Part shown: positions 1 to 50,218 of the stretch, in pieces | How positions within the stretch are numbered: position 1 is the stretch's first letter | Layout of the letters: each line of letters begins with the position of its first letter | Origin: Bacteroidales bacterium | GTDB taxonomy: Bacteria; Bacteroidota; Bacteroidia; Bacteroidales; UBA932 | Direction: 5' to 3' | NCBI GenBank assembly: GCA_015060225.1 | Contig: SUYX01000014.1 | Location: 1 to 50,218 of the forward strand | Length of the DNA: 50,218 bases | Translations under genes and position numbers: made by a program | The notes under the pieces: generated by a model | Seen by the model: the letters and a program-made list of their open reading frames with translations, nothing else | Databases searched by the model: none | What the model was told of the DNA's origin: nothing

Positions 1-76
1 AACTGAAAATAACGCCAATACAAATGACGCACCCTTCAACAATTTGTTGAAAAAAAGACATAACTGTTTCATACAT
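1..76 (-). CDS. Start of a possible membrane protein, cut by the window edge
   Basis: Reading leftward from an ATG at 76 the frame stays open to the window edge and gives MYETVMSFFQQIVEGCV followed by a hydrophobic run, as at the N-terminus of a membrane protein. A second overlapping frame with an ATG at 72 is also open to the edge (MKQLCLFFNKLLKG...), so the frame is not certain. The start lies 25 bp beyond the stop of the Nudix gene on the same strand, so it could be the next gene of that operon. The family cannot be told from about 25 residues. Confidence 0.35.
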   Translation of the reverse strand, partial: MYETVMSFFQQIVEGCVICIGVIFS

Positions 77-101
77 GTATTTTATAATTATGGGAAACGA
101 A

Positions 102-719
102 TTACCCTTCTTCCTTGTCGGGAAACTTAATCTCTTCGGAATACTGAACCTCCCCGGAACGCCGGATCTCACCTGCAAAATGCCTCCACAAAGGGGCCAG
201 CATAAGTGCCTGGGTAAGGCAGTTCCCATCCATCAGTTCCTTCACCTGTTCCCTGGAGAGGAGTTCCACCTTTATATCCTCAGTGCGGTCGAGATGTTGC
301 CCGGCAACTTTCTCCACTCCCCGTGCTACAAAACAATGGGTATAATTGTTGGTGGTAGAGGAGTTGCCGCAAACGGTCATAATCTCTTCCCACTCTCCTC
401 CGGCATAACCGGTCTCCTCAAGAAGTTCCCTTTTGGCTGCCTCGAGAGGGGGTTCACCCTCCTCCACAACCCCCGCACAAATCTCATAACAGGTAACACC
501 CAAGCCATGCCTGTACTGCCTCTCCATAACATAATCACCATCCTTGGTAATGGCTATCACATTCACCCAATCGGGGTACTCCAGAACATAAAACTCATCA
601 TTGATCTGCCCTGTAGGCAATTTTACACAATCTTTCCTAACTGTAAGCCATGGCCTGCGGAACAGATGCTCACTGCTGAGCACCTCCCATTTGCCTTCTG
701 TATTTATTGCATCTTTCAT
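102..719 (-). CDS. Nudix hydrolase, ADP-ribose pyrophosphatase-like
   Basis: A 205-residue Nudix-fold pyrophosphatase, which typically cleaves nucleoside diphosphates linked to another group (ADP-ribose, sugar nucleotides or damaged nucleotides). The Nudix box is intact at about residues 82-105: a glycine-led segment (GVVEEGEPPLEAAKRELLEE) followed by TGY, with the REL-EE metal-binding glutamates. The preceding strand (VMERQYRHGLG) matches the ADP-ribose/NudF-like subfamily, where an Arg-Tyr-Arg contact precedes the box. The gene is the third of a leftward run, 11 bp after the AlkD-like gene, so it is probably cotranscribed with two DNA-alkylation repair genes. The exact substrate cannot be deduced; ADP-ribose is the best guess from the family. 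Confidence 0.9.
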   Translation of the reverse strand: MKDAINTEGKWEVLSSEHLFRRPWLTVRKDCVKLPTGQINDEFYVLEYPDWVNVIAITKDGDYVMERQYRHGLGVTCYEICAGVVEEGEPPLEAAKRELLEETGYAGGEWEEIMTVCGNSSTTNNYTHCFVARGVEKVAGQHLDRTEDIKVELLSREQVKELMDGNCLTQALMLAPLWRHFAGEIRRSGEVQYSEEIKFPDKEEG

Positions 720-730
720 AATTGATTGGT

Positions 731-1663
731 TTATCTTAATTCTGCTCCCTTCTTCACCCTAAGGGAATCCCTCACCTTCTGTTCATATTTCTTAATTACA
801 CTTGGTGTAAGGGTGGCATTGCGTACAAACTCCTGTGTTCTTTCATCAAACTTCGCCCTTGCAGTTGCCAGGCACCACGCCACTGCCATATCCACATAAT
901 AATCCCCTTTGCGCACCTTCTCCATCTGGACCAACACCCTCCCTATGTACTCCTCCGTAAGGAAATACGACATTAACATAACCACTCCGAACCTGATTTC
1001 AAACTCCATGCTGCCCTGGGGATTCGCGCCGCTACATTTCCGCTGAAGATTTTTGCCAGCACTTTCACCCTGGAGGTGACACTCCCGCATATCTGGGAAC
1101 AGATACCTCTGCAGGAACTCCCACATCTGCTCCAGCGGAACCTTATTGCACGACTTTGGTCCCCTGCCGGGCTCACCCACCCATTTTGCCCCTCCACAGA
1201 AGACATCACACACCGCCCAGTTATCTATAAGGGGAACAAACTGCTCCACAAGGGAGAGTCTCCTTACTGGCTCCACATTTATAAGGTCTATCACCATACC
1301 AATAATCATCACCTCCTCAAAAAAGATGGTGCTGCAGAGTTCTGCCCTCTGCAGCTGCCTCTCCCGCTGTTTCTCAAATTTTGCGGTCTTCACTACGGAT
1401 GCGGATGCAGATGTGGCTTCAGATGCGGCTTCGGATGCGGCTCCATTTTCAGCATCAGTTCCTGGACCTCCCACGCAAAAACCATATTCCATCAGGAAAT
1501 CCTCCCAATCACCACCGGCAATCTCCCTGGCAATGCTCCGCATCCTGGGAACCTTAACCCCCAACATCACATTCCTGTTTGTAAGGACAAACTTCTGGTT
1601 AAAAATCCTGTATTGTTCCTCCGCCTCCCCCTTTAGGCGGGCAATCAAATTATCCCTTCCCAT
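731..1663 (-). CDS. DNA alkylation repair protein, AlkD-like HEAT-repeat glycosylase
   Basis: A 310-residue member of the AlkD-like family (COG4912), HEAT-repeat DNA glycosylases that excise bulky or positively charged alkylated bases. Recognisable parts are the N-terminal helices with VKVPRMRSIAREI (about residues 37-49), the central LIDNWAVCDVF (about 146-156), which contains the conserved Trp and the family's catalytic-type Asp, and the C-terminal VDMAVAWCLATA (about 258-269). The usual length is about 220-240 residues. The excess comes from an Ala/Ser/Glu-rich insert at about 66-105, coded by short repeats of a GGATGCGGCTTC-like unit, and from a less conserved stretch at about 160-220. 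The start codon overlaps the end of the upstream methyltransferase gene by 19 bp, which implies translational coupling. The function is well supported; whether the inserts matter is unknown. Confidence 0.88.
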   Translation of the reverse strand: MGRDNLIARLKGEAEEQYRIFNQKFVLTNRNVMLGVKVPRMRSIAREIAGGDWEDFLMEYGFCVGGPGTDAENGAASEAASEATSASASVVKTAKFEKQRERQLQRAELCSTIFFEEVMIIGMVIDLINVEPVRRLSLVEQFVPLIDNWAVCDVFCGGAKWVGEPGRGPKSCNKVPLEQMWEFLQRYLFPDMRECHLQGESAGKNLQRKCSGANPQGSMEFEIRFGVVMLMSYFLTEEYIGRVLVQMEKVRKGDYYVDMAVAWCLATARAKFDERTQEFVRNATLTPSVIKKYEQKVRDSLRVKKGAELR

Positions 1664-2469
1664 TCCAATATCCTTTTTTTAAGTTCACTCCCCCATCTGT
1701 AGTTTCCCAATTCCCATGTTTCAGCACTTATTGCACTCTTGCAACTGCCGGACTTCCTCATCTCCGCTTGGTTGCCTGCCTTGTGCCCCCCTGCTTGATT
1801 GCCGGACTTTCTCACCACTCCTGGACCACCAGTCTTCCTCACCACTGCATAGTTGCCGGACTTCATCACATCCCCACGGTTGCCGGACTTTCTCACCACC
1901 CTGTGGCATGGTATTATTAGCGAAACAGGATTCTTCCCCACTGCAGTTGCCACTGCCCTTACCGCTCGGGGATACCCACAACGGTTGGCCAACTCCGAAT
2001 AGGTGATGAGTTCGTCGGGAAGAAGATTGAAAAGTTCCCTCCACACCCTCAACTGCAAAGGGGTACCCTGCAACTGCAGATCCTCCCACCTGAAAATGCT
2101 TCCCCTACCTCCCAGAAGGTCATCCAACGAATACTCCGGTATCCCATCAGCCTCCCCCGGGCACACCAGACGGCAATTTTGTTCCCGGAAGGCACTTTTT
2201 TCCTCTTCGGGGAACATTTTGATACCTATTTGTTCCCCAGCAGCACTTTTTTCTTCCTCCGGGAACATTTGGGTGGCATTTTGTGCCCGGACCGCTCCCG
2301 AAACACACGAAGCACCCGAAACACCCGAAACACCCGAAACACTCGGATCTCCTGACACACCCGAAACACAAGGCCCCTCAGAAGCAAACCCGCACCACAC
2401 AATTTTTCCGTACTGCATTCCCAGTTCCACACTTCCCAAAGGCGTTTTTATCACATTATATACCACCAT
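1645..2469 (-). CDS. Methylated-DNA--protein-cysteine methyltransferase with repeat insertions
   Basis: An O6-alkylguanine-DNA alkyltransferase (Ogt/MGMT family), which transfers the alkyl group from damaged guanine to its own cysteine. The helix-turn-helix with the Arg finger (CGYPRAVRAVATAVGKNP, about 164-181) and the active-site PCHRVV (Cys188) are clear, and the C-terminal GNYRWGSELKKRILEWE matches the family's GGYxWGxxRK segment. The protein is long at 274 residues against about 160-180. A Val-Ser-Gly repeat and a duplicated 17-residue unit beginning MFPEEEKSA occupy about 33-100. About 60 residues of VVRKSGN-like repeats are inserted at 193-255, directly after the active-site motif. First gene of the ogt-alkD-Nudix operon. 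The frame is open throughout, so it is called intact, but the position of the second insert makes activity uncertain. Confidence 0.85.
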   Translation of the reverse strand: MVVYNVIKTPLGSVELGMQYGKIVWCGFASEGPCVSGVSGDPSVSGVSGVSGASCVSGAVRAQNATQMFPEEEKSAAGEQIGIKMFPEEEKSAFREQNCRLVCPGEADGIPEYSLDDLLGGRGSIFRWEDLQLQGTPLQLRVWRELFNLLPDELITYSELANRCGYPRAVRAVATAVGKNPVSLIIPCHRVVRKSGNRGDVMKSGNYAVVRKTGGPGVVRKSGNQAGGHKAGNQAEMRKSGSCKSAISAETWELGNYRWGSELKKRILEWEGII

Positions 2470-2614
2470 AATAGTGTAAAGTTAGCATTTTTTTGTAACT
2501 TGCTCCTCCGGAAGTTATGCACCTGGAGTACCCGGCAGACGCCCGGCAGATACGGGAAGGTCCGTCTGCACAGCACAACTTTATCGGGAAAAAGAAAACT
2601 TAACACAATATTAT

Positions 2615-5600
2615 ATGAAACGTTTGTTATTTACCCTGCTTTTGGCAGTTGCAGCATCTGGCGCGTATGCAGATGAGGCAAGACTTTTAAGATTCCCTTC
2701 AACCAACGGTAATGAGGTTGTGTTCTCTTATGCGGGAGATCTTTACTCGGCACCGATTACTGGAGGAGAGGCAACCCGCCTCACATCACATATGGGTTAT
2801 GAAATGTTTGCCCGCTTTTCTCCCGACGGCAAGTCCATTGCCTTTACCGGAGAGTATGACGGCAACCGTGAGGTTTATCTTATCCCTGCAAAGGGGGGCG
2901 AGCCTGTAAGGCTTACCTACACCTCAACCAACGGGCGTGACGATTTGGGTGACCGTATGGGCCCCAACAATATTGTAATGACCTGGAGCCGCGACGGTAA
3001 GAATATTGTTTTCCGCAACCGTACCGGTGACGGATTCCCCGGCAAACTTTGGACCGTATCCCCTAAGGGGGGCATGGCAACCCAGATTCCTCTTCCTGAG
3101 GGTGGTTTCTGCAGTTATTCTCCCGACGGCAAAAAACTTGCATACAACCGCGTGATGCGCGAGTTCCGTACCTGGAAATATTACCGCGGAGGAATGGCAG
3201 ATGACATCTGGATATATGACCCTGCTGCAAAAAAGGTTGAGAATGTTACCAACAACGTTGCACAGGACATTATCCCTATGTGGATTGGGGATGAGATTTT
3301 CTTTATCTCCGACAGGGACATGACCATGAACCTTTTCGTTTACAATACCAAAACCAAAAAGACCGAAAAGGTTACCGACTACACAGAGTACGACATAAAA
3401 TTCCCTTCTTCAAACGGTGAAATCATTGTTTACGAGAACGGTGGATACCTTTACAAGTTTGATCCAAAAACACGCCAGAGCCAGAAGATTGAAATTACCC
3501 TCTCTGCAGACAACATCTATTCACGCACAGAGATGAAGGATGTTTCAAGGAGGGCCAGCGGCCGCAGCGCAAGCATCCCTTCAGACGGTTCAAGAGTTGT
3601 TGTTACCGTTAGAGGTGAGGTGTTCAGCGTTCCTGTAGGCGAGGGAGTGGTGAAGAACATCACCAGAACCCCCGGCTCAAATGACCGTGGCGCCGTTTAC
3701 AGCCCTGACGGAAAATATATAGCATACATAGGCGACGGCACAGGTGAGACCGAGATTTATCTGCAGCCTGCTGCAGGCGGCAACCCCGTACAACTTACCA
3801 CCGGCAACGACACCTATATCCGCAGAGTACAGTGGACTCCAGACAGCAAGAAGATTTTCTATACCGACCGCAAAAACCGCCTTGTTGAGGTAGATGTGGC
3901 AACCAAGGCAAAACGTACCATTATGGAGAATCCTGCAGGGGAGTTCAGAAGCGTAAGTTTCTCACCTTGCGGCAACTGGATTACCTATACCAAGGCTGCA
4001 AAAAATGATATGAGCGTAGTATATGCACATAATCTTAAAACAGGCAAGGAAGTGGCAATTACCGAGAAATGGTACAATTCTTCTTCACCTGTATTCAGCA
4101 CAGACGGAAAATACATCATATTCACCTCTGCCCGTGATTTTAACCCTACATACGGACAATTGGAGTGGAACCACACCTACAACAACATGAACGGTGTATA
4201 TATGGCAATGCTTGCCAAGAATACCCCTTCTCCTCTTCTTCCTGAAGATGGCAAAAAGACCCCTGAGAGACCTGCTGCCAAGAAAGGTGATGCAAAAGGT
4301 GCCCCTGCTGCAGAAACCGTAATTGATGAGGAGGGCATTTACGGCAGAATTGTGAGGATTCCTGTAGGTACAGGATATTTCGGCAATTTCGTTTGCGACG
4401 GGAAGAAACTCTGGTACTCGTCGGGAAGAGAGACAAAGGTATTTGATTTTGCAACAGGCAAAGATGACAAGGCTGCCGATGGTGCTTCACTGGTAAGTTA
4501 TACACCAGGTGCCAAGAAGGCGCTGTTTGCCAAAGGACGTGACCTTTACATCTGCGATTTCCCTGCTCCAAGAGTTGCAATGAAGGAGAAAGTCACCTTC
4601 AAGAACCTTGTTGCCCCTATAGATTACACAGCAGAGTGGGCTCAGGTATATGATGAGGTATGGAGGGCATTCAGAGACGGTTTCTATCTTGAGACCATGC
4701 ATGGAATAGACTGGAAAGCAATAAAGAAAAAATATGAGGTACTGTTGCCTTACGCAAAGACCCGCCTTGATTTGAACTACATCATTGGTGAGATGATTGG
4801 TGAGGTAGCCTGCGGCCACGCATACGTTAACCCAGGCGAGATGCCTAAACCTGAGAGAATCCCTATGGGATTGCTTGGAGCACGCATCAACGCCCATAAG
4901 AGCGGCTACTATCAGATTGGAGAGATTCTCCCAGGAGCCCCTTACAGTGCAAAACTGAGGTCACCTCTTACCGAGCCCGGAATTGGAGTTAAAGAGGGTG
5001 ACTTCATTGTTGCAATTGACGGTATCCCTACAAACACAGTAGACAATATCTACAAACTCCTTATCGGGAAGGCAAATGTCCTTACAGAACTTACAATAAA
5101 CAGCAAGGCAACCCCTGAGGGAGCCCGTACAATTGTTGTAAAACCTATTGAGGACGAATATCCTCTGGAGCACTACAAATGGGTACAGAACAACATAAAA
5201 ACAGTTGAGAAAGCAACCAATGGACGTGTAGGATACATTTATGTTCCCGACATGGGTCCTGAGGGATTGAACGAGTTTGCCCGCTACTTCTACCCTCAAC
5301 TGGACAAGGAGGCTCTCATCATTGATGACCGCGCAAACGGTGGCGGAAATGTTTCCCCTATGCTCATTGAGCGTCTGTTAAGGAAACCTTACCGTATGAC
5401 AATGTACCGCAACTCAGACCGCAACGGAACCATACCTGACGCTACCCACTACGGTCCTAAAGTACTTTTGATAAACAAATACTCTGCTTCCGACGGTGAC
5501 CTGTTCCCTTGGAGCTTCAAAGCCAACAACCTTGGAACAGTAATAGGAACCCGCACATGGGGAGGCATTGTAGGTATCAGCGGCTCTCTTCCATACATGG

Positions 5601-5839
5601 ACGGAACAGATGTACGGGTACCGTTCTTCACAAACTACGACGCCAAAACCGGCCAGTGGATTGTAGAGAACCATGGCGTTGACCCTGATATCCTTATAGA
5701 CAACAACCCTATTAAGGAGCAGCAGGGCATAGACGAACAGTTGAACAAAGCCATTGAGGTTATTATGGAGCAGTTGAAGGAGAGAAAACCACTCCCTAAA
5801 ACCCCAGCCCCAAGAACCTTGAAGGATTTGGGATTGTAA
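2615..5839 (+). CDS. Tricorn-like S41 family protease, secreted
   Basis: A 1074-residue exported serine protease of the tricorn type, expected to degrade peptides in the periplasm. A signal peptide (MKRLLFTLLLAVAASGAYA) is followed by WD40/TolB-like beta-propeller repeats with SPDGK signatures (about 20-660), a tricorn C1-like helical region, a PDZ domain (about 770-850, with GVKEGDFIVAIDG) and the S41 catalytic core. The putative triad is His735 in CGHAYVN, Ser959 in SASDGD and Glu1018 in VENHGVDPD, spaced very much like archaeal tricorn protease. A lysine/proline/alanine-rich linker near residues 545-570 separates propeller and protease halves. It is followed 39 bp later by a leucine-rich-repeat lipoprotein gene on the same strand. 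Length and domain order are normal for Bacteroidota homologues. Confidence 0.93.
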   Translation: MKRLLFTLLLAVAASGAYADEARLLRFPSTNGNEVVFSYAGDLYSAPITGGEATRLTSHMGYEMFARFSPDGKSIAFTGEYDGNREVYLIPAKGGEPVRLTYTSTNGRDDLGDRMGPNNIVMTWSRDGKNIVFRNRTGDGFPGKLWTVSPKGGMATQIPLPEGGFCSYSPDGKKLAYNRVMREFRTWKYYRGGMADDIWIYDPAAKKVENVTNNVAQDIIPMWIGDEIFFISDRDMTMNLFVYNTKTKKTEKVTDYTEYDIKFPSSNGEIIVYENGGYLYKFDPKTRQSQKIEITLSADNIYSRTEMKDVSRRASGRSASIPSDGSRVVVTVRGEVFSVPVGEGVVKNITRTPGSNDRGAVYSPDGKYIAYIGDGTGETEIYLQPAAGGNPVQLTTGNDTYIRRVQWTPDSKKIFYTDRKNRLVEVDVATKAKRTIMENPAGEFRSVSFSPCGNWITYTKAAKNDMSVVYAHNLKTGKEVAITEKWYNSSSPVFSTDGKYIIFTSARDFNPTYGQLEWNHTYNNMNGVYMAMLAKNTPSPLLPEDGKKTPERPAAKKGDAKGAPAAETVIDEEGIYGRIVRIPVGTGYFGNFVCDGKKLWYSSGRETKVFDFATGKDDKAADGASLVSYTPGAKKALFAKGRDLYICDFPAPRVAMKEKVTFKNLVAPIDYTAEWAQVYDEVWRAFRDGFYLETMHGIDWKAIKKKYEVLLPYAKTRLDLNYIIGEMIGEVACGHAYVNPGEMPKPERIPMGLLGARINAHKSGYYQIGEILPGAPYSAKLRSPLTEPGIGVKEGDFIVAIDGIPTNTVDNIYKLLIGKANVLTELTINSKATPEGARTIVVKPIEDEYPLEHYKWVQNNIKTVEKATNGRVGYIYVPDMGPEGLNEFARYFYPQLDKEALIIDDRANGGGNVSPMLIERLLRKPYRMTMYRNSDRNGTIPDATHYGPKVLLINKYSASDGDLFPWSFKANNLGTVIGTRTWGGIVGISGSLPYMDGTDVRVPFFTNYDAKTGQWIVENHGVDPDILIDNNPIKEQQGIDEQLNKAIEVIMEQLKERKPLPKTPAPRTLKDLGL

Positions 5840-5878
5840 TATAATTGACCTTAATACATAAATATAATATAATTAACT

Positions 5879-6790
5879 ATGAAAAAACTATTCATATTAT
5901 TGGCTTTTGCCGCATTGTTGAGTGCATGTTCATCAAGTACTCCATCAAACCAGATCAAGTATTCCATAAATCTCCCTACCATGGCCGACTTGAATGAAGA
6001 AGCCAAAGCCAAGGGGGTATCAAAAGCCGAATTCTATGAGGCCGTAAAAGGAATAACTGAAGATATAAAGGAGGTACTTACTGAAAGAGCCGAACAAGCA
6101 TGCAAATACCAGGATATTGAAATTGCTTCCCACTCCTTTGAAACAAAAGACGATAAACTTTGGGGAACAATCACTTTTAAAAGGGACCTTCTGGAGATTC
6201 CTTACGGGCTGCTAGAGCATATTCATGCAAATCATATTGAACTCCCTGCAGGCATAACCTCCATTCCTGACGGACAATTTGACGGGAATGATGAACTTGA
6301 AAGCATTATCATCCCGGAAGGTGTCAAGTACATTGGCAGAAGTGCATTTGACTATTGTGAAAACCTTGTAAGCGTAAAACTTCCGTCCACATTACAGGAA
6401 ATTGGTGAAGACGCCTTCTCAACTTGCGAGAAACTTACCGATATTACTCTTCCCGACGGTCTTATTGAAATTGGCGAATATGCTTTTGAGGATTGCATTT
6501 CATTAACCGACCTTAAACTTCCTTCAAGTCTTAGGGAAATAGGTGAAGAGGCTTTCGCAGGCTGCGAATCACTTACTTCCATTGAGATTCCAAAAGGTAT
6601 AACAGTAATAAAGGGAGGCGCATTTCTAGGTTGCACCAATCTTGCCAAAGTTAAACTTCCTTCAACTGTAGAAAAGATAGAAGATGAAGCTTTTAGTCAT
6701 TGTACAGCACTAAAAAGCATCAACTTGAACAAAGTAAAGGAGATTGATCCATCAGCATTTGACGGTTGTGATAAACTGAAACTTGACTAG
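5879..6790 (+). CDS. BspA-like leucine-rich-repeat lipoprotein
   Basis: A 303-residue predicted lipoprotein. The signal peptide ends in the lipobox LLSAC (Cys17), so the protein should be lipid-anchored outside the inner membrane. Residues about 115-300 are at least six LRR_5/BspA-type repeats of about 23 residues with the pattern LPssLxeIGExAFxxCxxLtxi. The region between (about 25-110) is charged and has no recognisable domain. BspA-like repeats commonly mediate binding to host proteins or other cells, but no ligand can be inferred here. The gene ends just before a strong perfect hairpin terminator and follows the tricorn protease gene closely, possibly as a two-gene unit. Confidence 0.85.
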   Translation: MKKLFILLAFAALLSACSSSTPSNQIKYSINLPTMADLNEEAKAKGVSKAEFYEAVKGITEDIKEVLTERAEQACKYQDIEIASHSFETKDDKLWGTITFKRDLLEIPYGLLEHIHANHIELPAGITSIPDGQFDGNDELESIIIPEGVKYIGRSAFDYCENLVSVKLPSTLQEIGEDAFSTCEKLTDITLPDGLIEIGEYAFEDCISLTDLKLPSSLREIGEEAFAGCESLTSIEIPKGITVIKGGAFLGCTNLAKVKLPSTVEKIEDEAFSHCTALKSINLNKVKEIDPSAFDGCDKLKLD

Positions 6791-6794
6791 GATA

Positions 6795-6832
6795 AAAAGT
6801 CGGTCCCCGAGTTAAGTCGGGGACCGACTTTT
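6795..6832 (+). terminator. Rho-independent terminator after the BspA-like gene
   Basis: A perfect 16-bp stem (AAAAGTCGGTCCCCGA paired with TCGGGGACCGACTTTT) encloses a 6-nt loop and ends in a short T run, immediately after the lipoprotein stop codon. Confidence 0.9.
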
Positions 6833-6850
6833 AAAAAAATATTAAAAAAA

Positions 6851-6881
6851 TTTGGATAATTAAAAAATATCCGTACCTTTG
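6851..6881 (+). promoter_or_regulatory. Bacteroides-type promoter for tRNA-Pro
   Basis: A TTTGG -33 element at 6851-6855 and a perfect TAnnTTTG -7 element (TACCTTTG, 6874-6881) are separated by 19 bp, as in the Bacteroidota primary sigma factor consensus. They lie about 40 bp upstream of the mature tRNA. Confidence 0.8.
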
Positions 6882-6923
6882 CATCCGCTTTGGTACTAAA
6901 CCGAGCGGTTTGAAATAATGAAT

Positions 6924-6997
6924 CGGGATGTGGCGCAGTTGGTTAGCGCACCTGCTTTGGGAGCAGGGGGTCCTGCGTTCGAGTCGCAGTATCCCGA
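6924..6997 (+). tRNA. tRNA-Pro (anticodon TGG)
   Basis: A 74-nt cloverleaf can be folded by eye. The acceptor CGGGATG pairs with TATCCCG with one G-U pair and discriminator A at 6997. The D arm carries AGTTGGTTAG, the anticodon stem CCTGC/GCAGG holds the loop TTTGGGA with anticodon TGG, and the T arm CTGCG-TTCGAGT-CGCAG is perfect. The 3' CCA is not encoded, as is usual in this phylum for many tRNAs. Confidence 0.95.
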
Positions 6998-6999
6998 CA

Positions 7000-7034
7000 A
7001 AAAAAGCACTTACAGAGATGTGAGTGCTTTTTTG
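7000..7034 (+). terminator. Terminator after tRNA-Pro
   Basis: AAAAAAGCACT and AGTGCTTTTTT form an 11-bp stem around a 12-nt loop directly after the tRNA, with the 3' arm providing the U tract. Confidence 0.85.
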
Positions 7035-7055
7035 TTTATATATGCTGATTTTATT

Positions 7056-7332
7056 TTAGAACTTGTAAACCATTCCCAAAGCAATATGGGATCTGTTCCA
7101 ATTTTCTACTACCCTGAAAATATACTCCAAATTCATCCCGATAGTTGGTGAGAACATCAGTTCCATTCCTGCTCCAAAGTTGAATGCAAATTTTGTATTG
7201 TCCTGTTTTTTCTGCAGTCCAAGGATGTCATAATCCCTATGATAGTTGGTCATTCCAACACCTGCAATAGGGTATACACGCAGCTATTGTGGCAACAAAG
7301 GCAATGGCAATAATTGTAAAAAATCTTTTCAT
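7056..7332 (-). pseudogene. Decayed OmpX-like outer-membrane beta-barrel protein
   Basis: Leftward from an ATG at 7332 the sequence encodes a good signal peptide (MKRFFTIIAIAFVATIAA) that then runs into a stop within about 13 codons. In another frame, from about 7275 down to the stop at 7056, it encodes VYPIAGVGMTNYH... and ends in a typical barrel C-terminus (SHIALGMVYKF). Together these look like the two ends of a small porin-family barrel of about 170-190 residues from which the middle has been deleted, leaving a frameshift at the joint. A short ORF from an internal ATG at 7253 is therefore a remnant, not a gene. Confidence 0.7.
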
Positions 7333-7547
7333 AACCTTATAATTTGTTGGACTGATAAATTGTCTATTAAACATCCCGCGCAATCCAATTGTTCAGCTTT
7401 GCGGGAAAAAGATTTGCAATGAACGAAAACAACCATGGAGGTGTTATATGTAAAATACCACAAATTTGGTATTGATATATATATTGGGAAGAATTTACTT
7501 TGTAATAATTATTATCTAATAGATTTAATCATTTAAAATTTAAATAT

Positions 7548-8534
7548 ATGGCTGACATTTCTGTAAATTATTTGGGATTGGACCTTAAATCCCCTTTCAT
7601 TGCTGCAAGCAGCGGTTACACCGCAGATCTTGAGAAAATAGTTGCTCTGGCACGTAGCGGAGCAGGTGCAATAGTTTTAAAATCACTTTTTGAGGAGCAG
7701 ATAAATAATGAGATAAGTTTCCTGGAGGGGAGCAGTGCAGACTATACAGAGAATGCGGATTTCCTCAAAAGATATGTAACAGACTACTCCGTAGAGAAAT
7801 ATGTGCAACTGATTAAGGATGCAAAAAAAGAGGGCGGCATTCCGGTTATAGCAAGTATAAACTGTTATACCAACAATACTTGGACAGACTTTGCAAAAGA
7901 GATTGAAAAGGCAGGGGCAGATGCTCTGGAACTGAACATATATGCATTACCTCTGAATGCAGGTAAGAACAGCCTCCAGACAGAGGAGGATTATCTTAAA
8001 ACAGTAAAGAGGATAACAGATACCATTAAAATTCCTGTTGCAGTAAAATTGGGCAACCACTTCTCCAACCTTGGAAATTTCATGTCGTCATTGCAGGGTC
8101 ACGGAGCATCAGGAGCCGTACTGTTCAACCGTTTCTTTACTCCCGACATCTCCCTCAAAAAGATGGAGATAGTACCTGCCAACCCATTCTCAAACAAGAA
8201 TGAATACCTGCAGTCACTCAGATGGATTGCAATCCTCTCATCACACCTGAGAAAATTTGACTTCAGCGCCTCAACAGGTGTCTATGATCCTTCATCTGCA
8301 ATAAAACTTATCCTCGCAGGGGCCAAAACAATACAGCTGTGTAGTGTATTATACAAACAGGGGCCTTTTGTAGTGCAGGATTTCAACAGGGAACTTAAAG
8401 AGTTCATGGATTCCAAAGGATTCAAAACCCTTGCAGATTTCAGGGGGATGCTCAATTACTCAAACATTGCAAACCCTGCAGCATTTGAGAGGGTACAGTT
8501 CCTCAAAACAGCAGAGCAGTACAGCAAAGGATAA
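7548..8534 (+). CDS. Dihydroorotate dehydrogenase-like (beta/alpha)8 protein
   Basis: A 328-residue TIM-barrel protein of the dihydroorotate dehydrogenase-like family (COG0167) common in Bacteroidota. The N-terminal MADISVNYLGLDLKSPFIAA resembles the start of class 1 DHODs, and the C-terminal GAKTIQLCSVLYKQGP is the flavin-phosphate-binding segment. The region that should hold the catalytic NxSxPN motif reads ELNIYALPLNAG, so the usual catalytic serine/cysteine motif is not recognisable. It is probably a flavoprotein paralogue rather than the pyrimidine enzyme. It stands alone between the porin remnant and a strong terminator. The start is the first ATG of the frame, behind an AT-rich leader. 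Confidence 0.8.
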   Translation: MADISVNYLGLDLKSPFIAASSGYTADLEKIVALARSGAGAIVLKSLFEEQINNEISFLEGSSADYTENADFLKRYVTDYSVEKYVQLIKDAKKEGGIPVIASINCYTNNTWTDFAKEIEKAGADALELNIYALPLNAGKNSLQTEEDYLKTVKRITDTIKIPVAVKLGNHFSNLGNFMSSLQGHGASGAVLFNRFFTPDISLKKMEIVPANPFSNKNEYLQSLRWIAILSSHLRKFDFSASTGVYDPSSAIKLILAGAKTIQLCSVLYKQGPFVVQDFNRELKEFMDSKGFKTLADFRGMLNYSNIANPAAFERVQFLKTAEQYSKG

Positions 8535-8540
8535 AAAACA

Positions 8541-8573
8541 AGGCCGGGTCAAAGTTTTGATCCGGCCTATTTT
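8541..8573 (+). terminator. Terminator after the DHOD-like gene
   Basis: AGGCCGG and CCGGCCT pair, with further ATCAAAA/TTTTGAT-type pairing inside, followed by TATTTT. It lies between convergent genes and probably also serves glyS on the other strand. Confidence 0.75.
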
Positions 8574-8593
8574 CCATATCTGTCGGGAAGAGA

Positions 8594-10135
8594 TTACATC
8601 AACTGTTTGAGCAATGTCCTCATGTTAACCTTCTCGTCAACCCTCCTGTACAGTTCTGCAATTGGAATCCTCTCCTGCTGCATGGTATCGCGGTCGCGCA
8701 AGGTAACACATTTGTCCTCAAGTGACTGGTGGTCAACTGTAATGCACAAAGGTGTACCAATTGCATCCTGGCGGCGGTAACGCTTTCCAATTGAGTCTTT
8801 CTCGTCGTACTGGCAGTTGAAATCCAACTTCAACTCAGCCATAATCTCCCTTGCCAACTCAGGAAGGCCGTCTTTCTTCACCAAAGGAAGAACTGCAAGT
8901 TTCACAGGGGCAAGTGCAGGGTGCAATTTAAGCACTACCCTCTCCTCACCGTTCTCAAGTTTCTCCTCCCTGTATGCTCCCGACAACACTGCAAGTACAG
9001 TTCTGTCTACACCAATTGAGGTCTCAATTACGTAAGGAACATAACTCTCACCCTTCTCAGGATCGAAGTACTGCAATTTCTTGCCTGAATACTCCTGATG
9101 GCGGCCAAGGTCAAAGTCTGTACGGGAGTGGATACCCTCAAGTTCCTTGAATCCGAATGGGAAGTTGAACTCAATATCGGTAGCGGCATTTGCATAGTGG
9201 GCAAGTTTGTCGTGGTCGTGGTAACGGTAATTCTCCTCACCCATTCCAAGAGCAAGATGCCATTTCAGACGGGTCTCCTTCCATTTTGCAAACCATTCCA
9301 ACTCCTGGCCCGGCTGAACGAAGAACTGCATCTCCATCTGCTCAAACTCCCTCATACGGAAAATGAACTGCCTTGCCACAATTTCGTTTCTGAAGGCCTT
9401 ACCAATCTGTGCAATACCGAAAGGAAGTTTCATACGGCCTGTCTTCTGAACATTAAGGTAATTTACAAAAATACCCTGTGCAGTCTCAGGCCTCAGGTAA
9501 ATTGTACCGCTCTCACCAGATACGCTTCCCAACTGGGTGCTGAACATAAGGTTGAACTGCCTTACATCTGTCCAGTTTTTGGTGCCTGAAATAGGACACA
9601 CAATCTCACAGTCAAGGATAAGCTGTTTCAAGGCATCAAGATCATTTGCATTCAATGCTGCAACCATCCTCTCCTTGCACTCCTCAATCTTCTTGGCATT
9701 TCTCAACACATTAGGGTTGGTAGCCCTGAACTGTGCCTCATCAAAAGCCTCACCAAATTTCTTGCGCCCCTTCTCAACATCCTTGTTTATTTTCTCCTCA
9801 AGTTTTGCAATATAATCCTCAAGAAGCACATCTGCACGGTATCTCTTCTTTGAATCCTTATTGTCAATCAGAGGATCGTTGAAAGCACCAACGTGGCCCG
9901 ATGCCTCCCAGATTCTTGGGTGCATGAAGATAGCCGAATCAATACCCACAATATTCTCGTTGAGCCTTACCATAGACTCCCACCAATATTTTTTGATGTT
10001 GTTCTTCAACTCGCTTCCCAACTGTCCGTAATCATAAACCGCTCCCAATCCGTCATAAATTTCACTCGAAGGGAAAATGTACCCGTACTCTTTGGTATGG
10101 GCAATCAAATTTTTAAATAGGTCTTCCTGTGTCAT
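8594..10135 (-). CDS. glyS: Glycine--tRNA ligase (dimeric class II type)
   Basis: A 513-residue class II aminoacyl-tRNA synthetase of the alpha2 type that charges tRNA-Gly. The N-terminal YGYIFPSSEIYDGLGAVYDYG and the LRPETAQGIF segment (about 214-223) are diagnostic. Motif 2 is at about 245-268 (AFRNEIVARQFIFRMREFE) and motif 3 contains ETSIGVDRTVLAVL. The C-terminal anticodon-binding domain begins at about residue 400 (LAPVKLAVLPL). Length is normal for the family. It is the last gene of a leftward series behind folK, with a 10-bp gap. Confidence 0.96.
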   Translation of the reverse strand: MTQEDLFKNLIAHTKEYGYIFPSSEIYDGLGAVYDYGQLGSELKNNIKKYWWESMVRLNENIVGIDSAIFMHPRIWEASGHVGAFNDPLIDNKDSKKRYRADVLLEDYIAKLEEKINKDVEKGRKKFGEAFDEAQFRATNPNVLRNAKKIEECKERMVAALNANDLDALKQLILDCEIVCPISGTKNWTDVRQFNLMFSTQLGSVSGESGTIYLRPETAQGIFVNYLNVQKTGRMKLPFGIAQIGKAFRNEIVARQFIFRMREFEQMEMQFFVQPGQELEWFAKWKETRLKWHLALGMGEENYRYHDHDKLAHYANAATDIEFNFPFGFKELEGIHSRTDFDLGRHQEYSGKKLQYFDPEKGESYVPYVIETSIGVDRTVLAVLSGAYREEKLENGEERVVLKLHPALAPVKLAVLPLVKKDGLPELAREIMAELKLDFNCQYDEKDSIGKRYRRQDAIGTPLCITVDHQSLEDKCVTLRDRDTMQQERIPIAELYRRVDEKVNMRTLLKQLM

Positions 10136-10145
10136 AACTCTATTA

Positions 10146-10670
10146 TTATTTCTTGTTAACTTTTTTCTTCCCGATAGTTTTTGGCGCCATGGCCCCCTTC
10201 ACCTCATCATAAAGCTTACGGGCAAAATCCCTGCTCTCCAGCTGCAGATGCGGTATCACAAGATCCTCCTCATTAACCTCAACAGCCTCCCAAACCCCTC
10301 CGTTCTCTCTTTCAAAGGCCAGAATGTCTATATCAATCACCCTGCTCTCATATATCCTCTCCCCTGCCTCATTGAAGCGCGGTGCAGTACGCACCCTCCC
10401 CAACTCTGTCTCAATTCTCTGGCAAACCTCCAGTACCTGGCGTGACTCCATCTCTGTAAGACAGCAGAAACTCTGGTTGAGGAACTTCTGTGGTGCATCA
10501 AATCCCCAAGGCTCTGTCTCCAGCACCTGCGAGGTATTTACGGCATCCCCCAGCGAAGCCACCTCAAGATAGTCGGGAAGAAGGGCATCAATAAGTTCCA
10601 GGTTGGCAGAATCCAGCATGGCCTGCCTGTCGCCCATATTGCTCCCCAAAAGAAGATATACTCTATTCAT
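10146..10670 (-). CDS. folK: 2-amino-4-hydroxy-6-hydroxymethyldihydropteridine pyrophosphokinase
   Basis: HPPK transfers pyrophosphate from ATP to the pterin in folate synthesis. Clear signatures are the N-terminal LLLGSNMGDR, ETEPWGFDAPQKFLNQ (the substrate-binding loop; family QTxPxG...FLN) and GRVRT...ESRVIDIDILAFE, which supplies the two metal-binding aspartates. At 174 residues it is of normal size, with a basic tail (KTIGKKKVNKK). It lies 9 bp after the SufT-like gene and 10 bp before glyS, so it probably belongs to the same transcript; the grouping is not a pathway cluster. Confidence 0.94.
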   Translation of the reverse strand: MNRVYLLLGSNMGDRQAMLDSANLELIDALLPDYLEVASLGDAVNTSQVLETEPWGFDAPQKFLNQSFCCLTEMESRQVLEVCQRIETELGRVRTAPRFNEAGERIYESRVIDIDILAFERENGGVWEAVEVNEEDLVIPHLQLESRDFARKLYDEVKGAMAPKTIGKKKVNKK

Positions 10671-10679
10671 CTGTACAGT

Positions 10680-11000
10680 TTATAAAAGTCCAAGTTCAAG
10701 CATTGCCTCCTCGCTCATCCGGCTCTTGTCCCACTCCGGCTCAAACACCAGTTTCACAGCCACATCCGTAACCCCCGGCGTATCCTTAACCGCATCATGC
10801 ACATCCTCCACCAGCTGGTCCGCCATTGGGCAGTTTGGAGCGGTAAGGGTCATCTCAATGAACACCTTGTGGTCATCATCTATCTTAAGGTCATAAATAA
10901 GGCCCAAATCATAGATGTTTACAGGAATCTCCGGATCATAAACCATCCTCAGAGCCCTTACAACATCCCTCAAAACACTCTCCTTGCTCTTCATACTCAC
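10680..11000 (-). CDS. MIP18/SufT-like iron-sulfur assembly factor (DUF59)
   Basis: A 106-residue protein of the MIP18/DUF59 family, involved in maturing Fe-S proteins. It has the conserved DPEIPVNIYDLGLIYDLKID near the N-terminus and MTLTAPNCPMADQLVEDV in the middle with the family cysteine. It starts one base after the sufE stop region on the same strand and is evidently part of the suf cluster, which supports a SufT-like role. No separate ATPase domain is present. Confidence 0.88.
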   Translation of the reverse strand: MSMKSKESVLRDVVRALRMVYDPEIPVNIYDLGLIYDLKIDDDHKVFIEMTLTAPNCPMADQLVEDVHDAVKDTPGVTDVAVKLVFEPEWDKSRMSEEAMLELGLL

Positions 11001-11001
11001 T

Positions 11002-11418
11002 CTATTTGTTGTTGTACGCCATAGCGTAGATTTTAATCTGTTTAATCATGGAAACCAATCCGTTTGCCCTGGTAGGTGAAAGATTCTCCTGCAAACCTAT
11101 CTGCCCAATAAACTCAGGCTCATTGGCCAGAATATCTGCCGGAGCCTGCCCGTTGTAAACCCTGATGAGCAGCGAAATGATTCCTTTGGTAATGATTGCA
11201 TCCGAATCTGCCGCAAAATAAAGCTTCCCGTCCTCAATCCTGCAACTGAGCCACACCCTGCTCTGACACCCCCTAATGAGGTTCTCCTCGGTCTTGTCCT
11301 TCTCCTCAATGGCAGGAACCCCTTTTCCCAACTCAATGATATACTCATACTTGTCCATCCAGTCGGTAAAAATTGCAAACTCATCTACAATTTCGTTTTC
11401 AATCTCCTTTATAGTCAT
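11002..11418 (-). CDS. sufE: SufE family sulfur-acceptor protein
   Basis: A 138-residue SufE, which accepts persulfide sulfur from SufS and stimulates its desulfurase activity. The conserved loop LIRGCQSRVWL (about 49-59) contains the sulfur-accepting cysteine, and the tail LSPTRANGLVSMIKQIK is the normal family C-terminus. It lies downstream of sufS on the same strand but is separated from it by about 460 bp of tandem repeats, so expression may be uncoupled or changed by the repeat RNA. The sufT-like gene follows immediately. Confidence 0.94.
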   Translation of the reverse strand: MTIKEIENEIVDEFAIFTDWMDKYEYIIELGKGVPAIEEKDKTEENLIRGCQSRVWLSCRIEDGKLYFAADSDAIITKGIISLLIRVYNGQAPADILANEPEFIGQIGLQENLSPTRANGLVSMIKQIKIYAMAYNNK

Positions 11419-11445
11419 AATTCTTCAAAATTTTATTCCGTTCCG

Positions 11446-11850
11446 GATGTCACAAATTCCCTTGTTTCCATGACATCCCCCCCCTTCCCGACAATCATTT
11501 GTCACAAATTCGGGCCATCCTATGACAAATGCCCCCTCAGCTCTGCCATTTGTCACATTTCCGGGTCATCCCATGACATCTGACCCCTCAGCACTGCCAT
11601 TTGTCACAAATTCGGGCCATCCCATGACATCTGACCCCTCAGCCCGCCATTTGTCACATTTCCGGGCCATCCCATGACAAATACCCCCTCAGCGCCACCG
11701 TTTGTCACAAATTCGGGCCATCCCATGACAAATACCCCTTCTGCGCCGTCATTTGTCACATTTCCGGGCTACCCCATGACATCTGACCCCTCAGCCCGCC
11801 ATTTGTCACAAATTCGGGCCATCCCATGACATCTGACCTTTCGGGATGCC
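11446..11850. repeat. 51-bp tandem repeat array A with inverted TTGTCA/TGACAA pairs
   Basis: Seven good units start at 11497, 11548, 11599, 11649, 11700, 11751 and 11801 (period 51, twice 50), preceded by one degraded unit from 11446. Each begins (a/g)TTTGTCAC and has an 18-nt centre before TGACA(AAT or TCT), then a CCCCTCAGC-type spacer. Where the second half is TGACAAAT the arms are eight-base perfect inverted repeats. The centre alternates strictly between CAAATTCGGGC and CATTTCCGGGC types. The array fills the gap between sufS and sufE. Arrays B and C around the transposase at 27-28 kb share the period and layout but not the spacer sequence. Confidence 0.93.
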
Positions 11851-11879
11851 ACCTTTCGGGATGCCACCCGTCGGGAAGA

Positions 11880-13211
11880 CTACAACAACATCCTCACTGC
11901 CCTCTTCAAACTTTCAATGAAGTATTTTGCCTCCTCCAAAGTGTTGTACGGCAGGAATGATACCCTTACCATGCTGGTTACCCCGAAACGGGTCATCAGC
12001 GGCTCACAGCACATAAGTCCGGTACGCACTGCAACACCCATCTTGTCGAGCAATTGCGCCAGATCTGAAGGGAAACACCCCTGGATATTGAACGAGAAGA
12101 GCGGAATTTTGCTCCCCGGCTCGCCAAATCTTGCTGGTTCGCCTAATTCCCCTGATGCGCCCAATTCAGCCGTCCCGGCCAAACCTGCGTCCAAACCTGC
12201 TGCTGTCCCCTCCACAGGCGGCAATCCGTAAATTGTGCATCCTTCAATCTCCTGCAGGGCACTCCTCAAATATTCCACTATCTCACGCTCCTGCTCCTCA
12301 ATTACCCTTGCAATCTCCCCTTCCATCAAGCTCTGCGCAAACTCCAGCGCCGGAGCCAGCGAAGCCTGGGCAATGAAATTTGGAGTACCTGCCTCAAACT
12401 TGAGCGGCAGCGGTGCATATGTTGTCTTTTCAAAAGTAACTGTATCCACCATATCGCCTCCTCCCATATACGGCGGCATCTGCTCCAACAACTCCTGCTT
12501 GCCATAAAGCACTCCTGAACCTGTAGCGGCATATATCTTGTGCCCCGAGAAAGCATAAAAATCACAATCCAGCTCCTGAACATCCACCTTGCAGTGGACA
12601 ATTCCCTGGGCTCCGTCAACCAGCACCGGTATCCCCTGCGCATGGGCGAGGCCAATAATCTCCCTTATTGGATTCACTATTCCCAACACATTGGAGATAT
12701 GTTCCACAGCAATTATCTTCACCCTGCTGCCCAGCAGACTCCTGAAAGCCTCCATATCCCACATGCCGTTTTCCAGCACCGGAATCACCTTAATTGAGGC
12801 CCCTGCCGCCTGGCAGGCCATCTGCCAAGGGACAATATTTGAATGGTGTGAGTCTCCCGATATTATAATCTCATCCCCCTCTCCCAAAAACTTCCTGCAA
12901 AAACTGCTTGCAACCAAATTTATTGAAGCGGTTGTTCCGCTGGTAAAGATGATGTTCTCCCTGGCCGGTGCATTTATGAATTCCCTTACCTTCTCCCTCG
13001 CCCCCTCATACAGTGCGGTTGCATCATCACTCAATTTATGCATAGCACGGTGCACGTTGGCATTGGCCCCACAATGCATCCTGTCAACCAGGTCAATCAC
13101 ACACTGCGGCTTCTGCGAAGTGGCTCCGTTGTCCAAATATACCAACGGCTTGCCCCATACACTCTGCCCCAATGCCGGAAATTGGCTCCTTATATTCTCT
13201 ATTGAAGTCAT
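11880..13211 (-). CDS. sufS: Cysteine desulfurase SufS with low-complexity insertion
   Basis: A PLP-dependent group II cysteine desulfurase that provides sulfur for Fe-S clusters. The N-terminus SIENIRSQFPALG...LVYLDNGATSQKP, SGHKIYAATGSGVLYG with the PLP lysine, and the C-terminal catalytic loop RTGLMCCEPLM are clear. The loop is odd: most SufS have RxGHHCAxP, while here the two histidines are Leu-Met and a second Cys follows. A Gly/Ala/Glu-rich insert (GLDAGLAGTAELG and similar) of about 35 residues lies before PLFSFNIQG. Upstream in-frame ATGs at 13229 and 13220 exist. I chose 13211 because a TAATTTTG -7 element at 13238-13231 would put transcription start near or inside the longer form, and because homologues start here. 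Confidence 0.92.
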   Translation of the reverse strand: MTSIENIRSQFPALGQSVWGKPLVYLDNGATSQKPQCVIDLVDRMHCGANANVHRAMHKLSDDATALYEGAREKVREFINAPARENIIFTSGTTASINLVASSFCRKFLGEGDEIIISGDSHHSNIVPWQMACQAAGASIKVIPVLENGMWDMEAFRSLLGSRVKIIAVEHISNVLGIVNPIREIIGLAHAQGIPVLVDGAQGIVHCKVDVQELDCDFYAFSGHKIYAATGSGVLYGKQELLEQMPPYMGGGDMVDTVTFEKTTYAPLPLKFEAGTPNFIAQASLAPALEFAQSLMEGEIARVIEEQEREIVEYLRSALQEIEGCTIYGLPPVEGTAAGLDAGLAGTAELGASGELGEPARFGEPGSKIPLFSFNIQGCFPSDLAQLLDKMGVAVRTGLMCCEPLMTRFGVTSMVRVSFLPYNTLEEAKYFIESLKRAVRMLL

Positions 13212-13230
13212 ACTATACATATTAAACATG

Positions 13231-13259
13231 CAAAATTACAAAACTTATCACTATTTTTG
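13231..13259. promoter_or_regulatory. Divergent promoter pair for sufS and ruvA
   Basis: In the short gap between the two genes there is a leftward TAATTTTG (13238-13231) and a rightward TATTTTTG (13252-13259), both exact TAnnTTTG -7 elements. Clear -33 elements are not obvious for either. Confidence 0.6.
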
Positions 13260-13274
13260 TATAAAAATTTAGGT

Positions 13275-13865
13275 ATGCACACTTATATAAAGGGAGAACT
13301 GGTAGAAATTACCCCAACCCAGGCTGTAATAGAGAACAACGGAATTGGCTATGAGTTGCAGATTTCACTGCAGACATTCACCGAGATACAATCACTGCAT
13401 GATGTTATGCTATACATCCATCACCATCTGAGGGAGGATGTTGAGCTCTGGTACGGCTTTGCCACAAAAGAGGAGAGGAACATTTTCCGAATGCTTATAG
13501 AAGTGAACGGTATAGGTCCCAATACAGCCCGCATGATGCTCTCATCTATGAACTGCACAGAAATCCGCAATGCCATCATTACCGGAGATGTGAACAGAAT
13601 AAAGAGCATAAAGGGAATAGGGCTCAAAACTGCCCAGAGGGTTATCATAGACCTCAAGGACAAGATTGCCAAAGGCGGTGAAGACAATTCTGCTGCCATT
13701 TTTGCCCAGGAGACAAAATCTGCAAACATGGAAGAGGCAACAACTGCCCTTGTCCTGTTGGGCTTTGCCAAATCAGCTGCAGAAAAGGCAGTTAAAGGTG
13801 TTTGTAAGGAAAATCCCGACTGTACATTGGAAGAGCTTATAAAATTCTCCCTAAAAAGGCTGTAA
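13275..13865 (+). CDS. ruvA: Holliday junction branch migration protein RuvA
   Basis: RuvA binds four-way DNA junctions as a tetramer and loads the RuvB motor. From the ATG at 13275 the protein is 196 residues: an OB-fold N-terminus (MHTYIKGELVEITPTQAVIE), two helix-hairpin-helix motifs (VNGIGPNTARMML and IKGIGLKTAQRVIIDLKDK) and a C-terminal RuvB-interacting domain (ALVLLGFAKSAAEKAVKGV). A longer frame from a TTG at 13257 would begin inside the -7 element and is not used. ruvB is in the same window at 35.4-36.4 kb but not linked; ruvC is not seen. Confidence 0.95.
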   Translation: MHTYIKGELVEITPTQAVIENNGIGYELQISLQTFTEIQSLHDVMLYIHHHLREDVELWYGFATKEERNIFRMLIEVNGIGPNTARMMLSSMNCTEIRNAIITGDVNRIKSIKGIGLKTAQRVIIDLKDKIAKGGEDNSAAIFAQETKSANMEEATTALVLLGFAKSAAEKAVKGVCKENPDCTLEELIKFSLKRL

Positions 13866-13880
13866 TATCATTTTTTTTAA

Positions 13881-13888
13881 TACATTTG
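13881..13888 (+). promoter_or_regulatory. -7 promoter element for gcvH
   Basis: TACATTTG matches TAnnTTTG exactly, 32 bp before the gcvH start codon; the upstream -33 region is poor. Confidence 0.5.
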
Positions 13889-13920
13889 TGCAAAATCATT
13901 TTTAAAAATTTAAATATACT

Positions 13921-14298
13921 ATGAATACTCCTACAAATCTAAAGTACTCTAAAGACCACGAGTGGGTTAAAGTGGATGGCAATATTGCTACAATAGGTAT
14001 TACTGACTTTGCTCAGAGCCAGCTTGGTGACATCGTTTTCGTTGACATCCAGACAGAGGGCGAGGAGCTTGAGGCAGGTGAGGTTTTTGGTGCAATTGAG
14101 GCTGTTAAAACCGTTGCTGACGGTCTTATGCCTGTTTCAGGTAAAGTTATTGAGGTTAACGCTGAGCTTGAGGGTGCTCCTGAGTCTGTAAACACAGATC
14201 CATACGGCGCAGGCTGGATGATCAAAGTTGAGATGAGCAATCCTGCAGAGTACGATGACCTTCTTGATGCTGCTGCATACGAGGCTGAGTGCAAATAA
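13921..14298 (+). CDS. gcvH: Glycine cleavage system H protein
   Basis: A 125-residue lipoyl-carrier protein that shuttles the aminomethyl group between the P, T and L proteins of the glycine cleavage system. The lipoylated lysine is Lys63 in [12 protein letters not shown], and the hammerhead fold signatures [13 protein letters not shown] and [15 protein letters not shown] are present. It is encoded alone; gcvP and gcvT are not in the window. It has its own -7 element and a hairpin terminator. Codon use looks like that of a highly expressed gene (few rare codons). Confidence 0.96.
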
Positions 14299-14320
14299 TA
14301 ATCACTCCATAAATCATCGG

Positions 14321-14349
14321 GAAGCTGGCATTGTTGCCGGCTTCTTTTG
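14321..14349 (+). terminator. Terminator after gcvH
   Basis: GAAGCTGGCA and TGCCGGCTTC form a 10-bp stem (one G-U) around TTGT, followed by TTTTG. Its T-run doubles as the -33 element of the next promoter. Confidence 0.8.
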
Positions 14350-14376
14350 TCTGGCTCCGTTTGTGTTGTATCTTTG
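14346..14376 (+). promoter_or_regulatory. Promoter for the paralogous secreted-protein pair
   Basis: TTTG at 14346-14349 and TATCTTTG at 14369-14376 are separated by 19 bp, an excellent Bacteroides-type promoter. The start codon is 26 bp further on. Confidence 0.75.
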
Positions 14377-14402
14377 CAATCCATATTAAGAGAAGTTATA
14401 AT

Positions 14403-15557
14403 ATGAAAAACATTACATCCACCCTCTTTTCACTTTTGGCAATCCTTGTATGCATTCCTTTCAGCTCCCGTTCCCAGGAACTGGAGATATCAAGGGACAA
14501 GGATTCTGTTCTATTCCATTCAATTGCACCTGATGACGCACAGGGATATTCCTCTTTCATAAGGATGTACCCCTCTTCAAGGTATCAGGAACAGGCAAAT
14601 GCCATCCTTAAAAAACTGAACACAAGTACAGTTACACCGGAGCAGGCCATGAAAGTTGCCTTGGATGCCGGTTACTCCAAAGGAAGAATATCAGCTGCAA
14701 TCGGGGTAAAGGATCTTGGCAAGGAACATGTTTTCATCATTCTCTCTCCTTCTCCCGATAGTGCATTCCTTACAATTGCACTCCTGAAAGGGGAAGATGA
14801 CGGATCATGGAAAAGGGTAAAGAAACTTGTAGAACCTCTATACATAAATGATTCACAACTGAATACATTTACCATTACCCATCTTGAACCGGTAATTGTG
14901 AACGGAAGGCAGCAGATTCTGTTCAAATATACCAACACCTCTGACTCCATTGATGCAAGGAGCAGGATTCCAAATGTCAATTGCGAGCTTGTATTCAATT
15001 TGTACTCCATACGGAACAATAACATCTACAACATGATGTACAGCGGAAAAGTTGAGAATGGCACGCTTTATGGAAAGTCATTGGATGCAATGTTGGGCGA
15101 TATCTCCTTGGCTACAGAACAGCAGAGGTTCCTCACAGAGATAATATCCAATACCAGGAATCTTGAGCCGTATGATGCTGCCCGCTTCAGGAATCAGGAG
15201 GTAATACAATGGTGGTACGACTACAACCCTGAGGTAAAAGGGGATATAAATTTTGTACTTTTGCCCAAAAGTGCAAAGTTTATAGAGATGTTTGATGCCG
15301 CAGGGCAAAAAGTAAGGGCACAGCTCTTCTCTGCTGCAATATTTGACAACAGCCACAACAATACAGTGATAGTGGTATTGAACAGATCTACAAAGAAGTA
15401 CTCCATTGCATACTGCCAGACAGTTCCCAATGGAACCTCAGGTTTAAAATTGTCGGGAATATCCCTGCATGAGGGGAACACCATAATCCTGAATTTTGAA
15501 AATAACGGAGAGATAACCAAACGCAAACTTAATCTGGCAACCAAGAAACTATACTAA
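14403..15557 (+). CDS. Secreted protein of unknown function, first of a tandem paralogous pair
   Basis: A 384-residue exported protein. I chose the ATG at 14403 because it starts a normal signal peptide (MKNITSTLFSLLAILVCIPF...) just downstream of a strong promoter; an upstream in-frame ATG at 14331 lies in the terminator hairpin. After the signal there is a TPR-like half repeat (GYSSFIRMYPSSRYQEQANAIL), then a segment shared with the next gene (EQAMKVALDAGYSKGRISAA... and RSRIPNVNCELVFNLYS). No known family is recognised. The gene is followed 11 bp later by its paralogue, so they are one transcript. Confidence 0.8.
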   Translation: MKNITSTLFSLLAILVCIPFSSRSQELEISRDKDSVLFHSIAPDDAQGYSSFIRMYPSSRYQEQANAILKKLNTSTVTPEQAMKVALDAGYSKGRISAAIGVKDLGKEHVFIILSPSPDSAFLTIALLKGEDDGSWKRVKKLVEPLYINDSQLNTFTITHLEPVIVNGRQQILFKYTNTSDSIDARSRIPNVNCELVFNLYSIRNNNIYNMMYSGKVENGTLYGKSLDAMLGDISLATEQQRFLTEIISNTRNLEPYDAARFRNQEVIQWWYDYNPEVKGDINFVLLPKSAKFIEMFDAAGQKVRAQLFSAAIFDNSHNNTVIVVLNRSTKKYSIAYCQTVPNGTSGLKLSGISLHEGNTIILNFENNGEITKRKLNLATKKLY

Positions 15558-15568
15558 TATCAGACTAT

Positions 15569-16825
15569 ATGAAAAGATTTAATTTTGCAATTATCGTTTC
15601 AGCAATAACATTGTCTGGCATGCTGCTGTCAGCGGTAGCAGTTTCTGCACAAAGCAAGGCAGAAACCAAACTCTACAATACTGCCGTTGCAAAAAAGGAC
15701 CTCAAAAGTGCAAACAAATTCCTCACAAAATTCCCCAATTCGGGCTATGCACCAAAAATTACAAGACTGAGGGACTCGATAATTTTTTATCAGATACAGA
15801 AAGACGACATCATAGGCTACATCTCATTTGTAGAGAAAAATCCAAAATCATATTTTGTACAGGCTGCCAACAGCCGGATTGAGGAGCTCAATACCAGTTC
15901 TATTTCAGATGCCCAGGCCATGGAAATTGCAATGGGTACAGGTCTCTCCAAAGAGGAGATAGCTGCAGCCAAAGGGGTGAAGAATCTCAACAAGGAGTAT
16001 GTTGCAGTTATAGTTGCACCTAAGGCCAATACATCTGAATACAGGATAACTCTCCTTACTCAGAACAACGGCAATTGGGAAGAGGTTTCCTCACTGCTGG
16101 AGCAAGTGTATACCAACGACTACGCTCTAAAGGAGTTCAGGATTGGAGATGACGTTAAGGCAGTAACCATTGCCGGAGTACAGCATCTGTACTTCAGTTA
16201 TGTAAACAGCTCGTCCGATGTTGATTCCAGAAGCCGGATTGCCAACAATGATTGCGAGATGGCATTCAACCTGTACTCCCTCGCCGACAATTCTGTATAT
16301 AATGTCCTGTTCAGCGGCAAAATTGAGGATGGAATAATTTATGGAAGCTCAATGGATTCTGCCCAGGGGGGAATGATGGCAACACCACAACAGACATACC
16401 TCATAAAAGCCATGGCTGCCAAAGAGAACTTGAAACCATTTGAGAAAGAGCGATTCCATACCCAGGAGCTCATAAAATGGTGGTATGACAACAACCCTCA
16501 GGGAGCCAAAAACATAGCTTTTGGCATTGTTCCTGAGAATTCACCGCTCATAGAGATGGCAAACAAAGGCAAAGACAAGGAAAGGGTTGGAAACTACACA
16601 GTTACAATGTTGCAGAATGTATGCAACAATACAATTGTAGTTGTACGCAACCATGAGAACGGACAATACTCCATTGCTATGTGCCAGCCAATGCCACAAA
16701 ATGATAAAGAGCTGGAGCTCAATACATTCTATGGAGAAAAAGGAAATATTCTTGCTCTGTACTATTTCAAGGGCAAAAGCTCAATAAAGAAAAGGCTCAA
16801 CCTCTCAAGCAAGAGGCTTTACTAG
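15569..16825 (+). CDS. Secreted protein of unknown function, second of the tandem pair
   Basis: A 418-residue exported protein with a signal peptide ending AVSAQ. It has two TPR-like half repeats near the N-terminus (SANKFLTKFPNSGYAPK... and GYISFVEKNPKSYFVQAAN), one more than its neighbour. It shares with the upstream protein the blocks SDAQAMEIAMGTGLSKEEIA, DSRSRIANNDCEMAFNLYS, ELIKWWYDNNPQG and KRLNLSSKRLY. It is clearly a diverged tandem duplicate. The repeats suggest protein-protein interaction in the periplasm or at the cell surface; no function is known to me. Confidence 0.8.
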   Translation: MKRFNFAIIVSAITLSGMLLSAVAVSAQSKAETKLYNTAVAKKDLKSANKFLTKFPNSGYAPKITRLRDSIIFYQIQKDDIIGYISFVEKNPKSYFVQAANSRIEELNTSSISDAQAMEIAMGTGLSKEEIAAAKGVKNLNKEYVAVIVAPKANTSEYRITLLTQNNGNWEEVSSLLEQVYTNDYALKEFRIGDDVKAVTIAGVQHLYFSYVNSSSDVDSRSRIANNDCEMAFNLYSLADNSVYNVLFSGKIEDGIIYGSSMDSAQGGMMATPQQTYLIKAMAAKENLKPFEKERFHTQELIKWWYDNNPQGAKNIAFGIVPENSPLIEMANKGKDKERVGNYTVTMLQNVCNNTIVVVRNHENGQYSIAMCQPMPQNDKELELNTFYGEKGNILALYYFKGKSSIKKRLNLSSKRLY

Positions 16826-16849
16826 AAAAGTACATATCTGAAAGAAAGC

Positions 16850-16889
16850 AACCGCCATCCGGGCTAAGTCCCAAAGGATGGCGGTTTCT
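16850..16889 (+). terminator. Terminator after the paralogous pair
   Basis: AACCGCCATCC and GGATGGCGGTT pair perfectly (11 bp) around a 15-nt loop and are followed by TCTG; the U tract is weak. Confidence 0.75.
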
Positions 16890-16950
16890 GTCTATAAGTG
16901 TGTGTGACTCCAAAATTATATAAAATTTGTCAATTATCTAACAAAGTGTT

Positions 16951-16958
16951 TATTTTTG
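16951..16958 (+). promoter_or_regulatory. -7 element for the threonine aldolase operon
   Basis: TATTTTTG, with a TTTG 21 bp upstream at 16926-16929. The start codon follows 16 bp later. Confidence 0.6.
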
Positions 16959-16974
16959 TAAAAAAACAGGTACC

Positions 16975-18063
16975 ATGAAACATAGTTTTGGAAGTGACAA
17001 TCATTCGGGAGTACACCCGAAGATAATGGCAGCAATACAGGATGCCAATGAAAATTTTGCAACAGCATACGGAGAAGACAAATACACCAAAGAGGTTCTG
17101 GCAAAACTGGAATCTCTCCTTGGAGGGGATTGTACCGCTTACTTCGTGTTCAACGGAACAGGCGCAAACATAGTGGCTCTACAAGGCTTCCTCAGGAGCT
17201 ACAACTCTGTACTGACACCCGACTCAGCCCACATAAATGTAGATGAGTGCGGAGCTGTAGAGAAAATCTCTGCCGCCAGGATCGTCCCTCTAAAATCGCA
17301 GGACGGAAAAGTGTCTCCAGCCGAAGTGAAAAAAGGTCTCACAGGATTCGGATTCCAGCACCATGCACAGCCCAAGATACTCTCCATATCACAACCTACA
17401 GAACTTGGCACACTTTACACCCCTGCAGAAATAAAAGAACTTGCAAACCTTATGCACAGCCACGGTTGCTACCTGCATGTAGACGGCTCCAGAATCTCCA
17501 ACGCTGCCGAAAGCCTGGGCATGCCAATCAAAGAATTCATCTCAGATTGCGGAGTTGATGCCCTCTCATTCGGAGGGACCAAAAACGGACTTCTTATGGG
17601 AGAAGCAGTGGTAATCTACCACCGTCCGGAAAATACTCTTCCCGACAATAACGGCGTCCCTATGAATGCCCTGAACATGGAGGCGGCACGCAATCTGCAA
17701 TACCTCAGAAAGCAGACCACACAATTATACTCAAAAAGCCGCTTTATTGCCGCCCAGTTTGATGAATATTTAAAAAATGACCTGTACCTCCAACTTGCAG
17801 GGCAATCGAACAAAATGGCCAAATATCTTGCTAAGAGTCTGGAGGGGATAAATGAGGTCACTATCTCAAAAGCCGTTGAAAGCAACGCCGTATTTGCAAT
17901 AATACCAACATGGCTTAGCGAAGAACTCAACAAGAAGCACTATTTCTATGTATGGGACGAGGAGACAAATGAGGTACGCTGGATGTGCTCATTCAACACA
18001 AGAAAAGAGGATATAGATGAATTTATCGGGGATCTTAAAAGCATAATTGCCCAGCATAAATAG
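16975..18063 (+). CDS. Low-specificity threonine aldolase-like PLP enzyme
   Basis: A 362-residue fold-type I PLP enzyme of the beta-eliminating lyase/threonine aldolase family, expected to split L-threonine or allo-threonine into glycine and acetaldehyde. The N-terminal FGSDNHSGVHPKIMAAI, the HVDGSRISNAA segment (PLP-binding Asp) and SFGGTKNG with the Schiff-base Lys203 are characteristic. It is slightly longer than the usual 330-350 residues. The next gene begins 6 bp after its stop, so the two are cotranscribed. Confidence 0.9.
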   Translation: MKHSFGSDNHSGVHPKIMAAIQDANENFATAYGEDKYTKEVLAKLESLLGGDCTAYFVFNGTGANIVALQGFLRSYNSVLTPDSAHINVDECGAVEKISAARIVPLKSQDGKVSPAEVKKGLTGFGFQHHAQPKILSISQPTELGTLYTPAEIKELANLMHSHGCYLHVDGSRISNAAESLGMPIKEFISDCGVDALSFGGTKNGLLMGEAVVIYHRPENTLPDNNGVPMNALNMEAARNLQYLRKQTTQLYSKSRFIAAQFDEYLKNDLYLQLAGQSNKMAKYLAKSLEGINEVTISKAVESNAVFAIIPTWLSEELNKKHYFYVWDEETNEVRWMCSFNTRKEDIDEFIGDLKSIIAQHK

Positions 18064-18069
18064 GAAACA

Positions 18070-18774
18070 ATGGGAATTTCTCAGGCATCATACACAGACC
18101 TGAAAGGGATCAGGGACATTTGGGAAGAGCGGTTTACTACAGATAAAGAGTATCTTGAAATAATGTTCAACCGCATAATGCCTTTTTGCACCAGCTATGT
18201 ATACAAGAATGAGGCGGGGAAAATACTCTCTGCCGCCTCATTTATGCCTATGGAATTCATAGATACATCAAAACAGAAGTCTCTTGAAGGGTGGTATATG
18301 TTTGGAGTAGCCACCCTGGAAAACGCATCAGGAAACAGACTTGCCGCAAAGACAATTCTTTACGCAATTGACAAAATCTCCACCAAAGGTTATCATTTCA
18401 TATTTGAAAGACCTGCAAATCAAGATTTAAACAGTTATTATTTAAAGTTAGGATTCTCAAAACCCCTTAAAAGAATCCCCTTTACATTCAAAACCGATTC
18501 CATTACAGGTTCCTCGGGGAACAAACAAGGTATAAATAAAACCAAATACACAGCACAATGCATCCTGGAGCAAATAGAAGAGCATTTTAAGAAGAGATTC
18601 GTCTGGAAAACTCCTGATATTCTGGAGGGATTGATAGAAATTGGAGAAGTAGAATATCATAACTCAACCCTCACTTCAAATACCAAAGAAGCTACATTTA
18701 TTGCAATAAATCCACTGAATGGTATAGCCCCAGAAATATTCAACAATGCATTTTTCTGTTTTCCTATGGAATAG
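18070..18774 (+). CDS. GNAT-like acetyltransferase of unknown substrate
   Basis: A 234-residue protein whose first 150 residues look like a GNAT fold: an N-terminal YTDLKGIRDIWEERF helix, a central MFGVATLENASGNRLAAKTIL segment at the position of the acetyl-CoA loop, and YYLKLGFSKPLKRIPF resembling the C-terminal GNAT strand. The second part (about 155-234) has no recognised domain. The acetyl-CoA loop lacks a clean Q/RxxGxG/A motif, so catalysis is uncertain. Its position 6 bp behind the aldolase gene suggests a shared transcript but not a shared pathway. Confidence 0.65.
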   Translation: MGISQASYTDLKGIRDIWEERFTTDKEYLEIMFNRIMPFCTSYVYKNEAGKILSAASFMPMEFIDTSKQKSLEGWYMFGVATLENASGNRLAAKTILYAIDKISTKGYHFIFERPANQDLNSYYLKLGFSKPLKRIPFTFKTDSITGSSGNKQGINKTKYTAQCILEQIEEHFKKRFVWKTPDILEGLIEIGEVEYHNSTLTSNTKEATFIAINPLNGIAPEIFNNAFFCFPME

Positions 18775-18780
18775 TGCAGT

Positions 18781-18837
18781 AAAAAATAAAATAGAGTATT
18801 CTAATTATCTTATTTACAATAATTAAAATACCCTATT
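18781..18837 (-). terminator. Terminator at the end of the ybeY-mnmG operon
   Basis: Arms at 18790-18808 and 18819-18837 form a 19-bp stem with a 10-nt loop. The two imperfect positions are G-U wobbles on the leftward transcript, which then runs into TTTATTTTTT. The orientation therefore fits mnmG better than the rightward GNAT-like gene. Confidence 0.7.
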
Positions 18838-18857
18838 CAATATTATTTATGCACACG

Positions 18858-18875
18858 ATGTTCCACGTGGAACAT
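18858..18875. promoter_or_regulatory. parS-like ParB-binding palindrome
   Basis: ATGTTCCACGTGGAACAT is an 18-bp perfect palindrome containing TGTTCCACGTGGAACA, which matches the nearly universal chromosomal parS consensus TGTTNCACGTGNAACA and equals the variant used in Pseudomonas. It sits 2 bp past the mnmG stop codon. A palindrome with no loop and a separate terminator downstream argues for a DNA-protein site. Confidence 0.85.
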
Positions 18876-18877
18876 TT

Positions 18878-20887
18878 TTATCTTCCAAAGTAAATCAATA
18901 GAACTGAAACATCAGCTGGAGATACACCAGGTATTCTTGAAGCTTGTGCAATTGTGGTTGGACGGTGCTTCATAAGCTTCTGTCTACTCTCAATTGAAAG
19001 TGATGTTACCTTTAAGAAGTCAAAATTCTCGGGTATAACAACATTCTCCAGTTTCAATATCTTGTCTGCAATCCTTTGCTCTCTCTGAATATATCCCCTA
19101 TATTTTACAGCTATCTCCACACTCTCCAATATCTCGTCGGGAAGAATCTGTTGAGCCTGACAGGTGAAACCGGCAACAGGAGTCTGGTAAGGCAACTCCA
19201 AAAGGCGGTCCTCTTCTCCTATTGACGATGAATTATTGAATGACTTCCTTAAAGGTGAAGCGAGTGAAACACTATCAATGGTAGAATAAATGTCATTTTT
19301 CTGATCTATGTTTTCCACAAGTGGTTTAATTGAAATCTGAGGACGCGATAAAAGCTCACTTAATCTCCTCTTTTGTGGAAGCGGTGATGAATTGTTTTCC
19401 TGAAGGAAGGAGTTAATTTTAGAAGGCTCCGCCGATGTGTTATCAAAAAATTCTGTAAGAGATGTTACAGCAGAATATTTGTTTTCGACAAGCCTCATTC
19501 TGTCTTCTGAAACCAGACCAATCTTATAACCAAGATGTGTCAGACGCAAGTCTGCATTATCCTGTCTGAGAAGGATCCGATACTCAGCCCTCGATGTGAA
19601 CATTCTGTAAGGCTCATCCACACCTTTTGTAACCAAATCATCAATAAGCACTCCGATATAGGCCTGATCTCTTTTGAGAATGAAAGGCTCCTTTCCTTCG
19701 CAGGAGAGTGCAGCATTTATTCCTGCCATCAAACCTTGGGCAGCAGCCTCTTCGTAACCTGTTGTTCCATTCACTTGGCCGGCCATATATAAACCAGACA
19801 AATGCTTGCATTCTAAAGTATGTTTGAGTTGTGTAGGTGGAAAGTAATCATATTCTACTGCGTATGCAGGCCGGTAAATCTCTACACCTTCCATACCTTT
19901 AATATTTCTCAATGCCTCCATTTGAACCTTGAACGGAAGAGAGGACGAGAATCCCTGGAGATAATATTCGTAGGTGTTCCATCCTTCAGGTTCAAGAAAA
20001 AGCTGATGGCTGTCTTTGCCTTCAAATGTCCTTAGTTTATCTTCTATGCTGGGACAATATCTTGGGCCTATTCCATGAATCTTGCCTGAGAATAGCGGTG
20101 AGTCCTTGAACCCTCCTTTCAAAATTTCATGAACAGTGGGATTGGTGTGAACCATGTAACAACTCATCTGTTCTACTCCATTTTGAATTGGTGAAGGAAC
20201 ATTCAAGAAAGTAAACCTGGCAGGAACTGAATCACCCGGTTGTCTCTCAAGTTTGTTAAAATCAATGGAGCGGGCATCAATTCTGGGAGGTGTTCCGGTT
20301 TTCATTCTTCCGCTCTCCATTCCTAAAGAGACAAGCTGTTCTGTTACTCCATAAGAAGAGAGTTCTCCTACCCTCCCCCCTTCTGTAGTCTCTTTTCCAA
20401 TGAATAATTTGCCGTTTAGAAAGGTCCCGGCAGTAATGATTACTTTGGAGGCTGTAAATACTGCACCCAAAACGGTTGAAACACCTTTAACAATCTCATT
20501 TTCAACCACTAATGAATTTACAACATCTTGCCAAATAGAGAGATTCCGCGTGTTTTCCAAAATATATCGCCAATTGAAGGAGTAATAGATCCTGTCGCAT
20601 TGGGCACGGGGGCTCCACATTGCCGGACCTTTGGATCTGTTCAACATCCTGAACTGGATAGTACTTGCATCTGTAACAAGACCTGAACATCCTCCAAGAG
20701 CATCAATCTCCCTGACAATCTGACCTTTTGCAATTCCACCTATAGCCGGGTTGCAGGACATCTGTGCAATCTTGTTCATATCCATAGTTACAAGAAGTGT
20801 CTTATTTCCCATTTTCGCTGCTGCTGCCGCAGCTTCACATCCCGCATGTCCTGCTCCTACTACTATAATATCAAAATCCCTATTCAT
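18878..20887 (-). CDS. mnmG: tRNA uridine-5-carboxymethylaminomethyl modification enzyme MnmG (GidA)
   Basis: MnmG, with MnmE, modifies U34 of certain tRNAs using FAD and folate. The FAD-binding [19 protein letters not shown], the [24 protein letters not shown] signature in the next 60 residues, [11 protein letters not shown] and the C-terminal [17 protein letters not shown] domain are intact. It is 669 residues against about 620-630; the extra residues are a Ser/Asn-rich variable stretch at about 490-570 (around [16 protein letters not shown] and [11 protein letters not shown]). It follows ybeY by 7 bp. gidA genes lie near the replication origin in many bacteria, in agreement with the parS-like site at its 3' end. 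Confidence 0.96.
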
Positions 20888-20894
20888 AAAAGAT

Positions 20895-21323
20895 TCATTT
20901 AAGTGACATTGAATTCAATCTGATGAGTGCATCATTCTCGGCATTACGCATCTGCTCAATATCGGAATCACAATGATCATCCAACCCGCAAAGATGAAGA
21001 ATGCCATGTATGATTACTCTATGAAGTTCATCGGGAAAACTCTGATTGTATTCTTCTGCGTTTGCTCGGACAGTATCAATGCTGATATATAATTCACCAT
21101 TAATATATCCGTTCTCAGTATAATCGAATGTAATGATGTCCGTATAGTAGTCGTGTCCCAAAAATTGGGTGTTGATTTCAAGAATGGACGGATCATCACA
21201 AAGTATGATATTGATATCTCCCAACTTGTAATTATGTGAAATCACAATCTCTTTAATCCACTTTTTAAGAAGAAGTTTGTCCTTTAAAGTAAATTTGATG
21301 TCCTTATTGAAAAATCTGATCAT
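20895..21323 (-). CDS. ybeY: Endoribonuclease YbeY (rRNA maturation)
   Basis: A 142-residue metal-dependent RNase for 16S rRNA 3'-end maturation and ribosome quality control. The zinc motif is [12 protein letters not shown] (three histidines), and [21 protein letters not shown] is the usual family core. The size is normal. It is the first gene of the ybeY-mnmG operon, expressed from the divergent region shared with mdh. Confidence 0.95.
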
Positions 21324-21351
21324 AAAATATGCTTATGTTAACAAAGTTTAA

Positions 21352-21381
21352 TAACTTTGCTATGTTTTAGCGGCAAAGTTA
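21352..21381. promoter_or_regulatory. Divergent -7 elements for mdh and ybeY-mnmG
   Basis: A rightward TAACTTTG (21352-21359) points to mdh, and an identical leftward TAACTTTG (21381-21374) points to ybeY. The two promoters overlap back-to-back, so polymerases would compete. Confidence 0.6.
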
Positions 21382-21421
21382 GAACTTAGAAATCAAATAT
21401 AAAACCTTTAAAATAATTATT

Positions 21422-22369
21422 ATGGCTAAAGTAAGTGTTATTGGCGCCGGTAATGTTGGTGCCACTTGTGCAAATGCAATGCTGCACATGAAATTCTGCT
21501 CTGAGATAGTTCTATTGGATATTAAAGAGGGTGTATCAGAGGGTAAGGCAATGGATATGATGCAGACTGCAAACCTTTACAAATTTGATACTAAAGTAAC
21601 TGGTGTAACCAATGACTACAAAGCAACAGCAAATTCAGATGTAGTTGTTGTAACTTCAGGTCTCCCAAGAAAACCTGGTATGACCAGAGAGGAACTTATT
21701 GGTGTTAACGCAGGTATCGTAAGCAGCGTTGTTGAGAATATTCTCAAATACTCTCCAAAAGCAATCCTTGTAATTGTTTCAAACCCAATGGACCCAATGA
21801 CATATCTTACTCTAAAGAAAACAGGCCTTCCTAAGAACAGAGTTATAGGTATGGGCGGTATCCTTGACAGCAGCCGCTTCCAGTATTTCTTGAGCAAAGC
21901 TCTTAAAGCTCCTGCAAGCGATATAGAGGGTATGGTTATCGGTGGCCACGGCGATACAACTATGATTCCTCTAATCAGATTCGCAAACTACAGAGGTATT
22001 CCTGTTAAAGAACTTCTTTCAAAGAAAGCAGCTGAGCAGGTTGTTGCTGACACTATGGTTGGCGGTGCTACTCTTACAAAACTTTTGGGAACATCTGCAT
22101 GGTATGCTCCAGGTGCATCTGCAGCAGTTCTTGTTAAAGCAATTGTTATGGATGAGAAAAAAGTTTACCCTTGCTGCGTAGCATTGGACGGCGAGTACGG
22201 CCAGGAAGATATCTGTATAGGTGTTCCTGCACTTATTGGTAAAAAAGGTTGTGAGAAAGTTGTTAAATACAAACTTAACGCAGAGGAGATGGAGTTGTTC
22301 CAGAAGAGCGCTGACGCAACCAGAAAAACAAACAATATTCTATATGAAATGAATATTCTTCAGAAATAA
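21422..22369 (+). CDS. mdh: Malate dehydrogenase
   Basis: A 315-residue NAD-dependent malate dehydrogenase of the lactate-dehydrogenase-like type, interconverting malate and oxaloacetate. The Rossmann motif VIGAGNVGATCAN, TSGLPRKPGMTREELI with the substrate-binding arginines (an Arg at the selectivity position, indicating malate), VSNPMDPMTYL and the catalytic-histidine motif GGHGDTTMIPL are all present. In Bacteroidales it operates in the reductive branch to fumarate and succinate, and frdAB are in the same window. It is monocistronic, with its own promoter and a strong terminator. Confidence 0.95.
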   Translation: MAKVSVIGAGNVGATCANAMLHMKFCSEIVLLDIKEGVSEGKAMDMMQTANLYKFDTKVTGVTNDYKATANSDVVVVTSGLPRKPGMTREELIGVNAGIVSSVVENILKYSPKAILVIVSNPMDPMTYLTLKKTGLPKNRVIGMGGILDSSRFQYFLSKALKAPASDIEGMVIGGHGDTTMIPLIRFANYRGIPVKELLSKKAAEQVVADTMVGGATLTKLLGTSAWYAPGASAAVLVKAIVMDEKKVYPCCVALDGEYGQEDICIGVPALIGKKGCEKVVKYKLNAEEMELFQKSADATRKTNNILYEMNILQK

Positions 22370-22401
22370 TAAAAGGATATTCCTATTCTAGAGAAATTTG
22401 G

Positions 22402-22440
22402 TAGGGTTTTTGCAGGTAAAACTGTAGAAACCCTATTTTA
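22402..22440 (+). terminator. Terminator after mdh
   Basis: TAGGGTTT and AAACCCTA plus an inner TGCAG/CTGTA pairing make a 14-bp stem with two wobbles and a GTAAAA loop, followed by TTTTATT. Confidence 0.8.
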
Positions 22441-22593
22441 TTAACATTTTAAAGATTAGGCACTGCAATTTTAAAGCATTGACATTCTGATAGTTCTGCG
22501 AAATAGTGGTAATTTATTAACAATTTTTATACGGATTTGAAAATAATTTACTATTTTTACAACCGCTTTACATACGAATAATACTTAATTAAT

Positions 22594-23289
22594 ATGGAAA
22601 TAAAGAAATCACCTAAAGCCAATCTTGAGGACAAAAAGTTCTTGTTCACTGAGATAGGACTTGTAGTAGCATTGGTTGCTGTGCTATGTGCATTTGAAAT
22701 GAAATCGACTGAATCCAAAACTCTTGATGCTCTTGGAGAAGACACAGCAGTAGTTGTTGAGGAAGAGCAGGTTCCAATTACACAGGAAGAGCAGTTGCCT
22801 CCACCAGAAGTGCCAAAAGAGCCAGTTATGTCGGATGTAATTGACATTGTTGATGATGACATCAAAGTTGATGATGATTTTCTTATTTCAACAGAGGATG
22901 ATGCTTCTCTAGGTGTTGAGATTAAAGATTATGTAGTAGAGCAGGAGGAAGAGGAAGTTGTTGAAGAGGTGGTACCTTTCGCAATAGTGGAGCAGAAACC
23001 TACATTCCAGGGTGGAGATGCAAATACATTTACAAAATGGGTGTTCAGCAAAATCATTTATCCTGAGATTGCAAAAGAGAACGGTGTACAGGGTCGTGTA
23101 ACTCTTCAGTTCACAATTGAGACTGACGGTAGTGTTAAGAATGTTAAAGTTCTTAGGGGTGTTGACTCTTCATTGGATAAAGAGGCTATCCGCGTTGTAT
23201 CAAGTTCACCAAAATGGAAACCTGGTATGCAGAGAAACAAACCTGTAAGGGTAAAATATACTTTCCCTGTTGTATTCCAGTTGAGATAA
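22594..23289 (+). CDS. TonB family energy transducer
   Basis: A 231-residue TonB-like protein that couples the inner-membrane proton-motive force to outer-membrane TonB-dependent transporters. A single N-terminal membrane anchor lies at about 20-38 (IGLVVALVAVLCAF). A long acidic linker (about 45-130, rich in Glu, Asp and Val, with fewer prolines than classical TonB) spans the periplasm. The C-terminal TonB domain (about 140-231) contains IVEQKPTFQGGDANTFTKWV, GVQGRVTLQFTIETDGSV and the final KYTFPVVFQLR. ExbB and ExbD are not nearby. The AT-rich 220-bp upstream gap shows no clear promoter. Confidence 0.9.
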   Translation: MEIKKSPKANLEDKKFLFTEIGLVVALVAVLCAFEMKSTESKTLDALGEDTAVVVEEEQVPITQEEQLPPPEVPKEPVMSDVIDIVDDDIKVDDDFLISTEDDASLGVEIKDYVVEQEEEEVVEEVVPFAIVEQKPTFQGGDANTFTKWVFSKIIYPEIAKENGVQGRVTLQFTIETDGSVKNVKVLRGVDSSLDKEAIRVVSSSPKWKPGMQRNKPVRVKYTFPVVFQLR

Positions 23290-23310
23290 TAACTTATAAA
23301 TCATATAAAG

Positions 23311-23339
23311 AGCTGTCAGAGATGACAGCTTTTTTTTTA
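23311..23339 (+). terminator. Terminator after the tonB-like gene
   Basis: AGCTGTCA and TGACAGCT form a perfect 8-bp stem with a GAGA loop and nine Ts. Confidence 0.92.
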
Positions 23340-23352
23340 TATCAAAATATCA

Positions 23353-23360
23353 TACCTTTG
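23353..23360 (+). promoter_or_regulatory. -7 element for the alpha/beta hydrolase gene
   Basis: TACCTTTG matches the consensus exactly and lies 18 bp before the start codon. Confidence 0.55.
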
Positions 23361-23378
23361 TAAAGTAATAGTATACAT

Positions 23379-24167
23379 ATGGAATATTTTGCAATTTCTA
23401 ACGGAATACCGGTTCATATCCTTGACACTAAAAAAGGCGAAACCACAATAGTACTTCTTCACGGATACCTTGAAACACTGTATATCTTCAATGAGCTGAT
23501 AGAAATGCTGGAAAAGAAATATAGGGTGATGGCAATAGACCTTCCAGGACATGGATTGTCGGGATCAAATAAAGAGATTAACTCCATGGAGTTCTGTGCA
23601 AATGTAGTAGCAGATATCCTCAAGAAGAACAATATTGCAGATGCCTGGGTTGCAGGGCACTCAATGGGTGGTTATATTGCACAAAATTGCATAAAGTGTT
23701 TCCCTGAGCTCTTCAAGGGTCTGATACTCCTCAATTCAACCCCGTTTGCTGACACACCTGAGAAAAAAAGTGCAAGAGAGCGGGAAATGGAACTTATCCG
23801 CAAATCAAAATTAGGTAGCCTGGCAGCCATAAGTATTCCAAATATGTATGCACCGGCAAATCTGAGAAAATTTGATGAGAAGATTGAGGAGACTGTTGAG
23901 ATTTCAGAGACTCACGACCCTAACGGCATTATTGCTTGTATAAAGGGAATGATGGAGAGAAATGATACTAAAGAGGTACTTGCAAATGCGGAAAAAGCTA
24001 TGTTCATTTTTGGGACAGAGGACAAATTTATAACTGAAGAGGTACGCGAAAAGCTGATAGGGGAGTTCCCTAAAGTAAAGGCCGTTGTGATACCGGGTAC
24101 AGGTCATAACTCTTTTATAGAAGAACCCGAAAAGGTAATTGAAGCAATAGAAAAATTCATAGAATAA
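23379..24167 (+). CDS. Alpha/beta hydrolase
   Basis: A 262-residue cytoplasmic alpha/beta-fold hydrolase. The oxyanion region is LLHGYLET, the nucleophile elbow GHSMGG (about residue 93), the acid FGTEDKF and the base GTGHNSFIEEPE. The cap between about 130 and 190 is helical and charged. The fold includes esterases, lipases and MenH- or BioH-like enzymes; nothing in the context selects among them. It has its own promoter and ends before a long inverted repeat. Confidence 0.85.
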   Translation: MEYFAISNGIPVHILDTKKGETTIVLLHGYLETLYIFNELIEMLEKKYRVMAIDLPGHGLSGSNKEINSMEFCANVVADILKKNNIADAWVAGHSMGGYIAQNCIKCFPELFKGLILLNSTPFADTPEKKSAREREMELIRKSKLGSLAAISIPNMYAPANLRKFDEKIEETVEISETHDPNGIIACIKGMMERNDTKEVLANAEKAMFIFGTEDKFITEEVREKLIGEFPKVKAVVIPGTGHNSFIEEPEKVIEAIEKFIE

Positions 24168-24179
24168 AGCAGTAGTACA

Positions 24180-24298
24180 AATTACGGAAATTAAATAGGG
24201 TTGAAAACTGAATCCCTCCCAAACCTGCGGTTCGGGCCCCTCCCGTTCACGAGGTCACGGGCGACCACGGTTTTCAACCCTATTTAATTTCCGTAATT
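24180..24298. repeat. Long inverted repeat, 29-bp perfect arms
   Basis: Arms at 24180-24208 and 24270-24298 are exact reverse complements (outer ends AATTACGGAAATTAAATAGG). The 61-bp centre is GC-rich and itself contains CCCGT/ACGGG pairing. It lies between the convergent hydrolase and hflX genes. It could be a bidirectional terminator, but the arm length and GC-rich core suggest a small non-coding mobile or REP-like element. Confidence 0.85.
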
Positions 24299-24320
24299 CA
24301 TTATACCGTCTTCTATCCCT

Positions 24321-25484
24321 TTACCAAAGGAAATTATCAAAAGGATAACGGCCTGCATGAATCTCAGCAACCATCTTGTAAAGGTCATTGCGGAGCTTGT
24401 CTATATGCAATTTCTCCCTGGCCGAAATAAATATTGCAGGTGTATTCTCTTTATACATCCATGAGTTCTTCAACTCCTCAAGAGAGTAATTCTCCCTCTT
24501 CTTGGGACCAAGGTCAAACTCATCCTGTTGAACATATTTATAGGCATCTATCTTATTGAAGACCATAAAAGTGGGCTTTTCACCAGCACCTATTTCCTGC
24601 AATGTATTCTTTACAACTTTTATCTGCTCCTCAAAATTAGGATGGGAGATATCCACAACATGCATAAGAATATCCGCTTCCCTTACCTCATCAAGGGTAC
24701 TCTTAAAAGACTCAACAAGTTGGTGTGGCAATTTTCTAATGAATCCTACTGTATCACTCAAAAGGAACGGTACATTTTCAATAACAACTTTACGAACTGT
24801 TGTATCAAGGGTTGCAAAGAGCTTGTTCTCAGCAAAGACCTCACTTTTGGCCAAAAGGTTCATCAATGTACTCTTGCCTACATTCGTGTATCCCACCAGG
24901 GAAATTCTAACCATATTGCCCCTGTTTCCACGTTGGGAAGCCATCTGTTTGTCTATCTTCTTCAACTGGTCCTTAAGTCTGCTTATCTTGTCAAGGATAA
25001 TACGGCGGTCTGTCTCAATCTGGCTCTCACCGGGTCCTCTCATACCAATACCACCACGCTGCCTCTCAAGGTGGGTCCACATTCTGGTAAGCCTTGGCAA
25101 CAGATACTGATACTGGGCAAGCTCTACCTGTGTTTTGGCATATGCTGTCTTGGCCCTTTGGGCAAAAATATCCAAAATGAGATTGGTCCTGTCCAAAATT
25201 CTGCACTCAAGTTCCCTCTCAAGGTTCCTGAGCTGTGAAGGGGAAAGCTCATCATCAAAAATTACAAGCTTTATCTCATTCTCCACAATATATGCCTTTA
25301 TCTCCTCCAATTTTCCTGTCCCCACATATGTTTTTGAATTTGGCCTGTCAACCTTCTGCACAAATCTCCTCTCCCCAACAGCACCGGCAGTTTCAGCAAG
25401 AAACTGCAGTTCATCCAAATATTCAGTTACCTGTTCCTCTGTATTACTGGGGGTAATGACACTTACAAAAATAGCTCTCTCCAT
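24321..25484 (-). CDS. hflX: GTPase HflX
   Basis: A 387-residue ribosome-associated GTPase that splits stalled or heat-damaged 70S ribosomes. An N-terminal HflX-specific domain (about 1-185, with GTGKLEEIKAYI and RLTRMWTHLERQRGGIGMRGPGE split by a turn) is followed by the G domain: G1 GYTNVGKSTLMN, G3 DTVGFIRKLPHQLVESF and G4 FNKIDAY. The length is normal. The start is the first ATG; a TACTTTTG -7 element lies 30 bp upstream. Confidence 0.95.
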   Translation of the reverse strand: MERAIFVSVITPSNTEEQVTEYLDELQFLAETAGAVGERRFVQKVDRPNSKTYVGTGKLEEIKAYIVENEIKLVIFDDELSPSQLRNLERELECRILDRTNLILDIFAQRAKTAYAKTQVELAQYQYLLPRLTRMWTHLERQRGGIGMRGPGESQIETDRRIILDKISRLKDQLKKIDKQMASQRGNRGNMVRISLVGYTNVGKSTLMNLLAKSEVFAENKLFATLDTTVRKVVIENVPFLLSDTVGFIRKLPHQLVESFKSTLDEVREADILMHVVDISHPNFEEQIKVVKNTLQEIGAGEKPTFMVFNKIDAYKYVQQDEFDLGPKKRENYSLEELKNSWMYKENTPAIFISAREKLHIDKLRNDLYKMVAEIHAGRYPFDNFLW

Positions 25485-25513
25485 AAAATAAATGACTATT
25501 TGCTTACAAACTA

Positions 25514-25534
25514 CAAAAGTAAAAACTATATTTG
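25514..25534. promoter_or_regulatory. Divergent -7 elements for hflX and the P1 aminopeptidase gene
   Basis: A leftward TACTTTTG (25521-25514) and a rightward TATATTTG (25527-25534), both exact consensus matches, lie 5 bp apart in the 72-bp intergenic gap. Confidence 0.6.
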
Positions 25535-25556
25535 TAAAACATAAATCATAATCCCG

Positions 25557-26699
25557 ATGAATCTAAGAAAATTAACCTTAATTGCCTTGACATTGGCATT
25601 TGCAGCAAATTGCCAAAAGGCAGACGCACAACAAAAAACCCTTAGGGAACACGGATTCCCAATTGGTATATTTGAAACTGGTAAAAACAATGCAATCACC
25701 GATGTTCCAGGTGTAACAGTAGGGCAGGTAACCTGCATTGAGGGAGACAGCATCCGCACAGGTGTAACAGCCATTGTTCCTCACCAGGGAAATATCTTCA
25801 GAAACAAGATTCCTGCAGCAATCTATGCGGGCAACGGATTTGGAAAACTTGCCGGTGTAACCCAGGTTCAGGAACTTGGAAACATAGAGACTCCAATAGT
25901 ACTTACAAATACCCTTAATGTTGCAGCAGGTATAGACGGACTTATCACATACACCCTTCAACAGCCTGGCAATGAAAATGTAAGGTCTGTAAACGCTGTA
26001 GTAGGAGAGACCAATGACGGCGGATTGAACAAGATACAGCAGCGCTATGTTACTCCAGAAATAGTGCTCCAGGCCCTGGCAAATGCAAAAGGTGGAAAAG
26101 TTGAGCAGGGGTGTGTAGGTGCAGGTACAGGTACAGTTGCTTTCAACTTCAAAGGTGGAATTGGCACTTCATCACGCGTTCTGCCAAAATCACTCGGAGG
26201 ATATACTATAGGTGTTATAGTGCAGTCAAACTATGGTGGTATCTTGGAAATTGACGGAGTACAGGTAGGTCAAAAACTTAATGAATACTCTTTCAAGAAC
26301 CATGTAATCCCACAGGCAAAAACAGCAGACGGGTCATGCATGATGGTAGTAATCACAGATGCCCCTATAGATGCCCGTAACCTTGAGAGAGTTGCAAAAA
26401 GAGCCATGATGGGCCTGGCCAAAACAGGCGGTATTGCCTCAAATGGAAGTGGTGACTATGTAATTGCACTTTCCGTTGCCCCTGAAAACCTTATTAAGGA
26501 CGGCAAGGAAATGCACACCCAAACTGTTCTTGATAACGGAGAGATGTCATCAATCTTTGCAGCAACCATAGAGGCTACAGCAGAGGCACTCTGGAACTCA
26601 ATGTTCATGGCAACAACCACCAAAGGTTACAAAGGAAAAGTTGTAGAGGCCCTTCCTGTTGAGAAGGTTCTTGAAATGCTTAAAGACAGGAACAAATAA
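25557..26699 (+). CDS. P1 family (DmpA-like) aminopeptidase/esterase, exported
   Basis: A 380-residue member of peptidase family S58 (DmpA/BapA), self-cleaving N-terminal-nucleophile aminopeptidases. The N-terminus is a signal peptide (about 1-24). The core carries AITDVPGVTVGQVT, AAIYAGNGFGKLAG, GVGAGTGTVAFNFKGGIGTSSR and the autoproteolysis site TADG|SCMMVVITDAPID, where Ser260 should become the new N-terminal nucleophile. The length is normal. Export implies action on peptides in the periplasm. Confidence 0.9.
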   Translation: MNLRKLTLIALTLAFAANCQKADAQQKTLREHGFPIGIFETGKNNAITDVPGVTVGQVTCIEGDSIRTGVTAIVPHQGNIFRNKIPAAIYAGNGFGKLAGVTQVQELGNIETPIVLTNTLNVAAGIDGLITYTLQQPGNENVRSVNAVVGETNDGGLNKIQQRYVTPEIVLQALANAKGGKVEQGCVGAGTGTVAFNFKGGIGTSSRVLPKSLGGYTIGVIVQSNYGGILEIDGVQVGQKLNEYSFKNHVIPQAKTADGSCMMVVITDAPIDARNLERVAKRAMMGLAKTGGIASNGSGDYVIALSVAPENLIKDGKEMHTQTVLDNGEMSSIFAATIEATAEALWNSMFMATTTKGYKGKVVEALPVEKVLEMLKDRNK

Positions 26700-26740
26700 A
26701 CTCTGCTCAGACAGATAACATAGCGCTACTGACACAAATT

Positions 26741-26766
26741 CCCCGCCAGACACCCCTCTAGCGGGG
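26741..26766 (+). terminator. Probable terminator after the P1 aminopeptidase gene
   Basis: CCCCGC and GCGGGG pair around a 14-nt loop, followed by the T-rich ATATTTCTTT. The stem is short, so the call is moderate. Confidence 0.5.
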
Positions 26767-26824
26767 ATATTTCTTTCCCAACTACCCTCTGGTCACCTCA
26801 TCTGGTCACCCCTCCGGCACCTAC

Positions 26825-27020
26825 ATGTCATGATAACCACACAATCTGTGACAAATGCCTCCCCACACTCCTCGGTTGTCACAGAAATCCATCTCCCCGT
26901 GACAAATACCCCATCAAGCACCCAGGTTGTCACAAAAATCCAACTCCCCATGACAAATCACCCTCCCCGCACCGCAGTTGTCACAAAAATCAAACTCCCC
27001 GTGACAATTGCGCCTGCCTC
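26825..27020. repeat. 51-bp repeat array B (3' side of the RAYT-like gene)
   Basis: Four units start at 26825, 26876, 26927 and 26978, exactly 51 bp apart. Each holds TTGTCAC, a 16-nt A-rich to C-rich centre and GTGACAA (one copy ATGACAA; the first unit is degraded), then a 21-nt C-rich spacer. Two further partial TGGTCACC copies lie just before (26787-26815). The array ends 9 bp beyond the stop codon of the transposase gene. Its spacers differ from those of array A but resemble those of array C (CAAGCACCCAG in both). Confidence 0.92.
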
Positions 27021-27028
27021 CTTGGACT

Positions 27029-27940
27029 TTATCGTCGGGAAGGGGGAAATAATGAATTAAGGATATCTGTATCCAATCTTAAAAGCCGCCTGATCTGCTG
27101 ATTATTGGCGTTATATTTAAAATGCAGGATTTTTGCCACCACCAGTTTTCCATCCTTATCAAGCTGCAGGGGTTTCTGCTTGAATTTTTCCATTGAAATG
27201 GAATACATTACCGAAGATAACTCCTCATCTGTATATACAATCTTATCGGCCTGTTCTTTTGCTATATCGGAAAAACTTTCCACCAGTCTGGAAACCAGAG
27301 AGTAATAATGGTGTGCATTATTGAACAAACTCTCAACATCTGATATGGCTATATATGAGAGTGGAGAAACATATTGGCCTATCAGAAAGAAGCATGGAGG
27401 AAATGTGTTAAAATGTGAATGGAACATCCTCCTTTTCTCATTTACCGGTACCTGCTGCAGACTGAACTGCAACTGGCTTTCATATTCCTGCAGCATAGAA
27501 AAGAAATATCTGTTGGATCCCCATGGATATGAAAATGGGGTATAATTGCTATCTATCAGATACCCGTTCCTGTTTACATACGCAATGACATTCCTCAAGT
27601 ATACCAAATCAGTTATTTTAATCAACTTATATGAAAATCCTTTCATGTCGGAAAACCGCCCCTCAAATACAAGGAACTTTTTCAGACGCCTGTACAACTC
27701 TGAATAAAAAAGCAGAACCTCATCCTTATCCCCATAAATAATAAAATGAAAATGATTGCTCATAATCTGAAATGTGTAAATCTTCAACCTATCCCAAAAA
27801 ATTGCAGCAAGCAATCCAACCATATTCATTCCAAACACATAATCTGATCTTTTTCTGAATAGTACTCCCGACAACTCTCCAGGTGTACACAAATGCCAGA
27901 AACAGCCCTCCCTTGAAATTAAATCTCTCATAAATGACAT
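27029..27940 (-). CDS. REP-associated tyrosine transposase-like protein (Y1/HUH family)
   Basis: A 303-residue protein with the Y1 transposase (IS200/RAYT) fold. FWHLCTPGELSGVLFRKRSDYVF (split at about residue 25) fits the first strands, the HUH motif is MSNHFHFIIYG (His63 and His65), the likely catalytic tyrosine is Tyr121 in IAYVNRNGYLID, and SYPWGSNRYFF (137-147) equals the DYPWSSYR motif typical of RAYTs. The C-terminal half (about 150-303) is charged and helical, longer than in usual 150-200-residue RAYTs, and may bind DNA. The gene sits between arrays B and C of the 51-bp palindromic repeats, the arrangement expected for a RAYT and its REP sequences. There are no IS ends; alternatively it is a degenerate IS200-like element. 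Confidence 0.82.
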   Translation of the reverse strand: MSFMRDLISREGCFWHLCTPGELSGVLFRKRSDYVFGMNMVGLLAAIFWDRLKIYTFQIMSNHFHFIIYGDKDEVLLFYSELYRRLKKFLVFEGRFSDMKGFSYKLIKITDLVYLRNVIAYVNRNGYLIDSNYTPFSYPWGSNRYFFSMLQEYESQLQFSLQQVPVNEKRRMFHSHFNTFPPCFFLIGQYVSPLSYIAISDVESLFNNAHHYYSLVSRLVESFSDIAKEQADKIVYTDEELSSVMYSISMEKFKQKPLQLDKDGKLVVAKILHFKYNANNQQIRRLLRLDTDILNSLFPPSRR

Positions 27941-28046
27941 TTTTATTGCGCAATACTACCAACATTATTGCACAACAGTCGTCAAAAAAAGAAATTTCCT
28001 TGCCAAAAAAAGAAAATGTTTCCACACCCTATCTTAAAAAAGCAAT

Positions 28047-28240
28047 TTGGCGTCACAGAAACCTCCCTCCGCATGACAAATACCCCTCAGCACACCTAAG
28101 TTGTCATGGAATCACCGCAATCCGTGACAAATCAACCTCTGCGCACCCCCAGTTGTCACGGAAACCTATCTCCGCGTGACAAATACCCCTCCAAGCACCC
28201 AGCTTGTCACGGAAAACCCACTCCCCGTGACAAACGACGG
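28047..28240. repeat. 51-bp repeat array C (5' side of the RAYT-like gene)
   Basis: Four units, with GTCA cores at 28052, 28103, 28155 and 28206 (spacing 51, 52, 51). The last two read TTGTCACGGAAA...GTGACAA with 7-bp perfect arms and a 16-nt centre; the spacer is again C-rich (AAATACCCCTCCAAGCACCC). The array begins about 100 bp upstream of the transposase start codon and ends shortly before the frdB terminator. Confidence 0.92.
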
Positions 28241-28260
28241 AGGGTGATTGTGGGCAACAA

Positions 28261-28288
28261 AAAAACCGGACCATCTGGCCCGGTTTTT
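28261..28288 (-). terminator. Terminator after frdB
   Basis: AAAAACCGG and CCGGTTTTT form a 9-bp stem around a 10-nt loop just past the frdB stop; A and T tracts on both sides allow bidirectional use. Confidence 0.8.
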
Positions 28289-28313
28289 ATTGGATAGGGG
28301 AGTCCCCTTTTTC

Positions 28314-29093
28314 TTAGTCTTTTAGTTTTGCACACAAGAACTCTCTGTTCAATCTTGCAATGTGGGCAACTGAAACGTGTTTAGGACACTCCATTTCGCA
28401 AGCGCGGGTGTTGGTACAAGCACCAAAGCCCAACTCATCCATTTTTGCAACCATTGCCTTGGCACGTCTTGCACCCTCAATTCTACCCTGAGGAAGCAAT
28501 GCCAATGAACTTACTCTTGCTGAAACGAACAACATTGCAGAACCGTTCTTACAAGTTGCAACACAAGCTCCGCAACCTACGCAAGAAGCAGCATCCATAC
28601 TCTCATCTGCATCTTTCTTAGGAATAGGAATAGCATTACCGTCAGGAACACCACCTGTGTTAACTGAAACGAAACCGCCTGCCTGAAGAATCTTGTCAAA
28701 TGCTGTTCTGTCAACTACCAAGTCTTTGATAATTGGGAAACCAGCACTTCTCCATGGCTCAATTGTAATGGTATCTCCATCTTTGAATTTGCGCATGTGC
28801 AACTGGCAAGTGGTGATCTCATTGTCCGGACCATGAGCCCTACCGTTGATATATAGTGAGCAGGCACCGCAAATACCCTCTCTACAATCATGGTCAAAAC
28901 TAACAGGGCCACTGGCTTTACAGCCCTTGTTCACTGCTACAGGATCAATGTTCTCCTTAATCAACTGCTCGTTAAGGATATCCATCATCTCAAGGAATGA
29001 ACTGTCAGGAGAGATATTTTTAACCTGATAGGTCTCAAAATGTCCCTTTTCCTTTGCGTTTTTCTGACGCCAAACTTTTAATGTCAAATCCAT
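28314..29093 (-). CDS. frdB: Fumarate reductase/succinate dehydrogenase iron-sulfur subunit
   Basis: A 259-residue Fe-S subunit that passes electrons between the flavoprotein and quinone. The [2Fe-2S] ligands are in [17 protein letters not shown] with a later Cys in ITTCQLHM. The cluster-binding cysteines of the C-terminal ferredoxin domain are in [15 protein letters not shown] and [17 protein letters not shown]. The length is normal for the Bacteroides-type enzyme (SdhB/FrdB of the single cytochrome b class). It follows frdA by 15 bp. In this phylum the complex mainly works as fumarate reductase in anaerobic energy metabolism. Confidence 0.95.
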
Positions 29094-29108
29094 ATCTTGT
29101 ACTTTTTC

Positions 29109-31055
29109 TTAGTCTTTATAGTTTCTTGTTGATGGTTTTACAAACTCGTAGTTCAGAGGCTCCTTGTGAAGCTCAGGCTCAACACCCTCACCTTTGTACT
29201 CCCATGCGGATACATACATGAAGTTCTCATCGTCACGTTTTGTCTCACCGTCCTCGGTCTGCATCTCCTCACGGAAGTGTCCACCGCAAGACTCTTTTCT
29301 GTTAAGGGCATCCAAAGCCATCAGCTCACCCATCTCAAGGAAGTCTGCCAAACGCAATGCTTTCTCAAGCTCCTGGTTGAACTCTCCGTTATCACCTGCA
29401 ACATATACATTGCTCCAGAACTCTTTCTTAAGGTCCTTGATAAGCACAAGGGCTTTTTTAAGACCTTCCTCATTTCTGGCCATACCAACATAATCCCACA
29501 TAATAAGACCAAGCTGTTTGTGGATCTCATCAACGGTCTTCTTACCTTTGATTGAAAGAAGTTTGTTGATTTTCTCCTTAACAGCTTTCTCAGCCTCCTC
29601 AAATGCAGGGTGGTTGATGTCTGTCTTAGGCTCCTGGATTTTGTGTGACAAGTAATCACCGATGGTATAAGGAAGGATAAAGTAACCGTCAGCCAGACCC
29701 TGCATCAAAGCGGAAGCACCAAGACGGTTTCCACCATGGTCACTGAAGTTTGCCTCACCAATTGCGTACAAACCAGGGATTGTTGTCTGCAAGTTGTAAT
29801 CTACCCAGATTCCACCCATTGTGTAGTGGATAGCAGGATAAATCATCATTGGCTCCTTATATGGATCTGTATCTGTAATCTTCTCGTACATCTGGAACAG
29901 GTTACCGTAACGCTGGGTGATTACATCCTTGCCAAGTCTCTCAATTGCAGTCTTGAAATCGAGGAATACAGCAAGACCTGTCTCGTTAACACCATAACCG
30001 GCATCACAACGCTCTTTGGCAGCACGTGAAGCCACATCACGAGGTACAAGGTTACCGAATGCAGGATATCTTCTCTCCAAGTAGTAATCTCTGTCCTCTT
30101 CAGCAATCTGAGAAGGTTTGATCTGTTTCTTTCTAAGTTTCTCAACATCCTCCATCTTCTTAGGTACCCAGATTCTACCGTCATTTCTCAACGACTCACT
30201 CATAAGGGTAAGTTTGCTCTGCTGGGTTCCGTGAACTGGAATACATGTAGGGTGAATCTGTGCAAAGCATGGGTTTCCGAAGAAAGCACCTTTTTTGTAA
30301 CACTGCCATGCAGCAGAACCGTTACTGTTCATTGCATTGGTAGAAAGGAAGAATACATTACCGTATCCACCGGAAGCAATAACCACAGCATGCGCACCAA
30401 ATCTCTCAATCTGACCGTTCTGCAGATTTCTTGCAATGATACCTTTTGCCTGACCGTCAATAACTACAAGATCAAGCATCTCATATCTTGGGTAAGATTT
30501 TACTGAACCTTTTGATACTGCCCTGTTAAGTGCAGCATAAGCACCCAAAAGAAGCTGCTGACCGGTTTGGCCTCTTGCATAAAATGTACGGCTTACCTGT
30601 GCACCTCCAAATGAACGGTTGTCCAACAATCCGCCATAATCACGGGCAAAAGGTACACCCTGAGCCACACACTGGTCAATAATGTTGTTACTTACCTCTG
30701 CAAGACGGTATACGTTTGCCTCACGAGCTCTATAGTCACCACCTTTAATTGTGTCATAGAAAAGACGGTAAATAGAGTCATTGTCATTGGTGTAGTTTTT
30801 TGCAGCATTGATACCACCCTGTGCGGCAATAGAGTGCGCACGTCTTGGTGAATCACTGATACAGAATACTTTTACATTGTATCCCAACTCGCCAAGTGAA
30901 GCAGCTGCAGCTGCACCACCCAAGCCTGTACCAATTACAATAATTTCCAGTTTGCGCTTGTTAGCCGGGCTTACAACGCGAATTTGAGCCTTATGCTTTG
31001 TCCATTTTTCAGCCAAAGGCCCTTCAGGAATCTGTGATATTAATTTTTCGGCCAT
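29109..31055 (-). CDS. frdA: Fumarate reductase/succinate dehydrogenase flavoprotein subunit
   Basis: A 648-residue FAD-binding catalytic subunit. The N-terminus has [20 protein letters not shown], the histidyl-FAD region [14 protein letters not shown], the active-site region HPTCIPVHG, and the C-terminal FAD motif [19 protein letters not shown]. The start is the ATG at 31055 ([18 protein letters not shown]), which matches Bacteroides homologues; a 10-codon longer frame starts with a TTG at 31085 and is less likely. The usual upstream gene, the membrane cytochrome b subunit, is absent: only about 165 bp lie before the divergent hexosaminidase gene. Confidence 0.95.
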
Positions 31056-31219
31056 TTTATGTTTTTTAAGTGTATAGTTATCCAATGATAATTTTCTACA
31101 ATTTTAGTCACTTTTTATCAAATAAGCAATTATTCTCAAATATTTATTGACAGCAGCCTCATTAAATCACATTTTTTTTATCTTTACGGGATATATCGGG
31201 AAAACAATAACTTGAAAAT

Positions 31220-33430
31220 ATGAAAATCTTTGTAAAAATTATGGCATTGGCAATTTTGGGTACTTTGCTTGCCTCATGTTGCCGGCAAAATGAACCTTAT
31301 TTGGTTCCTCAACCTCAAAATGTTACCTTGAACACCGGTACATTCACCATTGACAACAATGTTTCCATATTGGGAAATGCAGATTTTGAAATAGAATATC
31401 TGAAAGATAAACTGTCCAAAGGGGCATCTGTTTCCCTACAGGAAGGAAACGGAGGCAAAAGAGTGATTGAAATAAAAATAGATCCTGAATCTTCTATTGA
31501 AAATGAAGGGTACAGACTCTCTGTTCTTCCCGACAAAATTACCATTCTGGCATCCGGAAAGGGGGGAGCTTTCTACGGTGTACAAACTTTGCTCCAGCTT
31601 ATGCCTGCAGAAATCTACTCTGAAGGGGGGAACCTTGGAAAAATAAAGGTTCCATGTGTTGAAATTGAAGATTATCCAAGATTCGGTTACCGCGGTGCCG
31701 GTCTCGATGTTTCAAGGACATTCTTCCCTCTTGAGACAATCTATGATTTCATTGACTGGATTTCGTACCACAAGATAAACACATTCCATTGGCATATTAC
31801 AGATGACAACGGATGGAGGGTTGAAATAAAGAAATATCCCCTCCTTACAGAAAAAGGTGCATGGAGAGGTCCCGACGAGGTTCTTCCTCCAGCATATGGC
31901 TCCGGCAACAAAAGGTACGGCGGTTTCTATACACAGGAAGAGATTAAGGAGGTTGTAAAATATGCTGCAGACAGAAACATCACAATCATACCTGAAATAG
32001 ACATGCCGGGACACAGCAAGGCAGTAATAGAGACATACCCTCAGGTAGGATGTACCAACAAGAACAAGACCATGAGTGTAAACGGAGAGGTCAACAACGT
32101 ATGGTGCATTGGCAAGGAATCCAACTATGCAATGATTGAAGATATAGTTGCAGAACTTGTTGAACTTTTCCCTTCAAGACTCATACACCTTGGGGGAGAT
32201 GAAGTTAATATGGACAATTGGAAAAACTGTCCCCATTGCCAGGCTTTCATGAGGAAAATGGGAATGAAGGAGGAGATAGAGCTTCTCAACTATTTTGTAC
32301 GCAGAATGGAAAAGATTGTAAACAAACACGGAAGAGTGCTTGTAGGATGGGATGAGATAATCAAAGGGGGTGATCTTGAGCCTTCAACTACAGTTTACGG
32401 ATGGGGCTCAATGAAGAGGGGTGCAAATGCCGTCCGTCAGGGACAGCCAACCGTATTCCTTCCTGGACAATACTGTTATCTTGATATGAAACAGAGCCCT
32501 TATGAGAGAGGACACAATTGGGCAGCCATCGTTACACTGGACAGCTGCTATAAAGTAGATCCTATAAAAATGAATGATTTTACCCCTGAGGAGGAAAAGC
32601 TCGTCCTTGGAATACAGGGAAACCTTTGGTGCGAGCTGCTTGACCGTCCGGAGAGATTTATGGAGTACCAGTTCTTCCCAAGACTGTGTGCAATTTCTGA
32701 GGCTGCATGGACCAGTGCAGAACTCAAGAATTTTGATGATTTTTATGGAAGACTCACTTCTGCACACTATGACAGGCTGCACAATATGGGAATAAAGTTC
32801 CGTCTTCCTTTCCCTGAAGTTGTATACGAAGATGGAATACTCAAAGTTACCCCACCTTATGAAGGGGCAGTTGTAAGATACACAACTGATGCTTCTGACC
32901 CTGATACCTCTTCTCAACAGTACAAAGGGGAAATAAAGACTGCAGAACCTGAAAAATACAGATTTGCCACATTCTACAAAGATTGCAACCAAAGTATAAC
33001 TGTTGGAGCTTCCAATATAGAACTTTATCATTACCTCACCCCTGAAGTTTCAATAAGCAGTTCATACAAAGAGAATGAGTCAAACAAGAGTTTCCCTATG
33101 AAGAACATCACCACTTATGACATGAAAAAATACTGGAGGGTGAACAGGAGGTCGTATCCCGGTGATTTTGTACTGTACACATTTGCAGAGCCTGTTGAAT
33201 GCGGTAAAATAACAGTTGAAACAGGTGTTCCAAATATTACATTCTACAGTTGTACAGAGGGTCATGTAGAGTATTCATATAATGGAACAGATTTTATCAA
33301 AGGTGATGAATTTGTTTATGGAACTGCAACTGTCAGACCTGAAGATAAGGTTAAAGCTGTAAAGATTGTATTTGATGGAATGTCAGATGCCCTTATCACC
33401 TCTTTCCAGAATTTAAGAATAGAGAAATAA
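31220..33430 (+). CDS. Beta-N-acetylhexosaminidase, GH20 lipoprotein
   Basis: A 736-residue secreted glycosidase removing terminal GlcNAc/GalNAc from host or microbial glycans. The signal peptide ends in the lipobox LLASC (Cys20 or 21), so it is membrane-anchored. The GH20b domain (about 25-150) is followed by the catalytic barrel (about 155-510) with the acid/base pair D327-E328 in HLGGDEVNMDNW and CELLDRPERFMEYQ...SEAAWT. The C-terminus holds a chitobiase-type domain (about 525-600) and a F5/8-type C-like beta sandwich (about 610-736). The following kinase-like gene abuts without a gap. Confidence 0.94.
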   Translation: MKIFVKIMALAILGTLLASCCRQNEPYLVPQPQNVTLNTGTFTIDNNVSILGNADFEIEYLKDKLSKGASVSLQEGNGGKRVIEIKIDPESSIENEGYRLSVLPDKITILASGKGGAFYGVQTLLQLMPAEIYSEGGNLGKIKVPCVEIEDYPRFGYRGAGLDVSRTFFPLETIYDFIDWISYHKINTFHWHITDDNGWRVEIKKYPLLTEKGAWRGPDEVLPPAYGSGNKRYGGFYTQEEIKEVVKYAADRNITIIPEIDMPGHSKAVIETYPQVGCTNKNKTMSVNGEVNNVWCIGKESNYAMIEDIVAELVELFPSRLIHLGGDEVNMDNWKNCPHCQAFMRKMGMKEEIELLNYFVRRMEKIVNKHGRVLVGWDEIIKGGDLEPSTTVYGWGSMKRGANAVRQGQPTVFLPGQYCYLDMKQSPYERGHNWAAIVTLDSCYKVDPIKMNDFTPEEEKLVLGIQGNLWCELLDRPERFMEYQFFPRLCAISEAAWTSAELKNFDDFYGRLTSAHYDRLHNMGIKFRLPFPEVVYEDGILKVTPPYEGAVVRYTTDASDPDTSSQQYKGEIKTAEPEKYRFATFYKDCNQSITVGASNIELYHYLTPEVSISSSYKENESNKSFPMKNITTYDMKKYWRVNRRSYPGDFVLYTFAEPVECGKITVETGVPNITFYSCTEGHVEYSYNGTDFIKGDEFVYGTATVRPEDKVKAVKIVFDGMSDALITSFQNLRIEK

Positions 33431-34156
33431 ATGATGTTTTTAAAAAAAATTGCACATAAAACAAATTATCATGTAAATCCCTCTTACAGCAATCTCAATG
33501 CTTTTATGAGGGATTTGCCCGATAATTATGAAAAATTGGGCAAAATCATCTATAAGGGAAGAAATGAGTTGAGGGAGATTGAATATGAAGGAGTACAGAT
33601 GGTTATAAAGAGTTTCAGAATTCCCAACTTCATCAATAGGATTGCATATGGAATATTCCGTTCTTCCAAAGCCAGACGTTCTTATGAATATGCCCGTATT
33701 TTAATGGAAAAGAATATTGGAACTCCAACTCCTATAGGGTACTATACCAGCAGGAAATGGTTCCTTTTTTATAAAAGCTGGTATGTTTGCGCAAAATCAG
33801 AATGCCCCAATACATATAAAGACCTTATAGACGGCAATTTTCCAAATACTGAAAAAATAGTAAAATCAATTGCTGCCCTTACAGCATACATGCATAAAAA
33901 TAACATGTTGCATAAAGACTGGTCGAGAGGAAATATACTTTTCAATGATACTCCCGATGGTGTTGAACTGGAAATTATAGATCTTAACCGTATAAGGTTC
34001 CACAAGATTGGTATGGAAGAGGGTTGCAGGAATTTTGAACGTCTCCCTGGAACGGACAGGATGACAAGATGGATGGCAGAAGAATATGCATCAATAATGG
34101 GATACAACGCAGAAGAGTGCTTTAAAATAATGAATTCCTGCAAAGAGAAATGCTAA
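33431..34156 (+). CDS. Kdo/LPS kinase-like protein (WaaP/InaA type)
   Basis: A 241-residue protein kinase-like fold enzyme related to lipopolysaccharide core or Kdo kinases. The catalytic loop is LHKDWSRGNILF (about 156-167), with the base Asp and metal-binding Asn, and the magnesium-binding motif is IIDLNRIRF (about 177-185). The N-terminal lobe has EIEYEGVQMVIKSFR with the ATP-binding lysine. Its ATG directly follows the stop of the hexosaminidase gene, with a second ATG next to it, so it should be translationally coupled. It probably phosphorylates a sugar of the lipid A-core region at the cytoplasmic membrane; the substrate is inferred from the family only. Confidence 0.85.
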   Translation: MMFLKKIAHKTNYHVNPSYSNLNAFMRDLPDNYEKLGKIIYKGRNELREIEYEGVQMVIKSFRIPNFINRIAYGIFRSSKARRSYEYARILMEKNIGTPTPIGYYTSRKWFLFYKSWYVCAKSECPNTYKDLIDGNFPNTEKIVKSIAALTAYMHKNNMLHKDWSRGNILFNDTPDGVELEIIDLNRIRFHKIGMEEGCRNFERLPGTDRMTRWMAEEYASIMGYNAEECFKIMNSCKEKC

Positions 34157-34157
34157 A

Positions 34158-34190
34158 GAAAAACCCTGCAGATTTGCAGGGTTTTCTCTT
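34158..34190. terminator. Bidirectional terminator between convergent genes
   Basis: GAAAAACCCTGCA and TGCAGGGTTTTCTC form a 10-13 bp stem with a GATT loop. A and T tracts on both sides serve the kinase-like gene and the opposing Ntn hydrolase gene. Confidence 0.85.
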
Positions 34191-34192
34191 TC

Positions 34193-35371
34193 TTAGAATA
34201 TTTTTTCCACCTCTTTGTATACAGCCTCCAAATCAGCAGATGTTGCCTCTCCTTTCCTTATTTTTTCTACTATAGGATTTGCCATCTCAAACACCTTGTT
34301 CTCTATCTCTACAGCAGGTTTCATATACTTCTCTATAGCATAATAATTGAGATATTTGTTTCCGTTACCTCTCTTTATAGGGAAAATCTCTTTTTTCTTC
34401 TCCAGTACCCAGTCACACATTTTTGCATTGGCTGTCTCTTTTGCTGTCATGAACGCAGGAACATTGTCACCATTTGATACCATAAGAGGAACTGCCACTC
34501 CTACAGGTGGATAACCTAAGATTGTCCACATTACTGTATTTGAAGGTTTTTCACCTTTCTTTACACCCTCAACCACAATAGAACATGTAGAAGATTTTCT
34601 AGGGATGAAATCCTGGTCAAAGAACCATCCGTTACATTTGTCAACCAATTCCTTATCCTTATTCAAATCTATTCCCAATACGGAGTGGTAGAATGTACGG
34701 GAAAGGTTCTGCATAATCCACTGCGGTGTAATTGCACCATTCCTGTTAATCTGCTCCTTTACAATCTTGTCTGCATTGGTATATCTTACATAACCCATAC
34801 CATCATTCAATCTTCCTGTATTTGAATGGTTAGTATATACAAGATATCCCTGAGGGGCAATTTTTGGATCATTTACATCCACTTTGCTCCATGAATCATT
34901 GTTTACCTCATAATAAGCTGCACCTCCTTCAGCATCTATAACACCAAAATTGGCCTCTACACCCATAGGTCTTTTATATTTGTCCAACATCTTCTCAAAA
35001 TCTGCCAATGTCCTGCAAGTAGCAAGGGCCTTGAACATTACTACACCCTCCTTATCCATCATTTTTGAAGGTACATCATCATCTTTAAGGTTGTATGATG
35101 CTGTATTCATAATTGAGAAACCTACCTCATTTGTTCCTGTCCAAGCTTCATTATTGAAGAAGTCCGGTGAGTTTATAAGTGCATAGAAAGTATATTTCTC
35201 CCCTTTAAAATATTGTATTCTGTTATTTGGCTCACCTGTATCCCTGTGTTTCCACATCAAAGGTCTCCCGTCGGGAGTAGCCTTACCGGTAAATATTGCA
35301 GATGTACATGCAAATACATCTGAAGATAGCAATAAACATATTGCAAAAACTGCTGTTAAAATTCTTTTCAT
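34193..35371 (-). CDS. Exported linear-amide C-N hydrolase (choloylglycine hydrolase/C45-like)
   Basis: A 392-residue Ntn hydrolase. A signal peptide (MKRILTAVFAICLLLSSDVFA) ends directly before Cys22 of CTSAIFTGKATPDGRPLMWK, so signal cleavage would expose the N-terminal nucleophile, as in bile-salt hydrolase and penicillin V acylase relatives. NFGVIDAEGGAAYYEVN and the Asn/Arg-containing YLVYTNHSNTGR are family core segments. It probably hydrolyses amide bonds of N-acyl amino acids or peptides outside the cytoplasm. Bile-salt activity cannot be claimed from sequence. It is followed upstream by ruvB on the same strand with 21 bp between. Confidence 0.85.
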   Translation of the reverse strand: MKRILTAVFAICLLLSSDVFACTSAIFTGKATPDGRPLMWKHRDTGEPNNRIQYFKGEKYTFYALINSPDFFNNEAWTGTNEVGFSIMNTASYNLKDDDVPSKMMDKEGVVMFKALATCRTLADFEKMLDKYKRPMGVEANFGVIDAEGGAAYYEVNNDSWSKVDVNDPKIAPQGYLVYTNHSNTGRLNDGMGYVRYTNADKIVKEQINRNGAITPQWIMQNLSRTFYHSVLGIDLNKDKELVDKCNGWFFDQDFIPRKSSTCSIVVEGVKKGEKPSNTVMWTILGYPPVGVAVPLMVSNGDNVPAFMTAKETANAKMCDWVLEKKKEIFPIKRGNGNKYLNYYAIEKYMKPAVEIENKVFEMANPIVEKIRKGEATSADLEAVYKEVEKIF

Positions 35372-35392
35372 AGTTATATAAGTTTATAGTAA

Positions 35393-36418
35393 TCAAAATA
35401 ATGTGTCAGGAGAATATCTCTCTATACCCAGATGCTTGTATGCCAGCTCTGTAACTTCCCTTCCCCTTGGTGTCCTGTGTATAAATCCCTCTTTTATGAG
35501 AAAAGGTTCATAAACCTCCTCCAAAGTTCCCGGATCTTCCCCTACAGCAGTTGCTATTGTATTCACACCTACAGGACCTCCCTTGAATTTGTTTATTATT
35601 GTGGTCAAAATCTTGTTGTCCATAAGGTCAAGCCCCCTTTTGTCTATATTGAGGGCATCCAATGCATATCTTGTTATAGGAAGATCAATTCTTCCTGTCC
35701 CTTCTACTTGGGCGAAATCCCTTACCCTCCTCAACAGGGAGTTTGCTATACGGGGCGTTCCCCTGCTCCTGCACGCTATTTCAAGTGCAGCCTGGCTGTC
35801 TATACCTATATTAAGTATTTTTGCGCTCCTTTCAACTATCTTCTGCAATACATTGGAATCATAATATTCCAGATGACATTGGATGCCAAATCTGGCCCTT
35901 AAAGGAGATGTAAGGAGTCCGCTCCTGGTTGTTGCCCCTACCAAAGTAAAAGGATTCAACGAAATCTGTACTGAACGGGCACCTGGACCCTTATCAATCA
36001 TTATATCTATTCTGTAATCTTCCATTGCAGAATAAAGATACTCTTCCACTACAGGTGAAAGACGGTGTATCTCATCTATAAACAGCACATCACCCTCTTC
36101 CAGACTTGTAAGCAGACCGGCCAAATCTCCCGGCTTGTCCAAAATAGGACCGGAAGTAATTTTCATTGAAACCCCCAGTTCATTGGCTATTATATTGGCA
36201 AGTGTAGTTTTTCCCAATCCTGGAGGACCATGGAAAAGTACATGATCCAATGATTCACCCCTCTGTTTGGCAGCTTTTACAAAAACCTTAAGATTTTTGA
36301 GTATTTTTTCCTGACCGGAGAAATCCTCAAATTCCTTTGGTCTTATGACACCTTCTATATCTCCCTCAGATTGCATTACTGCTTTTCTGGGATCAAAATT
36401 TTTTTCCAATCCGTTCAT
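35393..36418 (-). CDS. ruvB: Holliday junction branch migration ATPase RuvB
   Basis: A 341-residue AAA+ motor that drives branch migration with RuvA. Walker [13 protein letters not shown], Walker [10 protein letters not shown], sensor 1 [10 protein letters not shown], the arginine finger region ([12 protein letters not shown]) and sensor 2 [14 protein letters not shown] are all intact, and the C-terminal winged helix ends [15 protein letters not shown]. The length is normal. Its 5' side is the putative origin region, and it is transcribed away from it. Confidence 0.97.
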
Positions 36419-36832
36419 AACACAAATATAATCTTTTTATAAAAGAAATAATATGTTGTTTATTTATATTGTGTTGATATGTTGATAAATTTTCTTTTAA
36501 ACACCTGTGTTGATAATTTACAAAGTTATCAAAAATTAAAATTATTATAAAAAATTGATTTTTAAATATTTGATTATAAATATCAACAATTGTTGAAAAC
36601 TTTGTCATGATATATCAACAAGTAAAAAATGTTGATAACCGTTTTAAAAAATTATAATATGATTTTTTATTTTGTGCATTGTATGGAAGAAAAAATTTTT
36701 ATTTATCCAAAAAGGGGTTATTTCAAAGTTTATTTATTTTAAAGTTATCAACAGAGTTATCTTCATATATTTTTGAGTTTTCAACACCTTTTGTAGAGAT
36801 TGTTAAAAACTTGATTTAATTTTGCATCCTGT
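36419..36832. other. Candidate chromosomal replication origin (oriC)
   Basis: A 414-bp gap between divergent ruvB and mfd with no ORF. Four exact TTATCAACA boxes (either strand) lie at 36480-36488, 36508-36516, 36630-36638 and 36745-36753, one base from the classical DnaA box. Near matches lie at 36472, 36526, 36580, 36612 and 36703 (TTATCCAAA). Between the box groups, 36531-36583 is almost pure A/T and could unwind. Gene orientation and base skew both switch here (see findings). A -7 element TAATTTTG (36817-36824) lies at its right end for mfd. No dnaA gene is nearby. Confidence 0.65.
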
Positions 36833-39800
36833 ATGAAAAACAATATTCTTTCCGGTGAATTTGCCAGACAGGAGGCTTTTGAAGAGCTTGTAAAGGAGAT
36901 AGGAGATAGTGAAGTATCAAGGATACAGGTAAAGGGGCTTTATGGTTCTTCCAAATCTCTCCTTTTTTCATCTTCTTTGGGTAAAGGGGTGAATTTTGTC
37001 ATTATGGACAATAAAGAAGAGGCACAATTCTTTACCAATGACCTTTATAATCTTTTGGATGAGGAGAGTGTCTTCTTTTTTCCTACCTCTTCCAATTTTA
37101 TATCCAATAAAATCAATACAATAAAGGATTCATCACAAAAAGTGCAGAGGAGTGCCGCCATCAGTGCCCTCAATTCTTTTGTCAATGGCAAAAATAAGGA
37201 AAAGAGTATAGTGGTTGTGGCTTATCCGGCTTCAATTTATGAGAATATTCCCAACAGTAAGGTGTTGAAAAAAAATATACTCTCCATTAAAAAAGGGGAG
37301 ATGGTTTCCCACGAATTCATAAAAGAAGCGCTTCAGGAATATAAGTTTGAAAAGGTTGATTTTGTAGGTGAGCCAGGACAATTTGCTTTAAGGGGAAGTA
37401 TAATAGATCTTTTTTCATACTCTTCAGATAAACCTTACAGAATAGATTTTTTTGGAAATGAGGTTGAAAGTATAAGGGAATTTGATACAAATACACAAAG
37501 GTCACAACAGGAACTTGAGAAGATTGAGATATTCCCCAATATATATGATGAGGGAGGTATCGATACAGGAGAGGGTACAGATGTTTTTGAATTTGTCGGG
37601 AAGGGGAACAGTACCGTATGGGTAAATGACATTACGGTGCTTCAGGGAGAACAATATGATAAAGTGAGGGAAAGCATTTTCAGAAATAGGGTAATTTCTT
37701 TCAATCATTTGGAGGGAAATGTAAGTGAGGTGGAGTTCAGGGTATCCCCACAACCATCGTTCAACAAGAATTTCGGTTTGCTGCTTTCAGATATAAACAA
37801 GAAGATAGCAGACGGATATACCATATATATAAGCAGTGAGAATGAAAGGCAGTTTGAGAGGTTGAGGAATATTTTTGCCCATAATAATGGTGACAATATC
37901 TCTTCTGTACCAAAATTTACAGAAATGCACTGCTCCTTGCATACAGGTTTTGTTGATACCATTACAAAAATATGCCTGTATACCGACCATCAGATTTTTG
38001 ACCGTTACCACAGAGTTAAGATAAAAAGGGAGGTTCCAAGAAGTGAGCGTCTTACCCTCAATGAATTAAGTGCTTTTCAGATTGGAGACTACATAGTGCA
38101 TATAGACCACGGGGTAGGTATTTTTGGAGGTCTTGTAAAGACTAATATCAATGGAAAGGTTCAGGAAGCCATAAAGCTCATATATAAGGATAATGATGTA
38201 ATATTCGTATCTATTCATGGAATACACAGGATTTCCAGATATAAAAGCAAGGAGAGTGCTCCTCCAAAAATATACAAGTTGGGGACTGGGGCATGGGAAA
38301 AACTCAAGACACAGACCAAGAACAAGGTAAAGGATATTGCCAAGGACCTCATAAAGTTATATGCGGAGAGGAGGCAGGCAAAAGGTTTTTCTTTTTCTCC
38401 CGACAGTTATCTCCAGCATGAACTTGAGGCATCTTTCATGTATGAGGATACTCCCGACCAGCTTAAGACTACCCAGGCCGTGAAGGAGGATATGGAGAGG
38501 GATTATCCAATGGACCGTCTGGTGTGCGGAGATGTGGGGTTCGGCAAGACAGAGATAGCGGTTAGGGCTGCCTTTAAAGCAGCAGTTGACGGCAAACAGG
38601 TAGCTCTCCTGGTTCCTACAACCATCCTTGCACTGCAGCATTACAAGACATTCTGCCGCAGGCTCAAGGATTTTCCCTGTAATATAGAATATCTGAGCCG
38701 TCTCAAGACACCAAAGGAGATAAAGCAGATAGCTGAAAACCTTAAAAGCGGAAAAACAGATATAGTGATTGGTACGCACAGGCTTCTTAATAAAGAGATA
38801 CAGTTCAAAGATCTTGGTCTGCTCATAATAGATGAGGAGCAGAAGTTTGGAGTGGCTGCCAAAGAGAAGTTGAGGCAGCTGAAGCTTTCTGTAGATACAC
38901 TTACCCTTACAGCAACACCTATACCGCGCACTTTGCAGTTTTCGCTGTTGGGTGCACGTGACCTTTCCATAATAAATACACCTCCACCAAACAGGCTTCC
39001 TGTGCAGACAGAGATTATAGATTTTAATGAAGATATTATAAGGGATGCCATAAATTATGAGTTGGAGAGGGGAGGTCAGGTATATTTTGTCCACAACAGA
39101 GTTGAGGATATAATGGCAGTAGAGGATATAATAAAGAGGATATGCCCGGGCATAAAGACATGTACAGGGCACGGGCAGATGGATCCAAAGGAGCTGGAAG
39201 GGAAGGTACTTGATTTTATGGCAGGAGATTATGACATCCTCATAGCTACAACTATAGTAGAAAATGGTATAGATATACCAAATGCAAATACAATAATAAT
39301 AAATCAGGCACAGAATTTCGGTTTGAGTGACCTTCACCAGTTGAGGGGTAGGGTAGGGCGCTCCAACCAGAAGGCTTTCTGTTATCTCATAGTGCCGTCA
39401 ATGGCCTCCATTACAGATGATGCCCGCCGCAGATTGAGGGCAATAGAGGCTTTCTCAGATCTTGGAAGCGGATTCAACATTGCAATGCAGGATCTTGATA
39501 TAAGGGGGGCAGGTAACCTTCTTGGGGGAGAGCAGAGCGGATTTATTGCCGATATGGGATTTGAAACATACCAAAGGATACTTGCAGAGGCATTCATGGA
39601 GATAAAACAGGAGGAGGGGAACAGCAGGGAAGCCATCAAGGAGGCAAAGAAAGGGGAGAAGAATGAGATGATGTATAAAGAGGCTCTTTTATCGGGAAGA
39701 GGGGAAGAAAAATACATCACAGACTGCACAATAGATACAGACATGGAACTTCTTATTCCCGACAGTTACATCTCTATAACATCAGAGAAAATACGTCTGT

Positions 39801-40186
39801 ACAAGGAACTGGATGCTATTGCCTCTGAAGAAGCTTTGGACAAGTTCGTTGATGATCTGAGGGACAGATTTGGAGAACTTCCTTCACAGCTTGTCCAGCT
39901 AACCTATGTGGTGAGGTTGAGAAGGGTGGCTATACAGATGGGATTTGAGAGAATAGTGCTTAAAAATAATATGATGCTGGTATATTTTGTAACCAACCAG
40001 CAGTCCCAATATTACAGTTCTCCTCTTTTTGCATCAATACTCAACTATATAAATGCTTCACACGGCAATATGGCGGTAAGTGAGCAAAATGGTAAATTAT
40101 TGCTTAAAATTAGAGGTATCAGCACTATAGAAAAAGGATATAATATTGTGTATAAAATGAAAATGTCTATCTTTGCCACCTCGTAA
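36833..40186 (+). CDS. mfd: Transcription-repair coupling factor Mfd
   Basis: A 1117-residue DNA translocase that removes stalled RNA polymerase and recruits UvrA. Order: UvrB-like N-terminal domains (about 1-330), an RNAP-interacting CarD-like domain (about 425-480, with GDYIVHIDHGVGIFGGL), then the RecG-like helicase core with Walker A CGDVGFGKTEIAVRAA, DEEQ box LIIDEEQKFGV, TLTATPIPRTLQFS, and motif VI QLRGRVGRSNQKAFCYL. The C-terminal TRCF domain follows from about 960. The length is typical. It starts right after the oriC-like region and is oriented away from it. Confidence 0.97.
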   Translation: MKNNILSGEFARQEAFEELVKEIGDSEVSRIQVKGLYGSSKSLLFSSSLGKGVNFVIMDNKEEAQFFTNDLYNLLDEESVFFFPTSSNFISNKINTIKDSSQKVQRSAAISALNSFVNGKNKEKSIVVVAYPASIYENIPNSKVLKKNILSIKKGEMVSHEFIKEALQEYKFEKVDFVGEPGQFALRGSIIDLFSYSSDKPYRIDFFGNEVESIREFDTNTQRSQQELEKIEIFPNIYDEGGIDTGEGTDVFEFVGKGNSTVWVNDITVLQGEQYDKVRESIFRNRVISFNHLEGNVSEVEFRVSPQPSFNKNFGLLLSDINKKIADGYTIYISSENERQFERLRNIFAHNNGDNISSVPKFTEMHCSLHTGFVDTITKICLYTDHQIFDRYHRVKIKREVPRSERLTLNELSAFQIGDYIVHIDHGVGIFGGLVKTNINGKVQEAIKLIYKDNDVIFVSIHGIHRISRYKSKESAPPKIYKLGTGAWEKLKTQTKNKVKDIAKDLIKLYAERRQAKGFSFSPDSYLQHELEASFMYEDTPDQLKTTQAVKEDMERDYPMDRLVCGDVGFGKTEIAVRAAFKAAVDGKQVALLVPTTILALQHYKTFCRRLKDFPCNIEYLSRLKTPKEIKQIAENLKSGKTDIVIGTHRLLNKEIQFKDLGLLIIDEEQKFGVAAKEKLRQLKLSVDTLTLTATPIPRTLQFSLLGARDLSIINTPPPNRLPVQTEIIDFNEDIIRDAINYELERGGQVYFVHNRVEDIMAVEDIIKRICPGIKTCTGHGQMDPKELEGKVLDFMAGDYDILIATTIVENGIDIPNANTIIINQAQNFGLSDLHQLRGRVGRSNQKAFCYLIVPSMASITDDARRRLRAIEAFSDLGSGFNIAMQDLDIRGAGNLLGGEQSGFIADMGFETYQRILAEAFMEIKQEEGNSREAIKEAKKGEKNEMMYKEALLSGRGEEKYITDCTIDTDMELLIPDSYISITSEKIRLYKELDAIASEEALDKFVDDLRDRFGELPSQLVQLTYVVRLRRVAIQMGFERIVLKNNMMLVYFVTNQQSQYYSSPLFASILNYINASHGNMAVSEQNGKLLLKIRGISTIEKGYNIVYKMKMSIFATS

Positions 40187-40192
40187 AGTGTT

Positions 40193-40924
40193 ATGCCAGT
40201 GACAAATTTACTTATTGATATAGGCAATTCAAACTGTAAGGCGGCATTTGGCACCGGAGGTGAATTGGGGGATATTTTAAGGAGTTCTGATACTGATGTT
40301 ACAGGATTCATCCTTTCTGTGGCAGGTGACAGGGAGATAGATGTGATTGTACTTTCAACGGTAAGGGAAGAGGATCCTCAGATGGAGAAGAGATTGGAGG
40401 CCAGATGCAGGAAACTTGTAGTCCTGAAACCTTCAACAAAGCTTCCTGTAGATTTCCAGTTTGGTTTCCCGGCATCTACCCTGGGTTCAGACAGACTGGC
40501 CGGGGCTCTGGCAGTGGCTATGCTTTTTCCCGGAAAGGATTGTATAAAGTTTGATTTTGGTACAGCCCTTACAGTGGATTTTATAGATGGGGACGGTGTT
40601 TTCAAAGGTGGTAACATATCATTGGGAATGACAAGCAGATTCAGGGCTCTAAATGTGTTTACAAAGAGGTTGCCAATGGTTGTACCGGGGGAGGAAGTGT
40701 GCAGTTTCGGGACAAATACTGCGCAGGCTCTGGAGGCCGGTGTAGTTTTAGGTATGAAATTTGAAGTAGAAGGATATATAAACAAATATCCGGGCCATAC
40801 GATAATTTTTACGGGTGGAGACTCTTTTTATTTTGCAGAAAAACTCAAAAGTCCCATCTTTGTAGTTCCAAATTTGGTACTGGTGGGGTTAGCTCTAATA
40901 GCGGATTATTATGTACAGAATTAA
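40193..40924 (+). CDS. coaX: Type III pantothenate kinase
   Basis: A 243-residue CoaX that phosphorylates pantothenate in the first step of CoA synthesis, using the ASKHA fold. The ATP-binding P-loop-like DIGNSNCKAAF is at about 8-18, the pantothenate-binding GSDRLAGALA at about 97-106, the Asp of KFDFGTALTVDF at about 122, GGNISLGM and the C-terminal IFTGGDS. It is 6 bp after mfd. The 3' end overlaps the start of the next gene by 14 bp. It heads a block of cell-envelope genes. Confidence 0.95.
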   Translation: MPVTNLLIDIGNSNCKAAFGTGGELGDILRSSDTDVTGFILSVAGDREIDVIVLSTVREEDPQMEKRLEARCRKLVVLKPSTKLPVDFQFGFPASTLGSDRLAGALAVAMLFPGKDCIKFDFGTALTVDFIDGDGVFKGGNISLGMTSRFRALNVFTKRLPMVVPGEEVCSFGTNTAQALEAGVVLGMKFEVEGYINKYPGHTIIFTGGDSFYFAEKLKSPIFVVPNLVLVGLALIADYYVQN

Positions 40925-42218
40925 TTTAATAGTGAGAGTGACAATTTTTGCCATCCTTTGTTCTGTGTTCGGATACAGTTCCTATGCCCAGACTACGGAT
41001 GCTCTGGGTACTTATACCCCATACTCCCTTTTTGGTCTGGGAGAGTTGGAGAAACAGGGCACAGCCGTAAACAAGGGTATGGGTGGAATAGGTGTAGGAG
41101 TAAGGGACAACAGGGTTATCAACTTTGTTAATCCCGCTTCAATAACAGACAGGGATACACTGTCGTTCATGCTTGATTTTGGTTTGAGCCAGAAAAATTT
41201 CTACAGCACTAACGGAAAAGCGGACGGGGCGTACAATACTGCCAATATGCACAATCTTGTCTTTACTGCTCCAATCTACAAGAAATCGGCCCTTATTGTA
41301 GGCATAACACCATTTAGCAATATAGGTTATAAGTTCAGGGAGAAGGAGACGGATACAAAACTCCTTGCAAAATATGGAGATATAACATATGAGAAGTTTG
41401 GAACAGGAAGCATAAGCCAGCTTTTCTTTGGAGGTGCAGTGAATCTTGCCCCTTATCTCTCTTTAGGAGCCGAGATGATCTACTATTTTGGAGCTCTCAA
41501 CAGAAACAGCAATGTCATTTTTGGAACTGATTATTCAATCAGGGACATTACTACCGGATGGGATTATGACATGAGTGCAATGGGAGGCAGAATAGGGGTG
41601 CAGTATTTCAATGAGGTTGCGGCCAACACTACCCTTACAATTGGTGCGACATACAGGTTTTCTACGGAACTTGACGGTAACTACTCACGTTTCGCATCTG
41701 TAGAGGTGAACGGCACTCCGGTTGATACAGTAATGATGGAGTCTTATGACAACTATAAGGTGGAGATCCCTTCGGAGATAGCTTTCGGTTTTTCATTGAG
41801 AAAGAAGGACAAGTGGCTTGTAGGTTTTGATTATACCAGACAGGATTGGAAAGGTTCCTATTTCGGAGAGACCCCAGGAGTGGACTTCAAACCCGGAACA
41901 GCCTCATCGTTCAAGGTGGGTGTTGAGTTTATCCCCAACAGATACGATATCAGATATTATCTGAAAAGAGCTACATATAGGGTGGGTGCATATTATGATG
42001 AATCATATATCAATATAGGTGGCAATAAGGTTAATGCCACCGGTGTGACATTTGGAATGTCCCTTCCGGTATTCAGGTGGAACAATGCATTCAGCTGGTC
42101 TGTGGATTTGGGGCAGAGAGGTTCTTTGAAGAATGGTATGGTAAGGGAGAGATATGTGCAGTTGAATATAAACATGAACTTGCATGACATGTGGTTCATA
42201 AAGAGAAAATATAATTAA
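40911..42218 (+). CDS. Outer-membrane beta-barrel protein (FadL/PorV-like)
   Basis: A 435-residue exported protein with a signal peptide ending SSYAQ. The mature N-terminus LGTYTPYSLFGLGELEKQGTAVNKGMGGIGVGVRD resembles (split at about GELEK) the FadL-type barrels of Bacteroidota. Many alternating hydrophobic strands follow, ending in VQLNINMNLHDMW. The start codon is within the coaX reading frame, so the two are likely coupled. Its cargo is unknown; its place before a TPR protein and lptC suggests an envelope role. Confidence 0.8.
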   Translation: MYRINLIVRVTIFAILCSVFGYSSYAQTTDALGTYTPYSLFGLGELEKQGTAVNKGMGGIGVGVRDNRVINFVNPASITDRDTLSFMLDFGLSQKNFYSTNGKADGAYNTANMHNLVFTAPIYKKSALIVGITPFSNIGYKFREKETDTKLLAKYGDITYEKFGTGSISQLFFGGAVNLAPYLSLGAEMIYYFGALNRNSNVIFGTDYSIRDITTGWDYDMSAMGGRIGVQYFNEVAANTTLTIGATYRFSTELDGNYSRFASVEVNGTPVDTVMMESYDNYKVEIPSEIAFGFSLRKKDKWLVGFDYTRQDWKGSYFGETPGVDFKPGTASSFKVGVEFIPNRYDIRYYLKRATYRVGAYYDESYINIGGNKVNATGVTFGMSLPVFRWNNAFSWSVDLGQRGSLKNGMVRERYVQLNINMNLHDMWFIKRKYN

Positions 42219-42244
42219 TAAACATAAAACTTAAAAAAAGAATC

Positions 42245-43573
42245 ATGAAAAAAATGCACGTTTGCTTTACTCTGGTTGTTGCATTGATGTTTGGAATTTC
42301 TGTTTCTGCCAATGCTCAGGGTAAGTATGGTAAAGACAGCGCAGAATGCGTAAGTCATTTGAACTTCTACAAAGATTACCTTAAACAGGGTAATATCAAT
42401 GAGGCTGCCACACAGTGGAGAGGTGCTTTGAAATATTGTCCTCCTACAGCAAGTCAGAACTTCTACATAGACGGTAGGAAAATTTACAAGAGCCTTATTT
42501 CAAAAAATGCGGGCAATGCACAGTTGAAACAATCTCTTGTTGATACAGTTATGCTTATCCACAAAAAGAGAATGGCAAGCTTCCCTAAGAGCAAGAAAAA
42601 TTCTTTAGAGAACATTGCATATGATATGATTGCATATTACAGTGCAAGCGCTCCAGAGAAGGTTTTGGCAGCCATTGAGGATGTAGTTGCCTTTACAGGT
42701 CCTAAAACTAAGGTTGCCTTGTTGGTTTCTTATATGGACAATGCTGCCGAGATGTTCAAGAAAAACAATTTAGAAGGAGAGAAAGTGCTTAAAGCTTATA
42801 CAGAGTACTCGGCAATCATTGACGGACAGTTGAAAGTTAACCCTTCTGATGCAAACAAAGAGGCAAGGGCTGCATTTGAGAATGCTTTCATTACCAGTGG
42901 TGTTGCAACTTGTGACAACCTGATTGCAGTATTTACTCCAAGATATGAGGCTGAGCCTACAAATGTAGAGGTTGTAAAACCTATTGTAAGCCTTTTGGGT
43001 GGAGATTCTGTTTGTGTAAACTCTGAGCTGTTCCTAAAAGCTGTAACTTCATTGCATCAGTTGGAGCCATCCCATACTTCTTCGTACTTCCTGTACAAAT
43101 TGCATGCTAGCAAGGGTAATGTTGATGAGGCTTTGAAATTTATGGAGGAGGCAATTGCAAGCGAGGAGTCTGACAATATGAAGGATGCTGAGCTTTTGTT
43201 TGAGCTTGCTGCCTACAATTTCAAGAATGGAAATCATGCGAAAGCTGTATCAGCTGCAAGATCTGCTGTAGAGAAAGATGCTGCTTTCGGAGGTAAGGCA
43301 AATCTTCTTATTGCAAATATCTGGGCTGGCCAGAGATGTACTGCAAATGATATGGACAACAGGGCAAAATATTGGGTAGCTGTAGATTACCTTAACAAGG
43401 CAAAGGCAGCTGACGACTCTTTGGCTGAAGAGGCAAACAAACTTATTGCTACTTACCGTAACTATTTCCCTAAGACAGAGGATGCTTTCATGTATGACCT
43501 TACTGACGGCAAACCTTACTCAATCTCTTGTGGTGGCCTGAATGCAACTACAACTGTAAGGACAATCAAATAG
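42245..43573 (+). CDS. Secreted tetratricopeptide-repeat protein
   Basis: A 442-residue protein with a signal peptide (about 1-24, ending SANAQ). It begins with ECVSHLNFYKDYLKQGNINEAATQWRGAL and ends with TPR-like units such as LFELAAYNFKNGNHAKAVSAA and YWVAVDYLNKAKAADD, each helix-turn-helix. It probably acts as a scaffold in the periplasm, for example with the barrel protein encoded 26 bp upstream. Function is not known. Confidence 0.82.
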   Translation: MKKMHVCFTLVVALMFGISVSANAQGKYGKDSAECVSHLNFYKDYLKQGNINEAATQWRGALKYCPPTASQNFYIDGRKIYKSLISKNAGNAQLKQSLVDTVMLIHKKRMASFPKSKKNSLENIAYDMIAYYSASAPEKVLAAIEDVVAFTGPKTKVALLVSYMDNAAEMFKKNNLEGEKVLKAYTEYSAIIDGQLKVNPSDANKEARAAFENAFITSGVATCDNLIAVFTPRYEAEPTNVEVVKPIVSLLGGDSVCVNSELFLKAVTSLHQLEPSHTSSYFLYKLHASKGNVDEALKFMEEAIASEESDNMKDAELLFELAAYNFKNGNHAKAVSAARSAVEKDAAFGGKANLLIANIWAGQRCTANDMDNRAKYWVAVDYLNKAKAADDSLAEEANKLIATYRNYFPKTEDAFMYDLTDGKPYSISCGGLNATTTVRTIK

Positions 43574-43584
43574 TTATTGATACA

Positions 43585-44223
43585 ATGTTGAGGGGTTTTC
43601 CCAATATAAGATTCGTATATATGGTAGTAATCGCATTGGCGGTTACTACCTTTGTTATATCTTGTAAGGGGGAAGAGAGGACAGATCCTATAGACCTTTC
43701 AAAGGTTCCGGTGCAGAGTGTTGAAAACATGAATGCTGTGCAGACAAAGGATGGCCTTCTTCAAATGAGGATGGAGGCAAAACTTCTGCAGAGGTTCAAG
43801 AACGATGATCAGTCATACGAACTTTTTCCCGACGGTTTTGATGTGTATGCCTATAATGAGGAGGGGGCACTTGAGACACATATCAAGTCTGATATGGCCA
43901 AACATACCACTACCGGAGAAGGGAACAAGAAGGTAGAAAAGTGGGAGGCTTTTGGAAATGTAGTGATTTCCAATTTTATAAAGGGGGAGAGACTTGAGAC
44001 CGATACCCTTTATTGGGATAGGGAGAAAGGGCGCATTTACACCCATTGTTTTGTAAAGATGTTCACCCCCCAGGGATTTATGCAGGGTTATGAGCTGGAG
44101 AGTGATGAGAGGGCCCGTAATGCAAATATCCTAAGACCGTTTGACAGTTACGGGATAATAAGCAATGATTCTACAGACATTTATATTGATACAGTCAATT
44201 TTATTGGACCGCAAAGAAAGTAG
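43585..44223 (+). CDS. lptC: LPS export periplasmic protein LptC
   Basis: A 212-residue inner-membrane-anchored protein of the Lpt bridge carrying lipopolysaccharide across the periplasm. After an N-terminal segment that may be a membrane anchor or a lipoprotein signal (VVIALAVTTFVISC, Cys at about 29), the beta-jellyroll has DGLLQMRMEAKLLQRF, LETHIKSDMAKH, WEAFGNVVISNFIKGERLETDTLYWDREKG (in parts) and GFMQGYELESDE, which is diagnostic. I chose the ATG at 43585 because upstream in-frame codons read into the preceding gene. The next gene follows after 5 bp. Confidence 0.9.
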   Translation: MLRGFPNIRFVYMVVIALAVTTFVISCKGEERTDPIDLSKVPVQSVENMNAVQTKDGLLQMRMEAKLLQRFKNDDQSYELFPDGFDVYAYNEEGALETHIKSDMAKHTTTGEGNKKVEKWEAFGNVVISNFIKGERLETDTLYWDREKGRIYTHCFVKMFTPQGFMQGYELESDERARNANILRPFDSYGIISNDSTDIYIDTVNFIGPQRK

Positions 44224-44228
44224 CAGCT

Positions 44229-45509
44229 ATGGAAGGTAATGTTTTTCTTGTTTTGATATCACTTCTTTTTTCTGCTTTCTTTTCCGGTTATGAGATTGCT
44301 TTTCTTTCAGGCAACAAACTGAAGGTAGAGCTTGACCGCAAGCAGGGTAAAAGGTATGCCCGTGTTATGGACAGGTTCATAAAGAATCCGGAGTCAGTAA
44401 TTTCTTGCCTTCTTATAGGAAACAACATTGCACTGGTTATTTATGGAATTGCGGCGTCAAAGATTCTTGATCCGCTTATTGAACATTATATAACAGATTC
44501 TGTGGGGGGAATTCTGGCCATTGATACCATTGTGGCCACCCTAATTGTGCTCATTACTGCAGAGTATCTGCCCAAAGCATTGAGCAGACTCAATCCCAAC
44601 GGGATGTTCTCTTCCTTGTATTGGCTTTTCATCCTCTTTTACCATCTTTTCTATCCCATTTCCATCCTGGTGACAAAGATATCGGGAAGATTCATGAGGG
44701 TGTTCGGTGTTTATGATATCCAAGAGAACAGGGGTGCAATTTTTGACAAGAGTGACCTTATGTATCTCTCATCGGAGGTTGCTCCGGATGATGATGAAGA
44801 GGAAGAGCAGCCGAGTGAAATGGTGATTTTCCAGAATGCGCTAAACTTCTCTTCAGTAAAGGTGAGGGAGTGCATGATTCCAAGAACAGAAATTGCCGCT
44901 TTGGATATACAGGATTCAATAGAGGAGCTGTCGCAGCTTTTTGTGGAGCAGGGTTATTCCAGGATATTGGTTTACAGGGAGAACATTGATGATATTATTG
45001 GATATGTCCATTCTAAGGATTTGCTGGTGGCACAGGAAAATGAGCACCCAAAAACCATAGCGGAGGTGTTGCGTACTGTAACTTATGTATCTGAAGAGAT
45101 GAGTGCACAGACTCTTTTGGCTTATTTTACCAAAAACAGAGTTTCAATTGCCGTGGTGAGGGATGAGTGGGGTGGAACCAGCGGTATAGTTACCCTTGAA
45201 GACCTTATAGAGGAGATTTTTGGAGAGATTGATGATGAGCTTGACAAGGAGGAGTTTATAGAGAAACAGGTTTCTGAGGACGAATATATCTTCTCAGCAC
45301 GTCTTGAAGTTGAGGAGATCAACAGAAAATATGAACTTGAGCTGCCGGAGTCGGATGCCTATGAAACCCTCGCGGGTCTTATAATGTATTTCAACGAGGC
45401 TATTCCGGGAGAGAAGGAGGTTGTTGAGGTGGATAATTTTACCTTTACGATTCTCACTACAACCCGCAACAAGATAGAAACAGTGAATGTGAGAGTTATG
45501 CGGAAGTAG
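44229..45509 (+). CDS. CNNM/CorC-type membrane protein (DUF21, CBS pair, CorC_HlyC)
   Basis: A 426-residue hemolysin-family protein, probably a Mg2+/Co2+ or related ion transporter or regulator. The N-terminal DUF21 has about four membrane segments (about 1-140, with LLFSAFFSGYEIAFLSGN and VATLIVLITAEYLPKA). Two CBS domains follow (about 205-320, with MIPRTEIAALD and DEWGGTSGIVTLEDLIEEIF), then the CorC_HlyC domain (about 335-426). The length and order are normal. In gliding Bacteroidota a paralogue is GldE; this one cannot be assigned to that role. Confidence 0.9.
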   Translation: MEGNVFLVLISLLFSAFFSGYEIAFLSGNKLKVELDRKQGKRYARVMDRFIKNPESVISCLLIGNNIALVIYGIAASKILDPLIEHYITDSVGGILAIDTIVATLIVLITAEYLPKALSRLNPNGMFSSLYWLFILFYHLFYPISILVTKISGRFMRVFGVYDIQENRGAIFDKSDLMYLSSEVAPDDDEEEEQPSEMVIFQNALNFSSVKVRECMIPRTEIAALDIQDSIEELSQLFVEQGYSRILVYRENIDDIIGYVHSKDLLVAQENEHPKTIAEVLRTVTYVSEEMSAQTLLAYFTKNRVSIAVVRDEWGGTSGIVTLEDLIEEIFGEIDDELDKEEFIEKQVSEDEYIFSARLEVEEINRKYELELPESDAYETLAGLIMYFNEAIPGEKEVVEVDNFTFTILTTTRNKIETVNVRVMRK

Positions 45510-45517
45510 TTTTTTTG

Positions 45518-45546
45518 TTGTATTCAGCAGAAAATTACTATCTTCG
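45518..45546 (+). promoter_or_regulatory. Likely promoter for ppiD
   Basis: A TTG at 45518-45520 lies 18 bp before TATCTTCG (45539-45546), a one-mismatch -7 element, 34 bp before the start codon. This gives ppiD a start separate from the preceding operon. Confidence 0.45.
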
Positions 45547-45580
45547 CGCTTTGCTGGAAAAAACTTAAAATTATATACAA

Positions 45581-47665
45581 ATGGCATTACTAGAAAAAAT
45601 ACGCGTTAAGATGGGGGCGTTCATTACTGTCCTCATTGCAGTTGCGTTGTTATCGTTCGTTATTGACCCTTCCACTCTTCAGAGTGCAATGTCAATGTTC
45701 TCTTCTAAATATGATGTAGGAGAGATTGCAGGAGAGGGCATTTCTTATCAGGATTATCAACAGAAAGTTGATTATTTTTCACAGGTTTACCAGATGACCA
45801 ACGGTTCATCATCAGATGAGCGTACTCAAGATCTTATCAACAATACTGCTTGGCAGAATGAGATAACTGAGAGGGTACTTATCCCTGCTGTAGAGGCTGC
45901 AGGTGTAACTTTGGGAGAAGAAGAGCTTTATGACCTTACCCAGGGTGCAAACATTTCACCTGTCCTTTTGCAGGACCCTTCTTTCGCAGATGAAAACGGT
46001 CAGTTCAGCAGAGAGAGGGTTGCCCAGCTTGTTCAGGCTATAGGTCAGGACCAGTCTGGCCAGTTGGCAATGTACTGGAATTTCATTGAGGACAATATTG
46101 TAAAGAGCCAGAAGGTTTCAAAATATCTTTCTTTGTTGGAGCAGAGTATGTTCATGAGTCCAGTTGAACTTAATAGGGCAATTGCAGAGAACAATACTTC
46201 ATATAATGTTGATTTTGTTGTTAAGCCTTACGGTTTCTCGGTTGATTCTTCAATTGTTGTTTCTGACAGTGAGGTTAAGGAGTATTATGAGAAGAACAGA
46301 AACTCTTTCAAACAGGTTGAGAGCAGGGATCTTGAGTATGTTGTGTTTGAGGTAGTTCCTTCAGCTGAGGATATTGAGCTTGCACAGCAGGATATGGAGA
46401 AACTTTACAATGAGTTTGTAACTGAATCAAATGTAAAGAACTTCCTTGCAAGAAATTCAGACAAGCCGTTCAACCCATATTTCTACAAAGAGGGTGACCT
46501 TAAGACTATTGCTGTTGAGCTTGAGGATTTTGCAGCCAAGGCTAAAGTTGGTGACGTTCTTCCTCCATTCCAGCAGGAGAATACCTTTATTGCTGCTAAG
46601 GTTGTTGATATCAAACAGATGCCTGACTCAGTGTTCGTAAAACATATTCTTTTGCAAGGTGAGAACGAGGCTAAAGCTGACAGCCTTCTTGCTGTAGCCA
46701 AAAAAGGTAATTTTGCACAGTTGGCTGAGCAGTATTCTGCAGACAAGAACCCTAATGTTGCAGAGGCTGGAGATTTGGGCTGGATGACACAGCAGTATAT
46801 GATTCCTGGCATGGAGTCTGTGCTTGACGCCAAGAAGGGTGATGTATTTACCCTCAAGACTACTTACGGTACCCATATCGTTAAAGTAACCGATTCTACC
46901 AAACCTGTGAAGAAAATGCAGGTTGCCATTCTTGTTAAAGAGGCCGTTGCAAGCAAGACCACTTATTCTGATTACTATGCTAAGGCAAATGACATTGCAA
47001 CCAGAAGCGAGGGTAGTCTTGAGAAGATGAATGCTGCTGCAAAAGAGATGGGTGTTTCTGTTTACCCTGCTTTGAGAGTTCTCCCTGGTGCAAGGACTTT
47101 GGCAAATTATGAGCATACAAGAGAGATTTCAAGATGGGCCAATGAGAATGAGGTAGGCACTGTTTCCCCTATCATCACTGTAGACAACAAGTATTTCTTT
47201 GTAGTGGGTCTTAAAGCTGTCCACCCTGAGGGATATGCTCCATATGCAGAGATTGCCCCTACAATCAAGTCATATCTTATGATGCAGAAGAAGGGCGAGA
47301 AAGTTGCTGCGGAGACAAAGGCTCAGATTGAGGGTGCAACAACAATAGAGGGTGTTGCAGAGAAATTGGGTACTACAGTAAGTTCCCAGAGCGGTATTGC
47401 TTTCTCTTCACTTACATCCCAGCAGTTGGATCCTAAATTTATAGGTGCAATTGCCGGAGCTGAGGAGAATACTCTTACAGGTCCTGTTGTAGGTGAGATT
47501 GGAGTTTACTATTTCACAATCAAAGGCAAGGAGACCGGTGCATTCTATACAGAGGATGACGCTAAAGAGAGAAACAGGCAGATTTTCACAGCTGTTGAGA
47601 ATGTTGTTCCTGTTATCCTTCTTGAGAATGCAGGCGTGAAAGACCAGAGATATAAATTCTTCTAG
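45581..47665 (+). CDS. ppiD: PpiD/SurA-like peptidyl-prolyl isomerase
   Basis: A 694-residue membrane-anchored folding factor for exported proteins. A single N-terminal membrane segment (about 12-30) follows the conserved MALLEKIRVKMG. A SurA_N-type chaperone domain extends over about 40-240. The parvulin PPIase domain at about 345-440 has VKHILLQGENEAKADSLLA, AQLAEQYSADKNPN and AGDLGWM...KTTYGTHIVKV. A second C-terminal region (about 450-690) is less conserved and probably chaperone-like. It is preceded by the CNNM gene but has its own promoter-like element. Confidence 0.9.
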   Translation: MALLEKIRVKMGAFITVLIAVALLSFVIDPSTLQSAMSMFSSKYDVGEIAGEGISYQDYQQKVDYFSQVYQMTNGSSSDERTQDLINNTAWQNEITERVLIPAVEAAGVTLGEEELYDLTQGANISPVLLQDPSFADENGQFSRERVAQLVQAIGQDQSGQLAMYWNFIEDNIVKSQKVSKYLSLLEQSMFMSPVELNRAIAENNTSYNVDFVVKPYGFSVDSSIVVSDSEVKEYYEKNRNSFKQVESRDLEYVVFEVVPSAEDIELAQQDMEKLYNEFVTESNVKNFLARNSDKPFNPYFYKEGDLKTIAVELEDFAAKAKVGDVLPPFQQENTFIAAKVVDIKQMPDSVFVKHILLQGENEAKADSLLAVAKKGNFAQLAEQYSADKNPNVAEAGDLGWMTQQYMIPGMESVLDAKKGDVFTLKTTYGTHIVKVTDSTKPVKKMQVAILVKEAVASKTTYSDYYAKANDIATRSEGSLEKMNAAAKEMGVSVYPALRVLPGARTLANYEHTREISRWANENEVGTVSPIITVDNKYFFVVGLKAVHPEGYAPYAEIAPTIKSYLMMQKKGEKVAAETKAQIEGATTIEGVAEKLGTTVSSQSGIAFSSLTSQQLDPKFIGAIAGAEENTLTGPVVGEIGVYYFTIKGKETGAFYTEDDAKERNRQIFTAVENVVPVILLENAGVKDQRYKFF

Positions 47666-47687
47666 AATAATATTATAGGATTTGTTT

Positions 47688-47717
47688 GGGGGCAACCGGT
47701 GGGTTGCCCCCTTTTTT
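47688..47717 (+). terminator. Terminator after ppiD
   Basis: GGGGGCAACC and GGTTGCCCCC form a perfect 10-bp stem with a GGTG loop, followed by TTTTTTATT. It abuts the 3' end of the convergent nuclease-like gene. Confidence 0.93.
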
Positions 47718-48660
47718 ATTCTTCAATATGGAGCTGCAGCAATATTGGAAGATGATCGCTTATACCTCCAAGATAGCGGGGGCCTGAGTAGGTTCTTCTG
47801 AGTTTGATTCCAAGATATTTTTCATCTTCACAAAGCAGATGTTCCGGAGCAAAAATTTCCATTCTTTTTCTGCACCATATCCACTGCTGATTGAATTTGC
47901 CATTTGCGGTACCCTCTCTTTTTATCAGGTTTTCCGATACAAGGAACTGGTCTATGGTGCTCCAGCTCTCCTTGTACTTGTAGCTCCCTTCATTTCCTTC
48001 ACTCCATCGGGACAAATTTATAAGGTGGTCCAGGTTTCCAAGTGATTCGCTATCCCAGGTGTCGTTGAAATCTCCCATCATTATGATGTTTGCTGCCGGA
48101 TTCCTGCGCAGTATGGAGTCTGTAACTTGTCTGGCCCTGTGGGATACAATTTTTCTTTTTGTGGAAGAGCTTTTTTCACCACCTCTTTTGGATGGCCAGT
48201 GGTTGACAAATATATGAATTGTATCAAGTCCATTCACTACCCCTTTTGTATAGAGTATGTCTCTGGTGGGGAAACTGCTTGCAATATAGTGCTCCTCCAA
48301 TGGGGAAAAAATTTCATTCCTGTATAGCAGTGCAACATCAATTCCCCTGCTGTCGGGAGAATCCTTGTGGAGAAAGGAGTATCCTGCCCTGGCAAGAGGG
48401 GTGTTTCCGGTAAGTTCTTCAAGTACAAATGAATTCTCTACTTCACATAATCCTATGAGCGCAGGGTATTCCCCGCATTCATCCGATGCAAGGAGAATTG
48501 TTTTTGCTATGTCGTTTCTCTTCTTTTCAAATCTTTTCCAGTTCCAGTGGTTTTCACCGGCCGGTGTAAAGGTTTCATCAGAGGTGGAAGGGTTGTCATA
48601 TGTGTCAAAGTAGTTCTCAACATTCCAGAACATTACAAACAGAAGGAGCATCTCTTTCAT
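47716..48660 (-). CDS. Endonuclease/exonuclease/phosphatase family protein
   Basis: A 314-residue EEP-fold hydrolase. The metal and catalytic motifs are FWNVENYFDTYDNP (Asn), ALIGLCEVEN (Glu), FVNHWPSKRGG (His), MGDFNDTWDSES (Asp/Asn) and GGISDHLPILLQL (Asp-His), in the usual order. The first residues (MKEMLLLFVMFWN) are hydrophobic but run straight into the first motif, so a cleaved signal is unlikely. The substrate could be DNA, RNA or a phospholipid headgroup; the family does not settle it. Confidence 0.88.
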   Translation of the reverse strand: MKEMLLLFVMFWNVENYFDTYDNPSTSDETFTPAGENHWNWKRFEKKRNDIAKTILLASDECGEYPALIGLCEVENSFVLEELTGNTPLARAGYSFLHKDSPDSRGIDVALLYRNEIFSPLEEHYIASSFPTRDILYTKGVVNGLDTIHIFVNHWPSKRGGEKSSSTKRKIVSHRARQVTDSILRRNPAANIIMMGDFNDTWDSESLGNLDHLINLSRWSEGNEGSYKYKESWSTIDQFLVSENLIKREGTANGKFNQQWIWCRKRMEIFAPEHLLCEDEKYLGIKLRRTYSGPRYLGGISDHLPILLQLHIEE

Positions 48661-48702
48661 GGCGCAATTTTTTGCAATTTACCTCTTTTTGCCGTTACAA
48701 CC

Positions 48703-48733
48703 TTGCACCAAGGTAAAATTTACCCTATTTTTG
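48703..48733 (+). promoter_or_regulatory. Promoter for ychF
   Basis: TTG at 48703-48705 and TATTTTTG at 48726-48733 are separated by 20 bp, a good Bacteroides-type promoter, 27 bp before the start codon. Confidence 0.7.
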
Positions 48734-48760
48734 CAGCCTAAAAATTTAAATATTAGATAT

Positions 48761-49864
48761 ATGGCACTCAGATGCGGCATTGTTGGCCTACCTAATGTAG
48801 GAAAATCGACACTTTTCAATTGTATAAGTTCTGGAAAAGCGCAGTCAGCGAACTTTCCGTTTTGCACTATAGAACCCAATATCGGATCTACCATTGTTCC
48901 CGATGACAGACTGGAAGTTCTTGAAAAACTGGTAAAACCGCAGAGGGTAGTACCTGCGACTGTGGAGATTGTTGATATAGCCGGTCTGGTAAAGGGTGCC
49001 AGCAAAGGTGAGGGATTGGGCAACCAGTTTCTTGCAAATATCAGGGAGACTGATGCAATCCTGCATGTACTGAGGTGTTTTGATGATCCAAATATAGTTC
49101 ATGTTGACGGTTCTGTAGATCCGGTAAGGGACAAGGAGATTATTGATACTGAGCTACAGTTGAAAGACCTTGAAACCGTTGAGAACCGTATAGGCAAGGT
49201 GCAGAAACAGGCTCAGACAGGAGGAGACAAGAATGCAAAGAAATTGTATGATATTCTTGTAAGATACAAGGAGGTTCTTGAGCAGGGTAAATCTGCCCGT
49301 ACAGTTACTTTTGACAATGCTGAGGATGAGAAGCTGGCCCGCGAACTGTTCCTTCTTACCAACAAGCCTGTGATGTATGTATGCAATGTTGACGAGAACA
49401 GTGCCAAGGATGGAAATGAGTATGTGGAGAAGGTGAGGGAAGCTGTAAAGGAGGAAAATGCCCAGATTCTGGTGATTGCTGCCAAGATTGAGTCTGAAAT
49501 TGCTGAACTTGAGAGTTATGAGGAGCGCCAGATGTTCCTGGAGGAGATAGGACTTGAGAAATCTGGTGTTGTAAGGCTTATAAGAAGTGCATATGCGCTC
49601 CTTAACCTGGAGACATATTTTACCGCAGGAGCTCCCGAGGTGAGGGCGTGGACATATAATAAAGGAGACAAGGCTCCTGCTTGTGCAGGTGTAATCCATT
49701 CTGATTTTGAGAGGGGATTCATCCGTGCAGAGGTAATCAAATATGAGGATTACATCCATTATGGATCAGAGGCTGCCTGCCGTGCTGCCGGCAAACTTGG
49801 TGTGGAGGGTAAGGAGTATGTGGTGCAGGATGGAGATATTATGCACTTCCTGTTCAATGTATAG
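48761..49864 (+). CDS. ychF: Redox-regulated ATPase YchF (OLA1 family)
   Basis: A 367-residue Obg-family ATPase that binds ribosomes. The P-loop is GLPNVGKSTLFN (about 8-19), the switch region DIAGLVKGASKGEGLGNQFL, and the base-specificity motif CNVDE (where NKxD would give GTP). The C-terminal TGS domain ends GDIMHFLFNV. I took the ATG at 48761 because MALRCGIVGLPNVGKST is the conserved family start; a longer in-frame ATG at 48659 lies upstream of the promoter. Confidence 0.96.
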   Translation: MALRCGIVGLPNVGKSTLFNCISSGKAQSANFPFCTIEPNIGSTIVPDDRLEVLEKLVKPQRVVPATVEIVDIAGLVKGASKGEGLGNQFLANIRETDAILHVLRCFDDPNIVHVDGSVDPVRDKEIIDTELQLKDLETVENRIGKVQKQAQTGGDKNAKKLYDILVRYKEVLEQGKSARTVTFDNAEDEKLARELFLLTNKPVMYVCNVDENSAKDGNEYVEKVREAVKEENAQILVIAAKIESEIAELESYEERQMFLEEIGLEKSGVVRLIRSAYALLNLETYFTAGAPEVRAWTYNKGDKAPACAGVIHSDFERGFIRAEVIKYEDYIHYGSEAACRAAGKLGVEGKEYVVQDGDIMHFLFNV

Positions 49865-49908
49865 ACAGGAGCCCTAAATGCTATAAAATAATTGCGCCAT
49901 AGATTGGG

Positions 49909-49940
49909 GGAGCGGTGAAAAGGAATTCGCCGCTCCTTTT
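49909..49940 (+). terminator. Terminator after ychF
   Basis: GGAGCGG and CCGCTCC pair, with further GGTGAA-type pairing inside, and TTTTT follows. Confidence 0.8.
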
Positions 49941-50020
49941 TCATTTGTTAAAATTTGCAAAGTGTTTGGTAAGAAAGTGTAAGAAATAGAACCAATAAAT
50001 TGCACTATGCATTGTAATTT

Positions 50021-50051
50021 TTGTGTTAATAGAAAAATTTATATACCTTTG
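50021..50051 (+). promoter_or_regulatory. Promoter of the last, partial gene
   Basis: TTG at 50021-50023 inside a T run and TACCTTTG at 50044-50051 are separated by 20 bp. The promoter implies an untranslated leader of about 95 nt. Confidence 0.75.
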
Positions 50052-50055
50052 CTTG

Positions 50056-50093
50056 TTGTGTGGAAAAAACCACCGTTTTTTCTATGCACACAA
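50056..50093 (+). promoter_or_regulatory. Hairpin in the 5' leader of the last gene
   Basis: TTGTGTG-GAAAAAAC pairs with GTTTTTTC and, after a TATG bulge, CACACAA, around a CACC loop. It starts within a few bases of the probable transcription start, so it would cap the mRNA with a 15-bp stem. Role unknown: stability, or attenuation with the internal U run. Confidence 0.55.
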
Positions 50094-50154
50094 GTGAACA
50101 AAGACTAAAACAAAACTTACAGTAAACACTATTTATTAACCTAAAATTTATTTT

Positions 50155-50218
50155 ATGTTCATTCACAAAAGTCTTGGTCGTTCATTGCGTCTAGCAGTGA
50201 TGACTCTTGTGGCTATGA
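50155..50218 (+). CDS. Start of an exported protein, cut by the window edge
   Basis: From the ATG at 50155 the frame reads MFIHKSLGRSLRLAVMTLVAM and continues past the edge. A basic start followed by a hydrophobic stretch is what a signal peptide looks like. The strong promoter and long AT-rich structured leader suggest a well-expressed envelope protein. The family cannot be given from 21 residues. Confidence 0.55.
   Translation, partial: MFIHKSLGRSLRLAVMTLVAM

Follow-up and report, generated by a model that had tools for sequence, protein, structure and literature searches.

A HUH/Y1 nuclease-like gene between palindromic arrays of ~51-bp pitch: one locus of a probable RAYT/REP-like system in a Bacteroidales family

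A gene for a putative single-strand DNA nuclease that is bracketed by tandem palindromes of almost constant spacing raises the question of whether protein and repeats belong together and, if so, what sets the spacing. Such a locus is found in a Bacteroidales genome of 2.15 Mb (G000; 64 contigs, 86% complete), on contig C27, whose analysed stretch of 50,218 bp is called the window here. Across related loci the repeats differ and a spacing of ~51 bases stays constant, which suggests, at the level of sequence comparison, that enzymes and targets evolve together and that the distance between units is measured. The relevant features of the window are these:

27029..27940, minus strand: gene for a 303-aa protein resembling HUH/Y1 single-strand DNA nucleases
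26826..27006: downstream array, with 4 palindromic units of 28-30 bp every 51 bp (pattern search, inverted repeats)
28051..28232: upstream array, with 4 palindromic units every 51/52 bp, oriented like the downstream one (pattern search, flank comparison)
11448..11831: gene-less array of 8 units of the window palindrome class, pitch 50-52 bp (pattern search, tandem repeats)
2176..2288: short array of 51-bp period without a gene, containing a single GGGAAC..GTTCCC palindrome (2209-2237) of the flank class of the C28 paralogue (tandem repeats, pattern search)
28261..28288: terminator-like hairpin 3' of the neighbouring sdhB, at the block edge (inverted repeat; terminator reading by eye)

The window gene and its arrays

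The open reading frame at 27029-27940, for which the sequence-only reading had claimed a Y1/HUH protein, bears this out: the 303-aa product has its HuH motif at residues 62-65 (N62-H63-F64-H65, codons 27746-27757), Tyr121 as putative catalytic residue (codon 27578-27580) within a YVNRNG motif, and a YPWGS motif. M60, N62, H63, H65, Y121, and N125 are invariant across a 50-sequence family alignment. Searched alone, the window protein has no match in Pfam and NCBIfam at E up to 1, one in PHROGs (0.05), and six weak ones in a PDB sequence search (best 0.054); the curated RAYT model NF047646 matches 8 of the 50 family members at E up to 0.01 (best 4.3e-7), the window protein being without a match. 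Among solved folds, its predicted structure comes closest to the E. coli RAYT. The long C-terminal half, called unusual in the sequence-only reading, is common to the whole family in the alignment; its last part is helical and resembles known HTH-type domains weakly, with a weak likeness to DnaA, and the half modelled alone gives a pLDDT of 76.4 and a best Foldseek E of 0.79.

The arrays on both sides of the gene, likewise claimed from the letters alone, are confirmed as 4 + 4 units of TTGTCAC-16-GTGACAA with slight variation, with centre steps of 51, 51, 51 in the downstream array and 51, 52, 51 in the upstream one. Units matching TGTCAY-16-RTGACA start at 26826, 26877, 26928, and 26979 downstream, and at 28051 (one mismatch), 28102, 28154, and 28205 upstream. 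With at most one mismatch, the whole window holds 16 matches, eight of which form the gene-less array at 11448-11831, against 0.45 expected, and none of 100 shuffles reached 16. The two flanks match each other directly (score 128) rather than inverted (22), and two window-class hairpins that were folded are modest (-5 and -7 kcal/mol). Spurious open reading frames run over the arrays at 26830-27060 and 28106-28297, because 51 is a multiple of 3 and some frames stay open. Near the 2.2-kb array there are also tandem repeats of 12, 27, and 9 bp, at 1398-1442, 1746-1899, and 2297-2369.

Presence, absence, and dispersal of gene and repeats

The sdhB site was examined in 30 genomes of the genus, and only one of them, the close relative G024, carries the same element in the same place, with a protein 86% identical. 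In six others (L150, L151, L152, L153, L165, and L178) dmpA lies tail to tail with sdhB, ~85-215 bp apart, and both the family gene and the array are absent between the two; therefore, gene and arrays come or go together at this site, the empty sites being too diverged for an exact junction. In the remaining 23, dmpA is farther off, otherwise arranged, or outside the stretch. Apart from that of G024, the 29 sdhB stretches contain no tandem array above 55 bp by TRF. In L157 and L159, a reading frame that looks resolvase-like by eye lies 3' of sdhB, with dmpA ~0.8 kb downstream; thus, the gap takes different inserts in different species.

The gene is not single-copy: in the same genome, contigs C20, C28, and C41 each carry a close paralogue of 47-49% identity, and C31 and C40 each carry a distant one. 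Each close paralogue has a tandem array of differing sequence on both sides, with a period of 51 (C20, C28) or 52/104 (C41), and 51-bp-period arrays also lie near both distant paralogues (L020, L021). The palindromes of the C28 class are plain (GGGAAC..GTTCCC), with many six-base arms at 51 bp; those of the C41 class are weaker, with TCCAC arms at 52 and 104 bp. At the C20 paralogue (G000:C20:58930-61050, L017), the arrays are long on both sides and have a clear 51-bp period, yet contain no clear palindromes and no six-base ones recurring at 51 bp; the idea of palindromic arrays at all four close paralogues, the window's included, was rejected on this ground, and either the palindrome has decayed there or this member uses another signal. 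In three genomes (L017, L026, L045), a family member stands beside the same gene, which we take to be clpB-like, with differing repeats of period 51 or 102 bp; if the sites are assumed to be orthologous, one set of repeats may have taken the place of another at a single site.

The arrays are not confined to the flanks of genes, as gene-less ones occur both in the window and in the rest of the genome. Such copies were sought for three of its four classes (window, C28, and C41), and no family gene lies within 4 kb of any of them. For the window class, a genome-wide search for the unit, which had been suggested from the outset, found the array at 11448-11831 and three units on C20 near 33,440-33,570. 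The C28 class occurs without a gene on C3, C25, C27 (the window), C39 (two places), and C40, with single palindromes at C26 and C28:33546 that are possibly chance; its pattern has 26 and 20 matches per strand against 6 and 3 for the reversed control. Among six C28-class places that were fetched, four have exact 51-bp steps (both on C39, C3, and C25) and two (C40, C28:33546) have a single palindrome, with a 51-bp period given by TRF at C40. Gene-less copies of the C41 class lie on C20 (two places), C41 (two places), C6, C8, and C54. The longest array found is gene-less as well (C54; L147, G000:C54:11300-13700) and has ~25 units of 52 bp with ~five more adjoining. A mosaic array on C20 (L142, G000:C20:33000-34400) consists of three window-class units followed by four C41-class units, with steps of 51, 51, 53, 52, 51, and 52 as taken from the listed coordinates.

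The same dispersal is seen in three other genomes. A one-module query in the genome of L073 found copies on its contigs C9, C3, and C7 (70-83% identical over 79-81 of 86 bp), and module/array queries found copies on C30, C29, and ~2.3 kb from the query copy in that of L070, and at ~ten places on C17, C13, C18, C9, and C29 in that of L130. Profile searches (E up to 1e-5) give 12, 10, and 6 family matches in these genomes, none of them at a repeat copy; the nearest is ~2.1 kb from the C3 copy (L073) and ~2.6-2.8 kb from one copy each in L070 and L130.

Constant pitch and changing palindromes among relatives

Array-flanked genes of this kind come from gut and rumen bacteria of one Bacteroidales family. 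At E up to 0.001, 22 of 61 genomes (own, 36 of the same genus, and 24 from other families of the order) match, all within the genus; across the order, 2 of 295 match at 1e-20, namely, the own genome and one of the three other same-family genomes sampled. A scan of a species-genome collection confirmed 154 stretches, the best 80 of which (L052-L131) make up the set of relatives; the titles of these 80 name Bacteroidales, Bacteroidia, Bacteroidaceae, Rikenellaceae, Cryptobacteroides, Cacconaster, or Egerieousia, and the animal source, where given, is a herbivore. Eight of the 80 loci (L062, L066, L071, L072, L076, L086, L089, and L127) also have a conserved leader, approximately CCAnnGCCAyGGwGGCGTTGG, ~100-160 bp upstream of the match, whose core occurs 8 times in total there; it may act as an RNA leader or mark a fixed place for cleavage or control.

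The pitch was assessed by counting pairs of palindromes with the same six-base arm (at most one mismatch) within the 450 bp adjoining each gene, with stretches of the same loci 1.6-3.55 kb away as controls. Of 158 flanks, 76 contain pairs 50-53 bp apart, as do 4 of the 499 controls; by distance, the counts are 1 at 49 bp, 10 at 50 bp, 51 at 51 bp, 21 at 52 bp, and 0 at 53 bp. By this strict test, 55 of 80 loci have such a pair on at least one side, 21 on both, and 25 on neither. For some of these 25 (L054, L057, L109, L118), TRF still gives a period of 50 or 51 bp, and certain flanks repeat at very different intervals (187, 112/113, and 37/42 bp). Among distant relatives of the window protein (L030-L041, ~23-28% identical), 6 of 12 have a period of 51 or 52 (L030, L031, L032, L034, L036, and L037). 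The smallest form is a module of ~85 bp with two palindromes, the two sides being near-identical in L067, L069, and L073.

The palindrome itself follows the protein: flanking repeats change with protein lineage, a point that the sequence-only reading had proposed to check. In 46 of 79 loci, the flanks on the two sides of one gene resemble each other above threshold (40 mainly direct, 6 mainly inverted), and in 33 they do so weakly; flanks drawn from different loci pass the threshold in 0 of 400 direct and 1 of 400 inverted draws. Arms could be compared for 58 of 84 loci, in protein pairs that are not independent: an arm is shared by 6 of 6 pairs at 80% protein identity or more, 12 of 28 at 70-80%, 3 of 75 at 60-70%, 2 of 146 at 50-60%, 34 of 1362 at 30-50%, and 0 of 36 at 20-30%. 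Since sharing falls with protein identity, the target switches within about a quarter of sequence change. Averaged over all classes, the unit has an inner CACAAAA..TTTTGTG theme about a G+C centre, and a profile of 78 flanks contains no strongly conserved base outside the arms and no conserved tetranucleotide adjoining them.

As for the residues that might read the arm, positions 161-180 stand out in loosely matched protein pairs (16 same-arm, 53 different-arm), and in identity-matched ones (15 and 16) the best 15-residue windows fall at ~86-111 and 164-184, with a centred maximum of 0.18 that was reached by 12 of 2000 shuffles, the pairs again not being independent. Residues ~86-111 and 164-184 are thus a lead only, from sequence, to a putative specificity region.

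Explanations and known systems

Taken together, these data make it fairly probable that the window is one locus of a diversified RAYT/REP-like system within one Bacteroidales family, with a separate palindrome recognised by each HUH/Y1 protein. On exposed DNA, the palindrome would form a single-stranded hairpin that the protein binds, and Tyr121 would cleave at a fixed place in the unit, the ends being re-joined, as RAYTs act on REPs. Such cutting and re-joining could add or remove units, or copy them to other sites, always as whole units. A dimer across two neighbouring units would fix the ~51-nt step, whatever the palindrome sequence, and the helical tail may in addition contact these half-sites when the DNA is double-stranded. 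Against this explanation stand the 25 of 80 loci without a pitch partner, the flanks of other period, the modest strength of the two folded hairpins, and the C20 arrays, which suggest that the palindrome may not be needed everywhere and slightly lower our confidence. We advance only tentatively, as a possibility that is itself doubtful, the bolder reading of a HUH nuclease family that makes and spreads satellite DNA with a built-in ruler of ~51 nt and a changeable palindrome, radiated in one family into dozens of mutually exclusive enzyme-repeat pairs, several per genome.

The main rival, which we regard as rather unlikely, is that the arrays are duplex binding sites, the helical tail sitting on alternating half-sites on one helix face and the HUH domain acting occasionally, with gene control, chromosome organisation, or an iteron-like origin as proposed roles. 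It fits a pitch of 51 bp, near five helical turns, and the alternation of half-sites at 22 and 29-30 bp in three classes. Pairing beside the arms is 0.34 inside and 0.52 outside within a unit, and 0.36 and 0.54 between neighbouring units; as pairing within units is no better than between them, hairpins are not favoured over duplex half-sites. Compensatory arm change (968 of 1898 left-arm changes compensated) was dropped as proof of hairpins, the units having been preselected for perfect arms, which biases the count.

Less probable still is ordinary satellite DNA arising by replication slippage, with the gene as an old passenger and the pitch inherited from an ancestral unit. The syntenic 11.5-kb array does vary in length between two related genomes (8 units in the window, ~3 in G024), and the shared average inner theme is compatible with common descent of the unit; however, arms and linkers vary among loci while the pitch stays at 50-52, a gene has one class on both sides and that class varies with the protein, and such arrays are rare in the control stretches. 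An ordinary IS200/IS605 insertion sequence with ends that fall within repeats by chance, to which presence/absence at the sdhB-dmpA site and same-orientation palindromes at both ends, as in IS608, might point, is refuted on present evidence and most improbable, as the other copies in the 86%-complete genome are at most 49% identical, arrays occur without any gene, and the protein, despite the HUH/Y1 core that it shares with the TnpA of IS608 and ISDra2, has no Y---Q motif and a fold nearer RAYT than IS200 transposases.

Dozens of enzyme-repeat pairs, several per genome, differ here in target and keep one spacing, with targets switching between proteins still ~75% identical, which makes recognition, the origin of the spacing, and module mobility directly testable by swaps of segments and units.

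RAYT classes have been described together with their REPs and a Y---NP motif (Quentin et al. 2018, PMC6006769), and little is understood of how RAYTs make and spread REP-like repeats (Corneloup et al. 2021, PMC8266576). The likeness to these systems lies in the HUH/Y1 fold with HuH and a single Tyr, in own palindromes flanking the gene with gene-less copies elsewhere, and in the tie of each protein to its own class. The differences are units that repeat directly every ~51 bp, where RAYTs have REPs paired in inverted orientation, the lack of a GT[AG]G foot, a 303-aa protein with a helical tail, several different arrays per genome, and YVNRNG in place of Y---NP, although the distant relatives L031, L020, and L043 do read NP. 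The initial view of a Bacteroidota RAYT/REP system with its own repeat class was sound in its working principle (fold, lineage-dependent repeats, units elsewhere in the genome); it was too narrow, with four close paralogues, the window's included, having different arrays of period 51-52, and strict RAYT-group membership fails on the missing GT[AG]G foot, YVNRNG, and direct tandem units.

Two further groups come close. The TnpAY1 proteins of subclass 2.1 and the TIRYTs are similarly long, with a C-terminal extension that is HTH or DnaA_C-like there and at most weakly DnaA-like here; but TIRYT genes are bounded by terminal inverted repeats (Di Nocera et al., PMC3733652), and Quentin et al. found no REP-like repeats at subclass 2.1 and no repeats at 2.3 (PMC6006769), whereas the window flanks are direct and those of the family mostly carry palindromes in direct tandem. 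Subclass 2.6 (Bertels group 5) shares the phylum, atypical flanking structures without GTAG, and copies elsewhere in the genome, but has a median of 179 aa and a YIH[QN]NP motif instead of 303 aa and YVNRNG, and periodic arrays go unmentioned in the sections consulted on it (PMC6006769). A search of titles and starts of abstracts in the open-licence literature returned no earlier report of such arrays. The family described here has a long protein, lacks the GTAG foot and, in its close members, the NP of the Y motif, and keeps its tandem pitch constant.
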